Of a DNA stretch of 64,000 bases, positions 1-64,000 are shown one piece after another. The stretch is from contig NZ_LDPY01000001.1 of NCBI RefSeq assembly GCF_001038505.1, positions 2,790,001 to 2,854,000 of the forward strand, in the 5' to 3' direction. A program made the position numbers and the translations under genes. The notes under the pieces are model-generated. The model ran no database searches. It was not told where the DNA came from and saw nothing but the letters and a program-made list of their open reading frames with translations. Source of the DNA: Puniceibacterium sp. IMCC21224. Its GTDB lineage: Bacteria; Pseudomonadota; Alphaproteobacteria; Rhodobacterales; Rhodobacteraceae. Each line of letters opens with the position of its first letter. Position 1 is the stretch's first letter.

Positions 1-166
1 AGCAGCGATCCATGTGGTCGCAGAATTCGCTGAATGCGGCGCGGCCCATGCGCACCTGCCCTTCGTTAACGTAATGCGCCACATCATCTGCCAGACAATC
101 CAGCATACCTGCGCGATCCTTGCGGTTGAAGGCGTCGAAATAGCGTTCCAATACGGCCTTGGACAT
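1..166 (-). CDS. SnoaL/NTF2-like protein, N-terminal part (runs off the window)
   Basis: An open frame starts at an ATG four bases after the stop of the phosphatase gene and runs off the left edge after about 55 codons. It begins MSKAVLERYFDAFNRKD and continues with a tryptophan-free helix-strand pattern (ML-DCLADDVAHYVNEGQVR) typical of the first half of SnoaL / ketosteroid-isomerase-like NTF2 folds. A GGGGGA ribosome site lies just upstream, inside the end of the previous gene, so the two are probably translated together. Substrate cannot be inferred; these folds serve as small hydrolases, isomerases or binding proteins. It is the last visible member of the hisD cluster. Confidence 0.7.
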   Translation of the reverse strand, partial: MSKAVLERYFDAFNRKDRAGMLDCLADDVAHYVNEGQVRMGRAAFSEFCDHMDRC

Positions 167-170
167 CGGT

Positions 171-617
171 TCAGGTCCCCCACTTTCCCTTGAGTTGTTC
201 GTAAAGTTGATCGCGCGTCTGGCGATAAGCGTTCAGCTTGGATTCGCGGGTCTCGCCCAGCCCGGTGGGGTCCATGATCGGCCAATATTCCACGCTGAGA
301 TGGAAAAACCGCGTGAGCTCCAACGCCTGACGTTGCGATGCCGGGGACAGCGCCACCACAAGGTCAAAGCCCGACAGCGCCTCACCGTATTGTTCAAGAT
401 CCTCGAAACTGCGGGCGCGATGACGCGACAACTCAACACCGATTTCATTGCAGACGGAAATGGCGAACCCGTCGATATCCAGATCGTTGAGCACCCCAAC
501 CGATTGCACGTAAGCGTCCTGACCATAGAGCTGTTTCATGATCCCCTCGGCCATCGGCGAGCGGACCGCGTTGTGATCGCAGCAAAACAGCACCGATTGC
601 GGCAGAGGATGCGGCAC
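171..617 (-). CDS. Low-molecular-weight protein-tyrosine phosphatase / arsenate-reductase-like protein
   Basis: This 148-residue protein has the phosphatase P-loop C-X5-R-S near its N-terminus (C13, R19, S20, read as CDHNAVRS) and a late DPTG segment that fits the general-acid loop. It matches the usual length of the low-molecular-weight phosphatase family. The start is a GTG three bases after the UPF0262 stop, with a G-rich ribosome site in the end of that gene, so it is in the same operon. Members act as cytosolic cysteine phosphatases on tyrosine phosphate, and some relatives reduce arsenate. No other arsenic genes are nearby, so a phosphatase role is more likely. Confidence 0.85.
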   Translation of the reverse strand: MPHPLPQSVLFCCDHNAVRSPMAEGIMKQLYGQDAYVQSVGVLNDLDIDGFAISVCNEIGVELSRHRARSFEDLEQYGEALSGFDLVVALSPASQRQALELTRFFHLSVEYWPIMDPTGLGETRESKLNAYRQTRDQLYEQLKGKWGT

Positions 618-620
618 CCG

Positions 621-1100
621 TCAGCCCCCGAAATGCAGAACGCATACCAGGGTGAACAGCCGCCGCGCCGTGTCAGCGTCAATCTCGGCCTTGCCCTCAA
701 GACGTTCTTCCAAGATGCGAGCGCCCTCATTGTGGATGCCGCGCCGCGCCATATCGATGGTTTCAATCTGACTGGGCGGCAGCGTTTTGACCGCGTCAAA
801 ATAGCTTTTGCAGATCTGAAAGTAATCCTTGACCACTTGTCGGAACGGCGACAAAGATAGGTGAAATTCTGCCGCCTTTTCATGCGCTTCGGTGCTAACG
901 TCGAACACCAGACGTTTCTCGCGGATCGACAGGCCGACACGGTAGGGACCGTCAGGCACCACGCGATCATCGCGCGCCGGCAGGGTGAACGAATTCTCTT
1001 CCATCAGGTCGAACATCGCCACGCGGCGTTCCTGTTCGATCTCGGGTGTGGGCGGCGGCAGGTTGGCGTCGTCCAGTTCGATATGCGCTATGCGGCTCAT
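621..1100 (-). CDS. UPF0262 family protein
   Basis: The 159-residue product starts MSRIAHIELDD and carries the conserved central stretch of the UPF0262 family (ARDDRVVPDGPYRVGLSIRE, about residues 43-62). The frame stays open 42 codons upstream, but that extension looks non-coding and the ATG at 1100 matches the family's usual start. Function is unknown. Family members sit between hisD and a low-molecular-weight phosphatase in many Rhodobacteraceae, exactly as here, so it is a useful taxonomic marker. It is probably cytosolic, with no signal peptide or membrane segment. Confidence 0.9.
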   Translation of the reverse strand: MSRIAHIELDDANLPPPTPEIEQERRVAMFDLMEENSFTLPARDDRVVPDGPYRVGLSIREKRLVFDVSTEAHEKAAEFHLSLSPFRQVVKDYFQICKSYFDAVKTLPPSQIETIDMARRGIHNEGARILEERLEGKAEIDADTARRLFTLVCVLHFGG

Positions 1101-1230
1101 GGCTGAATCCTTGGGGTCTGTCCCTGCGTAGCGCGGAACCGGGCCTGCCGCAATTGCGCCAATGGGCCGGATCACGCAGAAAACCACTGATGCGTGACAA
1201 ACGGGCCAAGTCGCGGCCCGCAGCATCGCA

Positions 1231-2532
1231 TCAGTCGTTCAGCCGGTTCAACCGTGCGGTCACGCTTAGCCCGTGCGCCTCAAGACTTTCCGAGGTGGCC
1301 AGACGTTCGGCTGCGGGGCCAATCTCCCGCAGGGCCCGAGGCGTCATGCGGGCCAAAGTCGTGCGTTTGACAAAATCCAACACTGACAGTCCGCTAGAAA
1401 ACCGTGCCGAGCGGGCGGTGGGCAGCACGTGGTTCGGGCCACCGACGTAATCGCCAATCGCCTCGGGGGTCCATTGGCCCAGAAAGATTGCGCCGGCGTG
1501 GGTGATTTGTGCACTCAGGGCATCGGGGTCCGCGACACACAATTCCAGATGCTCGGGCGCAATTCTATCCGACAGTGCCGCGGCCTGCACCAGATCACGC
1601 ACCACGATCACAGCGCCGAAATCGCGCCAGCTGGCCCCGGCGATGGCGCGGCGCTCCAGCGTTTGCAGACGCTGTTCCACCGCCTGCGTCACATCCCGGC
1701 CAAATTGTGCATCGGTGGTGATCAGGATCGACTGCGCGCTTTCGTCATGTTCGGCCTGGCTCAGCAGATCGAGTGCGATCCAATCGGGATCGTTGTCCGC
1801 ATCGGCGATCACCAGAATTTCGGATGGACCCGCAATCATGTCGATCCCGACCTTGCCGAACACCCGCCGTTTCGCGGCAGCCACAAAGGCGTTGCCGGGT
1901 CCGGTGATCTTGTCCACCGACGCAATGGTCTCGGTGCCATAGGCCAACGCGGCAATCGCCTGCGCCCCGCCGATGCGATAGATTTCATCCACCCCGGCAA
2001 TCCGCGCCGCCAGCAACACCAGCGGATTCACCACCCCGTCGGGGGTCGGCACGGTGATACACAAACGCGGCACACCGGCCACCTTGGCCGGGATTGCGTT
2101 CATCAGGACTGAGGACGGATAGCTTGCCAATCCGCCAGGCACATAGAGCCCCGCCGCCGCCACAGGCGTCCAGCGCCAGCCCAGCGTCGCGCCCGCCGCA
2201 TCAGTCCATTCATCATCCTGCGGTATCTGACGGGCATGATAGGCGCGGATACGCCCGGCAGCCAGTTCAAGGGCGGCCCGATCCTCGGGGCCAACCCTGG
2301 CGCATTCGTCGTCGATCTCTTGCTGAGAAAACGCCAGCTTGCCCGGCTCCAGCGCGAGTCGGTCGAATTTCGCCGTCAGCTCAATCACCGCCTGATCGCC
2401 GCGCGCCCGGACATCCGCGATGATCCCGGCGACAATATCATCGACGTCGGGACTGTCTTCGCGTTTGGCCCCCAGCAGATGACCAAAGGCCTGCTCGAAA
2501 TTGGGTTGATCGTGGTCTAGGAACACAGGCAT
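1231..2532 (-). CDS. hisD: Histidinol dehydrogenase
   Basis: HisD catalyses the last two steps of histidine biosynthesis, oxidising L-histidinol to L-histidine with two NAD+. The 433-residue length is standard. The family signature is present at about residues 209-241 (KITGPGNAFV through the IAGPSEIL segment). Gln259 and His262 (SQAEHDES) fall at the positions known to bind zinc in the E. coli enzyme. The ATG at 2532 has an AAAGGG ribosome site. It leads a minus-strand run with UPF0262, the phosphatase and the NTF2-like gene. The 130-base gap to UPF0262 is larger than within the rest of the run. Confidence 0.97.
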   Translation of the reverse strand: MPVFLDHDQPNFEQAFGHLLGAKREDSPDVDDIVAGIIADVRARGDQAVIELTAKFDRLALEPGKLAFSQQEIDDECARVGPEDRAALELAAGRIRAYHARQIPQDDEWTDAAGATLGWRWTPVAAAGLYVPGGLASYPSSVLMNAIPAKVAGVPRLCITVPTPDGVVNPLVLLAARIAGVDEIYRIGGAQAIAALAYGTETIASVDKITGPGNAFVAAAKRRVFGKVGIDMIAGPSEILVIADADNDPDWIALDLLSQAEHDESAQSILITTDAQFGRDVTQAVEQRLQTLERRAIAGASWRDFGAVIVVRDLVQAAALSDRIAPEHLELCVADPDALSAQITHAGAIFLGQWTPEAIGDYVGGPNHVLPTARSARFSSGLSVLDFVKRTTLARMTPRALREIGPAAERLATSESLEAHGLSVTARLNRLND

Positions 2533-2609
2533 GGCGGACCCTTTCGCTTTGTCGCGTTCCTAGCGCGGCTGCGTCCGGGCCTCAAGGCGCTGCGCACCAG
2601 GGACGGGTG

Positions 2610-5600
2610 TCAAAGGTCGATCTCGATCACTCCGTCCTTCTGCGCTGCGCGGCTCTGGCACAGGATCAGCGCCCCGGCGCGCTGCGCCGCCGACAGAACA
2701 AAGTCGCGGTGTTCGACATCTCCCGACACCAATCCACATTTGCACACGCCGCACAGCCCGTCAGAGCATTTCAGATCGACGCGATAGCCGTGTTCGACCA
2801 GCACCTCGGCCGCTGACCGGTCAGCGGCGACGGCCAGATCCCGCCCCGCACGTTTGAGCCGCAGCGTGAACGGATAGTTCACCTGATCCGGCAAGTCGGG
2901 AACCGAGAAATATTCCAGATGCCGCGCCTCTTCGGGATAGCCAGCGCCGGTTGCGGCCTCAAGAACGGCGGACATGTAGCGCGCAGCACCACAGGTATAA
3001 AGGTGCCAGCCGGGATGATATTCGCCAAGCAACCGGTACATATCGGCGCGCCCGCCTTCGTCCGTGATGTGCAGCGTCACTTTGTCGGCCCAATCCATCC
3101 CAGCCAGATCGTCGAGATACCCCATCTTCGTACGGCTGCGCCCGGAATAATGCAGGGCGAAATCGCGCCCCTGCGCGTGCAATTCATGCGCCATTGCGAT
3201 CATTGGCGTGATACCGATGCCCCCGCCCATCAGCAGGCTGAACGTCGCATCGGGGACCAGCGGAAAATGGTTGATCGGATGTGAGATAAAGACCCGCCGC
3301 CCGACATCAAAGATTCGGTGCAGCAGGGCTGATCCGCCCTTGCCATGTTGTTCGTTCAGAACGCCAATCTGATAGCTGCTGCGGTCTGCCGGATCGCCGG
3401 ACATGGAATATTGACGCAGAAATTCCGGGGCGACCACGATATCCAGATGCGCGCCGGCCTGCCATTCCGGCAGATCGCCGCCATCAACCGGTCGGAATTC
3501 GTATTTGGTGATACCTTCGGCCATGACCTCGGCCTTAGTGATCTCGACCTGAATGACAGGGCTTTCGCCTGCGGCGGAATAGACATGCGCCAGGTTCCGG
3601 GTGTCGCCCTGTGCCAGTCGCGCCTTGTAGCGGACAGCAGGAATCATCGCGCGGTAGGCGGCGATCCCGGCCTCGCGGTCCATCGGAAACGGGTACGGAT
3701 AGGGGTGCGGTGCCAGCGGTGCGGGATAGACCGCCAACGTCTGGTTCTCGTATTTCAGCGTCAGCCCGGTCTGAAGCGTGCGCGCGTTGACCGGCTGCGT
3801 TGTGGGGCGGTAGCCACCATCCTGCGCCACCTCAAGATCCCACCACCATTTCTTGGCCGGGTTCAGCCCGCCATGCCCGACCGCATCGTCCAGCCGCGCC
3901 AGCACCGGGGCCGCGGCCGGCAGGTTCATCGCCGCCCAGCGGAATGGTTTTTCAGCGAACAGCCCATTCAGGTTCCAGGGGCAGGTCTTCATGCAGCGGC
4001 CACACATCGCGCCGCCGGGGGTGGTGATCCGATAAGTGGCGCATTTCTGGCTGTCGGATTTCCAGATCTCATAGCCATTGAACATCAGCTTGGGCCCGGC
4101 GGTGATTGCGCCAGACGGGCATTCGCGGGCGCATTTATTGCAGCTCTCGCAGAACTTTTGCAGGCCAAAGTCGATGGGCCTGTCATGCGCCATCGGCAGG
4201 TCCGTCGTGATCGCCCCGGATTTCAGACGCGGCCCCAGGAACGGGTTCAGGATCACCTCGCCAATGCGGCTGACCTCGCCCAGACCCGCCAGCAGCAGCA
4301 GCGGCGGTTGCAGCACTTCGCCGTCCATCACTGAATGCGCCTTGGCACTGTAGCCCAGATTGCGGATTTGCCGCGCAATGACGCCGCCCAACAGCGAAAA
4401 CCGCAGATAGGCCCGCATGGATTGCGCCACCGCGATCCAATCATCGCCCGAGGATCCCTCCATTGTCTCGAACCCCTGATCAATGATCAGCGAAATCGCC
4501 TGATCGTGGGGCGGATTGATCACCACACCGCGCGCATCATGGGAATACCATGCCCAGTCAGGGCAGCGTGAAATGCCCACGGCATCCGCGCCGAGATAAT
4601 AGCAGGTCGCCTTGACCAGTTCCGCCGCCTCCTGTGGGTCGATCTGAATCCTGTCCGGTGCCGGGTCGCCATCCTGCAGCAGAACAAATGCCCCAAGCGC
4701 GCGCCGCTGCGCCGCCGAAGGCGCGGCCTTGCGTACGTAATGCCCGCCTTTGGCACCATCCTGAAGCGTCTTGCCCATGTCACCGAACTGCGCGCGGGCG
4801 AACATGTCGGCGCGTTTGGGCACACGGGCAACGCGTGGCTCATCAATATAGGTGGTGGGTGTGTCAACGCGTTTGAGCGTCTCGAACGGATGCGCCCCGT
4901 CGACAAAGCGGCGCTTGGCATAGGGTATGGCATTCAGCGCGCTACGGGGTGCGTCGCGCCCCAACCGCCACCGCAGGCCAAAGGCCGATCCCGGCTGTGC
5001 ATCGCGCGACTTCAGTGGCAGATCAGTGGCGATTTCAAACGTCGTGGTCACCGCCGCCAGGCCAAAGCGGCTGCCGATATAGGGATGGGTCAGCACGCCG
5101 CCCTCAAGTGTGGCCAGCCCCGCCGCGACCGCCAACCGACCCAGATCAACATCAGACGTGGACACGGTATGCCCGCGCGCATCATATCCCAGAACCCGCA
5201 GGTAATTCGCAATGACAATCGCCGTCTCAGCGGCCAGCAGCCCGGCGCGATGCGCCTGCGCATCGGTGATCCAGCCAGTGCCCGGTTCTGCGGACGTTGG
5301 ATCGCGCGGGTTTTCATACAGGAACACCAGCGCATGGGTGTGACCGTCGATGGTGGTGGGCGGTGCCTCCATGCTTTCCTTGAGATCGGCCATAATCATG
5401 TCGATCCCCGAGGCCAAAGTCTTGGTCTGGCGGGTACGCAGATCCCGCGCGAGCCGCGCAACATCCGGGTTCACAAAAGGTTTCAACAGTCTGGCAGCAT
5501 TGGGCAGAGCACAGGCGCCGACCACAGCAGCATCAGCGAAATACCCAAACGCCTTGAGGTGATTGGCACGCTCGACCGGGTCGCCGGGTGCATCGGCCTG

Positions 5601-5822
5601 AACCCGATTTACCAACCCATCGCGGATCGCGTCCAGCATCGCCTGATGTTCGCGCATTGCGTTGATGATGGAGCGCGGATCGGCGGGACGGTCGAACAAC
5701 AGCGGCACCATCGGCGGAACAGTCGTCAGGTCGGGCAGATTGTTACGCCGCGCCAGACGTTCCACCGGATATGGCCCCATGTGAACCGGACGGGATTTAT
5801 GCGAGAAGAACCGCAGGGTCAT
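2610..5822 (-). CDS. Self-sufficient cobalamin-dependent reductive dehalogenase with fused NAD(P)H:ferredoxin reductase
   Basis: A 1070-residue multidomain protein. Residues about 70-290 form a degenerate copy of the cobalamin domain, and residues about 400-545 the working one, with a KATCYYLGADAVGI motif. Two ferredoxin motifs follow: C558-X2-C-X2-C-X3-CP and C594...C607-X2-C610-X3-C614-P. Residues about 745-970 resemble an FNR/phthalate-dioxygenase reductase (RQYSMSG flavin motif, GGGIGITPM nucleotide motif). The C-terminus is a plant-type [2Fe-2S] domain (C1019, C1024, C1027, C1055). This architecture matches BhbA-type aerobic catabolic dehalogenases, which reduce ortho-halophenols. Y426 and K494 are candidates for the proton-donor pair. 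There is no Tat signal and no membrane anchor gene, so it is probably cytosolic. The ATG at 5822 has a GGAG site. Epoxyqueuosine reductase is excluded by length and the reductase fusion. Confidence 0.93.
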   Translation of the reverse strand: MTLRFFSHKSRPVHMGPYPVERLARRNNLPDLTTVPPMVPLLFDRPADPRSIINAMREHQAMLDAIRDGLVNRVQADAPGDPVERANHLKAFGYFADAAVVGACALPNAARLLKPFVNPDVARLARDLRTRQTKTLASGIDMIMADLKESMEAPPTTIDGHTHALVFLYENPRDPTSAEPGTGWITDAQAHRAGLLAAETAIVIANYLRVLGYDARGHTVSTSDVDLGRLAVAAGLATLEGGVLTHPYIGSRFGLAAVTTTFEIATDLPLKSRDAQPGSAFGLRWRLGRDAPRSALNAIPYAKRRFVDGAHPFETLKRVDTPTTYIDEPRVARVPKRADMFARAQFGDMGKTLQDGAKGGHYVRKAAPSAAQRRALGAFVLLQDGDPAPDRIQIDPQEAAELVKATCYYLGADAVGISRCPDWAWYSHDARGVVINPPHDQAISLIIDQGFETMEGSSGDDWIAVAQSMRAYLRFSLLGGVIARQIRNLGYSAKAHSVMDGEVLQPPLLLLAGLGEVSRIGEVILNPFLGPRLKSGAITTDLPMAHDRPIDFGLQKFCESCNKCARECPSGAITAGPKLMFNGYEIWKSDSQKCATYRITTPGGAMCGRCMKTCPWNLNGLFAEKPFRWAAMNLPAAAPVLARLDDAVGHGGLNPAKKWWWDLEVAQDGGYRPTTQPVNARTLQTGLTLKYENQTLAVYPAPLAPHPYPYPFPMDREAGIAAYRAMIPAVRYKARLAQGDTRNLAHVYSAAGESPVIQVEITKAEVMAEGITKYEFRPVDGGDLPEWQAGAHLDIVVAPEFLRQYSMSGDPADRSSYQIGVLNEQHGKGGSALLHRIFDVGRRVFISHPINHFPLVPDATFSLLMGGGIGITPMIAMAHELHAQGRDFALHYSGRSRTKMGYLDDLAGMDWADKVTLHITDEGGRADMYRLLGEYHPGWHLYTCGAARYMSAVLEAATGAGYPEEARHLEYFSVPDLPDQVNYPFTLRLKRAGRDLAVAADRSAAEVLVEHGYRVDLKCSDGLCGVCKCGLVSGDVEHRDFVLSAAQRAGALILCQSRAAQKDGVIEIDL

Positions 5823-5930
5823 GCGGGGGCGCTCCGTTGTTCGCGGCCTGTGGCATGATCCCACCGCCCCTGAACGGGTCCAGGGCGTCAGATGACAGCC
5901 ATCCTATTGCTCGGACGAAAAGCTATCAGC

Positions 5931-5958
5931 GGGGGCGGCAAAGTCAATCGCCGCCCCC
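5931..5958 (-). terminator. GC hairpin after the RND pump gene
   Basis: Perfect 9-bp arms GGGGGCGGC and GCCGCCCCC enclose a 10-base loop, 19 bases after the RND pump stop codon. The following bases on the minus strand are not a clean T tract, so it may be a weak terminator or an mRNA-stabilising hairpin. It separates the pump from the dehalogenase gene, whose own promoter would have to lie between here and 5823. Confidence 0.5.
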
Positions 5959-5977
5959 CGATGTCACGACCCGCAGG

Positions 5978-8900
5978 TCATTCGGCCGGGGTCACAACCC
6001 CGGTCGGCGCTTTTTCTTTGGCTGGTTTACCGCCGAAACGTGCCACCATGGCAAAGAAGTAGGGCACAAACAGCACACCAAAGATCGTTGCAGCAATGGT
6101 TCCGGCCAACACACCGGCACCAATCGCCGTGCGCCCGCCGGACCCTGCGCCCGAGCTGAGCAGCAGCGGCAACACGCCCAGCGAAAACGCCATAGACGTC
6201 ATGATGATCGGGCGGAACCGTTGGCGCGCGGCATCAACGGCGGCGTCGACAACCGACAGCCCGTCCTCTCGCCGGTCACGGGCGAATTCGACGATCAGGA
6301 TCGCGTTCTTGCCCGTCAGACCGATCACCGTCAGCAGACCAACCTGAAAGAACACGCCATTTTCGAACCCGCCCAGCCAGGCACCGCACAGCGCCCCCAA
6401 CACACCGATCGGCATCGCAAGCATCACCGCGAACGGGATCGACCAGCTTTCGTATAGCGCCGCCAGCGACAGAAAGACCGCCGCCAGGGACAACGCATAC
6501 AGCAGCGGTGCCTGATTGCCCGATTGCTGCTCTTCGAGCGACAGACCGGTCCAGGCGACCTGATATCCGGGGGGGAGTTGCTGAACCAGCCGCTCGATCT
6601 CGGCAATCGCCTCGCCGGTACTGACGCCGGGCGCGGGAGACCCCTGGATCTGCATCGACGGCACACCATTGTAGCGGTTCACGCCCTGTGGTCCGAACTG
6701 CCAGCTTCCGTCGGCAAAGTTCGAGAAAGGCACCAGACCGCCGCTCGCGTTGCGCACGCGCCACTTCTCAAGATCCGATGGGCCAGAGCGCGACGCAGGT
6801 TCCCCCTGCACATAGACCCGTTTGATCCGTCCCTCATCGACAAAGTCGTTGACGTAGCGACCTGCCCAGGCAGTGGTCAGCAGATTGCCCACATCGGTGG
6901 CGCTGACCCCCATCGCCCCGGCGCGACGCCAGTCGATATCAAGGTTGAACTGCGACGCATCTTCGAGCCCGCTGGGCCGTGCCGACCCGATCAGTGGGCT
7001 TTGCGCCGCCATCCCCAGCATCTGGTTGCGTGCATCCAGCAACTGTTCGTGGGTCTGTCCGGCCCGCGCCTGCAGGAAAAAGTCAAAGCCCGAGACGTTG
7101 CCAAGCTCGATCACCGACGGCGGCACGATGGGGAACACCATCGCATCCTGAATCTGACTGAATGCGCCAAAGGCCCGCCCCGCGAGCGCCTGCGCACTTA
7201 GGTTCGGCGTCTCGCGCTCCGACCAGTCCTTGAGCCTGACAAAGACCAGACCCATGTTCTGCCCCTGCCCGGCAAAGCTAAACCCAGCAACACCAAAAAC
7301 CGATTCCACCATGTCGGATTCGTTGTTGAGGTAATAATCCTCAACTTTGGCAACCACATCCAGCGTCCGCTCTGCCGTTGCACCGGTCGGCCCCTGAATC
7401 AGGGTAAAGAGGATCCCCTGATCTTCGTCCGGCAAGAACCCCTGCGGCGTGCGCATGAACAGGGTTACCATTGACGCGATGATCATCAGATAGACGATGC
7501 CAACGCGCACAGGGCGCCGCACGATCCAGCCGACGCTGCGCCCGTAACCAGCCAACACACCGTCAAAGCCACGATTGAACAGACCAAAAGGTCCGCGCCG
7601 GGGCGCATCATGATCACCAGCCCTGAGCATGCTGGCACACAGCGCCGGTGTCAGGGTCAACGCCACCACCACCGACAGCGACATCGCCGAAATGATGGTG
7701 ATCGCGAATTGTTTGTAGATCACCCCGGTCGAGCCGGGAAAGAACGCCATCGGCACGAACACTGCCGACAGCACCACCGCAATGCCGATCAAGGCACCGG
7801 TGATCTGGTCCATCGACTTGCGCGTCGCCTCGAGCGGGCCGATCTTGTCCTGCTGCATGATCCGTTCGACGTTTTCGACCACAACAATCGCGTCGTCGAC
7901 CAACAGACCGATGGCCAGGACCATCGCCAGCATGGTCAGCGTATTGATCGAAAATCCAAACGCCGCCATCACGCCAAAGGTACCCAGCAACACGACCGGC
8001 ACGGCAAGCGTCGGGATCAGCGTGGCGCGGAAATTCTGGAGAAAGAGGTACATCACCAGGAACACCAGCACGATCGCCTCGATCAGCGTCTTGATGACCT
8101 CTTCGATCGAAATCGTCACAAAGGGCGTGGTGTCATAAGGGATGACGTATTCGACGCCATCGGGGAAATAGGCCGCGAGTTCTTCGATCCGCGCAGATAC
8201 GTCAGCAGCAGTATCGAGCGCGTTGGCCCCAGGCGCGAGGCTGATCGCCATACCCGCCGATGGCTTGCGGTTGAATCGCGAGATGGTGGCATAGCTCTCG
8301 GCACCGATTTCGACCCGCGCGACATCGTTCAACAGCACCAGTCCACCATCGGTTTCGGCGCGCAGTACAATCTGGCGGAAATCCTCGGGTGAGGTCAGCA
8401 GCGATTGCGCCGTGATCGTGGCGTTCAGCATCTGGCCTTCGACCGCCGGGCGCGACCCGAACGATCCGGCCGATATCTGCGCATTCTCTGCCGAAACCGC
8501 GGCCACCACATCACTCGGGGTCAGTTCAAATGCAGCCAGTTTGACCGGGTCGAGCCAGATCCGCATGGCGTATTGCGCCCCGAACACCTGCACGCTGCCC
8601 ACACCCTCAACTCGGCTGATTTCATTCACCATCCGCGAGTTGAGGTAATCCCCCAGGTCAGTTTCGTCATAATCGCCTTTTTGTGCGATCAGCGCGACCA
8701 CCATCAGGAACCCGGCCGAGGATTTGCGCACGGAAACACCCTGCCGCTGCACCGGTTCGGGCAACAGCGCACTGGCCTGCGCCAGTTTGTTCTGCACCTG
8801 AACCTGCGCGATATCGGGATCGGTTCCCGTCTCGAATGTGAGGGTCACACTGGCCGAACCGGATGAGGTCGAGCTGGACGAGATATAGCGCAGCCCGTCC

Positions 8901-9115
8901 AGACCGGTCATCTGCTGTTCGATCACCTGGGTGACGGTATTCGCCACGGTTTCTGCCGAGGCCCCCGGATAGCTCGCGTTGACCGATACGGTCGGCGGCG
9001 CGATCTGGGGGTATTGTGCCACTGGAAGGGTAAGAACCGACAAAATGCCGATCCCCATGATGAAGATTGCGATGACCCATGCAAAGATTGGTCGATCGAT
9101 AAAGAAACGGGCCAT
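5978..9115 (-). CDS. RND multidrug efflux pump, inner-membrane transporter (HAE1 family)
   Basis: At 1045 residues this is the normal size for AcrB/MexB-type transporters. It starts MARFFIDRPIFAWVIAIFIM, the typical first transmembrane helix, and has the proton-relay pair D407-D408 in GLLVDDAIVVVENVER, at the same numbers as in AcrB. Two large periplasmic loops and a second six-helix half follow, ending in a lysine-rich tail. It should export hydrophobic compounds from the periplasm and inner membrane using proton influx. The adaptor gene lies 21 bases upstream. No outer-membrane channel gene is in the window, so a TolC-like partner must be encoded elsewhere. Confidence 0.97.
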   Translation of the reverse strand: MARFFIDRPIFAWVIAIFIMGIGILSVLTLPVAQYPQIAPPTVSVNASYPGASAETVANTVTQVIEQQMTGLDGLRYISSSSTSSGSASVTLTFETGTDPDIAQVQVQNKLAQASALLPEPVQRQGVSVRKSSAGFLMVVALIAQKGDYDETDLGDYLNSRMVNEISRVEGVGSVQVFGAQYAMRIWLDPVKLAAFELTPSDVVAAVSAENAQISAGSFGSRPAVEGQMLNATITAQSLLTSPEDFRQIVLRAETDGGLVLLNDVARVEIGAESYATISRFNRKPSAGMAISLAPGANALDTAADVSARIEELAAYFPDGVEYVIPYDTTPFVTISIEEVIKTLIEAIVLVFLVMYLFLQNFRATLIPTLAVPVVLLGTFGVMAAFGFSINTLTMLAMVLAIGLLVDDAIVVVENVERIMQQDKIGPLEATRKSMDQITGALIGIAVVLSAVFVPMAFFPGSTGVIYKQFAITIISAMSLSVVVALTLTPALCASMLRAGDHDAPRRGPFGLFNRGFDGVLAGYGRSVGWIVRRPVRVGIVYLMIIASMVTLFMRTPQGFLPDEDQGILFTLIQGPTGATAERTLDVVAKVEDYYLNNESDMVESVFGVAGFSFAGQGQNMGLVFVRLKDWSERETPNLSAQALAGRAFGAFSQIQDAMVFPIVPPSVIELGNVSGFDFFLQARAGQTHEQLLDARNQMLGMAAQSPLIGSARPSGLEDASQFNLDIDWRRAGAMGVSATDVGNLLTTAWAGRYVNDFVDEGRIKRVYVQGEPASRSGPSDLEKWRVRNASGGLVPFSNFADGSWQFGPQGVNRYNGVPSMQIQGSPAPGVSTGEAIAEIERLVQQLPPGYQVAWTGLSLEEQQSGNQAPLLYALSLAAVFLSLAALYESWSIPFAVMLAMPIGVLGALCGAWLGGFENGVFFQVGLLTVIGLTGKNAILIVEFARDRREDGLSVVDAAVDAARQRFRPIIMTSMAFSLGVLPLLLSSGAGSGGRTAIGAGVLAGTIAATIFGVLFVPYFFAMVARFGGKPAKEKAPTGVVTPAE

Positions 9116-9136
9116 GCGCGTTGCTCCGGTCTGAAA

Positions 9137-10312
9137 TTATTCGGTTTTTTCGGCGCTTGCACTGGCATCGGCAGGGGTATCCGCCTGCGCCAGAACACGC
9201 TCTTCGGGGGCGACGGTGGCACCTGGGGCCGCCTTTTGCAGACCTGCGACGATCACACGATCCCCGGCAGACAGCCCGCCATTGACCACCCAATCGGCCC
9301 CCAGATCCTGAAGCACCTCCAGGGGACGCACCTCGACCACATTGTCGGCATTAACCAGCATTGCCGTCGGCTGACCACGACGGTCACGGCTTACCGCCTC
9401 TTGTGGGATCAGAAAAGCGCCCTCGAGTGTGCTGGTCGGCATCTCGACCTGCACATACATCCCCGGCAGCAGCAGTTTGTCCGGATTTGCGAATTCCATC
9501 CGCAGGACCACCACGCCGGTCTGTTCGTCCACATCGGGTTCCGCCGCCCGCAACGTGCCCGTCTGGTCATAGCCGCCGCCATCGGCCAGCGTCAGCGTCA
9601 CCTCGCGCGGGGTATCCCCCAGACGCACATCGGTGTTGCCGCGCTTCCACTCCAGCAGCTCTGCCGCGGACTGGGTGACGTCGACATAGACCGGATCAAT
9701 GTTGCGGATCACGGCCATCGGCTCGGACTGGCTGGCGGTCACCAGCGAACCGGTGCTGGTAAGAGAGCGGCCGATTTCCCCCGACAGACGGGCACGGATT
9801 TCGGTCCGGTCCAGCTCGATCCTGGCCAGTTGCAACTGCGCCTCGGCAGATTGCAGCCCAGCCGCTGCACTGTCGCGGGTGGCAATGGCCGCGTCCAGGG
9901 CCTGCGCACTGGCAACATTGCGCTGCGACAATTCCTCAAAGCGCTGAAGGTCCTTTTGCGCGGCAGCGTTCTGTGCGCGGGCCTGGGCCACAGCGGCCTC
10001 GGCCTGGGCGACGGCGGCGCGGTGGGTCGCGGGGTCGATGGTATAAAGAACATCACCCGCCTTGACCGGCCCCCCCTCCTGAAACCGCTGTTCAAGGACA
10101 ATCCCGGCAACCTGCGGCCGTACCTCGGCCTGGGCCGATGCGACTATGCGCCCCGGCAGGGTTGTGGTCAGCGCCACGGACTGGGGCTGCATAGTGATCA
10201 CCGTCACAGCAGCAGGCGGGCGATCCTGTGCCTGCACGCCCATCGGAACGGCGACAAAGGCAAGAGTTACGCAAAACGCCGCACGGCGCGACAATGACAA
10301 ACGAAAAGACAT
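9137..10312 (-). CDS. RND efflux periplasmic adaptor subunit (membrane fusion protein)
   Basis: The 391-residue product begins with a signal peptide (MSFRLSLSRRAAFC... cleaved near GVQAQ, residue 26). Next come the HlyD/AcrA barrel-sandwich strands (VVASAQAEVRPQVAGIV), a helical hairpin rich in Ala, Gln and Glu (about 95-165) and the beta-barrel segments. It bridges the RND pump to an outer-membrane channel. The frame is open 17 codons upstream, but the ATG at 10312 begins directly at the signal peptide and is preferred. The signal peptide lacks an obvious lipobox cysteine, unlike AcrA and MexA. It forms an operon with the downstream pump. Confidence 0.94.
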   Translation of the reverse strand: MSFRLSLSRRAAFCVTLAFVAVPMGVQAQDRPPAAVTVITMQPQSVALTTTLPGRIVASAQAEVRPQVAGIVLEQRFQEGGPVKAGDVLYTIDPATHRAAVAQAEAAVAQARAQNAAAQKDLQRFEELSQRNVASAQALDAAIATRDSAAAGLQSAEAQLQLARIELDRTEIRARLSGEIGRSLTSTGSLVTASQSEPMAVIRNIDPVYVDVTQSAAELLEWKRGNTDVRLGDTPREVTLTLADGGGYDQTGTLRAAEPDVDEQTGVVVLRMEFANPDKLLLPGMYVQVEMPTSTLEGAFLIPQEAVSRDRRGQPTAMLVNADNVVEVRPLEVLQDLGADWVVNGGLSAGDRVIVAGLQKAAPGATVAPEERVLAQADTPADASASAEKTE

Positions 10313-10397
10313 CAGCTCGGAATCCTGTGATTTACGAGGGGAGGAGGAGGATTTTGGAATCATTCTAAAGATTTGCTGCGTTGCAGCAAGATCAATT

Positions 10398-11651
10398 TTA
10401 CCGATCAGGCGAGGTCACCGGACTGGTGCGTGCCAGCGGCGGCACACCACCGCCTGCGGCTGGGGCAACCGGCTCGATCCGCTGGTAAATCGCAAACGCG
10501 ATACAGGCGGTCGCGCCCATCACCGGAATAAGCAACCCCATTGCGATCACGGCATTGCCCATCAGCGCACCCAGCGACCCGACCAACAGCCCCGACCCCA
10601 TCTGGATAAAGCCCAGCATAGATGCCGCCGCCCCTGCTTCGCGGCCAAACGGTGCCAGTGCAACTGTGGACATAGCCGGCATGACAAAGGCGATGCCGAA
10701 GGCATAGATCGATACCGGGATCATGACGTGCAGAAAGCTCGGTGGCCAGAGCAGCAACGTCATCGTCCCGACGCTGCCGAGTGCGATGAACATCAATCCC
10801 GGACCAACGAGGCGGGTCGCCCCGACGCGCGCCATCAGCCGCCGCACCACCAAAGATCCGGCGAAAAAGCTGCCCGATTGGGCAAGCATCGACAGACCGA
10901 ACTGCGATGGGCTAAGCCCGACCTTGCCCATCAGTACGAACGGTAAAAACGTGGCCTGCGCATAGAGCGCCCCAAGCGCGCCACCCATGACCGCGGCCGC
11001 GCACAGAAACTGCCGGTTTGTCAGCACCAGACGATAGGTCCGGCCCAGGTCCGGCAGATTCAGCCGGCTGCGGTCCGGTACAACTGTTTCCTTGAGCGCG
11101 ACCATCACAACAAGTATCACAACGATGCCAAGCACAGCCATCAGCAGAAAGATCGACCGCCAGCCAAAGACCGCCAGCAACAGCCCACCCAGCGATGGCG
11201 CCAGTGCCGGGCCAACCGCCAGAATGATCCCGATCAGATTCATGATCCGCGACGATTGTTCGTTCGTGAACAAATCGCGCACCAACGCCCGCGATATCGC
11301 CACCCCGACCGACGCGCCAACCCCCTGAAGGAAGCGTGCAACGATCAGGGTTTCGACGCTCGGAGCCACCAGCGCCAAAAGGCTCGCCACGCAATACAAC
11401 GCCATGAACGCGATGGTGATCGGTCGCCGTCCCAGCGCATCCGACAGCGGCCCAGCGATCAACTGGGCGCAGGCGAATCCGCCGAAATACAGCGTCAGCG
11501 TCATCTTGATCACGGCTTCGGTCGACCCGAACGCATGCACTAATTCGGTCATCGCCGGTGTATATAACGCCATCGACACCGGGCCGACCGCGACCAGCAT
11601 CGCGCCAATCAGGCTAACGCGGCGTTCGCTCATCACCGGGGAGGTGGTCAT
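10398..11651 (-). CDS. Bcr/CflA-type MFS drug exporter
   Basis: A 417-residue protein with about twelve hydrophobic segments and the MFS loop motif between helices 2 and 3 (GPLSDALGRRP). After helix 4 it reads RFLQGVGASVGVAISRALVRD, characteristic of the Bcr/CflA drug:H+ antiporter group. The ATG at 11651 overlaps the marR stop by four bases (ATGA), so translation is coupled and the N-terminal extension of the longer frame belongs to marR. It probably exports small toxic compounds under MarR control. The adaptor of the RND pump starts 85 bases downstream and may be co-transcribed. Confidence 0.92.
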   Translation of the reverse strand: MTTSPVMSERRVSLIGAMLVAVGPVSMALYTPAMTELVHAFGSTEAVIKMTLTLYFGGFACAQLIAGPLSDALGRRPITIAFMALYCVASLLALVAPSVETLIVARFLQGVGASVGVAISRALVRDLFTNEQSSRIMNLIGIILAVGPALAPSLGGLLLAVFGWRSIFLLMAVLGIVVILVVMVALKETVVPDRSRLNLPDLGRTYRLVLTNRQFLCAAAVMGGALGALYAQATFLPFVLMGKVGLSPSQFGLSMLAQSGSFFAGSLVVRRLMARVGATRLVGPGLMFIALGSVGTMTLLLWPPSFLHVMIPVSIYAFGIAFVMPAMSTVALAPFGREAGAAASMLGFIQMGSGLLVGSLGALMGNAVIAMGLLIPVMGATACIAFAIYQRIEPVAPAAGGGVPPLARTSPVTSPDR

Positions 11652-12136
11652 CGTTTCAATTCCTTTTGGGCAACGCACTGGCAGGCGGCGTCCTGGCGCG
11701 CAGCATCCAGATTGCTGCGCAGCTTCATGGCGAGATGGCGGAACATCGCCTGTTCCTCGTCCGAAAAACCCTGCATCGCGACTGCATGTGCCTTTTGGCC
11801 CACCGCAGCGATCTGAACCAGCGTATCCTGAGCCGCGTCGGTCAGCGATACAATCTTGGCGCGCCGGTCGTCTGGATCGACATTGCGCACCACCAGACCT
11901 GCCACTTCGAGCCGGTCGAGAAAGCAGGTCATACTCATCGGCGCCAGACCCAGCTGTTCGGCCAGGACATGCTGACGCACGGCGCCACACCGCGCCATAT
12001 AGACCAGCACCTTGGCTTCGGCTGATGTGACCGTCAGCGCGGCCAGATCGATCTCACGCTCGAACGCCGCGCGCATCAGGCGCGCGATATCCTTGATGAG
12101 AAACCCGAGGGCATCTGGGTCAACAGCTTTGTGCAT
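11648..12136 (-). CDS. MarR-family transcriptional regulator
   Basis: A 162-residue protein with a winged helix-turn-helix at about residues 38-105. The recognition region reads VLAEQLGLAPMSMTCFLDRLE and the wing DPDDRRAKIVSLTDAA, both diagnostic for MarR. Such proteins usually repress an adjacent efflux operon and release DNA on binding a phenolic or other small ligand. Here it is translationally coupled to the MFS exporter and followed on the same strand by the RND genes and rdhA. An AT-rich inverted repeat over its likely -10 element is a candidate operator. Confidence 0.93.
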   Translation of the reverse strand: MHKAVDPDALGFLIKDIARLMRAAFEREIDLAALTVTSAEAKVLVYMARCGAVRQHVLAEQLGLAPMSMTCFLDRLEVAGLVVRNVDPDDRRAKIVSLTDAAQDTLVQIAAVGQKAHAVAMQGFSDEEQAMFRHLAMKLRSNLDAARQDAACQCVAQKELKR

Positions 12137-12149
12137 TGAGCGTCCGATT

Positions 12150-12172
12150 TATAGTATGGCTAACTTATTATA
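12150..12172 (-). promoter_or_regulatory. Candidate marR promoter and operator
   Basis: A perfect TATAAT is present on the minus strand (12172-12167), about 30 bases before the marR ATG. It lies in a near-palindrome TATAGTA-N9-TATTATA with one mismatch. MarR dimers commonly bind such repeats over the -10 element to autorepress. The -35 hexamer is poor. From 12173 to the tRNA at 12441 I see no gene and no further clear signal. Confidence 0.38.
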
Positions 12173-12440
12173 TCGACCTCATACAATTTTAGCCTGAAAG
12201 GTCAAGCGCTAGCCGCGCGCCGCCCAACTCACGATTTCGCGACCGCCAGATCAATAGGCATTCATCTGGAGTCCTGCCCGGCAGATCGTCCAAATCTCCT
12301 GGCTCTCGCTCTGTTGCTCAGGACACGATCCAAGGTCCGGCACCAAACTGCGATCACCCGGTTCGCTATGCGGGGGTCGCAGGCGCCACCTGCCCATTCC
12401 GCTTGACGCGTTCGTCACGGATGATATCCAGCGACATGGC

Positions 12441-12517
12441 GGGCCTGTAGCTCAACTGGTTAGAGCAGAGCGCTCATAACGCTTTGGTTGCGGGTTCAAG
12501 TCCTGCCGGGCCTACCA
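12441..12517 (+). tRNA. tRNA with CAU anticodon, probably tRNA-Ile2 (otherwise tRNA-Met)
   Basis: A 77-base cloverleaf is readable by eye. The acceptor is GGGCCTG paired with CGGGCCT, then A and an encoded CCA. The D stem is GCTC/GAGC, the anticodon stem GAGCG/CGCTT with loop CTCATAA, and the T stem GCGGG/CCTGC with loop TTCAAGT. The anticodon is CAT. The acceptor is fully paired at position 1 (a G-T wobble), so it is not initiator tRNA. The TTGGTTG variable arm and TTCAAGT T-loop are closer to E. coli ileX than to metT, which favours the lysidine-modified AUA-reading tRNA-Ile2. IS remnants begin shortly downstream. Confidence 0.9.
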
Positions 12518-12842
12518 AACGTCATAATTTATCCTTTTATTTTATGGCGTTACCGCCAGACTTGACGAACCTTACCGGGAAGTTTGTCAAGTTCTATTCG
12601 GGTTTTACCCCGACCATTTTATTGAACGCCGAGTCGGACAGACCCTTGCGCCCGAAGGTTCCGCAATACCTTTTGCGCCTCGGACAAAGTGACGTGGCCG
12701 CTCACGATCTCGAAAGGTGTCCCCCGCCTCAGCAATCCGGCGCCCTGTTTTGAGCATCCGCGCTTCCATCAGCCGCCGCAGGATCTGGAACTCAGACGGC
12801 AGGTCCCATTCCGCCAATGGGGCTGCCTGGTCCAAGGCGTTG
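12518..12842. other. Intergenic scar without recognisable gene
   Basis: This stretch separates the tRNA from the first IS fragment. Short open frames exist on both strands (for example 12605-12949 on the minus strand), but none has a ribosome site, a family motif or convincing composition. The longest runs into the IS end at 12843. It is probably decayed mobile DNA. Confidence 0.5.
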
Positions 12843-13065
12843 TGTCTGAGGCCAGCGCCAGTGGGACGGATTTGAGGATTTGAACACCTGAGGATTTCTG
12901 GTTCATCATAGCTTTCAAGGAGCGAAGTTGAACAAGACATCCGGAACATCGAAAGACGCCGCTGACAAGCTGGTTAAGACCATCCGTCGCAAGACGCGTC
13001 AGTCCTATTCGGCGGAAGAGAAGATCCGCATCGTTCTGGCAGGTCTGCGTAGAGACGACACCATC
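12843..13065 (+). mobile_element. IS3-family element, 5' end with truncated orfA
   Basis: The segment starts at a TGTCTGAGG terminus and encodes the first 47 residues of an IS3-type orfA from 12928, with a TTG in place of the start ATG (NKTSGTSKDAADKLV, then YSAEEKIRIVLAGLR). A near-identical end lies at 60672-60796, where the start codon is ATG. After RDDTI the coding sequence stops abruptly and joins an unrelated transposase fragment. The rest of orfA, all of orfB and the right inverted repeat are missing, so the element is dead. Confidence 0.8.
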
Positions 13066-13235
13066 TCGCCGACTTCCTGGCGGCTTACAACTTTGCACGA
13101 AGGCTCAGGACACTCAGCGGCCTCACGCCCTACGAATACATCTGAGCAATCAGGACTTCACAGCCAGATCGCTTCATGTTCGATCCGATCCAACAAATGT
13201 CGGGATTGAACACCTGGTCAATAGTTACCCGATAA
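13066..13235 (+). pseudogene. IS481-type transposase, C-terminal remnant
   Basis: In the frame starting at about 13067 the sequence reads LADFLAAYNFARRLRTLSGLTP, then YEYI, a TGA stop, and after it SQPDRFMFDPIQQMSGLNT. This matches the conserved C-terminal end of IS481-family transposases (NFARRLKTL..GLTPYE....PDRF..DPIHQMPGLN). An internal stop and the loss of everything upstream make it a remnant. It is joined directly to the IS3 orfA fragment, so a deletion between two different insertion sequences is the simplest explanation. Confidence 0.72.
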
Positions 13236-13278
13236 CTTCGAGGCCTAAAGGCCCTTGCACCGAAACGGACAGAACCAT

Positions 13279-13954
13279 ATGGCCAAATCTGCGATCGAAA
13301 TGATCGGTGTGAACAAGTGGTTCGGCGATTTTCACGTTCACAAGGATATCAATCTGACCGTGGCTTCTGGCCAGCATGTGGTGATCTGCGGCCCTCTGGA
13401 TCGGGTAAACCCACCGTCGTGCGCTGTATCAACCGGTTTGAGGTGCATCAACAGGGCACGATCCGCGTCGACGGAATGGACCTGACCGTCAACGTGCGCT
13501 CTGTCGCGGCGATCACGTCCGAGGTTGGCGTGGTTTTTCAGCAGTTCAACCTGTTTCCGCATCTGAGCGTGCTTGAGAATCGGATGCCCGGCCCGATCTA
13601 TATCGAATTTGTCCGCGCCGGCGTTCAGTCCATTGTCAGGGGCCAGGTCGAAGCGGCGCACTCCATCCGACTGAACTGCATGCAGACCATGCACTATGCG
13701 ATCCTGCCGCAGGCGGTCCGGCACATTTTTCCGCCACTGACCAACCAATTTATCTATATCGTCAAGATGTCGTCCTTTGCCTCGGCCATCGGGATGCAGG
13801 AATAGACACGACGTGCGAACGAGTTGGTGGTGACGGAATATCGCCCGCTGCAAATCTACACGCTGCGGACCCTGGAAATCTGGTACTGGCTCTGATCATC
13901 TGCGCCGGGGTGCGCTGGCAGAAACGGAAAATGGGCTCGGACAAGAGGGGATGA
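13279..13954 (+). pseudogene. Polar amino acid ABC transporter: ATPase-permease fusion pseudogene
   Basis: The ATG at 13279 begins a GlnQ-like ATPase (MAKSAIEMIGVNKWFGDFHV). Near 13395 one base is lost in the Walker A codons, shifting the frame. In the new frame it continues through RCINRFEVHQQGTIRVDG and the Q-loop ([17 protein letters not shown]). At about 13600 it jumps without warning into the C-terminal part of a permease, including an EAA loop (VRAGVQSIVRGQVEAAHSI). An internal TAG at 13803-13805 and another frame change precede the hydrophobic end. The Walker B, signature motif and transmembrane helices in between have been deleted. It resembles the intact transporter at 16.1-19.5 kb and is probably a decayed paralogue. 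Confidence 0.85.
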
Positions 13955-13956
13955 GC

Positions 13957-14070
13957 ATGGATTGGAACGCTTTCATGGATCGCTCCGTGGACGAGGTGAA
14001 TGCCCTGTCGCGCCAGATCCCCGATTCCGCCAAGGCGTTTAAGGCGTTTGATACGTCTGGTCGCGAATGA
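13957..14070 (+). pseudogene. Carboxymuconolactone-decarboxylase-like N-terminal fragment
   Basis: A 37-codon frame starts three bases after the pseudogene stop (MDWNAFMDRSVDEVNALSRQ). The pattern of short acidic helices resembles the N-terminus of small AhpD/CMD-family proteins, which are normally about 110 residues. It ends early in SGRE and stop, before the active-site CxxC region, so it is probably truncated. The assignment rests on a short stretch and is tentative. Confidence 0.45.
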
Positions 14071-14152
14071 CACGACGCTTGCAAGGATCCGCCGGGCGGT
14101 TTCCCGGACCTGACGCTACAACAATCCACTCAACCACAAAAGGACCCCATCG

Positions 14153-14728
14153 ATGAGCGCCTGGATCAGAATGATTTCCGAAGACGAGGCCGGCCCCCGC
14201 CTGCTCGAACTGCTGGACAAGGCGCGCACGCCGCATGGCACGGTGGATACCGTGATGCGGGTACATTCGCTGCGCCCCGAAACGATGCACGGGCATGTCA
14301 CTCTTTATCGGTCGGTGCTGCATTCAGACGACAACACCCTGCCGTTTTGGTTCCTTGAGGTGGTCGCCAGCTACACCTCGATCCTGAATGACTGCACCTA
14401 TTCGCTGACGCATCACTTCATGAATGTGCGTAATCTGCTCAAGGATCAGCCGCGCTCGGACCGGATATTTACCGCGCTCAAGGCCGCGCGGCCCGAGGAT
14501 GAGTTTGCAGGCAAGGAATTGGCGCTGCTGCGGTACACAGCCAAGCTGACCGAGAATGTGGGCAGGATGGTGAAATCGGATTTTGAGGCGCTCAAGATCG
14601 CGGGATGCGAAGATGCCGAAATCCTTGAGGTCAATCAGGTCTGCGCCTATTTCAACTATTCCAACCGCCTGCTGAATGGTCTGGGTGCGACGACCGAAAA
14701 CGACGTGGTGGGGTATTACAAGTCCTGA
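14153..14728 (+). CDS. AhpD/carboxymuconolactone-decarboxylase-like protein (peroxidase-related family)
   Basis: The 191-residue product (MSAWIRMISEDEAGPRLLEL) has the all-helical layout of the CMD/AhpD family. The central HSLRPETMHGHVTLYRSVLH leads into a helix where the canonical CxxxH is expected, here NDCTYSLTHH (one cysteine plus histidines). The usual CxxC pair is not seen, so a disulfide-reductase mechanism like AhpD is uncertain. A good AAGGA ribosome site precedes the ATG. Its last codons overlap the 3' end of the convergent deacylase gene by 13 bases. Members are often linked to oxidative stress or small-molecule catabolism, but the substrate here is unknown. Confidence 0.82.
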   Translation: MSAWIRMISEDEAGPRLLELLDKARTPHGTVDTVMRVHSLRPETMHGHVTLYRSVLHSDDNTLPFWFLEVVASYTSILNDCTYSLTHHFMNVRNLLKDQPRSDRIFTALKAARPEDEFAGKELALLRYTAKLTENVGRMVKSDFEALKIAGCEDAEILEVNQVCAYFNYSNRLLNGLGATTENDVVGYYKS

Positions 14729-15732
14729 TCCACATCCCGGACCACCAGCGCCAGCAGATCGCCGCGCCGCACCATCCCGCGATTGGTATGGGCCAGGATC
14801 ACCCCATCCTGCGGCATGTGCAACGCAACTGATGCACGTTCAGGTTCACCCACATAGTGGAACCAACCCGCCGGATCGCCCTGTGTGACGTCCTGACCGG
14901 CGCAGATCTGGCGATCAAATATCCCGTCGCCGCGGGCATACAGGCTGTCATGCGGGCTGGCCACCTCGACCACGCGTTGTTGAGGTGGCAGCAAAATTTC
15001 GCCGGATAACATATTGAGATACCTCAGGATATTGTACAATCCCGCCTCGGTCGCGTCGGTGATTCCGGGATCGACCCCGCCCCCGCCGCCAAGTTCAGCC
15101 GCAATCATCGGCACGCCGACACGTTGCGCCGCCGCATTGATCGAGCGCGCATCGTTATGCGCCCCCAGCCGCCAGATCAGCGGCAGACCAAAGACGCGGG
15201 CCAGCGCCATGTTCTGTGCCGACAGATCCGCGTCGGCGCAATGAGTCGGCAGAGAGCAAGGCTGAAAGAATGACGCCTTGCCGCCCGAGTGCAGATCCAC
15301 CGCAGCATCGCACAACGGCAGGATCGCAGTCTCAAGAAAATGCGCTAACATGGCCGTGGGGCCGCCCCCGGCATCCCCGGGAAACGCTCGGTTCAGGTTC
15401 TGCCCATCCAGCGGTGTCACCCGTGACGACACCGCCAAAGCTGGCGCGTTCAGGGCCGGTATCGCGATGATCTGGCCCGAAAGCTGCGCCGGATCCAGCT
15501 GATGCACCAGCCGCAGTATGGCTGAAGGCCCCTCGAACTCGTCACCATGCGTGCCCCCTGTCAGCAGCAACACTGGCCCGGCCCCGCCGCGAATCGATAT
15601 CACCGGCACCGGATGATACCCCAGCGGCACGCTATTATCCGACCAGCGCAGCATGGCGTCACCAAAATGACGACCCTGCGCGCCAAGATCGGTGGTCAGC
15701 GCCACGCGACTGGGGGTCTGAGGGATGGACAT
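14716..15732 (-). CDS. Succinylglutamate desuccinylase/aspartoacylase-family metallo-deacylase
   Basis: A 338-residue zinc hydrolase. The metal motif HGDE (H-X2-E) follows LLLTGG, and then LNRAFPG and the DLHSGG histidine complete the M14-like site. The length and the C-terminal beta domain with late DGVILAHTNRGMV fit the group that includes N-acetyl-diaminobutyrate deacetylase (DoeB), which removes acyl groups from amino acids. No other ectoine-degradation gene is adjacent, so the exact substrate is open. The ATG at 15732 has a GGAG site and is preferred over a longer frame. It is divergent from the amino acid ABC transporter, suggesting a link with uptake of an acylated amino acid. Confidence 0.87.
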   Translation of the reverse strand: MSIPQTPSRVALTTDLGAQGRHFGDAMLRWSDNSVPLGYHPVPVISIRGGAGPVLLLTGGTHGDEFEGPSAILRLVHQLDPAQLSGQIIAIPALNAPALAVSSRVTPLDGQNLNRAFPGDAGGGPTAMLAHFLETAILPLCDAAVDLHSGGKASFFQPCSLPTHCADADLSAQNMALARVFGLPLIWRLGAHNDARSINAAAQRVGVPMIAAELGGGGGVDPGITDATEAGLYNILRYLNMLSGEILLPPQQRVVEVASPHDSLYARGDGIFDRQICAGQDVTQGDPAGWFHYVGEPERASVALHMPQDGVILAHTNRGMVRRGDLLALVVRDVDQDL

Positions 15733-16114
15733 ATGTACGCTCCGCGACTGAATGTCCGGTAGGGTAGCAGCCTTGATCAAAAAGGGAATTCCCTTGATCG
15801 CGATGTCGGCGCGCTGGCCTTGCCATGTTGCCTCACAGGGTTTCGCTTAGCGGCGCATGACAGCCTGGCCTGGCGCTGCGACGCTTGCATCCCTTATGGT
15901 CGGCAGGATGACGTGAGGCATGGCTTGGCAGAATTTGCGCGCTTTCTTTTTGTGCATACATTAGCATCGTAACCGCGTCTTCGCGGATCGCACCAACGCG
16001 CGGGTTGCGCCGCCGCGTCGCGCCGCTAGGATCATCGCAACGGGACAGCCGCGCAGAGGGGACAGCAGACTTGCCTGACACAGACACACGCGCGGCCCGC
16101 CCCCGGCACGCCGC
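15733..16114. other. Divergent intergenic region between deacylase and ABC transporter
   Basis: These 382 bases must hold the promoters for both directions. The translated frames here lack family motifs and look like noise. There are short AT-rich stretches near 15940-15970 that could be -10 elements, but no convincing -35/-10 pair or operator palindrome is visible. Confidence 0.45.
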
Positions 16115-16861
16115 ATGAGCACGGACGTTCCGATCATCTCGTTTGACCATGTCGACAAATTTTATGACGACTTTCATGCACTCAAGGACGTGTCGATCTC
16201 GGTGCGCGAGGGCGAGCGGATGGTCATCTGCGGCCCTTCTGGGTCGGGAAAATCAACGTTGATCCGCTGCATCAATGGGCTGGAGTTCCACAATTCCGGC
16301 ACGCTGACGGTCGACGGAATCGAAGTACATGACGGCGCGAAGCAGATCCTTGCCCTGCGACAAGAGGTCGGCATGGTGTTCCAGCAGTTCAACTTGTTTC
16401 CGCATCTCACGGTACTGGAAAATCTGATGATTGGCCCGATGAAGGTCCGCAAAATCGCGCGCGCGCAGGCCGAAACAACCGCGCGCAAGTATCTGGATCG
16501 CGTCCATATTCCTGAACAGGCCGACAAATATCCCGCAGCTTTGTCGGGGGGCCAGCAGCAGCGCGTCGCCATCGCCCGGTCGCTGTGCATGGAAAGTCGG
16601 ATCATGCTGTTTGACGAACCGACCTCGGCGCTCGACCCGGAAATGATCAACGAGGTGCTGGATGTGATGGTGGAACTCGCCGACACTGGCATGACCATGG
16701 TGGTTGTCACCCACGAAATGGGATTTGCCCGCAAAGTCGCCGACACCATGGTGTTCATGGAGGCCGGTCGCATCGTCGAAGTGGCCCCCCCCGAAGTGTT
16801 TTTCACTGCGCCAAAAAGCGCACGATGCCGCGCCTTCCTTGATCAGATCCTCGAACACTAG
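16115..16861 (+). CDS. Polar amino acid ABC transporter, ATP-binding protein
   Basis: A 248-residue GlnQ-type ATPase with all motifs intact: Walker [10 protein letters not shown] (about 41-49), Q-loop [10 protein letters not shown], signature [15 protein letters not shown], Walker [14 protein letters not shown] and switch histidine VTHEMGFA. It powers uptake of a polar amino acid or opine across the inner membrane. Its TAG stop is followed immediately by the permease ATG, so the two are coupled. The ribosome site is weak. It is the intact counterpart of the pseudogene about 2.8 kb upstream. Confidence 0.96.
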
Positions 16862-17707
16862 ATGTCAGCGAAACCTGATATATTCCAGCCGAAAGGCAAG
16901 CCACTACCGGCGCCGCCTCGAGCCAGACAGGTTATTGATTCGGTGACATTTTCAGTGGCCTTATATGGATTGATCGTCGGCGGGATCATTTACCTCGCCT
17001 ACGTCGGTGCCCAGAGCATGGGCTACAATTGGCAATGGTATCGGATGCCGCAGTATTTCTACACCCGCGACGCCGAAGGGTTTCACCTGGGCCAGTTCAT
17101 GATCGGGCTAGGCACAACCATCACGTTGTCAGTGACCGCGTTCGCGGTGGCCGTGTTTCTGGGGCTGATCGTGGCGTTGCTGCGGCTGTCGGATCTGGTG
17201 ATTGGCAGCCGGGTCGCCGTCGGATATCTGGAGTTTGTCCGCAACATCCCGCTTCTGGTGCTTTTGTATCTGTTTTACTATGTGCTTGGGCCGATCTTTA
17301 AATACGACCGTTATACCGCCAGTGTACTGTGTCTCGCGGTGTTCCATTCGGCCCTGATATCCGAAATTTTCCGCGCCGGCATAAACGCTGTGGCGCGCGG
17401 TCAGTGGGAGGCCGCGACGTCGATCGGGATGTCGCGCGCACAAGCCTATCGCTATATCATCCTGCCACAATCGGTCCGTTTCATGCTACCGCCCATGACT
17501 GGCGAAGTGGTCCATATGATCAAATCCTCGGCCATCGTCAGCGTGATCGCGGTAGCGGAACTGACGACAATGGGCCGTAACATCATTTCCGACACCTACA
17601 TGAGCTTTGAGATCTGGTTTACCGTGGCGGCCATCTACATGGTGGTGACGCTGGTGCTGTCGATCGGCGTCTCGCGGATCGAAAAACGATACGAGGTCAA
17701 AACCTGA
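16862..17707 (+). CDS. Polar amino acid ABC transporter, permease 1
   Basis: A 281-residue HisM/GlnP-type permease with an unusually long N-terminal part: one helix at about 27-48 and a periplasmic segment carrying WQWYRMPQYFYTRD. The core is of the usual kind, with an EAA loop (EIFRAGINAVARGQWEAATSIGMSR) that contacts the ATPase. The ATG directly follows the ATPase stop. Together with the second permease it should form a heterodimeric channel. Confidence 0.93.
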   Translation: MSAKPDIFQPKGKPLPAPPRARQVIDSVTFSVALYGLIVGGIIYLAYVGAQSMGYNWQWYRMPQYFYTRDAEGFHLGQFMIGLGTTITLSVTAFAVAVFLGLIVALLRLSDLVIGSRVAVGYLEFVRNIPLLVLLYLFYYVLGPIFKYDRYTASVLCLAVFHSALISEIFRAGINAVARGQWEAATSIGMSRAQAYRYIILPQSVRFMLPPMTGEVVHMIKSSAIVSVIAVAELTTMGRNIISDTYMSFEIWFTVAAIYMVVTLVLSIGVSRIEKRYEVKT

Positions 17708-17781
17708 CTTCATCAAGAGACCGGCCCGCGCAGAAGGCCGCATTTGACATACCTGCAACCCGTTCGACAAGGAGAGACAAT

Positions 17782-18597
17782 ATGACACTGACAAGACGAA
17801 CTCTGACGCTGGTTCTGGCCGGAGCCGTGGCGCTGGGTGGTGCCCTGCCCGCCATGGCACAACAGGCAGAAAGCGTGATCGAAACAATCCAGAAACGCGG
17901 CGTGATCAAAATTGGCCTGTCGCTGTTTGTGCCGTGGTCGATGCGTGATCTGAACGGCGACCTCGTCGGATTCGAGCTGGATGTCGGCCGCCAACTGGCC
18001 GAAGATATGGGCGTTGAGGCCGAATTTATCCCGACGTCGTGGGACGGCATCATTCCGGCGCTCGTTGCGGGCAATTTCGATGTCATCATCAGTGGCATGA
18101 CAGTGACACCGCAGCGCAATCTGACGGTCAACTTTTCCCAACCCTACGCCTATTCTGGCATGACGATCCTCGCCAATACCGCAATGACCGAGGGTTTCAC
18201 GCTCGAGGATTACAACAGCGCAGACGTGACGTTTTCCGCCCGGCGCGGCGCAACACCAGCCACTGTGATCGCTGACATGTTCCCCAAGGCGACGCTGAAC
18301 CTGTTTGACGAAGACGGCGCAGCAACCCAAGAAGTGTTAAACGGCAATGCCCATGCCACCATGTCCTCTGAACCCGGGCCGTCGGATGACGCGCGCCGCA
18401 ATCCCGAAACCCTGAGCGTCCCGTTTGATCAGGCGTTTCAGGCCGGCGGCGAAGGCATCGCCATGCGCAAAGGCGATTCCGATGCGCTGGCGTACTTTAA
18501 CAGCTGGATCACCTGGCGCACCAATACCGGCTGGCTCAAGGAACGTCACACTTACTGGTTCCGCGGCGACGAATGGAAAGCATTGGTCGAGCAGTAA
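17782..18597 (+). CDS. Polar amino acid ABC transporter, substrate-binding protein
   Basis: The 271-residue product has a Sec signal peptide (MTLTRRTLTLVLAGAVALGG, cleavage near AMAQ, residue 26) and a PF00497-type bilobed fold. The N-lobe motif is KRGVIKIGLSLFVPWSMRD, then the conserved GFELDVGRQLAEDMG and the DVIISGMTVTPQRN arginine segment that binds alpha-carboxylates. An AAGGAG site precedes the ATG. The specificity is not predictable; it lacks features of the ectoine binder EhuB. A strong hairpin follows, which usually raises the level of the binding protein relative to the membrane parts. Confidence 0.94.
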   Translation: MTLTRRTLTLVLAGAVALGGALPAMAQQAESVIETIQKRGVIKIGLSLFVPWSMRDLNGDLVGFELDVGRQLAEDMGVEAEFIPTSWDGIIPALVAGNFDVIISGMTVTPQRNLTVNFSQPYAYSGMTILANTAMTEGFTLEDYNSADVTFSARRGATPATVIADMFPKATLNLFDEDGAATQEVLNGNAHATMSSEPGPSDDARRNPETLSVPFDQAFQAGGEGIAMRKGDSDALAYFNSWITWRTNTGWLKERHTYWFRGDEWKALVEQ

Positions 18598-18604
18598 ACT
18601 CTTT

Positions 18605-18632
18605 GTCGCGGGGCACTCACCTGCCCCGCGAC
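18605..18632 (+). promoter_or_regulatory. Intra-operon hairpin after the binding-protein gene
   Basis: Perfect 11-bp arms GTCGCGGGGCA / TGCCCCGCGAC with loop CTCACC lie 8 bases after the binding-protein stop and upstream of the next ribosome site. No T tract follows. Such stem-loops in ABC operons protect the upstream message from 3' exonucleases, giving more binding protein than permease. Confidence 0.6.
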
Positions 18633-18654
18633 ACATGTGTCAAAGGAGTGCCCG

Positions 18655-19524
18655 ATGCGCCGGTTTCTGAAACGTCTGCATTGGATGGACTATGTCGTTG
18701 TGGTGGTTCTGGCCGCATTCTTTGGCTATGTTTGGATACAGATCGAGGGGTCGCTGAACTATAGCTGGCGATGGGAACAGATCCCGAATTACATCGTGCG
18801 CTATCACACAACGCGCGAAGAATGGTTTGCCAACCTGCTCCTGCAGGGGTTGATTACGACGATCCGTGTCTCAATCTATGCGAGTGTACTGGCGCTGTTT
18901 CTGGGGACTGTTCTGGGGATTGCCCGCTGTTCAGACAACCTGACCGTACGAATGCTGGCCCGCACCTATCTTGAGGTACTGCGCAATATCCCTCCCGTGG
19001 TGGTGGTGTTTGTTTTCTTCTTTTTCCTGTCAGAACAACTGATCCAGGCCCTCAATATCGAAAGTTGGGCGCGGGCGATCGCGCGACAGGACAACAAAGG
19101 TATTTGGGAATTCTTCTTTGGCGACATGCGGCGGTTTCCGTCGCTCGTGTCGGGCGTCATCGTCCTAGCTCTGTTCGAAAGTGCCTTTGTCGGAGAGATC
19201 GTGCGCGCAGGCATTCAGTCGGTTGACCGCGGCCAGCGCGAGGCCGCGCGTTCCATCGGGATGAGCCGCTGGCAAGAGATGCGATATGTCGTGTTGCCTC
19301 AGGCAATTTCCAGAGTGCTGCCGCCGATGGCCAATCAGTTCATCACTCTAATCAAGGACAGTTCGATTATCTCGCTGATCTCGGTTCAGGAACTGACCTT
19401 CAAGACAGTCGAACTAGTGTCTTCAACCCACATGATATTCGAGGCGTGGCTTACAACTGCCGCCTTTTATTTCGTGTTGTGTTTTGGTCTGTCGATGCTG
19501 TTTCGGCGGTTGGAACGACGCTAA
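18655..19524 (+). CDS. Polar amino acid ABC transporter, permease 2
   Basis: A 289-residue permease with a first helix at about 11-31 and a periplasmic segment reading NYSWRWEQIPNYIVRY, parallel to the extension of permease 1. The EAA loop is EIVRAGIQSVDRGQREAARSIGMSR. The ATG at 18655 is placed seven bases after AAGGAG; a frame six codons longer would put the start on top of that site. It closes the transporter operon. The charged insert FFGDMRRFP between helices is unlike permease 1, so the two halves are diverged paralogues. Confidence 0.93.
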   Translation: MRRFLKRLHWMDYVVVVVLAAFFGYVWIQIEGSLNYSWRWEQIPNYIVRYHTTREEWFANLLLQGLITTIRVSIYASVLALFLGTVLGIARCSDNLTVRMLARTYLEVLRNIPPVVVVFVFFFFLSEQLIQALNIESWARAIARQDNKGIWEFFFGDMRRFPSLVSGVIVLALFESAFVGEIVRAGIQSVDRGQREAARSIGMSRWQEMRYVVLPQAISRVLPPMANQFITLIKDSSIISLISVQELTFKTVELVSSTHMIFEAWLTTAAFYFVLCFGLSMLFRRLERR

Positions 19525-19542
19525 AATTTTTCTAAAAATTTT
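19523..19542 (+). terminator. AT-only inverted repeat at operon end
   Basis: AAAATTTTT and AAAAATTTT form a perfect 9-bp inverted repeat with two bases between, overlapping the stop codon of permease 2. It lacks GC pairs, so it would be a weak terminator at best. Confidence 0.35.
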
Positions 19543-19765
19543 AATCCGCAAGACATCTGTTTCACGGGGTTCGCCGATGACATCCTAGTTTTCCCACGAC
19601 GGATCAAAGTGTCCGATGTGACTTGAGAAACCTGTACCGCGTCCCTCAAACGCAGGGCGTTTGTCTGCTCGCTGCGATCGTCATCGTCTTGGGCCACGTA
19701 ATCTCAGAAGCATGCTGCCCATCGCTTTTGTCGAAAACGGTAAGCCCAGCCCCCCGATTCAGTCC

Positions 19766-19796
19766 ATGCAAAAAATCCATTGCGGATTTTTTGCAT
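19766..19796. terminator. Strong intergenic hairpin with internal A6/T6
   Basis: A perfect 13-bp inverted repeat, ATGCAAAAAATCC / GGATTTTTTGCAT, with loop ATTGC. The stem itself contains A and T runs, giving symmetrical terminator-like ends on both strands. It sits in the 433-base gap between the transporter operon (plus) and the helicase gene (minus), where both transcripts converge. No gene is recognisable in this gap. Confidence 0.5.
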
Positions 19797-19890
19797 CACC
19801 ACCTAGGCAGAACACATTACGGACAACAAGGGGTCGCCAGATACTCTGTTGGCTTGGACCGTCTTAGGCGACAAAAGCCCTGTTGCCAGA

Positions 19891-19928
19891 CACTACAGCC
19901 CCTATCGGACCGGACAGGGGCTGTAGTG
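19891..19928. terminator. GC-rich hairpin downstream of helicase gene
   Basis: A perfect 13-bp inverted repeat, CACTACAGCCCCT / AGGGGCTGTAGTG, with a 12-base loop, 30 bases after the helicase stop. There is no T run after it on the minus strand, so it is either a factor-dependent stop or a transcript-end protector. Confidence 0.45.
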
Positions 19929-19957
19929 CACCAACGATTTGTTCATTCAGGTACGCC

Positions 19958-22930
19958 TCAGGTCTTGTCCTTGAACCCCATGAGCGCTGCGGCAAAGGGA
20001 TTGTCAGGGTCGATCGGCTTTTCACGGCGCGGAGGACGTGCCTCAAACTTCTTGGGCTTGTTCTCTTGCTCGGGACGATTGCCCCCTTTGCCGCCGGGTT
20101 TACCGCCCTTGCCGCGCGGACCATCGTTGCGGCGACCCTTGCCACCTTCACGTGCCTCTCGCGGGGCGGAATCGCGGCCACTCTTTGCGCCATCCCGCTG
20201 GTTACGAGCACCTTCTCGCCTCGGGCCACGTTCGCGGGCCCCACGATTTCCGCCCCAAGTGAAGGTAAAGAAAGCTTCCTTCTCGACCTCGGGCACTGTT
20301 GCATCTGCAGACTGCCCCAGCGGCACATCTTCGGCAGGGGTCTCAGCGACGGCGGCCTCTTGTGTCGGGTCAGCAGGTTCCTCGGCAATCGGTGCGATCC
20401 CGGTATCCTCAATCGCGGCCACAGTCCCAGACACATCGGCAGGCGCAGGCGACTCGGCCTCGCCCGTCACGAGCCCGGGAGCGGTGGAGTCAGCATCCAT
20501 CACCGGTGTGTCTGCTTCAGGCGCAGCACCTTGGATGACAGTATCGACCGATTTGACCTTGGCCCGCTCGCCCTTTTCGGCGCGGTAGCCCATGCCCCCC
20601 ATCAAATCGGCGAACTGCTCAAGCGTCATGCCTGTGATCGACAGCATGTCGGCCTTGGCCTCGAATCCGTTACGACTGTCTTCAGCCCGCAGCAGATCGG
20701 CCAGACGTTCCAGCATATCGATGCGAATCGCCCGGGCACCAGATTTTCGGTACCCTGCGATCATGTAGTGATCGGAGGGGATGTCTTCGATATTCGGTAC
20801 CGTGACCAGACCGGGCGGCGGTGCTTCGGGGAATTCGTCCAGCCCCTGACGCAAGCTCCACAGCACCAGACGCAGACGGGTCGGCGCGGGTTTCAGCAGC
20901 AACGGCATAAAGATCGTGTACTGGCCAAACCGGATGCCATGCTTGCGCAGCGCGCTTCGGGCCTCCTGGTCCAAAGCCTTGACGTCCTCCGCAATGTCAG
21001 CGCGGGGCAGAATGCCCATCGCTTCGACAATGCGAAAACCAAAACCGCGCGCCAATCCGGTCAGCGTCTCGTCATGCTGGATGTTCAGCAGCGGTTCGAA
21101 CAGCGCAGCAATTTTGCGGTCGATGAAATGTTGCAACCGGCGCTGCACCTTTTGCAGTACATCCGGTCCCGCCTCATCATCGACAAAGGCCACGACGCGC
21201 GGTTTCAGCGCATCGTCCCCCGCTGCCAGTTTTCCCACCGCCTGAGAGCCCCACATCAGGCCCCCCTGTTCGGTAAAATCAATCTCGGTATCGGGTGCGT
21301 TGTAGAAACGGTCCGCCCGCAAATGGAAATGCGGTGCCATCGCCTGAAGCGACGCTGTCTTCAGCGTCTTTGCCTCCTGCCCGGTTGCATCCTTGTCCTG
21401 GCGGAACCGGAAGCCTTCGAGTTTCCCGACGAATTCACCTTCGACGGTCACCTCACCCTTGTCATTCACTTCGGCCAAGAGGGCCTCCTTCTGCTTCAAC
21501 CGCCGCAACAATACGGATGTCCGCCGGTCAACAAATCTCTGCGTCAAACGGTCATGCAACGCGTCGGACACTCTATCTTCTACAGCGCGAGTCGCGTCGC
21601 GCCAATGCATTTCGTCTGCAACCCAACCCTTGCGTTGTGCCACGTACGTCCAAGTACGGATAAACGCCAGACGTTTCGACAATGTGTCAATATCGCCATC
21701 TGTCCGGTCAATCCGTTTCACCTGCCCCGCCATGAAGTCATTCGGGATGCCGCCACGCTGATGAAGATACGAATAGATAACGTCCAGAAGGCTCGCGTGT
21801 TCCGCGTGGCTGATTCCGCGAAAATCCGGGATGCGGCAAACATCCCACAACAATCGAACCGACGCCGGGTCGGTCGCCCGCGCTGCCACCTCGGCTTGTT
21901 GCGACAGGGTTTTCAGCGCTTGCAGATCATCGGCCTCGCGCGCCTTGAGCAGGCGTTGGTCGTTAGGCCCAACCTCGAGACTGTGTACCAGTGCGTCGAT
22001 GCTGCCAAAGCTCAGATCAGCGTTGCGCCAATTCAGTTTTTGCAGCGGCGTGAACTGATGGTTGCAGATTGCCTCGGCCACCTCTTCGATTAACGGAGAC
22101 GCCTCGCCAGTCACACCAAAGGTGCCGTTGCTCATGCCGCGCCCGGCCCGACCGGCGATTTGCGCCAACTCATTCGGCGCAAGGGGACGCATTCGGCGTC
22201 CGTCGAATTTAGTCAGCGACGAAAAGGCGACATGGTTGATATCGAGGTTGAGGCCCATACCGATGGCATCAGTGGCCACCAGAAATTCGACATCGCCGTT
22301 CTGATACAGATCAACCTGCGCATTGCGGGTTCGTGGGCTAAGCGCCCCCATCACGACCGCTGCGCCACCCTTTTGACGCCGCAACAATTCGGCAATAGCA
22401 TACACATTTTCAACCGAAAATCCGACTATTGCGGTTCGTGGCGCCAATCTACTTATCTTTTTCGAACCAGTATAGGTCAGCTGGCTTAACCGATCTCGGC
22501 GCACGAATTCGACATCCGGCACCAGGCCCGCGATAGGTCCGCGCATGGTATCAGAGCCCAGAAACAGCGTTTCATGCTGACCACGCATCCGCAACAACCG
22601 GTCGGTAAAAACATGCCCCCGCTCGGGATCGGCGCAGAGCTGGATCTCGTCAATAGCGACAAAATCGGTGCCCATGCCTTCGGGCATCGCTTCGACGGTA
22701 CAAACCCAATAGGCGGCGCGGGGCGGCACGATCCGTTCCTCCCCGGTGACCAGCGCCACCACGCCAGGACCGCGAATCCCCACAATACGGTCATAGACTT
22801 CGCGTGCGAGCAGCCGCAGCGGCAGACCGATCATGCCGGTGCGATACCCCAGCATCCGTTCGATGGCATAGTGGGTTTTGCCGGTGTTGGTCGGGCCTAG
22901 AATGGCCGCGATCCGTGCGCGTTCGGCCAT
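19958..22930 (-). CDS. SUV3-like DExH-box RNA helicase
   Basis: A 990-residue helicase. Motif I is GPTNTGKTH (12-20), motif II the variant DEIQ (94-97), and motif VI QIAGRAGRG (257-265). The DEIQ box and spacing are those of SUV3, the mitochondrial RNA-degradation helicase, and of its alphaproteobacterial homologues. The region after residue 300 carries the SUV3 C-terminal domains. The last roughly 180 residues are low-complexity: an acidic Pro/Ala/Glu stretch (about 800-875), then a basic Gly/Arg/Lys-rich tail (RGKGGKPGGKGG) likely to bind RNA. It probably unwinds structured RNA for decay or ribosome assembly. Confidence 0.92.
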   Translation of the reverse strand: MAERARIAAILGPTNTGKTHYAIERMLGYRTGMIGLPLRLLAREVYDRIVGIRGPGVVALVTGEERIVPPRAAYWVCTVEAMPEGMGTDFVAIDEIQLCADPERGHVFTDRLLRMRGQHETLFLGSDTMRGPIAGLVPDVEFVRRDRLSQLTYTGSKKISRLAPRTAIVGFSVENVYAIAELLRRQKGGAAVVMGALSPRTRNAQVDLYQNGDVEFLVATDAIGMGLNLDINHVAFSSLTKFDGRRMRPLAPNELAQIAGRAGRGMSNGTFGVTGEASPLIEEVAEAICNHQFTPLQKLNWRNADLSFGSIDALVHSLEVGPNDQRLLKAREADDLQALKTLSQQAEVAARATDPASVRLLWDVCRIPDFRGISHAEHASLLDVIYSYLHQRGGIPNDFMAGQVKRIDRTDGDIDTLSKRLAFIRTWTYVAQRKGWVADEMHWRDATRAVEDRVSDALHDRLTQRFVDRRTSVLLRRLKQKEALLAEVNDKGEVTVEGEFVGKLEGFRFRQDKDATGQEAKTLKTASLQAMAPHFHLRADRFYNAPDTEIDFTEQGGLMWGSQAVGKLAAGDDALKPRVVAFVDDEAGPDVLQKVQRRLQHFIDRKIAALFEPLLNIQHDETLTGLARGFGFRIVEAMGILPRADIAEDVKALDQEARSALRKHGIRFGQYTIFMPLLLKPAPTRLRLVLWSLRQGLDEFPEAPPPGLVTVPNIEDIPSDHYMIAGYRKSGARAIRIDMLERLADLLRAEDSRNGFEAKADMLSITGMTLEQFADLMGGMGYRAEKGERAKVKSVDTVIQGAAPEADTPVMDADSTAPGLVTGEAESPAPADVSGTVAAIEDTGIAPIAEEPADPTQEAAVAETPAEDVPLGQSADATVPEVEKEAFFTFTWGGNRGARERGPRREGARNQRDGAKSGRDSAPREAREGGKGRRNDGPRGKGGKPGGKGGNRPEQENKPKKFEARPPRREKPIDPDNPFAAALMGFKDKT

Positions 22931-22961
22931 GGACAGCCCCTATCGTCCTGCTGCCCGCTCG

Positions 22962-23516
22962 TTACAGCGCGGTACCGTTGACCTGAAGATCGAGCCGTTC
23001 CAGCGCCTCGATCACATCCGCATCATGCGGTCGAATATCGAGTACACGGGAATAGGCATCATGGGCAAGCGCAGGCTTTTCCAGTGATTCGAACACCGCA
23101 CCCAAGCCGCGCAAGGCGCCGAAATGTTGCGGGTTCAGCGCCAGCACATGCTCCAGCGCATCCACCGTCAGGCCCAACCGTTCCTCTTGGAAATACGCCA
23201 TGGCAAGCCCGTGCCAGCCTTCGGCGAAATCCGGCGCATGATCCGTCAGAGCCGTAAAATGTTCGATCGCCACGTCGACTTGCTGGATTTCCAGTGCGTC
23301 GCGACCACGCTTTAGCAGCAGATCCATCGCCGCTGACCCGCTTTTTGACCACTCAAGCCGAATCTCTTTTTCCAGTCGCCGTGCGCCAGCTTCGTCCGCG
23401 TCGCGCAGTTCCTGCAGCAGCGTCAGCGACTTGTCGGTAGTCTGTGCAAAACCTGCCGCAGGTATGGAAAACATGACCAGCGCAACAAATGCCGTCACGG
23501 TAGATTTGATATTCAT
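22962..23516 (-). CDS. Exported tetratricopeptide-repeat protein
   Basis: A 184-residue protein starting with a signal peptide (MNIKSTVTAFVALVMFSIPAA, cleavage near GFAQ, residue 25). Three TPR-like helix pairs follow, for instance AIEHFTALTDHAPDFAEGWHG and ALEHVLALNPQHFGALRGLG. It should be a periplasmic scaffold. In-frame ATGs at 23531 and 23525 also exist, and none has a good ribosome site; 23516 is chosen because the signal peptide begins there. It lies 31 bases before the helicase gene on the same strand, so they may share a transcript. Confidence 0.82.
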   Translation of the reverse strand: MNIKSTVTAFVALVMFSIPAAGFAQTTDKSLTLLQELRDADEAGARRLEKEIRLEWSKSGSAAMDLLLKRGRDALEIQQVDVAIEHFTALTDHAPDFAEGWHGLAMAYFQEERLGLTVDALEHVLALNPQHFGALRGLGAVFESLEKPALAHDAYSRVLDIRPHDADVIEALERLDLQVNGTAL

Positions 23517-23603
23517 GTGTGCCATGCTCATAACGTTTACGAGTCTAGCCTATGCGTCGGGAAAAGCCACCCGTCAGCACACACAAATCGGGAGAGAGCA
23601 CAG

Positions 23604-23891
23604 ATGAGTGATTACATAAACGAGGCGGTCGCAGCAATGAACGCCAAGATGCCTTCGGGCTTTGACGGCAGCGCCAAGTTCGACGTGACCGGAGAGGGCA
23701 GTTTTGTTCTGGATCAGGATGGTGCCAGGGTTGACGATTCCGGCGCCGACGTCACGCTGAGCGCGGATGTGGATACTTTCCGCGGCATCATCGACGGTGA
23801 TATTGACCCGACTTCGGCGTTTATGTCTGGCAAGCTGGCAATTGACGGCGATATGGGGGTCGCGATGCGACTGGCGCAGGCGCTGGCCTGA
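23604..23891 (+). CDS. SCP2 sterol-carrier-like domain protein
   Basis: A 95-residue single-domain protein (MSDYINEAVAAMNAKMPSGF) with the SCP2 pattern: a strand run VTLSADVDTFRGIIDGDIDPTSAFMSGKLAIDGDMGVAMRLAQAL to the end. These small domains bind hydrophobic ligands such as acyl-CoA. A GGGAGAG site precedes the ATG. The TGA overlaps the ATG of the following hydrolase by one base, so the pair is coupled, hinting at lipid metabolism. It is divergent from the TPR gene. Confidence 0.9.
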   Translation: MSDYINEAVAAMNAKMPSGFDGSAKFDVTGEGSFVLDQDGARVDDSGADVTLSADVDTFRGIIDGDIDPTSAFMSGKLAIDGDMGVAMRLAQALA

Positions 23892-24868
23892 TGGACCTGA
23901 CGCCCGCCCCGTTTCTGGCCGAACTGGCCCAGGGACCCGAAGGCGGGCGCGCCGTCTGGATCCATGCCGACGACGGCGTTCGCCTGCGGTTGGGGCATTT
24001 TCCAGCCCCGCCGCAGGCAGCGGGTGCGGAGGGCAGCGTCCTGCTGTTCCCGGGACGCACGGAATATATTGAAAAATACGGCCGCACCGCCACTGATCTG
24101 GCAAAGCGCGGCTACCACACGCTGACCGTCGACTGGCGTGGGCAGGGTCTGGCGGATCGCCTGCTTGACGACCCGCTTACCGGGCATGTGCAGCTGTTCG
24201 ATGACTACCAGCGCGATGTCGCCGTCATGGTCGCGGCGGCACAAGCGCTGGATCTGCCCCGCCCCTGGCACCTGATCGCCCACAGCATGGGCGGCTGTAT
24301 CGGTCTGCGGGCGCTGATGCGCGGACTACCGGTCGAGGCAGCGGTGTTTACCGGCCCGATGTGGGGCATCCGCATCGCAGCTATCGTACGCCCCGCCGCC
24401 TGGGCACTGGGGTGGTCCAGCGCGCGGCTTGGGCTTGGCCATCGCTATACCCCGGGAACAAAAGGACTGAGCTATGTCGTTGCGGAACCGTTTGAAAGCA
24501 ACCTGCTGACCACCGACCCTGAGAGTTACGCCCATATGCGCCATCAGGTTAACGCCGAGCCGGGGCTGCGACTGGGCGGCCCGTCACTGCAATGGCTGCA
24601 TCAGGCACTGGCAGAATGTCGTGCCTTGGCGCGCCTGCCCTCGCCTGCTTTGCCTTGCCTGACTTATGTCGGCACGCAAGAGCGCATCGTCGACATCCCC
24701 CGGATCCGCGCCCGCATGGCCAACTGGCCCGGCGGGCGTCTGATTGAAGTGGAAAGTGCCGAACACGAGGTCCTGATGGAGGGCCCCGCCCTGCGCGCCC
24801 GCGTCACCGATGAGATCGTCGCGCATTTTGTCCGCTCAGGACATGCCAGAACCGCGGTTTCGGCCTGA
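23891..24868 (+). CDS. Alpha/beta hydrolase, monoacylglycerol-lipase/lysophospholipase-like
   Basis: A 325-residue serine hydrolase with the nucleophile elbow AHSMGG (Ser132; the canonical first glycine is replaced by His-preceding Ala). The oxyanion region reads LLFPGRTEYIEKYG, as in PldB/monoglyceride lipase proteins, and the late SAEHEVLMEG supplies the likely catalytic histidine. It lacks a signal peptide. It is coupled to the SCP2 protein, which could present its lipid substrate. The exact ester is not known. Confidence 0.88.
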   Translation: MDLTPAPFLAELAQGPEGGRAVWIHADDGVRLRLGHFPAPPQAAGAEGSVLLFPGRTEYIEKYGRTATDLAKRGYHTLTVDWRGQGLADRLLDDPLTGHVQLFDDYQRDVAVMVAAAQALDLPRPWHLIAHSMGGCIGLRALMRGLPVEAAVFTGPMWGIRIAAIVRPAAWALGWSSARLGLGHRYTPGTKGLSYVVAEPFESNLLTTDPESYAHMRHQVNAEPGLRLGGPSLQWLHQALAECRALARLPSPALPCLTYVGTQERIVDIPRIRARMANWPGGRLIEVESAEHEVLMEGPALRARVTDEIVAHFVRSGHARTAVSA

Positions 24869-25004
24869 CTCTGGCACGGTAAATGGGGTGAGAGTTCGAG
24901 CACCGGCAAACGCGCAGCCTTTGCCCCGGGGTGATAAACCGGCAATACCCCTTGAACCCCGGCCCATGGGGCGCATAGCTATAGCCCAAATCAAGGAGAG
25001 CCCG

Positions 25005-26828
25005 ATGAACATGCCCCGACCCACATTCGACGCCAATGCCAGTGCCAGCGCCGGTGGCAAGGACCTCGGCGCATTGCCGGAATGGGATCTCAGCGATCTC
25101 TACACCTCGCCCGACGCGCCCGAGCTGAAACGCGATCTCGACTGGCTGGAACAGGCCTGCGCCAGCTTTGCCACAGATTATGAGGGCAAGCTGGCAACGC
25201 TCAGCGCGGCTGGTTTCCTTGAGGCCGTGCAGCGGCAGGAAAAGATCAGCAGCGTCGCGGGTCGCATCATGTCGTTTGCGGGGCTGCGATATTACCAGCT
25301 GACCACGGACAGCGCCCGGACCAAATTCCTGTCGGACACACAGGAAAAGATCACCACCTACACCACGCCGCTGGTGTTTTTCACATTGGAACTGAACCGG
25401 CTTGAGGATGGTGTACTGGACGCGCTTTTTGCCGCCAACACCGATCTGGCGCGCTACCAGCCCGCGTTTGACCGCATCCGTGCGATGAAGCCCTACCAAC
25501 TCTCGGACGAGATCGAGAAATTCCTTCACGACATGGGCGTTGTTGGCGACGCCTGGGAACGACTGTTCGATGAGACGATCGCCGGGCTGGAATTCGAAAT
25601 CGACGGTGACGCGCTGAACATCGAGGCAACGCTGAACTATCTCACCGACACCGACCGCAGCAAACGTCAGGCCGCCGCCGAGGAGTTGGCCCGCGTATTT
25701 GGCAACAATATCCGGACATTCGCTCGCGTTCACAACACGCAGGCCAAAGAAAAAGAGATCATGGACCGCTGGCGCGGCATGCCCTCGGCGCAGGCCGGTC
25801 GGCACCTGTCCAACGATGTCGAACCCGAGGTGGTCGAGGCGCTGCGCAACGCCGTAGTCGCGGCCTACCCCAAGTTGTCGCACCGGTACTACAACCTGAA
25901 ACGCAAATGGCTGGGGCTAGATGTGATGCAGGTCTGGGACCGCAACGCGCCCCTGCCGATGGAAGATCCCAAAACCGTGACATGGAACGATGCCCGCGCC
26001 ACGGTGATGAATGCCTACGGAGAATTCGATCCCCGCATGGCCGAGATTGCCGAACCGTTCTTTGAGCGCGGCTGGATCGACGCCGCCGTGAAACCCGGCA
26101 AGGCGCCGGGGGCCTTTGCACATCCCACGGTCACGGATGTGCATCCTTACGTGATGCTGAACTACCTTGGCAAACCGCGCGACGTGATGACGCTGGCGCA
26201 CGAGCTGGGTCACGGTGTGCATCAGGTTCTGGCCGCCGATCAGGGCGAGATGCTGTCCTCCACCCCGCTCACGCTGGCGGAAACCGCGTCGGTGTTTGGC
26301 GAAATGCTGACCTTCCGCCGGATGCTCGACAACGCCAAGACCGATGCCGAACGCAAGGTGCTGCTGGCTGGCAAGGTTGAGGACATGATCAACACCGTCG
26401 TGCGCCAGATCGCGTTCTACGATTTTGAATGCAAACTCCACGCGGCCCGCCGTAGCGGGGAACTGACACCCGAGGATATCAACGCGCTCTGGATGTCAGT
26501 ACAGGCCGAATCGCTGGGCGATGCATTTGAATACATGCCGGGGTACGAGACCTTCTGGGCTTACATCCCTCACTTTGTGCATTCGCCGTTCTACGTCTAT
26601 GCCTATGCCTTTGGCGACGGTTTGGTGAACGCGCTTTATGCCGTCTACCAGGAACAGCCCGACGGCTTTCAGGAGAAATACTTTGACATGCTCAAGGCGG
26701 GTGGGTCCAAACATCACAAGGCGCTGCTCGCGCCCTTTGGCCTCGATGCATCCGATCCCAAGTTCTGGGACAAAGGCCTGTCGATGATCTCGGGCTTCAT
26801 TGACGAGCTGGAGGCGATGGAGGGGTAA
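25005..26828 (+). CDS. pepF: Oligoendopeptidase F (M3 family)
   Basis: A 607-residue zinc peptidase with the thermolysin-like HELGH motif at 399-403 (LAHELGHGVHQVL) and the third ligand in the downstream ETASVFGE helix. The N-terminal M3 helical part starts at EWDLSDLYTSPDAPEL. Oligoendopeptidases degrade 5-20 residue peptides in the cytosol. The ATG at 25005 has AAGGAG seven bases upstream; the frame extends 65 codons further but overlaps the hydrolase gene. The 176 bases after the preceding gene could contain its own promoter. Confidence 0.95.
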   Translation: MNMPRPTFDANASASAGGKDLGALPEWDLSDLYTSPDAPELKRDLDWLEQACASFATDYEGKLATLSAAGFLEAVQRQEKISSVAGRIMSFAGLRYYQLTTDSARTKFLSDTQEKITTYTTPLVFFTLELNRLEDGVLDALFAANTDLARYQPAFDRIRAMKPYQLSDEIEKFLHDMGVVGDAWERLFDETIAGLEFEIDGDALNIEATLNYLTDTDRSKRQAAAEELARVFGNNIRTFARVHNTQAKEKEIMDRWRGMPSAQAGRHLSNDVEPEVVEALRNAVVAAYPKLSHRYYNLKRKWLGLDVMQVWDRNAPLPMEDPKTVTWNDARATVMNAYGEFDPRMAEIAEPFFERGWIDAAVKPGKAPGAFAHPTVTDVHPYVMLNYLGKPRDVMTLAHELGHGVHQVLAADQGEMLSSTPLTLAETASVFGEMLTFRRMLDNAKTDAERKVLLAGKVEDMINTVVRQIAFYDFECKLHAARRSGELTPEDINALWMSVQAESLGDAFEYMPGYETFWAYIPHFVHSPFYVYAYAFGDGLVNALYAVYQEQPDGFQEKYFDMLKAGGSKHHKALLAPFGLDASDPKFWDKGLSMISGFIDELEAMEG

Positions 26829-26839
26829 TTAGACCTTCA

Positions 26840-27040
26840 TGGGTTCTTTTGCGCGGATAGGAGAAGGCAAAGTCCGCGCGCAAGGGCCCGGACCGGTTCT
26901 GCCTTTTCCTATTCCACACGTTCAATTGAGTACGAGAAGCGAGGCCCAAATGCTTTGGCCATCCGACCGGTCTAAGGGTAGGACGGGTTTCTATCGTCCC
27001 TCAAGAAATCCAACTCTTAAGGGTTATGGTCGTCCAAGGC
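26840..27040. other. Structured intergenic region after pepF
   Basis: About 200 bases between converging genes contain several inverted repeats. One pairs ATAGGAGAAGGCA with TGCCTTTTCCTAT over a 36-base GC-rich loop. Another pairs GGACG with CGTCC near 26991-27000. No coding signal is visible. It may be a terminator region or an unrecognised small RNA. Confidence 0.35.
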
Positions 27041-27310
27041 TCACTTCAACTGTGAATCTTTTGAACCCCGCCGGTTGATTCCACCGCGCGCCTTGAAGGA
27101 CACGTCCCTCTCTTGTTGACACTCGATGCACAGTTTGACCCCGGGAATCGCCAGACGCCGTTTCTCGGGGATCACCTCTTCGCATTCCACACAGACCAGG
27201 GCACTTTCGCCCATCGGTCCCCGCCGGGCCTTGAGCCGCGCCAGTTCGTCCGCAATGGACGCTTCGATCTGTTCACTGACCGCGCCGTCGCGGGTCCATC
27301 CTCCGGCCAT
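27041..27310 (-). CDS. DksA/TraR C4-type zinc-finger protein
   Basis: An 89-residue protein with the zinc finger C-X2-C (CVECEEVIP) and C-X2-C (CIECQQERD). This is the short, TraR-like form without the long coiled-coil N-terminus of DksA, although a short helix (EQIEASIADELARLKAR) is present. Such proteins bind the RNA polymerase secondary channel and modify promoter response. An AGGAG site precedes the ATG. It is followed by no coupled gene. Confidence 0.9.
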   Translation of the reverse strand: MAGGWTRDGAVSEQIEASIADELARLKARRGPMGESALVCVECEEVIPEKRRLAIPGVKLCIECQQERDVSFKARGGINRRGSKDSQLK

Positions 27311-27401
27311 ATTCTTTCACTCCTGTGCAGGTGTGTCGTTAACTGTGTTGGCAGAATGTTAGCAATTTCGCAGGCGTCGCGCAAAGCCCCGCGCGAGCTG
27401 G

Positions 27402-28073
27402 TCACTGTTTGGCGCGACGCCAGCCTGCCTGCTGGGCCTCCGCCTCAGAGCAGAACCATCGCTCTCCCTTGGTCACCGATATCCTTGTTTCCGCGTACCA
27501 GCGCTGGCCCGGAACGTGATAGATCCGCACGTCTTTGGCCGAAATGTTGCCCTTGATTGCACAACCTTCTGGGGCCGACGACTGTGCTGCGCCGCTGGAC
27601 TGCGCCTTGCGCCCAGCCAGACGAAACGCTGCGGGCGCCTGTACCGACCCGGCATGCAGACCGCGCCCAGCGATCACAGCCGCCTTTTCCTCAAGATCAT
27701 AATCCCAGCCGTATTTGCGATAGGCAAACACCAGCCCATCTTGGACCAGCGTTGCCCCCAGATCAGCCCCGGCGACGCGGCAGGTCGCCACAAGCCGCCC
27801 GTAGCGATCAAGCTCGCGGCCTTTGCAGACAGCCTGCTGGCCATCAAACCGTTCGCGCACCTGCTGCGTAACCCATGCACCGCATTCCCAAACCGGGATC
27901 TGATCACCACCGCACAACTGGTCGGCTTCGGGCGCATCGACGGCGAAAAGCCGTATCCGCATCCCGTCAACCACAAATGTGTCGCCATCAATCACGCCTA
28001 ATGCACCCTGCGGATCCGCCGCAGCAGACATTCCGATCAGACATAGGACAATTAGTGAACAAACTCTTAACAT
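27402..28073 (-). CDS. Secreted thermonuclease-family protein with C-terminal 'sunset'-like domain
   Basis: A 223-residue protein. A signal peptide (about 1-18, ending MSAAA) is followed by a staphylococcal-nuclease domain with VIDGDTFVVDG, RIRLFAVDAPEADQ and the catalytic-type GRELDRYGRLVATC. After a short Ala/Ser linker, the last roughly 55 residues (EGCAIKGNISAKDVRIYHVP and RWFCSEAEAQQAGWRRAK) form a separate small cysteine-containing domain known from other SNase-like secreted proteins. It probably degrades nucleic acid outside the cytosol, with the end domain helping binding. It is a lone gene. Confidence 0.88.
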   Translation of the reverse strand: MLRVCSLIVLCLIGMSAAADPQGALGVIDGDTFVVDGMRIRLFAVDAPEADQLCGGDQIPVWECGAWVTQQVRERFDGQQAVCKGRELDRYGRLVATCRVAGADLGATLVQDGLVFAYRKYGWDYDLEEKAAVIAGRGLHAGSVQAPAAFRLAGRKAQSSGAAQSSAPEGCAIKGNISAKDVRIYHVPGQRWYAETRISVTKGERWFCSEAEAQQAGWRRAKQ

Positions 28074-28127
28074 GCGGTTAATATCGGATCATCACACCCC
28101 GATATCAACTCTTACCAGTCGAGAAAG

Positions 28128-29768
28128 TTAACGCTGCGCGGTCTCCCAGCGCGGGCTGATCCACGGCTGATCGTTTGACGGCGGCAAAGACCGACCAAGC
28201 ACATGATCGGCGATCTTCTCCCCGACCATAATCGACGGCGCGTTGAGGTTTCCGTTGGTGATGCGTGGGAAAATCGAAGAATCCGACACCCTCAAACCGT
28301 CGACTCCGATCACCCGGCCTTGCGGGTCCACAACCGCATTCGCATCGTCCGCCCGTCCCATCCGGCAGGTGCCGCAGGGATGATAGGCGCTCTCGGCGTG
28401 TTCGGTAATGAAGGCGTCCAGATCGGCATCCGACAGCACGGCTGCACCGGGCTGGATTTCCGCCCCCGCGTAGGGCGCGAACGCCGCCTGACCAAAAATC
28501 TCGCGCGTGAGGCGGATGCAGGTGCGAAAATCGCGCCAGTCGTCCGGATCACTCATGTAGTTGAACCGGATCACTGGCGCGTCCCCCGGATCGGCAGATC
28601 GCAATGTGACCGCGCCGCGCGACTTGGACCGCATCGGCCCGACATGCGCCTGAAACCCGTGCCCGCCGGCCGCCACTTTGCCGTCGTAGCGCACCGCCAG
28701 CGGCAGAAAGTGATACTGGATGTCCGGATAGGGCACCCCGGCGGCAGAGCGGACAAAGGCCGCCGATTCAAACTGGTTCGACGCCCCCGGCCCGTCGCGG
28801 CGCAGCAGCCAGCGGGCCCCGACATATGCTTTTCCCAGCAGGTTCCAGTATTTGAACAGAGACACCGGCTGGGTCGCCTGCATCTGGATATACAGCTCAA
28901 GATGGTCCTGCAAATTCTGCCCGACACCGGGCCTGTCCGCGACAACCGGGATACCATGTTCGGCCAGATGTGCCGCAGGCCCCACGCCCGACAGCATCAA
29001 CAACTTGGGGGAGTTCAGCGAAGATGCCGCCAACACAACCTCACGGCGCGCCGTGATCACCTCAATCCGACCGCCGCGCAGCACTTCGACTCCGACCGCG
29101 CGCCCGTCCCGCATCACGACGCGCTGCGCCAGCGCCCGCACCACACGCGCCCCCCGCTTCTGCGCCGGACGCAGATAGGCCTTGGCGGCTGACCAGCGTT
29201 CGCCGTTGTGGATCGTGGCCTCCATCGGGCCAAACCCCTCTTGTTGTGCGCCGTTGTAATCCTCGGTCGCCTCATAGCCCGCCTGCACACCTGCCTCGAC
29301 AAAGGCCTGCACCAGCGGGTTGTCGCGTTTGCCCCGGCTCACATGCAACGGGCCATCAGTTCCGCGCCAGGGCGATTGGCCGCCGTGCCAATGCTCCATC
29401 CGGCGGAAATAGGGCAGCACATCGGCATAGCCCCAGCCGTCGGCGCCGGTTTCGCGCCAGTGATCATAATCCATCGCGTGACCGCGCACATACACCATAC
29501 CGTTGATGCTGGAGGATCCGCCGATCACCTTGCCACGCGGACAGGCCAGTCGGCGGCCGCCCAGATGCGGCTCGGGTTCGCTCTGATAGCCCCAGTCGTA
29601 CATCTTCATGTTCATCGGACAGCTGAGCGCGCCGGGCATGTTGATGAACGGCCCGGCGTCCGATCCGCCATGCTCGATCACCAACACGTCCCTGCCTACC
29701 TCGGCCAACCGGTACGCCATGGCACACCCCGCCGACCCGGCCCCCACGATTACAAAATCCGCGTCCAT
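28128..29768 (-). CDS. betA: Choline dehydrogenase
   Basis: A 546-residue GMC-family flavoenzyme with the FAD Rossmann motif GAGSAG at 9-14, the GMC signature ([15 protein letters not shown]) and the C-terminal active-site [10 protein letters not shown]. It oxidises choline to betaine aldehyde, probably at the inner membrane face. The start is the ATG at 29768; a GTG three codons earlier is less likely. It is last in the bet operon, 151 bases after betB with a hairpin between them, so its expression may be set separately. Confidence 0.96.
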
Positions 29769-29865
29769 CGCTCTCACCCATTCTACTTGAATTCGCGCGG
29801 TGAGGGGCAGATCTGCCTATCACCGGCGTCCTAACGAATATCCGTCTCTTCCGGCCACCCCGGAT

Positions 29866-29915
29866 GCGCGTTTTCCGACGCGGGGGTGGGTGGGCGGGAG
29901 CCTCGGAAAACGCGC
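29866..29915 (-). promoter_or_regulatory. Hairpin between betB and betA
   Basis: Perfect 13-bp arms GCGCGTTTTCCGA / TCGGAAAACGCGC enclose a 24-base loop rich in G on the plus strand. It begins five bases after the betB stop. No T run follows on the minus strand, so it is more likely a processing or stabilising structure, or a partial terminator, than a full stop. Confidence 0.5.
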
Positions 29916-29919
29916 GTCC

Positions 29920-31377
29920 TCAGAACGGCGCCTCTACCTTTCCCATGCGCACAAACACAGTCTTGAGCTGCGAATAATGCTCAATCGCCGCCTTTGAATT
30001 CTCGCGGCCCACACCCGAGGCCTTCATGCCCCCGAACGGTGCCTCGACCGGCGCGTCGTTGTAGGAATTGATGAAACAGGTCCCCGCCTCGAACTGCGCG
30101 ACCACGCGGTGCGCGCGTTTCAGATCCTGGGTAAACACCCCCGCTGCCAGACCAAATTCAGTGTCATTGGCGCGGGCGATCACCTCGTCTTCATCCGAGA
30201 ATTCGAGCACCGAGAGCACTGGGCCAAAGATCTCTTCCCGCGCGATGGCCATGTCGTCGGTCACCCCGTCAAAGATCGCAGGTGTGATCCAGAACCCTTT
30301 TTTATCAATGCGTTCTCCGCCACAGACCAGTCGCGCACCCTCGGCGACGCCCTTGTCGATATAGCCCAGTACAATCTGCAACTGCCGCTCGGACACCATG
30401 GGGCCAAAGCTGGTGTTTGGGTCCATCGGATCGCCGATCACAGCGTCACCCAAACGTTCAGCCAGTCGGGCCACAAACCGTGCGCGGATGCCCTTTTGAA
30501 CAAAGACCCGCGTGCCGTTGGAGCAGACCTGCCCCGAGGAATAGAAATTGGCCAGAATGGCCCCGCCCACGGCATCCTCAAGGTCTGCATCGTCAAAGAC
30601 CACCAGCGGTGACTTGCCACCCAATTCCATCGTCACATGCTTGATGCCTGCAGCGGCAGCAGCATAGACCTTGCGGCCCGTCGGCACAGATCCGGTCAAC
30701 GACACCTTGTCGACGCGGGGGTCGGTGACCAATGACGCGCCAACCGCGCCCATGCCCTGCACCACGTTATAGACGCCATTGGGCAGGCCCGCTTCGGTCA
30801 GGATCTCGGCCACCTTGAGCGCGCAGAGCGGCGTTGTCTCGGACGGCTTGAAAATCATCGCATTGCCGCAGGCCAGCGCCGGGGCGCCCTTCCAGCAGGC
30901 GATCTGCGTCGGATAATTCCATGCCCCGATCCCCACACACAGGCCCAAAGGCTCGCGCCGCGTATAGACCCAGTTTTCGCCAAGCTGGATATGTTCGCCA
31001 GTCAGCGATCCTGCCAGACCGCCGAAATACTCCAGCGCGTCGGCGCCGCTTGTGGCATCCGCGACCGAGGTTTCCTGATAAGGTTTGCCAGTGTCCCAGG
31101 TCTCCAGCACCGACAGATCATGGTTTCGTTCGCGCATGATGTCGGCAGCGCGGCGCAGAACGCGGCCACGCTCGGTCCCGGTCATCGCCGCCCAGATCTT
31201 TTGCCCCTTTTGCGCAGCAACCATCGCCTGCTCGACAATCGCGGGAGTGGCCGCATGGACTTTGGCAATAACCTCACCGGTGGCTGGATAGATTACGTCG
31301 ATCACGTCGCCACTGGTATCGTCGACATAGGCGCCGTCGATGTAGTGGCTGGCTTTGGGTTGGGTGGGATAAGTCAT
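29920..31377 (-). CDS. betB: Betaine aldehyde dehydrogenase
   Basis: A 485-residue aldehyde dehydrogenase. Catalytic Cys285 lies in SSGQVCSNG and the general base Glu251 in MELGGKSP, and the substrate helix [11 protein letters not shown] matches betaine aldehyde dehydrogenases. It makes glycine betaine, a compatible solute, using NAD(P)+. The ATG has a GGAGG ribosome site. It follows betC by 76 bases and precedes betA. Confidence 0.97.
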
Positions 31378-31453
31378 GATGCCTCCGACGGCAGTTTATT
31401 CAGCAGAGTAAGCCAGTTACGTCCGGGTCTTCGCGTCACCCTACGCCGGTGCT

Positions 31454-32959
31454 TTATTCATCCCGAGGAAAGCGTTTGCTCTCTTCCAGAACGTTCAGAT
31501 CCATGTGATTGCGCATGTAGCGTTCCGACGCCTTTTGCAGCGGCTGATAATCCCAAGGATAGTATCCACCCTGACGCAGCGCCTCGTAGACCACCCAGCG
31601 GCGGGCCTGACTTTCGCGCACATCGGCATCAAATGCCTCAAGGTCCCAGCGTTCAGCAGCTAGGATGCGGAACCGTTCCAGCACCTCGGCATGATCAACA
31701 ACCTCAGCAAGATCGGTCAACTCGTGCGGATCAGCGTCAAGGTTGAACAACTGTTCGGGGTCCAACGCGCAATTGGTGTATTTCCACTGCCCTTGCCGCA
31801 GGCAAACCAGCGGCGAATAAGATGCCTCGGCGGCGTACTCCATCGCGACAGGGCTTTTGCGTGTGCCGCCCTGCCCAAGTGGCACCAGACTTTCGCCTGT
31901 GGTCCAGGGACTAACCTCGGCCATGCTGACGCCTGCCAGATCACATAGGGTCGGGCAGACGTCGATATTGCTCACCGGGTCAGTCACCAGCCCCGGTTGC
32001 ATCTGCGGTGCGCAGACCATCAGCGGCACGCGGGCAGAGCCCTCAAAAAACGACATCTTGAACCACAACCCACGTTCGCCCAGCATATCGCCGTGATCGC
32101 TGACAAAAAGGATCACCGCCTCTTGCCGGGTCCGGTCCAGCACATCCATAATCTCGCCCACCTTGTCATCAAGGTACGAGATATTTGCGAAATACGCTTG
32201 CCGCGCCCGGCGGATATGATCGGATGTGATGTCAAAGGACCGCCAGTCATTGGCGTCAAAAATGCGCTTTGAATGAGCGTCGTGGTCGTCATAGGCCATC
32301 GCCGGAACTTCGGGTTCCAGATGCGCGCAATCCTCATAGAGGTCCCAGTATTTGCGCCGCGCCACATAAGGGTCATGCGGGTGGGTAAAGCTGACGGTCA
32401 GGCACCATGGCCGGTCGTCGCCGCCCCGCGCAAGATCATAAAGTTTGGCACAGGCGTTGAACGCCACCTCGTCGTCATATTCCATCTGGTTGCTGGTTTC
32501 GGCCACACCAGCCCCCGTGACCGAGCCCATGTTGTGATACCACCAGTCGATGCGTTCACCGGGTTTGCGGTAATCCGGGGTCCAGCCAAAATCGGCGGGA
32601 TAGATGTCGGTGGTCAGGCGTTCCTCAAACCCATGCATCTGGTCGGGACCGACAAAATGCATCTTGCCCGACAGGCAGGTCTGATAGCCCGCACGCCGCA
32701 GGTGATGCGCATAGGTCGGAATGCTGGATACAAATTCAGCCGCGTTATCGTAGACCCCAGTGCCGCTGGGCAATTGCCCCGACATGAACGCCGCCCGCCC
32801 CGGCGCACAAAGCGGGCTGGCGGTATAGGCGTTGCGAAACCGGGTGGAACGCGCGGCAAGCGCCTTGAGATTGGGGGCGTGCAACCAGTCTGCCGGACCA
32901 TCGGGGAACAGTGTGCCGTTCAACTGATCCACCATTATGATCAAAATGTTCTGTGTCAT
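31454..32959 (-). CDS. betC: Choline-sulfatase
   Basis: A 501-residue sulfatase. Cys51 in CAPGR is the formylglycine precursor. The metal ligands appear in MVDQLNG near the start and VSDHGDMLGERG in the middle. It releases choline from choline-O-sulfate, feeding BetA/BetB, and has no signal peptide, as expected for the cytosolic enzyme. The ATG overlaps the betI stop by four bases (ATGA). Its presence shows that choline-O-sulfate, a common algal and plant osmolyte, is an input of this operon. Confidence 0.96.
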   Translation of the reverse strand: MTQNILIIMVDQLNGTLFPDGPADWLHAPNLKALAARSTRFRNAYTASPLCAPGRAAFMSGQLPSGTGVYDNAAEFVSSIPTYAHHLRRAGYQTCLSGKMHFVGPDQMHGFEERLTTDIYPADFGWTPDYRKPGERIDWWYHNMGSVTGAGVAETSNQMEYDDEVAFNACAKLYDLARGGDDRPWCLTVSFTHPHDPYVARRKYWDLYEDCAHLEPEVPAMAYDDHDAHSKRIFDANDWRSFDITSDHIRRARQAYFANISYLDDKVGEIMDVLDRTRQEAVILFVSDHGDMLGERGLWFKMSFFEGSARVPLMVCAPQMQPGLVTDPVSNIDVCPTLCDLAGVSMAEVSPWTTGESLVPLGQGGTRKSPVAMEYAAEASYSPLVCLRQGQWKYTNCALDPEQLFNLDADPHELTDLAEVVDHAEVLERFRILAAERWDLEAFDADVRESQARRWVVYEALRQGGYYPWDYQPLQKASERYMRNHMDLNVLEESKRFPRDE

Positions 32960-33531
32960 ATCTGCCCCTTTGTGATCATCGCACGCGCGGCGTCCCACAC
33001 CCGCGACCCGGCGTCCCGGCTTAACCCGTTGCCATCCAGTGCTGCGCGCAGATACATGCCGTCAATCAGCGCGCCAAGCACTTCGGCCACGGGTGCCGGG
33101 TCAGACACATGATTCCGCAAGGCATGCAGCAAATTTGAACGCAACCGACGCTGGTAGATCCGCAGCAGCCGCGCCGCTTCGTCATCACGCTGCGCCAGCA
33201 CATAAAAATTCAGCCATGCGCTTATGGTATCCGGCTCAAAACAACTCTGGGCAAAATTCGCGTCGATGATCGCCCGCAACCGCTGTTCGGGTGCGGCGTC
33301 GCGCAAAGAGCTGCGCACCTCTGCGGAATATTGGCTTAGGATATGGCGCATCGCGGCCAGAAATATCTGCGCTTTGCCCCCAAAATAGTGGTGCGCCAAC
33401 GCCGGCGACATCCCGGCCCGCCGTGCAATCTGACCAACCGTCACGTCCAGCGAACCGACACTCCCGATCTCACCGATCGTGGCTTCGACCAACGCTGCGC
33501 GGCGCTTTGGCTCCATTCCGATCTTTGGCAT
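32956..33531 (-). CDS. betI: Transcriptional repressor BetI (TetR family)
   Basis: A 191-residue TetR-type regulator with an N-terminal helix-turn-helix (VTVGQIARRAGMSPALAHHYFGGK, about 31-54), the choline-sensing BetI type by context and length. It represses the bet genes until choline is present. It is first in the operon, coupled to betC by a four-base overlap. A perfect palindrome lies 36 bases upstream of its start. Confidence 0.95.
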   Translation of the reverse strand: MPKIGMEPKRRAALVEATIGEIGSVGSLDVTVGQIARRAGMSPALAHHYFGGKAQIFLAAMRHILSQYSAEVRSSLRDAAPEQRLRAIIDANFAQSCFEPDTISAWLNFYVLAQRDDEAARLLRIYQRRLRSNLLHALRNHVSDPAPVAEVLGALIDGMYLRAALDGNGLSRDAGSRVWDAARAMITKGQI

Positions 33532-33566
33532 TGTGCCCCCTTAATTCGGGACACAGGATGCCGGAT

Positions 33567-33584
33567 ATTGACTGACCAGTCAAT
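33567..33584 (-). promoter_or_regulatory. BetI operator
   Basis: ATTGACTGACCAGTCAAT is an 18-base palindrome (arms ATTGACTG / CAGTCAAT, spacer AC) immediately upstream of betI. It agrees with the TTGA..TCAA type known for BetI. The bases between 33585 and 33749 hold no gene. Confidence 0.78.
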
Positions 33585-33749
33585 CAATGATTTGCCGGCA
33601 GAAATTCGGCTGATCTGAACGTTTTAAATCCCCAAGACCCATAAACTGCGGGTCAAAGGCAGCCATGGATTAAGACGTTTCAACGTGGTGCAGGCGGCAT
33701 CCGCATGACACCGCAAGCCAATCCCCACGAAGGGAAACGACCGATCAGA

Positions 33750-33947
33750 TCAGGCGTCGAGCATTCCGACAATGCTGTTTTGCGGCAGGCGCGCGATCTC
33801 GACACCAGCGTCGGTCCGACGCAGGCTGTAGCCATAACCACGCATGCGGAACCGCCATTCCGCATCGGACAATACTTTTGCGCGCTCGGTCAGCAGAAAA
33901 TCGCGGACCTCTTCGAAATTCTCGGTCAGGGCATTATTGGTAAACAT
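33750..33947 (-). CDS. Small conserved-looking protein of unknown function
   Basis: A 65-residue frame (MFTNNALTENFEEVRDFLLT) with a GGAG ribosome site six bases before the ATG. It is rich in charged residues and has a central RFRMRGYGYSLRR strand-like segment followed by AGVEIARLPQ, suggesting a small beta-containing fold. There is no membrane segment. I do not recognise the family. The ribosome site and balanced composition support that it is real. Confidence 0.6.
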   Translation of the reverse strand: MFTNNALTENFEEVRDFLLTERAKVLSDAEWRFRMRGYGYSLRRTDAGVEIARLPQNSIVGMLDA

Positions 33948-34075
33948 CACAATCTCCGGTAAAAAACTCTACAGTTCTGAACCTGCACGGCGATTGCGGC
34001 ACAATTTTGCGCGGAAATGGGTATGTTTTCGAAAGGCGAAACAATGTGCGCCCGCCTCCACATTGATGGGTTGGC

Positions 34076-34978
34076 CTAAACCTTGGTCGCGGGGCTGGGT
34101 GGCGTGATCATCCGCCGCTTCAGCTGCGCTTCGCGCCACGAAATAAAGCTGATCGACGCGAGAATCACACTGCCCCCCGCGATCACCCACATGTCTGCCG
34201 GTTCAGCAAAGAACACCCACCCCAGCAGCACGGACCACACAAGCTGCAGGAACGTCACCGGCTGCGTCACCGACACCGGCGCAGCGGCAAAGGCCAGGGT
34301 CATCGTATAGTGCCCCGCCGTAGCAAAGCAGGCTACGCCAAACAGCACCGCCAGATTCCCCGGCCCCGGCGTCACCCAATGGAGCAGCGCAAAAGGAGCA
34401 AGGCCGATCGTCACCGTCACCGACAGCAGTGCGACCACAATCACTGCCGACACCTCATCCGACGTGATCTTGGCGATCAGGTATGAGCCCGAGAACAACA
34501 ACGCGGTGCCCAGCATCGCAAAATGCCCGGAATCAAGTTCGCGAAAGCCGGGCCGCAGAATCATGAATGCCCCAACCAGCGCCGCGCATATCGCCAGTAT
34601 CCGGCGAAACGCCAGCCGTTCGCCAAGAACGACAACCGCCAGCAGTGTGACATAGACCGGAGTGAGATAATTCATCGCCGTGACCTCGGCCAATGGTAGC
34701 CGGGTCATGGCGAAAAACCATAAGACCACCCCCAGCGTATGCAGTACCCCACGCAGGCCAAACAGCGCCCATTGCCACCGGGTCAGACGCAGTGCCGTTA
34801 GTTGACGCCAGACCGGCAGCAGGAACACCAGCCCCAAAAAGTAGCGCAAAAAGGCACTTTCGGCCGCGGGCATGTCCGAGCCCAGTGATTTGACCAGCGC
34901 CGTGACCATGACAAAACATAGTCCCGTCACCACCATCCACATGATGCCCGCGACCGGACGTTGCACAGTTTCTGCCAT
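34076..34978 (-). CDS. EamA/DMT-family metabolite exporter
   Basis: A 300-residue protein with ten hydrophobic helices in two EamA repeats. The first repeat has TRLPLAEVTAMNYLTPVYVTLLAVVVLGER and the second ends in AGGSVILASISFISWREA. DMT proteins of this kind move small metabolites or amines; no substrate can be given. The ATG at 34978 with AAGG is preferred to an upstream GTG. The C-terminus is short, basic and cytosolic. Confidence 0.88.
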   Translation of the reverse strand: MAETVQRPVAGIMWMVVTGLCFVMVTALVKSLGSDMPAAESAFLRYFLGLVFLLPVWRQLTALRLTRWQWALFGLRGVLHTLGVVLWFFAMTRLPLAEVTAMNYLTPVYVTLLAVVVLGERLAFRRILAICAALVGAFMILRPGFRELDSGHFAMLGTALLFSGSYLIAKITSDEVSAVIVVALLSVTVTIGLAPFALLHWVTPGPGNLAVLFGVACFATAGHYTMTLAFAAAPVSVTQPVTFLQLVWSVLLGWVFFAEPADMWVIAGGSVILASISFISWREAQLKRRMITPPSPATKV

Positions 34979-35017
34979 GGGCCTTATGAACACCTCTGGA
35001 AGAACGGACGCAAGCGG

Positions 35018-35611
35018 TTATCCCTCGAACAGCAGCACAAGGGCGATGGTCCACATCGTCATGCCGATGATGACCTCTAGGCCGCGCCACGCACCCGGCC
35101 TTGCAAACAGCGGCGCCAAAAGCCGAGCGCCGTAACCTAATGAAAAGAAAAACACAAACGATGCCATCATCGCGCCTAGCGCAAATTGCAAGCCGTCATA
35201 CTGCGCTGACACAGCCCCCAGCAGCACCAGAGTATCCAGGTACACATGCGGGTTGAGCCAGGTCAGCGCGAGACAGGTCACCATGGCGCGCCGAAGTCCC
35301 CCGGCCGCGTCCCCCGCGACCAGAGTGCCCCCACCGCGCCATGCCGCCAGAAAGCTGCGCGCGCCATACCACAACAAAAATGCCGCACCGCCATAGCGCA
35401 TCGCAGGTTCGAACCAGGGCCAGGCCGCGCTGATCGCGCCAAAGCCCGCAACCCCGGCGGCAATCAACAGCGCATCCGACAGCGCACAGGTCACACAGAC
35501 CGCCAAGACGTGCCGTTGCAACAAACCTTGCCGCAGGACAAAGGCGTTCTGCGCCCCGATCGCAAGGATCAGTGAAAGCCCCAGTCCAAATCCCGCGACA
35601 ACCGATTTCAT
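35018..35611 (-). CDS. LysE/ArgO-family amino acid exporter
   Basis: A 197-residue protein with six predicted helices and the family N-terminal pattern (GLSLILAIGAQNAFVLRQGL) and middle motif (TWLNPHVYLDTLVLLG). LysE and ArgO export lysine, arginine or analogues to prevent overload. It is 39 bases upstream of the DMT gene on the same strand. The pair may be transcribed together, though roles need not be linked. Confidence 0.93.
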   Translation of the reverse strand: MKSVVAGFGLGLSLILAIGAQNAFVLRQGLLQRHVLAVCVTCALSDALLIAAGVAGFGAISAAWPWFEPAMRYGGAAFLLWYGARSFLAAWRGGGTLVAGDAAGGLRRAMVTCLALTWLNPHVYLDTLVLLGAVSAQYDGLQFALGAMMASFVFFFSLGYGARLLAPLFARPGAWRGLEVIIGMTMWTIALVLLFEG

Positions 35612-35718
35612 CTATGTCTCCGATGCTGCGGCCTGATTTGGTGCACAAACCCGATTTGGACAAATGGCCGACGTGGATGGCCGGTTCGACACCCGACCAC
35701 GCCGCCCGGTCAAAGGAC

Positions 35719-36459
35719 TCAGAGTTGCGCCATAACCTCGTCGCTGGCCTCGAAGTTGGTGGTGACCCGCTGTACGTCGTCGTCATCCTCCAGCGCTTCG
35801 ACCAGCTTCATCAGGGTCTGCATTCCGTCAAGATCCAGCTCGGTTGTGGTCCCCGGTCTCCAAACCAGCTTGGTTGAATCCGACTCGCCCAATGGAGCTT
35901 CGAGCGCGGTTGCCACCTCGTTCAGGTCGGTGTCGGCGCACCAGATGATATGGCCTTCGTCCGACGATTCAACGTCTTCGGCACCCGCCTCGATGGCGGC
36001 CATCATCACGGTGTCTGCATCGCCAACGCTGGTGGAATAGGTGATCTCGCCCTTGCGCTCGAACATAAAGGCGACCGATCCCGTCTCGCCCAGATTGCCG
36101 CCGTTCTTGGAAAAGGTCGACCGGACATTGGACGCGGTGCGGTTGCGATTGTCGGTCATCGCCTCAACGATGACGGCGACACCGTTGGGGCCGTAGCCTT
36201 CATAGCGGATCTCGTCATAGTTCTCGGCATCGCCACCGATGGACTTTTTAATAGCGCGGTCAATGACATCCTTGGGGACCGACACCGATTTGGCCTCTTT
36301 GACGGCCAGACGCAAACGCGGGTTCTTTTCCGGGTCGGGATCGCCCATCTTGGCCGCGACGGTGATCTCTTTCGACAATTTCGAGAACAGCTTTGCTCGC
36401 ACCGCGTCCTGGCGCCCCTTGCGGTGCTGGATGTTTGCCCATTTGGAATGGCCGGCCAT
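35719..36459 (-). CDS. YebC/PmpR (TACO1-like) family protein
   Basis: A 246-residue protein starting with the family hallmark [18 protein letters not shown]. The three-domain layout is kept, including the [18 protein letters not shown] motif at about 78-95. Homologues regulate transcription or help ribosomes through proline runs (TACO1). It is cytosolic and normally single-copy. Confidence 0.96.
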
Positions 36460-36577
36460 GGCGATGCCTCCTGCTTGCGTTGATGGCTGAATTTCGAACG
36501 TCTATATGGCAGGACAGGGTCTGCTCGCAAGCCCGCGCAGGCTGGCCCCGCACAGGGATTTGGGCTAAGTCGCAGTC

Positions 36578-37312
36578 ATGAGCCGCATTCTGATCCTTCA
36601 GCTGCGCCCGGAAACCGAGGCCAGCGATGACGAATACACCGCCTTTCTGGCCAAGGGCGGTTTGCGGGCCGACCAAACCCACCGGCTGCGGCTCGAGTCC
36701 GAGACCCTGCCCAAGGGGTTGGACCCGCGCGATTATGCTGGCGTGATCGTTGGCGGCGGCCCCGGATGCGTCAGCGATGCCCCCGCCGACAAACGCCCAG
36801 AAGAGGCGCGCGCCGAGGCGCAAATTCTGTCGCTGATGCCCGCAATCACCGCCCACGACCTGCCGTTTCTGGGCTGCTGTTATGGCATCGGTATTCTGGC
36901 GCATCATCTGGGTGGCACGGTCAACAAGTCGCAACATGGTGAACCGGTCAGCGCTGTCACCTGCATTACCACACCCGATGGTGTCGGCGATCCGCTCCTG
37001 GCGGACCTGCCACCGCAGTTCAGTGCCTTTGTTGGGCACAAAGAAGCGGTGCAATCGCTACCCCCCGGCTGCACACATCTGCTGACCTCGGGCCCCTGCC
37101 CGTTCCAGATGATCCGCCACGGTGCAAATGTGTATGCGACCCAGTTCCACCCCGAAGCCGACGCAGATGGCTTTGCCACCCGCATCCGTGCCTACAAGGA
37201 TCGTGGCTATTTCCCGCCCGATCAGGCCGACGCGCTGATCGCCATGTGCCACGACAGCAATGTGACCTGGCCCGAACGGATTATCGCAAATTTCATCCGC
37301 CGTTACGGCTGA
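36578..37312 (+). CDS. Class I glutamine amidotransferase
   Basis: A 244-residue stand-alone GATase domain with the nucleophile elbow GCCYG (Cys101 by family spacing) and the His-Glu pair QFHPEAD near residue 190. It hydrolyses glutamine or a gamma-glutamyl bond. The usual acceptor domain (GMP synthetase type) is absent. It may be a gamma-glutamyl-polyamine-type hydrolase or a GuaA-like relative. Its last ten bases overlap the end of the convergent SLC13 gene. Confidence 0.88.
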   Translation: MSRILILQLRPETEASDDEYTAFLAKGGLRADQTHRLRLESETLPKGLDPRDYAGVIVGGGPGCVSDAPADKRPEEARAEAQILSLMPAITAHDLPFLGCCYGIGILAHHLGGTVNKSQHGEPVSAVTCITTPDGVGDPLLADLPPQFSAFVGHKEAVQSLPPGCTHLLTSGPCPFQMIRHGANVYATQFHPEADADGFATRIRAYKDRGYFPPDQADALIAMCHDSNVTWPERIIANFIRRYG

Positions 37313-39087
37313 AGCGGCCAGAGCATCGGGATCGCGATCGACGCCAGAACGCCGATCACAATGTTCATCGGAATGCCCACCCGCAGGAAATCGCTGAATC
37401 GATAGCCGCCGGGACCGTACACCAATGTGTTGGTCTGGTAACCGATCGGCGTGGCAAAGCTGCACGAGGCGGCGACCATCACCGCAACCACCAGAGGCCG
37501 GGCATCGACCCCCAGCGCACTGGCCAGACCAATGGCAATTGGCGTCATCACCACGGCCACGGCGTTGTTGCTGACCATTTCGGTCAGGGTCGAGGTCAGC
37601 AGGAACACCGCCCCCACGATCAGCACCGGCGGCAGCGATGTCATCGCCGGAGCCACCCAACTGACGATCAACGACACCGCACCCGAGGCATCCAGCGCCG
37701 CGCCAATGGCGAGCATGGCAAAGATCAGCGCCAGCAACTGACCCTCGATATAGGAAAACGCCTCGTCCGCGTCGATGCACCGGGTCAGCAGCACCACCGC
37801 CACAGCGATCACCGCCAGCGCCAGGATCGGCGCGATGTTCAGCGCCGACAGCACCACAATGCCCGCCAGTGACGCCAGTGCAATCGGGGCATGGCTGCGC
37901 CGGTACGCCCGTGCCGAGGGTTGCGAGACATCGACCAGCGCCATTTCCTCGGCCAGACGCTGAATGTCGCCCGGCGCCCCTTCGAGCAGGAGGGTATCAC
38001 CCACCCGCACCACAAGTTCGTCCAGCTGGCGGCCGATGTTCTGATTGCGACGATGCACCGCCAGCGGATAGACCCCGAACCGCCGCCGCAGCCGAAGCGC
38101 ACCCAGCGACCGGCCCACCATCTTGCACCCCGGGGTGATCAGCACCTCGACGGTCGAGGTCTCCACCGCCGAAACCTGATCGACGCGCTTTAGCTCTTTG
38201 GTGGCCTGAAGGCTGAGCAATTCGGTCATCTGCGTGCGCAGAACCACCCGGTCCCCGACCTGAAGCGTCACCTCGGCCAAATTGCGCCGCAACGAATCGT
38301 CGCCGCGGACCACATCGACCAGCCGCACACCTTCGCGCTTGAACAACTGAACGCCCAGTACCTCGCGACCAATCAGGTTACTGTCGGGCGGAATCACCGC
38401 CTCGGTAAAGAACTTCATCCGGCTGCGATCGGTCAGCATCCCGGCCATGCTGCTTCTCTCGGGCAACAGAAAGCGTCCCGCCAGCCCCAGATACGCCATG
38501 CCGCCCGCCACCAGGATCAGCGCCAGCGGCGTGACCTCAAATATGGTAAACGGCTCTAGCCCCTGCGTGCGTGCAACCCCATCCACCAACAGGTTGGTCG
38601 AGGTGCCAATCAGCGTTGTGGTCCCCCCTAGAATGGCCGCGTAAGACAACGGAATCAGCAGCTTGGACGGCGCAACGCCCATCACCTTGGACAATTGTAC
38701 AAAGATCGGCAGCATCACCACAACGACAGGCGTATTGTTCATAAACGCCGAGGCCAGCACTACAACGGCAATGATGCCAGCCATCGCCACCTTTGGCCGT
38801 TTCTTGACCTGCGCCTGCGCCAGTGTCGTAAAGGCATCCAGCGCCCCGGTGCGCACCAGCGCCCCCATCACAATGAACATCGCCGCAATGGTCCACGGCG
38901 CGGGATTGGACAGCACCAAAAGCGCATCGTCGTATGGCAGAACCCCCAACACCAGCAGCATGGCCGAACCAGAGATCGCCACCACTTCGGTCGGATAGGT
39001 TTCACGGACGAACAGCGCAAACATGCCCAGCACCACCGCTATGGTGATGTAAGCTTGGGTCGTCTGGCCAAAGTCAAACAAGTCCAT
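37303..39087 (-). CDS. SLC13-family permease with TrkA-C domains
   Basis: A 594-residue protein with two blocks of transmembrane helices separated by two cytosolic TrkA-C domains (about 200-290 and 300-385). The first ion-transport motif reads NNTPVVVVMLP, the second SNNAVAVVMTPIAIGLA. This arrangement is typical of the divalent-anion:Na+ symporter subgroup that takes up sulfate or similar anions. The substrate is not resolved. It lies 20 bases after the DMT gene and is probably the last gene of the minus-strand run starting with mgtE. Confidence 0.92.
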   Translation of the reverse strand: MDLFDFGQTTQAYITIAVVLGMFALFVRETYPTEVVAISGSAMLLVLGVLPYDDALLVLSNPAPWTIAAMFIVMGALVRTGALDAFTTLAQAQVKKRPKVAMAGIIAVVVLASAFMNNTPVVVVMLPIFVQLSKVMGVAPSKLLIPLSYAAILGGTTTLIGTSTNLLVDGVARTQGLEPFTIFEVTPLALILVAGGMAYLGLAGRFLLPERSSMAGMLTDRSRMKFFTEAVIPPDSNLIGREVLGVQLFKREGVRLVDVVRGDDSLRRNLAEVTLQVGDRVVLRTQMTELLSLQATKELKRVDQVSAVETSTVEVLITPGCKMVGRSLGALRLRRRFGVYPLAVHRRNQNIGRQLDELVVRVGDTLLLEGAPGDIQRLAEEMALVDVSQPSARAYRRSHAPIALASLAGIVVLSALNIAPILALAVIAVAVVLLTRCIDADEAFSYIEGQLLALIFAMLAIGAALDASGAVSLIVSWVAPAMTSLPPVLIVGAVFLLTSTLTEMVSNNAVAVVMTPIAIGLASALGVDARPLVVAVMVAASCSFATPIGYQTNTLVYGPGGYRFSDFLRVGIPMNIVIGVLASIAIPMLWPLQP

Positions 39088-39107
39088 GTCGCGTGCGTCC
39101 CCCGCAG

Positions 39108-40049
39108 TCAAACGTCTGCATTGTTACCAGTCGGCATGATCGGCGCAAGCTGTGCGCGTGGGCGTGGCTGCACCAGCGCCAAGCCCCCGAACATAAGGCC
39201 CAGCGCTGCCCAGATATAGGGCGAATAAACCTCGTGCAGGAACAGCATTGCCCAGGTCACGCCAAACAACGTGACCAGATAGCTTACCTGCACCGCAAAG
39301 ACCGCCCCCGTTGCCCCCACCAGCCAGACATAGCCGGTATAGGCGATCACATGCAGCAGCGACGACGCGATCAACGCCAGATCCGGCACACCCCACGGGC
39401 CGCGCGGGTCGATGAACTGACCGCTGATCAGTGCCAGCGGCAGCGTGATTACCGCTCCGGCCATCGACGCACCGCACAGCGCCTGCACCGGGTCGAGCCC
39501 AGCGGTGCCCCAGCGCGCCACCACATTGCCTTCCAGCGCATAAAACGCCGACGCGATCAGCGCCACCGGCACCCAAAGCACCTGCGCCGCCTCTGGCAGG
39601 CTGGCGTCCGGCAGCACCAGTAGCAAAACGCCAGCCATGCCCAGACTGAGGCCGAAAAGCCGCTTCCAGTGGAAATGGTCGTTGCCCAGCGCCAGCGCCA
39701 CCGGAAACGCCAGCATCGGAACCGAACTCAGCAGGATTGACAGCACGCCAGACGGCAGATGCCGCGCTGCCGAATACGACGCGATGCCGGGCAGGACCGA
39801 TCCGATCAGCGCCAGCACCAGGTAGACCCGCAAATGCGGCACCTGATACGGTAACCCGCGCCTGCGCAGAACAGTGACCACCCCCAACAGTGTAGCACCA
39901 ATCGCCATCTGCCAGAAAATCAGACCGAAATGGCGATACCCCTCGCTCACCGCGAGTTTGGACAGCGGTTGCGTCCCGCCCCAGGCTGCACCACACAGGA
40001 TCAGCGCCGCCAAAGGCAGCGCCAGTGCCCGAAGCGTCGGCGTTGTCAT
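39108..40049 (-). CDS. EamA/DMT-family transporter
   Basis: A 313-residue protein with ten helices in two EamA units, beginning LALPLAALILCGAAWGGTQPLSK and ending in a short polar tail. The YALEGNVVARWG segment is a family feature. Its ATG overlaps the ymdB-like stop by four bases, so both are translated together. The transported compound is unknown. Confidence 0.9.
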   Translation of the reverse strand: MTTPTLRALALPLAALILCGAAWGGTQPLSKLAVSEGYRHFGLIFWQMAIGATLLGVVTVLRRRGLPYQVPHLRVYLVLALIGSVLPGIASYSAARHLPSGVLSILLSSVPMLAFPVALALGNDHFHWKRLFGLSLGMAGVLLLVLPDASLPEAAQVLWVPVALIASAFYALEGNVVARWGTAGLDPVQALCGASMAGAVITLPLALISGQFIDPRGPWGVPDLALIASSLLHVIAYTGYVWLVGATGAVFAVQVSYLVTLFGVTWAMLFLHEVYSPYIWAALGLMFGGLALVQPRPRAQLAPIMPTGNNADV

Positions 40050-40858
40050 GGCCCGGATTGCTCCAGCCGACCGCCCTGACGGATCATGTGCAGCGCCGTG
40101 GCCTTGCCGGTTCGATCATCGGTTTCGACCAGAACGCCGGACAGCGTCGCCTCGCCCAATGCGGGCTGAAACCGTGTCTTGCCCATGCCGGTGACAAAGC
40201 GGCGCATCGGTTCGGCCTTGTCCATGCCAATCACCGAATTGTAGTCGCCGCACATGCCTGCATCAGACAGATAGCCGGTGCCACCCGGCAGGATTTGCGC
40301 GTCACCGGTCGGCACATGAGTATGGGTGCCCACCACAAGGCTGGCGCGTCCATCGCAGAAATGGCCCATTCCCATCTTTTCGCTGGTCGCCTCACAATGC
40401 ATGTCCACCAGGATCATCTGCGCCTGCCCGCCCAGCGGATGCGCCCGCAGCACCGCGTCGATGGCCGAAAACGGATCGTCATAGGCCCGTTTCATGAACA
40501 CCTGACCCAGCACCTGCGCCACCAGAACCTTGCGCCCGCGTGCGTCGGTGAACAGGCGATGCCCGCGACCCGGCGCATTCTTGGCAAAGTTGATCGGGCG
40601 CACAATACGGGGCTCATTCTCGATGAAACTCAGCATGTCCTTTTGATCAAAGGCATGATCGCCCAGCGTCACGCAATCCGCCCCGGCATCCAGCAGCCCC
40701 TTGGCGTGTTCACCGGTCAGGCCCATGCCGCTTGACGCATTCTCGCCATTGACGACAACAAAATCGAGTTTCCACTGGCTGCGCAGCCGTGGAAGATGTT
40801 CGGTGATGGCCGCACGCCCGGCGCGGCCCATCACATCACCCAGAAATAGCGTTCTCAT
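40046..40858 (-). CDS. YmdB-type metallophosphoesterase (TIGR00282)
   Basis: A 270-residue phosphoesterase with motifs FLGDVMGRAGR (metal Asp), VVNGENASSGMG, TLGDHAFD and GTHTHVPTGDAQI, the pattern of YmdB cyclic-nucleotide phosphodiesterases. These control stress and biofilm-related RNA levels in other bacteria. It sits between 5-formyl-THF cyclo-ligase and a DMT transporter, a frequent neighbourhood in this group. Confidence 0.93.
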   Translation of the reverse strand: MRTLFLGDVMGRAGRAAITEHLPRLRSQWKLDFVVVNGENASSGMGLTGEHAKGLLDAGADCVTLGDHAFDQKDMLSFIENEPRIVRPINFAKNAPGRGHRLFTDARGRKVLVAQVLGQVFMKRAYDDPFSAIDAVLRAHPLGGQAQMILVDMHCEATSEKMGMGHFCDGRASLVVGTHTHVPTGDAQILPGGTGYLSDAGMCGDYNSVIGMDKAEPMRRFVTGMGKTRFQPALGEATLSGVLVETDDRTGKATALHMIRQGGRLEQSGP

Positions 40859-40907
40859 GCTGCGAGGGGTAATCTGCAGCGCAGGGAAAGCAAAGCCTTA
40901 ATCGAAC

Positions 40908-41477
40908 TCATGCGCCTGAACGATCCGGGGAAATGATCCCGTATTCGGTGACAATCAGATCCAGCGGCTGGTCTGTGGCTTCCAACGGCAACGCTTTGGC
41001 CTCTTGCGCCGCATAGGCAAAACCGATGGCAAGCGTCGCCCGTCTGCCGCGCAATTGTTCTAGCGTGCGGTCATAGAAACCGCCGCCGTAGCCGAGACGC
41101 CCGCCGCTGCGGGTAAAGGCAACAAGCGGGACAATCACAATCTCTGGGACAAGGAAATCGTCCGTCGCAGGCACCTGCGCACCAAACGGTCCATCGCGCA
41201 ACAGCGCGTCCGGCTCCCACCGCGAGAACCTGAGCGGCCGGTCCGGGCCAAGGATCACCGGCACCGCCACCGGGCCATGCGCCGCCGCTTCGGCCATTGC
41301 TGGCCGGGGGTCAATCTCGGTTCGGATTGGCAGGAACCCTGAAACTGGGACACCGCGATATCCGGCCAGTACTTCGGACAGATACGCCGAACTGTTACCC
41401 CGATCCACGTTATGCGCCAGCTTGCGACGGTCAAAGGCAGCTTTGCGCGCTGCGGCCTTTTGGTCGGCCAAGCTCAC
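40908..41477 (-). CDS. 5-formyltetrahydrofolate cyclo-ligase
   Basis: A 189-residue enzyme with the nucleotide-binding signature GGRLGYGGGFYDRTL and the N-terminal RRKLA region. It turns 5-formyl-THF into 5,10-methenyl-THF with ATP. The start is a GTG overlapping the mgtE stop by four bases (GTGA). No 6S RNA is evident beside it. Confidence 0.95.
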   Translation of the reverse strand: MSLADQKAAARKAAFDRRKLAHNVDRGNSSAYLSEVLAGYRGVPVSGFLPIRTEIDPRPAMAEAAAHGPVAVPVILGPDRPLRFSRWEPDALLRDGPFGAQVPATDDFLVPEIVIVPLVAFTRSGGRLGYGGGFYDRTLEQLRGRRATLAIGFAYAAQEAKALPLEATDQPLDLIVTEYGIISPDRSGA

Positions 41478-42868
41478 AACAGCACCAAGACTGCCAACCC
41501 AAGGAATGCAAAGAATCCAACCACATCCGTCACCGTGGTCACAAACGCGCCGGAGGCCAGCGCCGGATCGACGCCTGCCTTTTCCAGCACCACCGGAATC
41601 ACCGTACCCGCCAACCCCGCGACCACCATGTTGATCACCATCGCCGTGGCAATCACATAGCCCAGCGCAGGAGATCCAAACCAGACCACGCCCACAATTC
41701 CCATGACGACAGCAAAAGCGACGCCGTTGATCAGACCGACCATAATTTCACGCCGGATCACCCGCCAAACGTTTGAGCCGGTCAAATCCTTGGTCGCCAA
41801 CGCCCGCACCGCGACAGTCAGTGACTGCGTGCCCGCGTTGCCGCCCATCGACGCCACGATCGGCATCAGCACCGCCAGCGCGACCACCTGTGCAATCGCT
41901 GCCTCGAATTGCGAGATTACCATGCTGGCCATAACCGCCGTTACCAGATTCACCGCCAGCCAGGGAAACCGCTGCCGTGTGGTTTCCAGCACCGTATCCG
42001 ACAGCGAGCTTTCTTCGCCAACACCGGCGAGACGCAGGATGTCCTCTTCGTGTTCCTCGTCCAGCACGGCCATCGCGTCGTCGATGGTGATCACCCCCAC
42101 CAGACGTTCGTTTTCGTCCACCACCGGGGCCGAAATCAGATGATACTGGTTGAAGGCATAGGCCACGTCGCCCTCGTACCGCGTCACCGGGATCACGTGA
42201 AAGGTGTCGGACACGATGGATTGCAGCATCACCTCGCGGCGCGACGACATCAACGTGCCCAGGCCAACATTCCCCACCGGTCGCAACCGAGGGTCAACCA
42301 GAACGATGTGATAAAACTGCTCTGGCAGATCTTCGGAATTCCTCAAAAAATCAATGGCTTCCCCGACGTTCCAATGCTCGGGCGCCATCACCACCTCGCG
42401 CTGCATCAGACGACCGGCCGAGTATTCCGGATAGGTCAGCGATTGCTGCACCGCCACCCGGTCACTGTCCTCGAGCACATCCAGAATCGCGTCCTGCTGG
42501 TTCTGTTCAAGGTCTTCCAGCAGGTCGACCACATCGTCGCTGTCGAGTTCACGCACCGCGTCGGCCAGCACTTCGGGATGCAGCAGGCCGATGACTTCTT
42601 CGCGGATCGACTCGTCCAGTTCGGTCAGGATCTCGCCGTCGAATTCCTGTCCGTACAGCTTGATCAGCCGCATCCGGTCAAAAGCGTTGATCTGTTCCAA
42701 AAGGTCGGCGATGTCAGCCGCGTGCAGCGGCTCCATCAGTTCGATCAGCTTTTCGCGGTCGTTGATATCGACCGCATACAGGATCGCTGCAACGGCCTTG
42801 CGGTCCAGCGTATACGCCGCTTCGTCAGAATCAGACTCGGGGTTTTGTGTTTCGGTGTTGTCAGCCAT
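41474..42868 (-). CDS. mgtE: Magnesium transporter MgtE
   Basis: A 464-residue channel with an acidic N-terminal domain (about 30-130), two CBS domains (PVTRYEGDVAYAFNQYHL and VGVITIDDAMAVLDEEHEED) that sense Mg2+, and five helices at the end. The pore motif is MPIVASMGGNAGTQSLTVAVRAL. It imports Mg2+ when internal levels are low. It heads a run with coupled 5-FCL, ymdB and DMT genes. The 136 bases to guaD show no readable Mg2+ riboswitch. Confidence 0.96.
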   Translation of the reverse strand: MADNTETQNPESDSDEAAYTLDRKAVAAILYAVDINDREKLIELMEPLHAADIADLLEQINAFDRMRLIKLYGQEFDGEILTELDESIREEVIGLLHPEVLADAVRELDSDDVVDLLEDLEQNQQDAILDVLEDSDRVAVQQSLTYPEYSAGRLMQREVVMAPEHWNVGEAIDFLRNSEDLPEQFYHIVLVDPRLRPVGNVGLGTLMSSRREVMLQSIVSDTFHVIPVTRYEGDVAYAFNQYHLISAPVVDENERLVGVITIDDAMAVLDEEHEEDILRLAGVGEESSLSDTVLETTRQRFPWLAVNLVTAVMASMVISQFEAAIAQVVALAVLMPIVASMGGNAGTQSLTVAVRALATKDLTGSNVWRVIRREIMVGLINGVAFAVVMGIVGVVWFGSPALGYVIATAMVINMVVAGLAGTVIPVVLEKAGVDPALASGAFVTTVTDVVGFFAFLGLAVLVLL

Positions 42869-43004
42869 GCCTGCCCCGTCGTTCGCGTTTCTCTGGTGAC
42901 ATTAGGGTATCCCCCCGCCAAGCAACAGAGCCGAGAAAGATTTACCTTTCCGCAGGCCGCGCCTAATCTGCTGCGGTGGAAAATGCGGCAACGAGGCGGT
43001 GAGA

Positions 43005-44291
43005 ATGGGCAGGCAGACGCTACTTCTGGGGCAAACCCTAAGCTTTGAGGGATCGCCGTTTGAACGCGGGCCGGACGCGGCGCGTCACAGCGCCAGCGGC
43101 GGCGTTCTGATCGACCGCGGGCTGATTGTAGCCGTCGGCGACGGTGCGGCGCTGATCGCCGCCCATCCCCAGGCGGAACAGGTACGCTACGGCAATGCGC
43201 TGATCTGCGCCGGTTTTGTCGATGCCCACGCGCATTACCCCCAAACCGCAATTGTCGCCAGTTGGGGGAAGCGGCTGATTGACTGGCTCAACAGCTATAC
43301 CTTCCCCGAAGAGATGCGCTTTGACGATCCGGACTATGCCGCAGACGCCGCGCAACTGTATCTGGACCTGACGGCGTCGCACGGCACCACCACGGTATGT
43401 AGCTACTGCACGATCCATCCGCACAGCGTCAACGCCCTGATGCAAGAGGCGCAGTCGCGGGGTCAGCGGCTGTTCGCAGGCAAGACCTGCATGGACCGCA
43501 ACGCCCCCGAGGGCCTGCGCGACACAGCGCAATCGGGGTATGACGACAGCAAAGCGCTGCTGGAGCGCTGGCATGGCGTGGACCGGCTGTCTTATGTCAT
43601 CACCCCACGATTTTCGCCAACATCGACGCCGGAACAACTGTCCGCGATGGGCGCGCTTTGGGCTGAACATCCCGATTGCCTGATGCAGACCCATCTGAGC
43701 GAACAACTGGACGAGATCGCCTGGGTCAAATCCCTCTTTCCGCAGGCCCGCGACTACCTTGACACCTACGAGTCGCATGGATTGCTGGGGGCACGCGGAC
43801 TGTACGGCCACGCGATCCATCTGGAGCCGCGCGAGCGCACCCGCCTGCGCGAAGTCGGCGCCGCAATGGTGCATTGCCCGACATCCAACACCTTTATTGG
43901 CTCGGGTCTGTTTGACATGGATGGCCTCATGCGCGAGGGGCAGCGGATCGGGCTGGCCACAGACACCGGGGGCGGATCGTCGTTTTCGATGCTGCGCACT
44001 ATGGCCTCGGCCTACGAGATCGGCCAATTGCGCGGGCGCGCCCTGCATCCGGCAGAGCTGATGTGGCTCGCCACCGTCGGATCTGCGGACACTCTGCATA
44101 TGGGCGACCGGATCGGCAACCTGGCACCGGGGATGGACGCGGATCTGATGGTCCTCAACCTTACCTCGACCCCAGCCATTGCCCAGCGCGCGGACCGAGC
44201 GAACGATATCTGGGAGGCGCTGTTCCCGACAATCATGATGGGCGATGACCGGGCAATACACGATGTCTGGATCAATGGGTGCCGCCGGTAG
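43005..44291 (+). CDS. guaD: Guanine deaminase
   Basis: A 428-residue amidohydrolase with metal motif DAHAHYPQT (His75, His77), Cys/His residues in TTTVCSYCTIHPHS, and later QTHLSEQ and the ATDTGGG aspartate. It deaminates guanine to xanthine in purine catabolism. The ATG at 43005 has AGG eight bases before; a GTG two codons earlier is poorly spaced. No other purine genes are close by, and the mgtE-like operon is divergent. Confidence 0.94.
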   Translation: MGRQTLLLGQTLSFEGSPFERGPDAARHSASGGVLIDRGLIVAVGDGAALIAAHPQAEQVRYGNALICAGFVDAHAHYPQTAIVASWGKRLIDWLNSYTFPEEMRFDDPDYAADAAQLYLDLTASHGTTTVCSYCTIHPHSVNALMQEAQSRGQRLFAGKTCMDRNAPEGLRDTAQSGYDDSKALLERWHGVDRLSYVITPRFSPTSTPEQLSAMGALWAEHPDCLMQTHLSEQLDEIAWVKSLFPQARDYLDTYESHGLLGARGLYGHAIHLEPRERTRLREVGAAMVHCPTSNTFIGSGLFDMDGLMREGQRIGLATDTGGGSSFSMLRTMASAYEIGQLRGRALHPAELMWLATVGSADTLHMGDRIGNLAPGMDADLMVLNLTSTPAIAQRADRANDIWEALFPTIMMGDDRAIHDVWINGCRR

Positions 44292-44443
44292 TCCGCTATC
44301 GGAGCTGGGCAGACGCCTGATTTGCATGGTAAAATCAGGCTGACCGCGTCGAGCGCATCACGTTCAAATTATCGGGCGGCATGGCACAAACCGAAAACTT
44401 TGTGCAGATGGCCGAGGTTTCCACTCAGCACGATATCCGTGCT

Positions 44444-44659
44444 TTATGCCGGGCAACGTTTTTTAAACTTGGGCATGAAGAAAACGACCGTTGGAACGAA
44501 CAACCCTATCACTCCACCAATACAATATAAAAAATACACTGAAATAAACCCTGAGCCGTTAAATACCCCGATTGAGGCGAAAATCGCCCCGGTGATCAGA
44601 CTCGCACATAGAAGAGCGGCGAGGTTTGGACCGTCCGGGTACTCTGCAACTTGATCCAT
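44444..44659 (-). CDS. Small two-helix membrane protein
   Basis: A 71-residue frame with two hydrophobic segments (LAALLCASLITGAIFASIGVF and the stretch from YFLYCIGGVIG to FFM) and a basic end (PKFKKRCPA). AGAGG lies seven bases before the ATG. The surrounding DNA is markedly AT-richer than the neighbouring genes, consistent with recent arrival. No family is recognised. Confidence 0.55.
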   Translation of the reverse strand: MDQVAEYPDGPNLAALLCASLITGAIFASIGVFNGSGFISVYFLYCIGGVIGLFVPTVVFFMPKFKKRCPA

Positions 44660-44727
44660 AGCGGCGCCTCTATTCTGTATTATATTTTTCTATTTTCAAT
44701 TTTGTCATCACGGATTCAAATCCGCGT

Positions 44728-44913
44728 TCAGCTAGATTTGCATACCATGCGTCCGACATAGGATTTCGAAAAAACCTTTAAGCTGGCTACATCGCCGCGC
44801 TGCCACTCGATCTCGCCCTGTATTTGGATATGGGCGGATATATCTACACAAGCAATTACACTTTGCATGCGGTGATCCTGTTGCGACGGCGTGTTTGAAG
44901 CTTGAATTTCCAT
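44728..44913 (-). CDS. Small protein of unknown function downstream of motif repeats
   Basis: A 61-residue frame (MEIQASNTPSQQDHRMQSVI) with an excellent AGGAGG ribosome site nine bases before the ATG, which is the main argument that it is expressed. The sequence is hydrophilic, with an ACVDISAHIQIQGEIEW beta-like core. A tandem repeat of the CTTTYG motif lies 93-128 bases upstream. No known family is apparent. Confidence 0.55.
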   Translation of the reverse strand: MEIQASNTPSQQDHRMQSVIACVDISAHIQIQGEIEWQRGDVASLKVFSKSYVGRMVCKSS

Positions 44914-45005
44914 TTCTTACGTCCTCCTATTCTTTGATATTAACACTTTGGCCTGATCAATCATCACTTCCGAACGTTCATTTTGCTCTATAAAGAGCCA
45001 GTTCT

Positions 45006-45041
45006 TATACTTTTGCGTATCTCACCCTATACTTTCGCATA
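45006..45041 (-). promoter_or_regulatory. Tandem CTTTYG motif pair
   Basis: TATACTTTTGCGTA (45006-45019) and TATACTTTCGCATA (45028-45041) match at 12 of 14 positions and start exactly 22 bases apart, two helical turns. The second lies in a palindrome CCCTAT-N8-ATAGGG. They precede the 61-residue ORF. Similar 14-mers occur before the secreted-protein operon and in the regulator/kinase promoter region. Confidence 0.55.
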
Positions 45042-45062
45042 GGGCGGATGCAGCCGGATGCG

Positions 45063-45776
45063 TCATCTTCCGAAAATATTGGCGACTTCGGTTTCAAAGA
45101 ACGGCCAGCTGATTGTCGCCCGATTTCCCGCATAGCCGTGATACCGGGACCGGCCAGTCGAAGTTGGCAACCCTGCCCAGATCCCCGCAAGATTGTGCAT
45201 GAATTTACGGCGGCTCATTTGCCCAGCCATGAACGTGCTGTATCCCGCATCCTCAAGCAGAAGATCGGCCAGGACATCCTGAAGCCGAGGAGAGAACACG
45301 GTTCCCGTGCCTATCCCTGCGCGGCGCACCAGGTGGCGCAGTGTCGACGGAATAAATTGATAGCGGCCAATGGCATGGGGTTGTCCAGGCGTGGCTTTGA
45401 TCCAGATGAATATCTCGGCCAGGGTCATCTGGGTCGGCCGCTTAACTGGCCGCGTCCTTGCGCCGTGCTGAACTGAATCATAATCATCCCGGCTGGCTTC
45501 GGCGAAACCGATCAGATGCCGCAGGCGAACGGCGTGACTGCCGGTCTTGGGTCGAAAATAAGATTTCTTGCCACCGCCGCTTCGCGAACTGATGGTGGGA
45601 GTCCGCAGCGTAATTGAACCCTTCCCGGCAGTCGGAAGCGCGCCGAAATCGACAGAATAAGCGGTCCCGGCTTTTTTCATCTGGTCTAGCCCAAACGACT
45701 GCGCAGCCGAATATTCTGGAAACACTGCAATAGCCGCAGCAAGTGCCAAAGAGAGTGAAATGGTTTGGATCTTCAT
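45063..45776 (-). CDS. Exported lysozyme-like (GH-type muramidase) protein
   Basis: A 237-residue protein with a signal peptide (MKIQTISLSLALAAAIAVFP, cleavage near SAAQ, residue 26). After a Ser/Gly-rich linker, residues about 80-235 look like a lysozyme fold. They start LIGFAEASRDDYDSV, with a possible catalytic Glu in FAEAS, and contain AIGRYQFIPSTLR, the hallmark of phage-type muramidases. An AAAGGAGG site precedes the ATG. Such exported muramidases open peptidoglycan for assembly of envelope structures. It is next to the surface-protein operon. Confidence 0.7.
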   Translation of the reverse strand: MKIQTISLSLALAAAIAVFPEYSAAQSFGLDQMKKAGTAYSVDFGALPTAGKGSITLRTPTISSRSGGGKKSYFRPKTGSHAVRLRHLIGFAEASRDDYDSVQHGARTRPVKRPTQMTLAEIFIWIKATPGQPHAIGRYQFIPSTLRHLVRRAGIGTGTVFSPRLQDVLADLLLEDAGYSTFMAGQMSRRKFMHNLAGIWAGLPTSTGRSRYHGYAGNRATISWPFFETEVANIFGR

Positions 45777-45913
45777 TATAGCCTCCTTTAGAAACAATTA
45801 TGGAAGATTTCTACAGGCAGGGGCCGTGCCCGTGGGAAGTGCGAAGAGGCAATTAAAAGTGCATAGGTATAGGCGTTTATGCGCCGGCATTATTGGTTCT
45901 TAGAACGTAAGTC

Positions 45914-45945
45914 GGCCACACCGCAGATGCGCTTGCGGTGTGGCC
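45914..45945. terminator. Hairpin at the end of the surface-protein operon
   Basis: Perfect 12-bp arms GGCCACACCGCA / TGCGGTGTGGCC with an eight-base loop, 27 bases after the 1911-residue gene's stop. It is a strong stem. A T run follows only on the plus strand (CCCTTTT), so on the minus strand it may act by another mechanism. Confidence 0.55.
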
Positions 45946-45971
45946 CCCTTTTCTCGGCAATAGAAGGGAAA

Positions 45972-48900
45972 CTATTCACCGAGAAAACTGTCGAGCCGAT
46001 CCCACAGGCTATTGTCCAGGAGCAGGTTGAAGCGGAAGTAGAACCCCTCCTGATAGAGATCGGACTGTCCTGTCACACGTCCATTGACGGCGTTGTACCC
46101 AATGGCGAGCATCGCGCCCTTTGCCACGGCAAAGCCGAACTCGGCGCCCAACCCGCTGGTCGCGTTGCCGGCATCGTCCCACAGATGCGCAGCGTTCAGG
46201 CCAATCTGGAACCGTTCGTTGCCAAACTCGTAGTTCACACCGGCCTGGAGCAACTGGGTCGTGGCAGAGGTATTGGCCCGGCCTGCAGTGATAGTTTGAT
46301 GCTGGCCAGCGTATTTCCCGTTGAGGCGCAGATCTTCGTTTGCCTCATAGCTGGCATCAACCGACCACATGTGGGTTTCCGTGCGGCCATGTTTCTGTTC
46401 CAGCCGGTGCTCGTACCAGGCCAGCACGTCCAGACGCGGATTCTTGAGCGGGCGATAGGCTGCACCGATCCGGGTACGGGCGCGGCGGAAATCCTCACCG
46501 TTGCGCTGATCCAGCGCGACACGGGTGCGGGCCAGAACCGCCAGGTCGGGATTGACCTGCGCCGCGATGCCAAGGCTGCCATAGTAGGTGTTGCCGTCCT
46601 CTTCGATCGTGGTGTCGAAATCAGCGTCGCCAACCAAGGTGCCATCGTTGTCTTCCCATTTGGCACCGATTGCGATGCTGGTCAGACGATCGCGACCGCT
46701 TTTGGCCTTGCGCGAATGTTCGATATCCAGCCGAAGTGTGGTCAGGCCGTTCACTTCCCAGACAGCCTCAAAGCCCTTGTGCAACGTCTCTTCCTGATCG
46801 CCGGGGGCTTCGCTGATTTCAAGTGTGCCGCTCAGCCAGTCGGTCATCCGGTATTCCATGCCCAGCCGGGCGCGGCTGATCACCATGTTGTCACCAAAGG
46901 TCAGCTCGACCTCGTTGTAAGACCGCCAGCCGGGTTTGGCCTCACGATACATGCCAAGGATCAGCTCGGCAGGATCATCGCCTTCGCCTGCAATCGGCAG
47001 ACGCAGGCGCGCCTTTACCGATGTGCCGGCGCGGTCGGTCGGGGTCCAATGGCCACCCAGGATCAGAGACGCCTGATCCGAGGTGTCACCGCCGCTGCGC
47101 TTGCGCTGAAGTTCAACGCCAATCTCGCCACGGAACTGGTCGGTGAAGCGTCGCGAATAGAGCGCGTCGACAGTCAGCCGCTCGGTATCGTTGATGCGGT
47201 CCTTTACATATTCGGCGGCCACTTCGAGATCGCTCTTGGCGCTAAGCTCAAGCCCATAGGACAGACGTATCTGGGTGGTGCCAGCGCGTGCCAGCCCGCC
47301 ACCGGCGCGAAAATGGCGCCCGGTGTGAATGGCCTCAAAGCTCAGGCGCTCGCGATCGGTGCGGATATCGTAGGACAGACGCACAGCCGAGTCAGACCGG
47401 CCATTGGCATCTTCGGAACGGGCCACCTCGGCCTCCCAGATGCCGCCAGCCATGGTCTCGTGGCGCAGATAGGCCGACTGAATCCGCTCGCGGGCGGGAT
47501 TACCCTTTTCGGCATCGGCGTGCACGACGCGGGCGCCGATTGTGGTGCGATCGTTCACCGAATAATTCACCTCGCCGCCGTACAACCAGTACCGGTCAGC
47601 GTCGTCCTCTTCGATCTCATAAGTCACACGGATCGACACGGGGTTGCCGTCGATATCGAACTGACGCACCGGATCATCAAAGGTGATGGTGTTGCGGAAA
47701 TAGTCCAACAGGTAATCGGTGCCACGGCGCATCGGTGTCTCGGACAGGATGTCGCCACCCTCTTCGTCACGCACCAGGATTTCCACCCGCTCAGAGCCAT
47801 CGACATAGCCGTCGAGGGTCAGGTCATACGGACCTGAAACACCGCGACCGGCAAATTCCACCACCTTCTGTTCTTGCGAAGTATAGGCGCCAAAGACGGT
47901 GACCGAGACGCGGTCGTTTTCCCAGTGCGCCTGGGCACCGGTGGCCACGCGGCGCTGGCCGCCCAGCTTGAAGGCTGTCGATTCCGGCTCGATCGCGATA
48001 TCGCCATAGAGAACGTAAGACCGGCCCTTTTCCACCTTTACATACAGGTTGGTCGAAGATTGGGCGTCATAACCGCGCTCGGAATTGTCGCCATAGACGG
48101 GATAGTATTCGTCACCCTGAATATCGCGGAACAGACGATCCTCGGTATCACGATCCGAGCTGTAGCGCAGCGTCAGAAGTGCATCGCCCCGGATCGCCCC
48201 CTTGAGGTAGATCTCGCCGCGGAGTCCGGTTGTGGTATCCTCAAAATGGCTGAACTGATCGGCCGGCAACAGCGGACCACCGGTCCCGCCGCTCAATGAC
48301 ACCGCGCCTTCGATCACACCGATCATGATCCGTTCGTTCAGATCCGGCGTAAATGTGACGCGGGTTTCAGCGCTGTCAAAGCTACCGGAAACGGTGATTG
48401 TGTCCGGACCCGAAACTTGCGGCGGGATCAGACCAAAGGTGGCCTCACCATTGTCAATATAGACCTGAACACCGGGAGTGCCGGGGCGGATATCGGTCAC
48501 ATCCCACAGCGCCTTGTCCGCACGCAGGGTCACAGTGGCCGAAGCCGGAACCGGCAGACCGCGTGAATCCAGGATACGCACAACAACAGGCACCACAGAG
48601 ACCGGATTCGCACTGGCAGTATCAGGTGCAATTATCTCCAGCCGGGCGGGGTCGCCGGGGGCGATCAGACGGATCTGGTGGCTCATACGTTCGATACCAA
48701 AGCCATCTTTGCCCACAAGCGTCAGGGTATTTTCACCCGGGCGCAGCTTGACCGCGACGAATTCTGCCGCCTGCACGTTCTCGGCAGCCCAGCTGGTCTG
48801 CTCTCCGATCCGGTCGCCACCAATGGCGCGGCCGTTGACCTTGAGCCCGAGCGTGAGGTCGCCTTTGCCCTTGACCCGAACATTCTGCGTGCGACGGCCG

Positions 48901-51707
48901 ACGGTCTCGCCATCTTCGAAGTCGAGGAAACCCGGCTCTGAGTTCAGGCTGCGGACGATGCTTTCCAGCGGACGGCGGGCTGCCGCAGTGGCGGTTTTGC
49001 CAGCCAGTGGCGCGCGCCCGGCCTCATCTACCTCGTCAGCCAGCATTTTACCGGTCAGCTGGGTGGTGGTGGGGATACCGGCATCAGAGCGTACCGAACG
49101 TGTGGGATTGCGCTGCCCTTCGATGGGCAGATCGGCCGCAGTCAGGGTGTTCGGGCCCTCATTTTCGGCAAAGCGGTCGCGACGTACGTTGATCTCGGCC
49201 AGCGCCTCGGGGGTACAGGCCTCGACTGCAAAATTTTCGGTACGCAACTCGCCGCGGCGCAGTGGCACGATACGCGATCCACCACGACGCAGGTCGTTGG
49301 TGCGTGTCACGCTCACTTCGGTGCCGACAGGCAGGGTTTCACCCTGAACCTGAAAGGCGTGGGTGACCGGACGCAGAGCGGGCAGCGAATATTTACCGTT
49401 GATGTCGGTGACAACAAACAAACCTTCCTGGGTCACGATACGCACCCCCGGGATACCCGGCTCGCGTTCATCGCCCTGGATGTCGTCCTGCACACCATTG
49501 CCGTCGCAATCCATGAAAACGGTACCGACAACAGTGCCCTGGCGGGAAAACACGCCGCCAGAATTGTCCAGCCGCACCATGGCACGGGCCAGCGGCGACT
49601 GCCGCGCGGTTCCAGTGCCAGCCTGACGGCCTGACAGCAGCGCAGAGTTTTCGTTGCGGCCTTCACGGGCAGCGGCGGTGAAATGCATCACATAGCTCAG
49701 CTCATAGCTGGTCAGCGGTGCCAGAATACCGAGGTTGAAGATCAGGTCGTTGTCGCCGTCGCGGACAGGATCGGCCAGCGCCTCACCTTCGAGGGAAACC
49801 GAGCCTTCGACCAGCGCCACGCCAAACGGCGGACGGTCAAGAATCTGCGCATCCACCAGCGCCTGATGCATGTTGTTGGTAACATCCATCGTGTAGGTCA
49901 CAAATTCCCCCTGCGACACACGGGTGCGGTCCGCATGTTTGCTCAGGGCAATCGGCGCGCCGTAAAACGGGTCAACGGGAATGTCCGACACAGCCAGCAT
50001 GCCACCGATGTGAGTGAACTCTGCACCAAAGGCGGCATCGGTCACCGCACGGCCAAAGCCGGGGAAATCCAGCCGAACCGAGGGAAAGCTCCACTCGGGG
50101 GCATCGACGGTCACATAACGATAGTTGCCCGCATCGACATCGCCAAAGGCGAAAAAGCCGCGTGCATCAGTCTCGACCCGCGCAACTTCGCGACCAGTTG
50201 AAACATCAAGCAGCGCAATTGTAACCGCATCGACAGGCAAGTTGGTGATCGCGTTGAACAGAAAGTTGCCGGGATCGATCATCAGATCGTCTTCGAGGAT
50301 GGTGTCGCCGCAGCGCGCCTGAGCGTACAGCATATCCCCCTGTGCCGAAGCCATCACACCATCGCCCGTGCGGGATTGCGCCATAACAGCCACCGGCAGC
50401 GGCGCGATCAGGAACACGCCGGTATTTACGCCGGTCTCGCGGGCCAGAACGGTTTCAACATCGCCGGTGATCGTGCTGCGCACCGAAACCGAAACCGTGT
50501 CGATGTTTTGGCTCAGGTTACAGGCGCCCGCAACGATACGCAGGTTCAAGTCGCTTTCGAGCTGCCCGGAATCGGTCGTCTCTCCGGTCTCGGGGTTGAT
50601 GAAATTAAGTGTCGCGTCCTGCCCCGAGATAAGATCGTGGGTGACGGGGTTCGAATTCAACGCAAAGGCGTCATCGCCGCCACCAACATAGGTTTGGGCC
50701 ATGTTGTCAACGACAACCGCGCCAAGCGCATGGTCAACACGCACCGAAAACGCCGGATCGCTAGAGCGGCCCACCGGGTAGTTTCCCTGGTGGAAAAAGG
50801 CGATCGCGTCGACATCAGCCGACTCGGACGGAGCCCGGGTCGTGTAGGTCTGCGCGGCGTCGCCACGCTTGTGAAACAGCGCCTCCATGCCGCCTGTCTG
50901 CTCGATTCGCTCAAACACGGTGTTGAGCGGGATCTCGTCTCGCAGCAGAACGCCGGTGACGGTGCTGCCATCAATGCGCAGAGTCGCGCCATCAATCGCA
51001 TTGTATCCTTCGACCGGCGCTTCTGAGTTGTTGCGCAGACGCAGGCCATAGCGCAGCACAGTGCTGTCGTCGCCAGGCTGAATGGTCTGCTCTTTTTCAA
51101 GCTCGAGTGCTGCCGATACGATGGTGGTGCGCCCGTCAGCGGCCCCGATCAGCGGCGCGGCTTCGTCTTCGTTCCCTGCCGTGGCGGTCAGGGTTGCGGA
51201 GAACCGGTCACCGGTTTGCGCAGTCGCCGAGACCCGGAAGCTGTAGATGAAGCTAAGATACTCACCCGCTGCCAAAGAGGCGGAATAGGTTTCATCGATA
51301 ACAGGTTCGCCCGGATCGACCATCCCATTGCCATTCAGGTCAAGCACCAGGCTAGCCTCAGCAATGAGTTCGTCGTTGCCCTGTGTCGTGATCCGCGGGT
51401 TGATCTGCAGCGGCATGTTGCCGACATTGCTAACCTGGAAATAATATTGCGCGAAGGTACCGCGAGACAGGATCAGGTCGGTGTACCCTTCGACTTCAAG
51501 AGCGGGAACTTCGGTGACGCGTGCCTCGACCGGGTTCGAACTTACGGTCTCCATCAGGCCAAGCGCGGTATTGAAATAGGTGGTCTGGGCGATGTTGCGG
51601 ATAATCGTTCCAGCGGGTGTCGGAGCGGCCAGAGCCATATCGGGGATCGTAGAGAGGGGTACAGCGGTTACCGCGCAAAAACCCATCATACGAAGAAAAC
51701 TGCGCAT
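45972..51707 (-). CDS. Giant secreted protein: DUF11/SdrD-like modules joined to an outer-membrane-barrel-like C-terminus
   Basis: A 1911-residue protein with a signal peptide (about 1-27, ending ALAAP). The N-terminal third has DUF11-type beta-sandwich modules (for instance LELEKEQTIQPGDDS, and IALSKHADRTRVSQGEFVT near 605). An SdrD B-like unit (TVFMDCDGNGVQDD, about 725-740) is next. Around 1020-1100 lies a bacterial-Ig-like domain (VRILDSRGLPVPASATVTLR). From about 1150 on, alternating amphipathic strands with turns such as GLRGEIYLKGAIRGDALLTL fit a TonB-receptor/porin-like barrel up to FYFRFNLLLD, followed by a short polar tail. It would be anchored in the outer membrane with modules outside. 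An AAAGGAG site precedes the ATG. It is the last gene of the operon. Confidence 0.85.
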   Translation of the reverse strand: MRSFLRMMGFCAVTAVPLSTIPDMALAAPTPAGTIIRNIAQTTYFNTALGLMETVSSNPVEARVTEVPALEVEGYTDLILSRGTFAQYYFQVSNVGNMPLQINPRITTQGNDELIAEASLVLDLNGNGMVDPGEPVIDETYSASLAAGEYLSFIYSFRVSATAQTGDRFSATLTATAGNEDEAAPLIGAADGRTTIVSAALELEKEQTIQPGDDSTVLRYGLRLRNNSEAPVEGYNAIDGATLRIDGSTVTGVLLRDEIPLNTVFERIEQTGGMEALFHKRGDAAQTYTTRAPSESADVDAIAFFHQGNYPVGRSSDPAFSVRVDHALGAVVVDNMAQTYVGGGDDAFALNSNPVTHDLISGQDATLNFINPETGETTDSGQLESDLNLRIVAGACNLSQNIDTVSVSVRSTITGDVETVLARETGVNTGVFLIAPLPVAVMAQSRTGDGVMASAQGDMLYAQARCGDTILEDDLMIDPGNFLFNAITNLPVDAVTIALLDVSTGREVARVETDARGFFAFGDVDAGNYRYVTVDAPEWSFPSVRLDFPGFGRAVTDAAFGAEFTHIGGMLAVSDIPVDPFYGAPIALSKHADRTRVSQGEFVTYTMDVTNNMHQALVDAQILDRPPFGVALVEGSVSLEGEALADPVRDGDNDLIFNLGILAPLTSYELSYVMHFTAAAREGRNENSALLSGRQAGTGTARQSPLARAMVRLDNSGGVFSRQGTVVGTVFMDCDGNGVQDDIQGDEREPGIPGVRIVTQEGLFVVTDINGKYSLPALRPVTHAFQVQGETLPVGTEVSVTRTNDLRRGGSRIVPLRRGELRTENFAVEACTPEALAEINVRRDRFAENEGPNTLTAADLPIEGQRNPTRSVRSDAGIPTTTQLTGKMLADEVDEAGRAPLAGKTATAAARRPLESIVRSLNSEPGFLDFEDGETVGRRTQNVRVKGKGDLTLGLKVNGRAIGGDRIGEQTSWAAENVQAAEFVAVKLRPGENTLTLVGKDGFGIERMSHQIRLIAPGDPARLEIIAPDTASANPVSVVPVVVRILDSRGLPVPASATVTLRADKALWDVTDIRPGTPGVQVYIDNGEATFGLIPPQVSGPDTITVSGSFDSAETRVTFTPDLNERIMIGVIEGAVSLSGGTGGPLLPADQFSHFEDTTTGLRGEIYLKGAIRGDALLTLRYSSDRDTEDRLFRDIQGDEYYPVYGDNSERGYDAQSSTNLYVKVEKGRSYVLYGDIAIEPESTAFKLGGQRRVATGAQAHWENDRVSVTVFGAYTSQEQKVVEFAGRGVSGPYDLTLDGYVDGSERVEILVRDEEGGDILSETPMRRGTDYLLDYFRNTITFDDPVRQFDIDGNPVSIRVTYEIEEDDADRYWLYGGEVNYSVNDRTTIGARVVHADAEKGNPARERIQSAYLRHETMAGGIWEAEVARSEDANGRSDSAVRLSYDIRTDRERLSFEAIHTGRHFRAGGGLARAGTTQIRLSYGLELSAKSDLEVAAEYVKDRINDTERLTVDALYSRRFTDQFRGEIGVELQRKRSGGDTSDQASLILGGHWTPTDRAGTSVKARLRLPIAGEGDDPAELILGMYREAKPGWRSYNEVELTFGDNMVISRARLGMEYRMTDWLSGTLEISEAPGDQEETLHKGFEAVWEVNGLTTLRLDIEHSRKAKSGRDRLTSIAIGAKWEDNDGTLVGDADFDTTIEEDGNTYYGSLGIAAQVNPDLAVLARTRVALDQRNGEDFRRARTRIGAAYRPLKNPRLDVLAWYEHRLEQKHGRTETHMWSVDASYEANEDLRLNGKYAGQHQTITAGRANTSATTQLLQAGVNYEFGNERFQIGLNAAHLWDDAGNATSGLGAEFGFAVAKGAMLAIGYNAVNGRVTGQSDLYQEGFYFRFNLLLDNSLWDRLDSFLGE

Positions 51708-51750
51708 CAGTTCGCTCCTTTGAGAAGGTGTGGTTACAAAAAAATCGAGG

Positions 51751-51784
51751 GAAAAAGCCCCCGCCGAGAAACATGGCGGGGGCT
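51751..51784 (-). terminator. Rho-independent terminator inside the surface operon
   Basis: On the minus strand AGCCCCCGCC / GGCGGGGGCT with a nine-base loop is followed by TTTTT, the canonical layout. It lies 14 bases after the DUF11-protein stop and 44 before the 1911-residue gene start. It probably limits read-through, so the barrel protein is made in lower amounts than the repeat protein. Confidence 0.85.
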
Positions 51785-51797
51785 GAGTTGGGTGGAC

Positions 51798-54434
51798 TTA
51801 GTTATCCACCTGCACGGTGAACTCCAGTCTCGCGAACCCACCAGGCAGGACCGAACCGTGGTCGCTTGAGACGCTGCTGGCTGTAATCGTCGCCGTGCTG
51901 GTTCCAGGGAACAGGGCTTCGTCGCACAGACCGCCGCAGTTCGTCACGGTGGTGTAGCCAGGTGCCGCATCCGAGATAACCACGTCGGTAGCTTCGAATG
52001 CGCCGGTGTTTTCCGCTTCGATCATGTAGCGGATGCACTGGCCCGGCTCGACGTCCTGACGGAACTTAGTGAAGGTACCGACTGTTCCGTCACAGGCTGC
52101 GTCGATGTACTGATACTTGTTCAGCGTTACATCACCCGAAACAATGACAATCCGGTCTTCGGCTGCGTTGTCCGCGGCGTTCGCATCAGTTCCGGCACCC
52201 AAGTTCAGGGCTGTGCCCAGCGTCAGCGTACCGATTTCCGAAACACCAGCCGTCGCAGTCGAAGGCGTCTGCACACGGTAGATCACCGAGATGGTCTCGC
52301 CCGGCAGCAGGCCGTTCACGCCAGCCGACACACCGTCGGTCAGGTCGTTGAAGTTGTCGATCACCGGATCGGTCGGATCAAGTACGCCGTCACCGTTCTG
52401 GTCCCAGAAGATGGCGCCAGAGAAGTTGGACAGACCGCTTTCGAGGATCGAACCTTCGGTCACTGCGACGTTACCTTCGTTGGTGATCGTGTGCAGCATG
52501 TCGACAACACCACCCGGCGAGGCCTGAACGCTTTGATCTTCGATGATCTGCACGTCGTAGACTTCGCTGACGGTCACAGCGTTGACGATACGGTCAGACT
52601 GGCCAGAGACCGAGCTTTCTACCTTGATGTCAACCAATGTGTCACCCGGTGCCGCGTCATCTGCGGGAACCACAGTCACGGTCAGGGTTGTCGACGCACC
52701 GGATGAGATTGTGCCGGTGTTTGTGACCAGCGAACCATTGGCATCGCGGAATTCAACCGTCCAGCCCGGCGGCAGTGCCTGATCAAGCGACAGATTGTAG
52801 CTGTCGGACACGGGGCCGTTGTTTTCCACAACCATCGGGAACGATACCGGGGTGCCGGGATCGGTGGCATTGGTCACCCAGGGGTCACCGCCGTTTGTGG
52901 GGAATGCGCCGTCGCCTTCGAAACCGAGCACTGCGTTTTCAAGGTCTACGCTTGCGGCCAGAACGGCACCGGTGAATTCGGCTGTCGAGGTGTCAGAGAC
53001 GCCCGAACCTTCCGAAGTCGTGGTGATGATCGCAGTATAGTCAGCAGCTGCAGTCGGGGTCACATCGGTAGGCAGAGTGGCGATCAGCGTCACAAGGGCG
53101 CTCTCACCGATGCCCAGCGGTCCGACCGAGCCGATGATCGGTGTCACACCGTCGGCACCAACGATGCGGAAGGTCGTGCCAACCGGGAAGTCGTCGTTCG
53201 CTACGTCCAGCGTCAGGCTGTCAGCTTCGTTCGAATTGTTGGTCAGAACAAACTCATGACGGATGGTGCTGCCCTGAAAGACATCGCCGGTTTCGGTGAC
53301 AATATCGTTCTGCGCTGCGTCGTCATCAGTTGCCGAAGTCACTGCGCCGTTGGGCGAACCGTCAGCATTGATCGCGGTATCAGCGATCGAAACCGAGTAC
53401 TGGTTGTCAACAACGATCGAGGCGGTGTTCGACGGCGGGAAGTCAACGCCATCAACAGTCTGGGACGCCACGTTGGTGATGACACCTGCGTTGGCTGTGG
53501 TTGCGACTGTCGCCTGGAACGTTACACTGCCGGACCGGCCCGAACCGATCGATGACAGGCTGAAGTTCACAGTCTGGCTGCTGTCGTGGTCAAAGGCCAT
53601 CGTCTCGCCGCCGCCGTTGGTCGCATCGACAACTGTGGAACCGTTGGCGTCGTCCAAAATGCCCGCCGCATCCGACCATCTGGCCGACCCCGGCACATAG
53701 ACCAGGCCTGCGTTCAGAACGTCCTGTGCAGTGTAGTTGTTGGCTGCTGCCAGACCTGTGCTCGAATAGGTCAGGGTGATGGTGACCGTATCACCTGCGT
53801 CGATGATGTTGGGATTGCCGCTGGATGCTGCGTCTGCGACCATCGACTTGACCAACTCGACAATGGCGCCGTTCGAGATCGTCAGTGTATCGGTGTTCGA
53901 CGCCTGAATGGTGCCGTCAAGCTGCGATACAGACAGAACGGTGATTGTGTCGGAACCAGTGCCTGTCGACGGTACTGTTGCTTCGATCACGACACCAAAC
54001 TGCTCACCAGGTGCGAGGACCGGGGTTTCGGTCAGCGGGGTGGCGCTGTCTGCAACACCATCCATGTTCGCATCCGGGTAGAATACCAGCTGCGACGTGT
54101 CGAGCGTGCCGCTGTTGTCTTCGGTGGCGGTCAGGTCGTATGCATCCGGGCCGTTACCTTCGTTGGTGATGATGTGCGGCAGGAATGCCTTACCACCGGG
54201 GGCGATGGTTTCGGTGTTGTCCGAGGTCAGCGTAACACCGGCAACCTGCTGAACCACGGTTTCAACCGTGTTCGAGGTCACTGTGATCGTGTCGCCTGCC
54301 GAGTTGGTGTAGGTGGCGACTGCCTGGTTACCAATGACCGACCCGGCTTCGGGGGCGGCATAGACTGCTGTGCCGATTACGGCAGAGACAGCCACTACGC
54401 TCGCGGAGCGCAGGAAAAAAGGTTGATGATACAC
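51798..54434 (-). CDS. Secreted DUF11-repeat protein
   Basis: An 878-residue protein starting at GTG with an AAGG site, with a signal peptide (SASVVAVSAVIGTAVYAAP, cleavage about residue 27). It is acidic, rich in Thr, Ser, Asp, Gly and Asn, poor in Cys and Lys, and consists of about six DUF11-like beta-sandwich modules. Recurrent signatures are ITNEGNGPDAYDLTATEDNSG (near 90), NNSNEADSLTLDV (near 400), ENNGPVSDSYNLSLDQALPPG (near 540), ITNEGNVAVTEG (near 650) and ENTGAFEATDVV (near 810). The shared NxGN/NNGP-DSYNL theme points to internal duplication. It is probably a surface or extracellular matrix component. Four late cysteines (YIDAACDG, PGQCIRY, NCGGLCD) may form disulfides. Confidence 0.87.
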   Translation of the reverse strand: MYHQPFFLRSASVVAVSAVIGTAVYAAPEAGSVIGNQAVATYTNSAGDTITVTSNTVETVVQQVAGVTLTSDNTETIAPGGKAFLPHIITNEGNGPDAYDLTATEDNSGTLDTSQLVFYPDANMDGVADSATPLTETPVLAPGEQFGVVIEATVPSTGTGSDTITVLSVSQLDGTIQASNTDTLTISNGAIVELVKSMVADAASSGNPNIIDAGDTVTITLTYSSTGLAAANNYTAQDVLNAGLVYVPGSARWSDAAGILDDANGSTVVDATNGGGETMAFDHDSSQTVNFSLSSIGSGRSGSVTFQATVATTANAGVITNVASQTVDGVDFPPSNTASIVVDNQYSVSIADTAINADGSPNGAVTSATDDDAAQNDIVTETGDVFQGSTIRHEFVLTNNSNEADSLTLDVANDDFPVGTTFRIVGADGVTPIIGSVGPLGIGESALVTLIATLPTDVTPTAAADYTAIITTTSEGSGVSDTSTAEFTGAVLAASVDLENAVLGFEGDGAFPTNGGDPWVTNATDPGTPVSFPMVVENNGPVSDSYNLSLDQALPPGWTVEFRDANGSLVTNTGTISSGASTTLTVTVVPADDAAPGDTLVDIKVESSVSGQSDRIVNAVTVSEVYDVQIIEDQSVQASPGGVVDMLHTITNEGNVAVTEGSILESGLSNFSGAIFWDQNGDGVLDPTDPVIDNFNDLTDGVSAGVNGLLPGETISVIYRVQTPSTATAGVSEIGTLTLGTALNLGAGTDANAADNAAEDRIVIVSGDVTLNKYQYIDAACDGTVGTFTKFRQDVEPGQCIRYMIEAENTGAFEATDVVISDAAPGYTTVTNCGGLCDEALFPGTSTATITASSVSSDHGSVLPGGFARLEFTVQVDN

Positions 54435-54489
54435 GATGTTTTACCTTGTAATTAGACATGGTTAGAGGGGCTATGGAAGGGATTGGGGA

Positions 54490-55002
54490 TCAGTTGACCC
54501 GCACCCGGTACACATTGAGAGCGGCTTTACCGGCCTCGAGGGGTTCGGAAAGATTCCAGCGAACGGCAACGATATCGCCCTCGGGAAGCGGTTCCTGACG
54601 CAGTGTGCCGGACTCATCGGCAACAAGGCGCATGGCAGGGAGGGACGACCATTCGAGCCCCTCATTTTCCGGGTCGAGTTCAGCCTGAACTTCGAACACG
54701 GCCGGAACAGAGCTGCTCTGCGCGCCCAGCGTGATGGTCACGCCTTCGGGCACCGGTGCAGCGATAACGAGACCGGACATATTGTCCTCTGTCTTGTTTA
54801 CATGGCTCAGCTGGTAATGGATGACTTCGCCCGGTTTGACGGATTCGCGTGCAACGAGTTGTTCGTTGCCGGCGGCGTCTGCCTCGACGATCATGTAAGA
54901 AAAATTGCTTTCGAGTGCTTCTGCCGAAACGGAGGCGCCGGCGATGCAAAGGGTCAGACCGGCCAAGACCGAGCGACTGACGCTGTTTGTTATAATAGAC
55001 AT
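54490..55002 (-). CDS. Small secreted partner of the DUF11 proteins
   Basis: A 170-residue protein with a signal peptide (SRSVLAGLTLCIAGASVSAE, cleavage near 28). It has a beta-sandwich pattern (RESVKPGEVIHYQLSHVNKT, AAPVPEGVTITLG), like a single DUF11-type domain. An AAGGGA ribosome site precedes the ATG. It is first of the operon, 55 bases before the DUF11 gene. It could be a minor subunit, chaperone or adhesin. The long frame upstream of the ATG is not used. Confidence 0.78.
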   Translation of the reverse strand: MSIITNSVSRSVLAGLTLCIAGASVSAEALESNFSYMIVEADAAGNEQLVARESVKPGEVIHYQLSHVNKTEDNMSGLVIAAPVPEGVTITLGAQSSSVPAVFEVQAELDPENEGLEWSSLPAMRLVADESGTLRQEPLPEGDIVAVRWNLSEPLEAGKAALNVYRVRVN

Positions 55003-55107
55003 TTTTGTTTCCCTTAATAAGCCGGGCTGGACCGGCGGTTTTCGCTCTGGCCACAAATCTGTGTCCGTTGCCTGGACAACATGACCCGGCGAAGCTGGCA
55101 AAGCTGG

Positions 55108-55161
55108 TGAGCGAAAGGTTAACGAGGTAGCCTTGAAGGCAGTGCGGTAACCTTTCGGATA
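55108..55161 (-). promoter_or_regulatory. Inverted pair of CTTTYG motifs upstream of the surface operon
   Basis: TGAGCGAAAGGTTA (55108-55121) and TAACCTTTCGGATA (55148-55161) face each other; their inner 10 bases (CGAAAGGTTA / TAACCTTTCG) are perfectly complementary. The centres are 40 bases apart, near four helical turns. They lie 106-159 bases before the first gene of the operon, a usual place for an activator. Confidence 0.55.
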
Positions 55162-55283
55162 GTCGGGCTATTGAAATAGATCACCGTCAACTATTCCCGT
55201 GGGCAACGAATACGGCCCGTCGGCGTCTGCCCATCAGGGGAAAAGGCGAATCAGAGCCTTTGCGCAATAACAACCGAATCGAA

Positions 55284-55311
55284 AAAGCCGCCCGTTTTAA
55301 GGGGCGGCTTT
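55284..55311 (-). terminator. Rho-independent terminator of the response-regulator gene
   Basis: AAAGCCGCCC / GGGCGGCTTT with an eight-base loop and T runs on both strands (TTTTT on the minus side). It is about 100 bases after the regulator's stop and would end that transcript before the surface-operon promoter. Confidence 0.85.
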
Positions 55312-55407
55312 ATATCTGTGAATTAAAGCTATGCGGAGGTTCGGTTCAAAAGACCAGATCCGAACGAAAGTCTCCTGGCCGGAACTCAGGACACGACGCG
55401 CCCCGGT

Positions 55408-56028
55408 TCAGACAAAACCGGCGTCGCGGGCCATGATCGCCGCATCGGTACGGTTCTTGGCCGATAGCTTGCGACATAGCGTCTTTACATGCAGTTTGAT
55501 GGTCACTTCCTGCAATTCGAGATCGCGCGCGATCTCTTTGTTGGACTTCGCCCCCATCAACCCGCGCAGGACTTGCTTTTCACGCTCTGACAGGGTCTTT
55601 TCGAAATCCGTCTCGGGGGGATCTTCCTTGCCGGACATGAAACCGACTGGCGCATATACCTCACCGGCGGCCATGAACTTGATGGCGTTGACCAACGATT
55701 TTGCTGGCATCGTCTTGGGCAAAAATCCCATCGCCCCCATTTCAAGCGCCTGCTCGGCAATCAAACGTGTACCCGTACCCGAAATGATGCCCACAGGATG
55801 ACCGCCACTGATCAGCAGAGCCTCTTTCAGCCCTTCCAACCCTTTCATCCCCGGCATGGTGTAATCCAGCAGAACCAAATCAAATGGCCCATTCGTGCGC
55901 ATGGATTTAAGTGCTTCGTCCAGATTCTTGGCCATCAGAGTCTGTGCCGTGCCGTCGGTTTCCAAAAACATGGCCAAGGTATCCCGGACCATGTCGTGGT
56001 CGTCTGCAATCAAAATTCTTAAAGCCAT
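55408..56028 (-). CDS. LuxR/NarL-family response regulator
   Basis: A 206-residue protein with a receiver domain (acidic pocket ADD at 8-10, phosphoacceptor Asp55 in LLDYTMPG, conserved Lys in LPKT) and a C-terminal LuxR helix-turn-helix (LSEREKQVLRGLMGAKSNKEIA, then TIKLHVKTLCRKL). A GGAG site precedes the ATG. It is divergent from the exported-protein/hybrid-kinase pair and sits between them and the surface operon, so it is the likely DNA-binding output of that kinase. The CTTTYG motifs are candidate binding sites. Confidence 0.93.
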   Translation of the reverse strand: MALRILIADDHDMVRDTLAMFLETDGTAQTLMAKNLDEALKSMRTNGPFDLVLLDYTMPGMKGLEGLKEALLISGGHPVGIISGTGTRLIAEQALEMGAMGFLPKTMPAKSLVNAIKFMAAGEVYAPVGFMSGKEDPPETDFEKTLSEREKQVLRGLMGAKSNKEIARDLELQEVTIKLHVKTLCRKLSAKNRTDAAIMARDAGFV

Positions 56029-56096
56029 GATCGCTCCACAAATTCAAAATGTTATTGCTGGACCCGAACCGTACAACTTCTACAAAATCTTTGATA

Positions 56097-56138
56097 CCTT
56101 TGTCCAAAGGAACCAAACGTCACCTATCCTTTCGTATA
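56097..56138. promoter_or_regulatory. Inverted repeat and CTTTYG motif in the divergent regulator/kinase promoter
   Basis: CCTTTGTCCAAAGG (56097-56110) is a perfect palindrome with two central bases. TATCCTTTCGTATA (56125-56138) matches the tandem motif at 44-45 kb in 12 of 14 positions. They lie 69-110 bases from the response-regulator start and 81-122 from the other side, consistent with autoregulation. Confidence 0.5.
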
Positions 56139-56218
56139 TATAGCTACGCCAAATCGTTCTGACCAGAGCATTCCGGGAATGGTATGGTTCTGAGTGAGAA
56201 AAAGTGAGAGGTAGCACC

Positions 56219-56692
56219 ATGCTGAAGAACGCAATTCATACGGTAATGATCAGTGGCTTTCTTGCGGCGGCAACCGGTGCTGCGGCCAATGACAACGTGA
56301 TACTATCGGTGCAACTTGGCACAGAGCAGCGCAGTTTTACGTTGGAGGAACTCCAAACCATGCCGGTTACCAGCGTCGAAACGACGACGATTTGGACCGA
56401 AGGTCTGCAAAACTTTGAGGGTGTGCAGCTCAAGGATCTGCTGGAGAATCTGGGTGTGCAGCCCGAACAGATCGAGGCCATCGCTGTAAACGACTATGCC
56501 GTCGAAATCCCGGCCAGCGATGCCATAGATGGCGGCCCGATTGTTGCCTATTTCCAGAACGGCAATACTATGCCACTACGGACCAAGGGGCCATTGTGGA
56601 TCGTTTATCCCTATGACGCACATAAAAAATATCGGACCGAAAGCATCTATAGCCGGTCAATCTGGCAGCTTGACCGGCTGATCATCCAGTAA
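56219..56692 (+). CDS. Small exported molybdopterin-oxidoreductase-fold protein
   Basis: A 157-residue protein with a signal peptide (MLKNAIHTVMISGFLAAATG, cleavage near AAAND, residue 25). The rest resembles the molybdopterin-binding oxidoreductase (SUOX) fold: FTLEELQTMPVTSVETTTIW, then LKDLLENLGVQ, DYAVEIPASD and GPLWIVYPYD. It is far shorter than catalytic SUOX proteins and lacks the cysteine ligand for molybdenum. A binding or sensing role in the periplasm is more likely. It lies 21 bases upstream of the hybrid kinase, a pairing that suggests a sensor accessory protein. A GAGAGG site precedes the ATG. Confidence 0.78.
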   Translation: MLKNAIHTVMISGFLAAATGAAANDNVILSVQLGTEQRSFTLEELQTMPVTSVETTTIWTEGLQNFEGVQLKDLLENLGVQPEQIEAIAVNDYAVEIPASDAIDGGPIVAYFQNGNTMPLRTKGPLWIVYPYDAHKKYRTESIYSRSIWQLDRLIIQ

Positions 56693-56713
56693 CAGCCCTC
56701 AAAGAGAAATACT

Positions 56714-59293
56714 GTGCCCCATACCAAACCAAAACCGTCATTCCCATGGGGCCGGTGCTGGCTTGTTGCCCTCTTGTTTCTGGGTTTGGCGGGCACTGGT
56801 TACCTGTCCTACACGGTCTGGGACTATGTTCGAAATCTGGGGACCGCCAAACATGATCAACAGGAATGGGTCGCGTTCCAGCTAGAGGCTGAGTACCTCA
56901 AACTGGAACGTGCCATTTCCAAGGCCGAGTCCGGCGAGACCGCCGATCTGCAAGAGCTGCGCAAACGCTTTGACATCTTCTACAGCCGTGCCTTTTTGCT
57001 AAAACAGGACAGCGTAGAGGGACAGGCGGTCCGTGATCTGGCCGACTTGCAGAGCACTCTGAATGCCCAGATCCCGCTCATCGATGGCTCTGATTTACAA
57101 CTGAGCACAAACCTGAGCACGCTTGAACGCGAAATTACACAGCTTTCGTCAGTGCCCCGCGATATCGCCCTGAGCTACATTGGCCGTTCTGCCGAAAAAG
57201 AAGAAGACGACCGGAGCGAGATCGTCCGCCTTATCGAAATCATGATCGCATTAATGGTCCAGATGACTGCGGCGCTTGTCATCGTGATCCTCCTTTTGCT
57301 GCGGCGGACTGCGTCTCTGAACACCGCATCGAAAGCTGCCGAAGAAACCGGGCAACGCCTGTCCGCGGCCCTGCGTGGGGGGCTGGATGGAATCGTCGTG
57401 TCCGACGCTAATGGACGCATCCTGGATTTCAACGGCTCGGCCGAAAGGGTTTTTGGCTACTCCAGGGATCAGGCGATCGGCAGCCAGATGATCGACCTGC
57501 TGTTTCCCGCCAATGCGCGCGAACGGCTGAGAGCAGTGCTCGCCAGCTTTAACAGGACTGGCAAAACCATGATCGCAGAGCACGGCACCCAAGAGATGAA
57601 TATGCTGCACCAGGACGGGCACGTCTTTCCGGTGGAGTTTTCAGCGTCTCTCGCGAATACGCACGCCGGGACAATTTTTGTGACCTATATCCGCGACGTC
57701 ACGGAAAAGAAGGAAAAGGAAGCCGAGCAGATCAGAATTCGTGACGAAGCCCTAACAGCCTACAAAGAGCGGTCACGGTTCTTTGCCATGATGAGCCACG
57801 AGATGCGCACGCCATTGAACGGTGTGTTGTCTGCCCTGCAACTTCTGGATGGCAGCACGCTGGACTCGGAACAGAGATCTTTTCTGAAAGCCGCGCTGAC
57901 GTCAGGCGACATTCTGCTTGGCCACATCAATGACGTGCTGGCGATCGAACGCAGTGAAAACCATGTCGCGCTACCCAAGGTTCCTTGTGACATCGCATCA
58001 CTGATCGCAGCCCTGATCGGAACGATGGCACCTCTGGCCCGAGATACGAAAACCCGGTTGCGGTTTGATCAAAGAGGGCTGGATGACCGGATTCTGAGAA
58101 CCGAACCAAAGGCAATCCAGCAGATCCTGGTCAATTTGCTCAGCAACGCGATCAAGTTCTCTCCCGAAGGGGACGTCACCCTGTCGGCGCGCTATGCGCC
58201 TTCGGCGACAGTCGAGTCCCCCGGCGTGCTGCATCTTGAGGTCTGCGATACCGGCATCGGCATTCCGGCCGCGGATCTGGACCACATTTTCGACGATTTT
58301 GTGTCCCTGGACAGCCGTTATGAGCGACGCACAGGCGGCACCGGACTGGGCCTTGGCATCGTGCGCCGCTTTGTCCTGCGTCTAGGCGGGGAAATCAACT
58401 GTGTCTCGGAAGAAGGCGAAGGAACCAGCTTTACCGTTACTCTTCCCATGTTCGAAGTTCGCGAGGCACTGTCTGACGCCAACAAGATAACCGGAGTCGC
58501 GCCAAAATCAGCGGCCGCGCAAACCCTGCTGGTGGTGGATGACAACGAAATCAACCGCAATCTTCTGGCCGCCATGCTGCGCCGGAACGGCCACGATGTG
58601 ACGCTCGCGACCGGCGGACAAGAAGCCATAGACCTTGCGAACCAGACACCTTTTGATGCCATTCTCATGGACATCTCGATGCCCGAGATCAGCGGCACTC
58701 AGGCCACGCAGAAGATTCAGTCAGCACCCGGGCCCAACCGCGATACCCGGATCATTGCCGTGACAGCCCATGCATTGCCGCACGAACGTGACTCATTTCG
58801 TGCGGCGGGCATGACCGGTTTTCTGCTAAAGCCGATCGACATGGTCGCGCTGGAAGAGTGTTTGGCAGATGACGACACCGCTTCGCCAAACAGCGATGAC
58901 ATTTTGGCACGCCCTGGCTCATCAAAACCGGGCAGCCCTGTGATCCTGAACAGCACGCAGGTTGCTGACCTGTTGCAGATTCTGGGTCACGACCGGCTGG
59001 CGGACCAGTTCACCACGTTCCGACACAAAACGAAAACTGGGATCACGGGTCTTCAGAACGCGACCGACATCACTGTGCTGCAGGAACGCGCGCATGCGCT
59101 GGCCGGGATGTGTGGCATGATGGGCGCGGCACAATTGCATGAGCTGCTCAAAAACATTGAATTGGCCTGCAAGTTTGAAGACCAAGAGGCCGCCGCCGAG
59201 CGTGTTGCGCACGTTCCCGAAATTGCCGACGCTGCGTTCCAGGCGTGGGAGGAAACCCTTGAGCTTCACGGCAGGAACCATACCAAAGGATAG
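56714..59293 (+). CDS. Hybrid sensor histidine kinase (TM-sensor-TM, PAS, HisKA, HATPase, REC, Hpt)
   Basis: An 859-residue membrane kinase. Two helices (about 13-38 and 176-198) flank a periplasmic helical sensor. A PAS domain follows (about 215-330, GLDGIVVSDANGRILDFNGSAE), then HisKA with His362 (MMSHEMRTPLNG) and HATPase_c (N box NLLSNAIKFSPEGD, G box DTGIGIP). The receiver has Asp653 (AILMDISMPE) and the C-terminal Hpt has His794 (ERAHALAGMCG). This is a complete internal phosphorelay that needs an external response regulator, and the divergent LuxR-type gene is the natural partner. Translation starts at GTG. Confidence 0.93.
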   Translation: MPHTKPKPSFPWGRCWLVALLFLGLAGTGYLSYTVWDYVRNLGTAKHDQQEWVAFQLEAEYLKLERAISKAESGETADLQELRKRFDIFYSRAFLLKQDSVEGQAVRDLADLQSTLNAQIPLIDGSDLQLSTNLSTLEREITQLSSVPRDIALSYIGRSAEKEEDDRSEIVRLIEIMIALMVQMTAALVIVILLLLRRTASLNTASKAAEETGQRLSAALRGGLDGIVVSDANGRILDFNGSAERVFGYSRDQAIGSQMIDLLFPANARERLRAVLASFNRTGKTMIAEHGTQEMNMLHQDGHVFPVEFSASLANTHAGTIFVTYIRDVTEKKEKEAEQIRIRDEALTAYKERSRFFAMMSHEMRTPLNGVLSALQLLDGSTLDSEQRSFLKAALTSGDILLGHINDVLAIERSENHVALPKVPCDIASLIAALIGTMAPLARDTKTRLRFDQRGLDDRILRTEPKAIQQILVNLLSNAIKFSPEGDVTLSARYAPSATVESPGVLHLEVCDTGIGIPAADLDHIFDDFVSLDSRYERRTGGTGLGLGIVRRFVLRLGGEINCVSEEGEGTSFTVTLPMFEVREALSDANKITGVAPKSAAAQTLLVVDDNEINRNLLAAMLRRNGHDVTLATGGQEAIDLANQTPFDAILMDISMPEISGTQATQKIQSAPGPNRDTRIIAVTAHALPHERDSFRAAGMTGFLLKPIDMVALEECLADDDTASPNSDDILARPGSSKPGSPVILNSTQVADLLQILGHDRLADQFTTFRHKTKTGITGLQNATDITVLQERAHALAGMCGMMGAAQLHELLKNIELACKFEDQEAAAERVAHVPEIADAAFQAWEETLELHGRNHTKG

Positions 59294-59494
59294 GCGCTCT
59301 ATCCTGAGTTGCAGTCGATTTAGGCGGCAATCATATGTAATCTACCTATACGCCGCACGCTCCTCCCATAGCGGTGACAGAGAGAACGCAGCCAAAGGAC
59401 CAAAAGAAAGCTAACGCCACCGCAGTGAAGCGGAATTATCCGCCTCACTCTCGGAACTGGTCCCTCCCCCCTCCCCGGTAGCTGCGTTCAGCCA

Positions 59495-59520
59495 GCCGCC
59501 CTTCCGCACGGAAGGGCGGC
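59495..59520 (+). terminator. GC hairpin downstream of the hybrid-kinase gene
   Basis: GCCGCCCTTCCG / CGGAAGGGCGGC, a 12-bp perfect repeat with two bases between, about 200 bases after the kinase stop. It may be a terminator, although no T run follows. The 200 bases before it show no gene. Confidence 0.4.
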
Positions 59521-59529
59521 AACCTCCCC

Positions 59530-59835
59530 CCTTCCGATCCCGCAGTCAGAACGAGAGCCCGCGCCGTTGTGGTCCTGTCCACCTGCAACAGCCGCCCGAC
59601 CGCGTACCGGCTGACGCTTCCCGAGGCGGGCGGCGGGCGAACGCAAACCGCGCTGGCGGCTGAGGTACTGCACTTCCGCACCGGCTGCGATCTGGCGGTG
59701 CTCTATATCGGCACGGCTCCCCTGCGGCGGTCCAGTCTCACGGCGGGCCTGCTACACGCAATCGAGACGGCGCTGTCCGAAGTCTATGACAACGCGCCGA
59801 TGGGGTCGCAGATCGTGCCCTATCCAGAGGTAATC
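59530..59835 (+). pseudogene. Unrecognised gene fragment cut by an IS end
   Basis: An open frame without its own start codon reads RARAVVVLSTCNSRPTAYRL and further ALAAEVLHFRTGCDLAVLYIG, then LLHAIETALSEVYDNAPMG and SQIVPYPEV. The composition looks like a real alpha/beta protein. It stops abruptly at an IS-like junction at about 59835, after which the frame runs into transposon sequence. I do not recognise the family. It is probably a remnant of the cargo or backbone of an island. Confidence 0.45.
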
Positions 59836-60094
59836 CCCCCATTTTTAACGTGGTGCATTCGTAGAACTTACGCGGCCATTTTCAGTTTCTGGGCGGGTGT
59901 GATGCCGCCGATGGCCATGTTCGGGCGGTCGTTGTTGTAAGTCCAGAGCCATTGTGTGGCGTGATCTTGGGCCTCCTCGATAGTTTCGATGATGTATTGG
60001 TCCAGCCATTCATGTCGGACGGTGCGGTTGTAACGCTCGATGTAGGCGTTCTGCTGCGGCTGACCGGGTTGGATGTGCTGGAGCGTGATGCCCG
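59836..60094 (-). mobile_element. IS3-family element A, 3' remnant
   Basis: On the minus strand the last about 75 residues of an IS3-type orfB remain (GITLQHIQPGQPQQNAYIER, EWLDQYIIETIEEAQDHATQ, GGITPAQKLKMAA and stop at 59868). The catalytic Glu of DDE is in NAYIERYN. The upstream part of the transposase is lost where element B begins at about 60095. Confidence 0.85.
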
Positions 60095-60676
60095 TGTCCG
60101 TCGTCATATAAAATGGGACATCAGAGCGGCTTGAGCATTGGAGGCTCTGGCTCGTTTGTGTGATTGATTATGCGGCTTGTTTTTGGTGTTGCAAGCGGCG
60201 TTCGCGGATTGTCAGTATCTTGATCTTCTTCCTTTCTCTGAGGATGGCTTTGTCGCGCCCAAAGTAGACGTCGGCGGGCGTGACGTTGTTGAGACTCTCG
60301 TGGTATCGCGCGTTGTTGTAATACTCTACGAAGGCCCCGATCTGGCGTTCGAGATCGCCGGGCAGGTAGTAGTTTTCCAGCAGAACCCGGTTCTTCATAG
60401 TTTGGTGCCAGCGCTCAATCTTGCCCTGGGTTTGCGGATGGAATGGTGCCCCGCGAACGTGGCCCATTTTTTGATTTCCCAACCACTTGGCGAGGTCGCC
60501 AGAGATGTAGCAGGCCCCGTTGTCACTCAGCAGGCGCGGCTTGTGCCGGACGACGGCTTGGTCACAGCCCGATGCGCTCAGAGCCAGTTCAATCGTGTCC
60601 GTCACGTCCTCGGCCCGCATGTTTGTGCAAAGCTTCCAGGCGATGATGTAGCGGCTGTAGTCGTCGAGGATTGTCT
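60095..60676 (-). mobile_element. IS3-family element B, 3' part with truncated orfB
   Basis: The minus strand encodes about 165 residues of orfB (TILDDYSRYIIAWKLCTNM, then PRLLSDNGACYISGDLAKWLG and HPQTQGKIERWHQTMKNR; stop at 60168). This retains two DDE residues but lacks the N-terminus. A right inverted repeat starts TGTCCGTCGTCA at 60095 and mirrors TGTCTGACGTCA at 60672, showing the same IS type. Confidence 0.87.
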
Positions 60677-60796
60677 GACGTCAGCGCTTTTGGGACAGAT
60701 TTGAGGATTTGAACAACGGAGGATTTCTGGTTCATCGTAGCTTTCAAGGAGCGAAGATGAACAAGACATCCGGAACGTCGAAGGACGCAGCTGACA
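60672..60796 (+). mobile_element. IS3-family element B, 5' end in opposite orientation
   Basis: The left inverted repeat TGTCTGACGTCAGCGC and the first 13 codons of orfA (MNKTSGTSKDAAD, ATG at 60756) are on the plus strand, opposite to the orfB fragment next to it. The coding sequence is cut at 60796 by the intact IS. It is nearly identical to 12843-12975. Confidence 0.82.
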
Positions 60797-60825
60797 TGGA
60801 CTTGCCACGCAAAAGTTCCGGTCTC

Positions 60826-61692
60826 TCAGCTCATGTTAGGAGGCCGTCTCTCGAAAGCCAAGGGACTTTTCCCGCCAAGGGATGAATGCCGTCTTCGCGG
60901 GTTGTAGAACCCATTGATGTATTGGAATATTGCTCCTTCTGCTTGTCTGCGGGTCGCCCATTTCTGACGCCAGATCAGTTCGGCTTTCAGAGATTTGAAG
61001 AAGGTCTCGACCATGGAATTGTCATAACAATTTCCCTTGCCGCTCATTGAGACCAGAAATCCATGCTGCTTCAGACTTTTCTGATAGTCACCTGAACAGT
61101 ATTGAGAGCCACGATCCGTATGATGGATACAGCCTTTGGGTGGCTTTCGCAGCCCTACTGCCATGTCTAATGCCTTGATGGCCAGGTCCCGCTTCATCCG
61201 GTTACTGACCGCCCAGCCAATGACCCGGCGGGAGTAAAGATCGATGATCACTGCCAAATACAGCCATCCCTCGCTCGTCCAGATGTAGGAAATGTCCCCT
61301 GCCCATTTTTGGTTTGGGCCATCAGCAGAGAAGTCCTGATCAAGAAAGTTGGGGGCGACATTGAAGGCGTGATTGCTGTTAGTCGTGACTTTATGTTTAC
61401 GGGTTCGAATAACCTTGATCGCGTTCTCACGCATCAACCGGCCTACCCGGCGGTGCCCGACAACAAGACCGAGATCGCGCAGTTCCTCCGTCATGCGAGG
61501 TCGGCCGTAGCTTTGCAGGCTAAGGCGGTGTTGTTCTCTGATATGGGCCAACAGCACCATGTCATCTCGCTGGCTTCGGCTGATAGGGCGGATCTTCCAG
61601 GCGCGAAACCCACGGGAAGTTACCCGCAAAACGCGGCATAGAAACTCAATGGGCCAGATCTTCTTCCAGGTGTCGATAAAGGCAAACCTCAC
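60826..61692 (-). CDS. IS3-family transposase OrfB
   Basis: A 288-residue integrase-type catalytic subunit. The DDE core is intact: GDISYIWTSEGWLYLAVIID (first Asp), HHTDRGSQYCSGDY (second Asp) and NCYDNSMVETFFKSLK (Glu). The N-terminal HTH_21-like region has SYGRPRMTEELRD. The GTG at 61692 overlaps the orfA stop by four bases. The usual OrfAB fusion would be made by -1 frameshifting at CAAAAGG near the end of orfA. Confidence 0.95.
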   Translation of the reverse strand: MRFAFIDTWKKIWPIEFLCRVLRVTSRGFRAWKIRPISRSQRDDMVLLAHIREQHRLSLQSYGRPRMTEELRDLGLVVGHRRVGRLMRENAIKVIRTRKHKVTTNSNHAFNVAPNFLDQDFSADGPNQKWAGDISYIWTSEGWLYLAVIIDLYSRRVIGWAVSNRMKRDLAIKALDMAVGLRKPPKGCIHHTDRGSQYCSGDYQKSLKQHGFLVSMSGKGNCYDNSMVETFFKSLKAELIWRQKWATRRQAEGAIFQYINGFYNPRRRHSSLGGKSPLAFERRPPNMS

Positions 61693-61964
61693 GCCTTTTG
61701 GCCTGCGAAGAAGATCGTCGCCTTCTTTAACACTTCCCTCTCCTCGCGGAGTAGCCGGTTCTCTTTGCGAAGGCGGGCGTTCTCCTTCTCCACATCCTCA
61801 TGCGGGCCGGACATCAGGTCATCATTCTGATGGTGTTGAACCCACTTGTTCAGTGTCGAAACACCAACCCCTAAATCAGACGCAATCTGAGGTCGCGTCA
61901 GTCCACTGCTTGTTGCAATGCGAACCGCATCACGTCTGAACTCGTCGCTGTATCTTGGTGCCAA
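61689..61964 (-). CDS. IS3-family transposase OrfA
   Basis: A 91-residue protein with a helix-turn-helix (RPQIASDLGVGVSTLNKWVQ) and a leucine-zipper-like end (EKENARLRKENRLLREEREVL) ending KKATIFFAGQKA. It binds the IS ends and supplies the DNA-binding part of OrfAB. It appears complete and may be active. Confidence 0.95.
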   Translation of the reverse strand: MAPRYSDEFRRDAVRIATSSGLTRPQIASDLGVGVSTLNKWVQHHQNDDLMSGPHEDVEKENARLRKENRLLREEREVLKKATIFFAGQKA

Positions 61965-62103
61965 TTTGTGTCTCCTTCATTGCGAATATCGCTCGAAAGA
62001 GACCGGAACTAAATCGCGACAAGTCCAGGTCTGAATACTTGTCGGCGCCCCGGTCCCGGGGTGCCGATGTCTGTGGCGCAGGCCGACTGCAGGCCTGCTC
62101 TTC

Positions 62104-63966
62104 CTACCCCTGAGCCAGCGTAAGATGCGCCGAAAGGTCGGTTACACTTCCGGACCCGACGTTTTGGAACGGGGGGCGAATCATTGAGATGTCGATCTCG
62201 ACCGAGTTCACGCGCTTGCGCAGGAGACTTTTAGAAAAACCGCCGGGATTGTAGTTCGTGATACCCACATCACGCTCCACATGACCCATCAGGTTGCGCC
62301 GCTGCGTATCGATGCATTCAGCCTCGATCAACAGATGGTTGAATGTCGTCCTAAAGCTGTGAAAATCGCGTTGCGCATCGAAAATTTTGTGGTCTTGGCG
62401 ATACCGTGTGAAACGCTTGGAAAAGGTCTCCGTGTAGGTCTTCTTGGACGCGCTCCGCTCGATCCATGGGAACAAACGCGGTTCATCCTCCCGCTTAAGC
62501 TTCGCGACCAGCTTCATGAACCCCAGTTCCAGCAGGTTGTCGTGGATTGGAACGGTCCGGCGGGAGGCTTTACTCTTAAGGCTTTGTCCTGGCCCCTGAC
62601 TTAGAACGATGCAGGGCACGTCATCAATGATCTGGATGTCGGAGACAAAAAGCTGAAGAATCTCCTCGCTCCGAAGCCCCATGTGGACCGCGATAAGCGG
62701 TGCCCAGAACATCGGATCGCCCGCGTCTTCGAGCTTGTCCTGATAGATCTGCGACCGAAAAAGACCGCCGAGTTTTCCGTTCCATGTCTGACGCTCATTG
62801 TCCTCCTCGAGGATATCGCGGCGGTCATATTCGGCAGAGTCCCAAATATGGTCTTCCATGATGTTCGAGTTCAGGAAGCCCTTCTTCCTGAGGAATACGC
62901 AAATTCGCTGAAAGTCCTGCATGTGGCGGTAGATCGTAGCGGTTCGCAGGCGAGGAGTGCGCAATTTCAACAGCTCGGATTCAATCTTCCCGGGGCTTGC
63001 GCCATTCTTTTTCAACTTTGCTCGGGTGATATCCGCCTCTTGCAGCTCGGTTGCGTCTGCATCGTTGGCGGCTTCCCGGGGCGACAACTTGCTGGTCTTG
63101 GCCTGGTAGGACCGGGGCAGACGTGCCACAAGCTCCCAGGCCGCGGTCAACTCTGGATCGGTAAGCTGCTCAAACGGCTTGTCGCCGAGAATTCTGGTTA
63201 AAAGACGCCCGGTTGCGCTGACGTTCGGAGCCGAATTGCGCTTCCAGCTATCACCTGCATTTATGTTTGCCTGCTCGGTCGACTTGAAACTCCTATAGCC
63301 CTTGCTGCGCATATCAATATAGGTTTGCGTTCCTTCGACAATTGATGGGCATGCAGTGGTCAGATTTGGTTTCTGTGCAGTCGGCTGAGGTTCCTTATCG
63401 GCAAATTTTTCGGTGGCCGCAGCTGGAGTGGCAATTGGATGCTGGATCATCTCGGAAGGATTGGCTTCCGGCTGTGCACTTTCCAGAACTGCCTGTGAGC
63501 CAGGCATTTTGCTCGTGAAATGGCTTGGGGTCGGCCCAGCCGTTCCCCAGTCTGATCGCGACATGATATTGAGATTTGATGCGCCGTCGACAAGCCGCGA
63601 GGCTGCCCGAAACACCGGCGAAGGTCCATTGAATGTGCCTTGCTCGCGTTGGAGATTCTCTTGGTGCGCGTCGAGCATGACGCGGAGCGCCCGGAAAGCC
63701 AATTTCTGCCAGTCCGGGTCGGTCTCGTCGAGGGGGATGCCAAGCCGCATAGCAGCAACGCGTAAGGGCTCACGAGCAGCTTCGCGGTCACGCAAATGAA
63801 TTGCCTGACGGAGCACGTCCAATATGGCCATGGCGCAGGTCTGCTCATAGGCTGCTGCCTCCGGGGTGCGCAACGGCGCGACTTCACGCGCAAGATCAGC
63901 CGCTTCGATAGTGAAGCGGCAGAGCTCCACCAGAAGCCGTTCGATCATGTCGGGCGCAAATGCCAT
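62104..63966 (-). CDS. Large tyrosine recombinase / site-specific integrase
   Basis: A 620-residue recombinase. The catalytic set is present: Arg in GLRSEEILQLF (about 429), H-X-X-R in DFHSFRTTFNHLL (about 534), and the C-terminal His/Tyr in LMGHVERDVGITNYNPGG (Tyr about 573). The long N-terminal part (about 300 residues) with Ala/Pro-rich linkers is unlike lambda Int and more like integrases of alphaproteobacterial islands. A GGAGAG site precedes the ATG. The gene is flanked by IS elements. No attachment site can be recognised within the window. Confidence 0.9.
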   Translation of the reverse strand: MAFAPDMIERLLVELCRFTIEAADLAREVAPLRTPEAAAYEQTCAMAILDVLRQAIHLRDREAAREPLRVAAMRLGIPLDETDPDWQKLAFRALRVMLDAHQENLQREQGTFNGPSPVFRAASRLVDGASNLNIMSRSDWGTAGPTPSHFTSKMPGSQAVLESAQPEANPSEMIQHPIATPAAATEKFADKEPQPTAQKPNLTTACPSIVEGTQTYIDMRSKGYRSFKSTEQANINAGDSWKRNSAPNVSATGRLLTRILGDKPFEQLTDPELTAAWELVARLPRSYQAKTSKLSPREAANDADATELQEADITRAKLKKNGASPGKIESELLKLRTPRLRTATIYRHMQDFQRICVFLRKKGFLNSNIMEDHIWDSAEYDRRDILEEDNERQTWNGKLGGLFRSQIYQDKLEDAGDPMFWAPLIAVHMGLRSEEILQLFVSDIQIIDDVPCIVLSQGPGQSLKSKASRRTVPIHDNLLELGFMKLVAKLKREDEPRLFPWIERSASKKTYTETFSKRFTRYRQDHKIFDAQRDFHSFRTTFNHLLIEAECIDTQRRNLMGHVERDVGITNYNPGGFSKSLLRKRVNSVEIDISMIRPPFQNVGSGSVTDLSAHLTLAQG

Positions 63967-64000
63967 CGTTCTCTCCGTCAGTCCGGCGAAGGCGATGTCA

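Follow-up and report, generated by a model that had tools for sequence, protein, structure and literature searches.

A single gene, rdhA, located at 2610..5822 on the minus strand of the window (the whole stretch of 64,000 nucleotides of Puniceibacterium sp. IMCC21224 DNA that was analysed), very probably encodes a catabolic reductive dehalogenase of the BhbA/JtRdhA type, 1070 amino acids long, cytoplasmic and self-sufficient, and this estimate takes in the mechanism, substrates and role proposed below. The protein is a new example of an enzyme type already described and widespread, since JtRdhA, published in 2023, and BhbA-type homologues are found in the literature.

The rdhA reading frame

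The frame ran from an ATG at 5822 to a stop at 2610-2612 through 1070 codons with no internal stop, and the plus-strand frame across 2610..5822 contained stops. A GGAG motif was found upstream, its end 9 nt before the ATG, and the start Met was also that of the consensus of relatives. An earlier sequence-only reading had given exactly these coordinates and this length and had left the strand, which is minus, unstated. A chance frame was ruled out by the profile score for TIGR02486, the phmmer matches to NpRdhA and 2PIA, and 2967 homologues of the protein at E <= 0.001 (7995 candidates scored). A sigma-70 scan gave 1 site, with 3.1 expected.

Domain organization and predicted structure

The protein scored 208.6 bits with the NCBIfam reductive dehalogenase profile TIGR02486 (cut-off 160.35), and the Pfam double 4Fe-4S domain and 2Fe-2S domain were both above their cut-offs; NCBIfam flavin reductase matches in the protein were below cut-off. 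The profile PF13486 had no match in the source genome, and likewise none in the control genomes (0/14). When solved structures were searched with phmmer, residues 2-107 and 160-736 aligned with NpRdhA (E 2.3e-155) and residues 755-1066 with phthalate dioxygenase reductase (2PIA, E 3.7e-52). The domain order given by sequence and structure model was RdhA (1-740) and then reductase (753-1070). The RdhA part (3603..5822, minus strand), with an N-terminal half and a cobalamin/2x[4Fe-4S] core, aligned with the whole of NpRdhA. The phthalate-dioxygenase-reductase-like module (2613..3566, minus) possessed the flavin motif RQYS (803-806), the NAD(P) motif GGIGITP (867-873) and the [2Fe-2S] cysteines 1019, 1024, 1027 and 1055 (residues 1019-1055, 2658..2768, minus).

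Within residues 108-159 (5346..5501, minus) was an insert of some 42 residues when compared with NpRdhA, which was without it in the phmmer alignment. This stretch was complete in 17/17 aligned fused sequences and mostly absent from an unfused relative (L012); an insert specific to fusions of RdhA with PDOR is described in the available part of the JtRdhA report (PMC10463259).

A first structure model built from 45 close relatives (pLDDT 69.8) was low in the core; the final model was based on 108 sequences of greater diversity and had a pLDDT of 91.2. In this model, which contains no cofactor, the NpRdhA fold was matched over 674-684 residues, and residues 1-740 aligned with the whole NpRdhA chain, as would be expected if the N-terminal domain is duplicated as in NpRdhA. 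The refuting outcome that the sequence-only reading had named for a structure model therefore did not arise. Domains, motifs and model thus agree with the sequence-only reading, which had proposed a single-chain fusion of a cobalamin-dependent dehalogenase with two [4Fe-4S] clusters and a flavin/[2Fe-2S] NAD(P)H reductase, and had suggested structure prediction as a check. PceA was also listed by a Foldseek search with the structure model; VIA-align gave no row for it, which is not taken as a sign of absence.

Active site and cluster ligands

The three catalytic residues, Tyr472 (4407-4409), Lys534 (4221-4223) and Arg598 (4029-4031), were encoded within 4029..4409 on the minus strand and matched Y426, K488 and R552 of NpRdhA, so the active-site triad looked for against BhbA and NpRdhA was present in full. 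F291, S422, M423, Y426, K488 and R552 appear as conserved pocket residues of NpRdhA in the available text of PMC10463259, and all of them except F291 are described for the NpRdhA substrate complex in that of PMC7565698. The six were identical here (F341, S468, M469, Y472, K534 and R598), each invariant in 108/108 sequences of an alignment hand-picked from the homologue matches, 26 of which were unfused. The eight cysteines of the two [4Fe-4S] clusters (558, 561, 564, 568, 594, 607, 610 and 614; residues 558-617, 3972..4151, minus) were invariant in the same alignment.

Two pocket positions differed from NpRdhA. At position 419 in NpRdhA numbering this protein had Val (Val465), NpRdhA had Ala and BhbA had Ser, and the position was variable in the 108 rows (40 Val, 27 Ser, 26 Gly, 14 Ala and 1 Cys); K307 at the NpRdhA pocket entrance was replaced by Ala357. 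A419 was the residue changed in a substrate-scope variant of NpRdhA, according to the accessible part of PMC7565698. An enzyme of unchanged type with a different substrate range, for example one taking in chlorinated phenols or some larger natural product, could be imagined from these positions, but the residues holding the phenolic hydroxyl were all kept and JtRdhA was inactive on the chlorinated compounds tested, as far as the available account goes (PMC10463259), so that such a shift is rather unlikely.

Proposed mechanism, substrates and cofactor supply

Cofactors, electron path, substrates, oxygen tolerance and physiological role were assigned by analogy with JtRdhA and NpRdhA. NAD(P)H would reduce the flavin in the C-terminal reductase module by hydride transfer, and electrons would then travel one at a time, by way of the [2Fe-2S] cluster and both [4Fe-4S] clusters, to cobalamin in its base-off state. 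A phenolic substrate would ligate the cobalt through its ortho-halogen, with Lys534, Arg598 and Ser468 keeping its hydroxyl in place, and Tyr472 would give the proton replacing the halogen. Ortho-brominated and ortho-iodinated phenols and hydroxybenzoates would be the likely substrates. Products such as 4-hydroxybenzoate could enter the pobA/pcaHG route of the genome, and it is from this that a role in organobromine catabolism or detoxification, instead of respiration, would follow. The removal of natural halogenated compounds suggested in the sequence-only reading is a plausible form of such a role.

Both pobA (613.9 bits, cut-off 538.7) and pcaH (351.1 bits, cut-off 296.4) were identified, 2.4 kb apart in the genome, so 4-hydroxybenzoate could be used by the strain; no catabolic gene adjoined rdhA in the source genome. 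The corrin cobaltochelatase gene cobN was not found in the genome with TIGR02257 or PF02514, both of which matched in 5/14 controls, and for this reason the strain may salvage corrinoids for its cobalamin supply. The gene cobQ was present, beside genes read by eye as cobP-like and BtuF-like. Oxygen tolerance, which JtRdhA would suggest, is not certain for this enzyme because the Roseobacter debrominase Ros_A3X954, whose assays used methyl viologen and titanium citrate, lost its activity on oxygen exposure in the part of that study available (PMC13101508).

Gene neighbourhood and rearrangement breakpoint

Downstream of rdhA were hisD (histidinol dehydrogenase, 1231..2532, minus), a UPF0262 gene and a low-molecular-weight phosphatase gene. 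Four efflux and regulator genes lay upstream on the same strand, namely an RND efflux permease (5978..9115, minus, TIGR00915), an RND periplasmic adaptor (9137..10363, minus, TIGR01730), a Bcr/CflA-type MFS exporter (10398..11651, minus, TIGR00710, 244.8 bits, cut-off 200.9) and a MarR-family regulator (11648..12136, minus), with a 4-bp overlap between the likely MFS ATG and the marR stop. The gaps flanking rdhA were 77 bp to hisD and 155 bp to the RND gene, and the latter contained a strong hairpin (5931..5958, minus; z -3.70, 0/200 shuffles as stable), possibly a terminator, though it is without a clean U tract.

The DNA similarity to the compared stretches of the genus mates ended at 2555, just below rdhA, in the conserved block that contains hisD, and resumed at 6052, inside the RND gene; rdhA is therefore located at a breakpoint joining two segments which are apart in relatives. 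In the three genus mates compared at hisD (G001, G002 and G004) this gene was preceded by a small gene and another gene, which we take to be DUF2948 and murA, and a DUF2948-like/murA pair was found in the source genome at C1:906807, about 1.9 Mb away. The RND/adaptor pair of G001 and G004 stood beside a presumably gbcAB-like pair, and was missing from that place in the source genome.

The neighbours of rdhA varied across 88 loci, which comprised 80 loci of named relatives (some of them short contigs), 7 plasmid loci and the window. A TRAP transporter gene was within 10 kb of rdhA in 16/88 loci, and in 6/88 (L024, L030, L038, L042, L100 and L140, from Rhodobacterales, one Granulosicoccaceae MAG and two Hyphomicrobiales MAGs) the TRAP large permease gene came immediately before rdhA in the same orientation. 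One MarR type was near rdhA in 11/88 loci and one LysR type in 17/88; these counts are descriptive, because the TRAP, MarR and LysR profiles were built from members of the same 88 loci, with no chance level to set them against. Neither a TRAP gene nor a MarR of the rdhA-linked type of the relatives was observed in the 23 kb of the window that were scanned. The genes for BhbA and for the Nitratireductor OM-1 protein were near aromatic ring-cleavage genes. Taken together, the TRAP, regulator and ring-cleavage neighbours in relatives favour a general role in which a halogenated aromatic acid is taken up and catabolised.

The upstream genes could instead be read as forming, with rdhA, a stress defence against toxic halogenated phenols through efflux and debromination, not a means of feeding. 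This would fit the four genes on one strand with their 4-bp overlap, the frequent sensing of phenolic compounds by MarR proteins, and the locus of Tritonibacter mobilis (L076), in which a divergent RND permease and adaptor (51% and 36% identical to those of the window) were just upstream of rdhA. Against it stand the hairpin in the 155-bp gap upstream of rdhA, the position of the neighbourhood at a rearrangement breakpoint, and the presence of the RND/adaptor pair at another place in genus mates without rdhA. Similar RND genes were found in only 2/80 loci of named relatives (L064 and L076), and the window MarR was distantly like the MarR near rdhA in some relatives, with 32% identity over 97 aa to the nearest. 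A defence unit is thus improbable, the link of the RND permease to rdhA is unproven, and the hairpin, the breakpoint and the mere two named loci spoke against accepting an operon of rdhA and the efflux genes as proven. More doubtful still is the wider proposal of an acquired dehalogenase built into an efflux-regulated MarR-MFS-RND-rdhA defence unit and working without CobN on salvaged B12; if true, the unit would answer toxic natural bromophenols by pumping and debromination together.

Phylogeny and enzyme class

A maximum-likelihood tree was built from the catalytic core of 31 sequences. The query fell in a clade of 17 fused enzymes set apart from the rest with 100/100 support, which was divided into one branch of BhbA and one Nitratireductor sequence (support 98/100) and another of all other fused sequences, the query included (99.9/100). 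Outside this clade were NpRdhA and three catabolic-type sequences without a reductase in frame, and further out were two QueG proteins together with eight that were RdhA-like and 322-431 aa long. The kinship with BhbA that had been suggested from the letters was borne out by 50.9% identity over the full length. Among characterised self-sufficient enzymes, JtRdhA of Jhaorihella thermophila, unmentioned in the sequence-only reading, is to our knowledge the closest. Of the homologue matches listed, most of which had no name, none bore that of JtRdhA.

A respiratory reductive dehalogenase, membrane-anchored and using its substrate as terminal electron acceptor, would share the superfamily (TIGR02486) with the query, but no Tat motif was seen by eye in the first ~40 residues, the short gaps on both sides left no room for an adjacent rdhB, the NAD(P)H reductase was fused and the clade was catabolic; the absence of Tat signal and RdhB, already remarked in the sequence-only reading, was upheld to this extent, and the respiratory assignment was rejected as having next to no probability. 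That the protein is an epoxyqueuosine reductase, or some other fusion of ferredoxin type that does not dehalogenate, is equally improbable and QueG was rejected, since the weak TIGR00276 match reached 27.8 bits against a cut-off of 200 and, in the phylogenetic comparison proposed earlier, the two QueG sequences, without the Lys and Arg, were on a distant branch separate from the query.

Distribution and host

Matches at E <= 1e-200 were obtained in 112/295 genomes, own genome included, of a sample drawn across the family from 294 genera; among the matches listed, five at this threshold covered only part of the protein. With this share of the family, soluble NAD(P)H-driven organobromine removal is likely a common but patchy trait. 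Four genus mates (three 99-100% complete, G003 78%) had no RdhA match and only weak reductase matches. The nearest named relatives were from Jannaschia, Sulfitobacter and Yoonia, with Ruegeria also among those named, as were Granulosicoccus or Granulosicoccaceae and Hyphomicrobiales at ~69-76% identity. Granulosicoccus and the Granulosicoccaceae belong to Gammaproteobacteria. Of 1072 plasmid records with any match, 8 had a match that spanned 80% or more of the query. Patchiness in the genus, relatives in distant taxa and plasmid copies point to horizontal spread; no sign of a compositionally foreign gene was seen, with GC (0.625) and GC3 (0.723) of rdhA inside the range of 11 other window genes. 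The host had been called a probable marine roseobacter: the nearest named relatives support this at family level only, and the marine habitat is suggested by relatives.

The trait would bear on the cycling of bromine, and on enzymes directed at pollutants that contain bromine or iodine. A single gene changes no concept, and what it brings is one clear member added to a characterised enzyme type.

Comparison with known systems

Phthalate dioxygenase reductase (2PIA) is a separate protein, not fused, and its overall rmsd to the model was 12.4 A, which may reflect subdomains placed differently. NpRdhA of Nitratireductor pacificus (4RAS, 6ZXU) is without the reductase module and the 108-159 insert; the sequence-only reading had offered it beside BhbA as a known example, and both are indeed related, but only BhbA is a fusion. 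BhbA of Comamonas sp. 7D-2 (WP_015585978) equals the query in length, domain order and pocket residues, and differs in its subclade of the fused clade and in Ser instead of Val at position 419; bhbA is plasmid-borne, near protocatechuate 4,5-dioxygenase genes. Putative bhbA homologues are stated to be widely distributed in the Roseobacter clade in the available part of PMC13101508.

By its published description, as far as this is available (PMC10463259), JtRdhA (WP_104007082) resembles the query in an RdhA with duplicated cobalamin domain joined to PDOR, no Tat signal, conserved Y426/K488/R552, the fusion-specific insert and a Rhodobacterales host, J. thermophila belonging to that order and being a marine bacterium. 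JtRdhA differs from the query in having been purified and assayed. The same source describes JtRdhA as a self-sufficient, NADPH-driven dehalogenase acting on bromo- and iodophenols both with and without air, with which E. coli W could grow on 3-bromo-4-hydroxyphenylacetate.

Genomic context of rdhA

Comparison with the genus mates (G001, G002 and G004) revealed that the region 2533-10363 of the window, which carries rdhA, was rearranged in strain IMCC21224. In this genome murA was located about 1.9 Mb from hisD, so that the pair was split there, and the RND permease and adaptor genes (5978..9115 and 9137..10363, both on the minus strand) were gone from the position adjoining the gbcAB-like genes, where they stand in G001 and G004. 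A repeat of up to about 157 bp was identified at 12841-12998, with 11 further copies elsewhere in the genome, most of them at 90% identity. A frame near it resembled an IS3-type transposase fragment; family profile search gave no match for it. Another frame (13317-13805, 162 aa) was chimeric, with the N-terminal portion of an ABC ATPase running into part of an amino-acid permease, and is gene debris left by deletion.

Corrinoid supply

A cobQ gene was found with cobP-like and BtuF-like genes at about 608-611 kb of contig C1 (locus L147). cobN was not found in the genome by profile search with TIGR02257 and PF02514, both of which matched in 5 of the 14 controls. The strain might be a corrinoid salvager retaining a B12-dependent dehalogenase.

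Comparison with related loci

Related genomes encoded a second group of RdhA-like proteins, 393-431 aa in length (L020, L151, L152, L153, L155, L157 and L158). In the core alignment it kept the Tyr and every cluster cysteine, with Arg in the K488 column and Trp in the R552 column (NpRdhA numbering); its members probably act on a different substrate.

In six of the 88 rdhA loci (L024, L030, L038, L042, L100 and L140), whose hosts span three orders, the immediate upstream neighbour on the same strand was a TRAP transporter large permease gene, possibly forming with rdhA a mobile cassette for uptake plus dehalogenase. The window encoded a peroxidase-related enzyme (14153-14728, TIGR01926) at a distance of about 8 kb from rdhA. 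Its sequence was 41% identical to that of a peroxidase-related enzyme whose gene directly followed rdhA on an Aminobacter plasmid.
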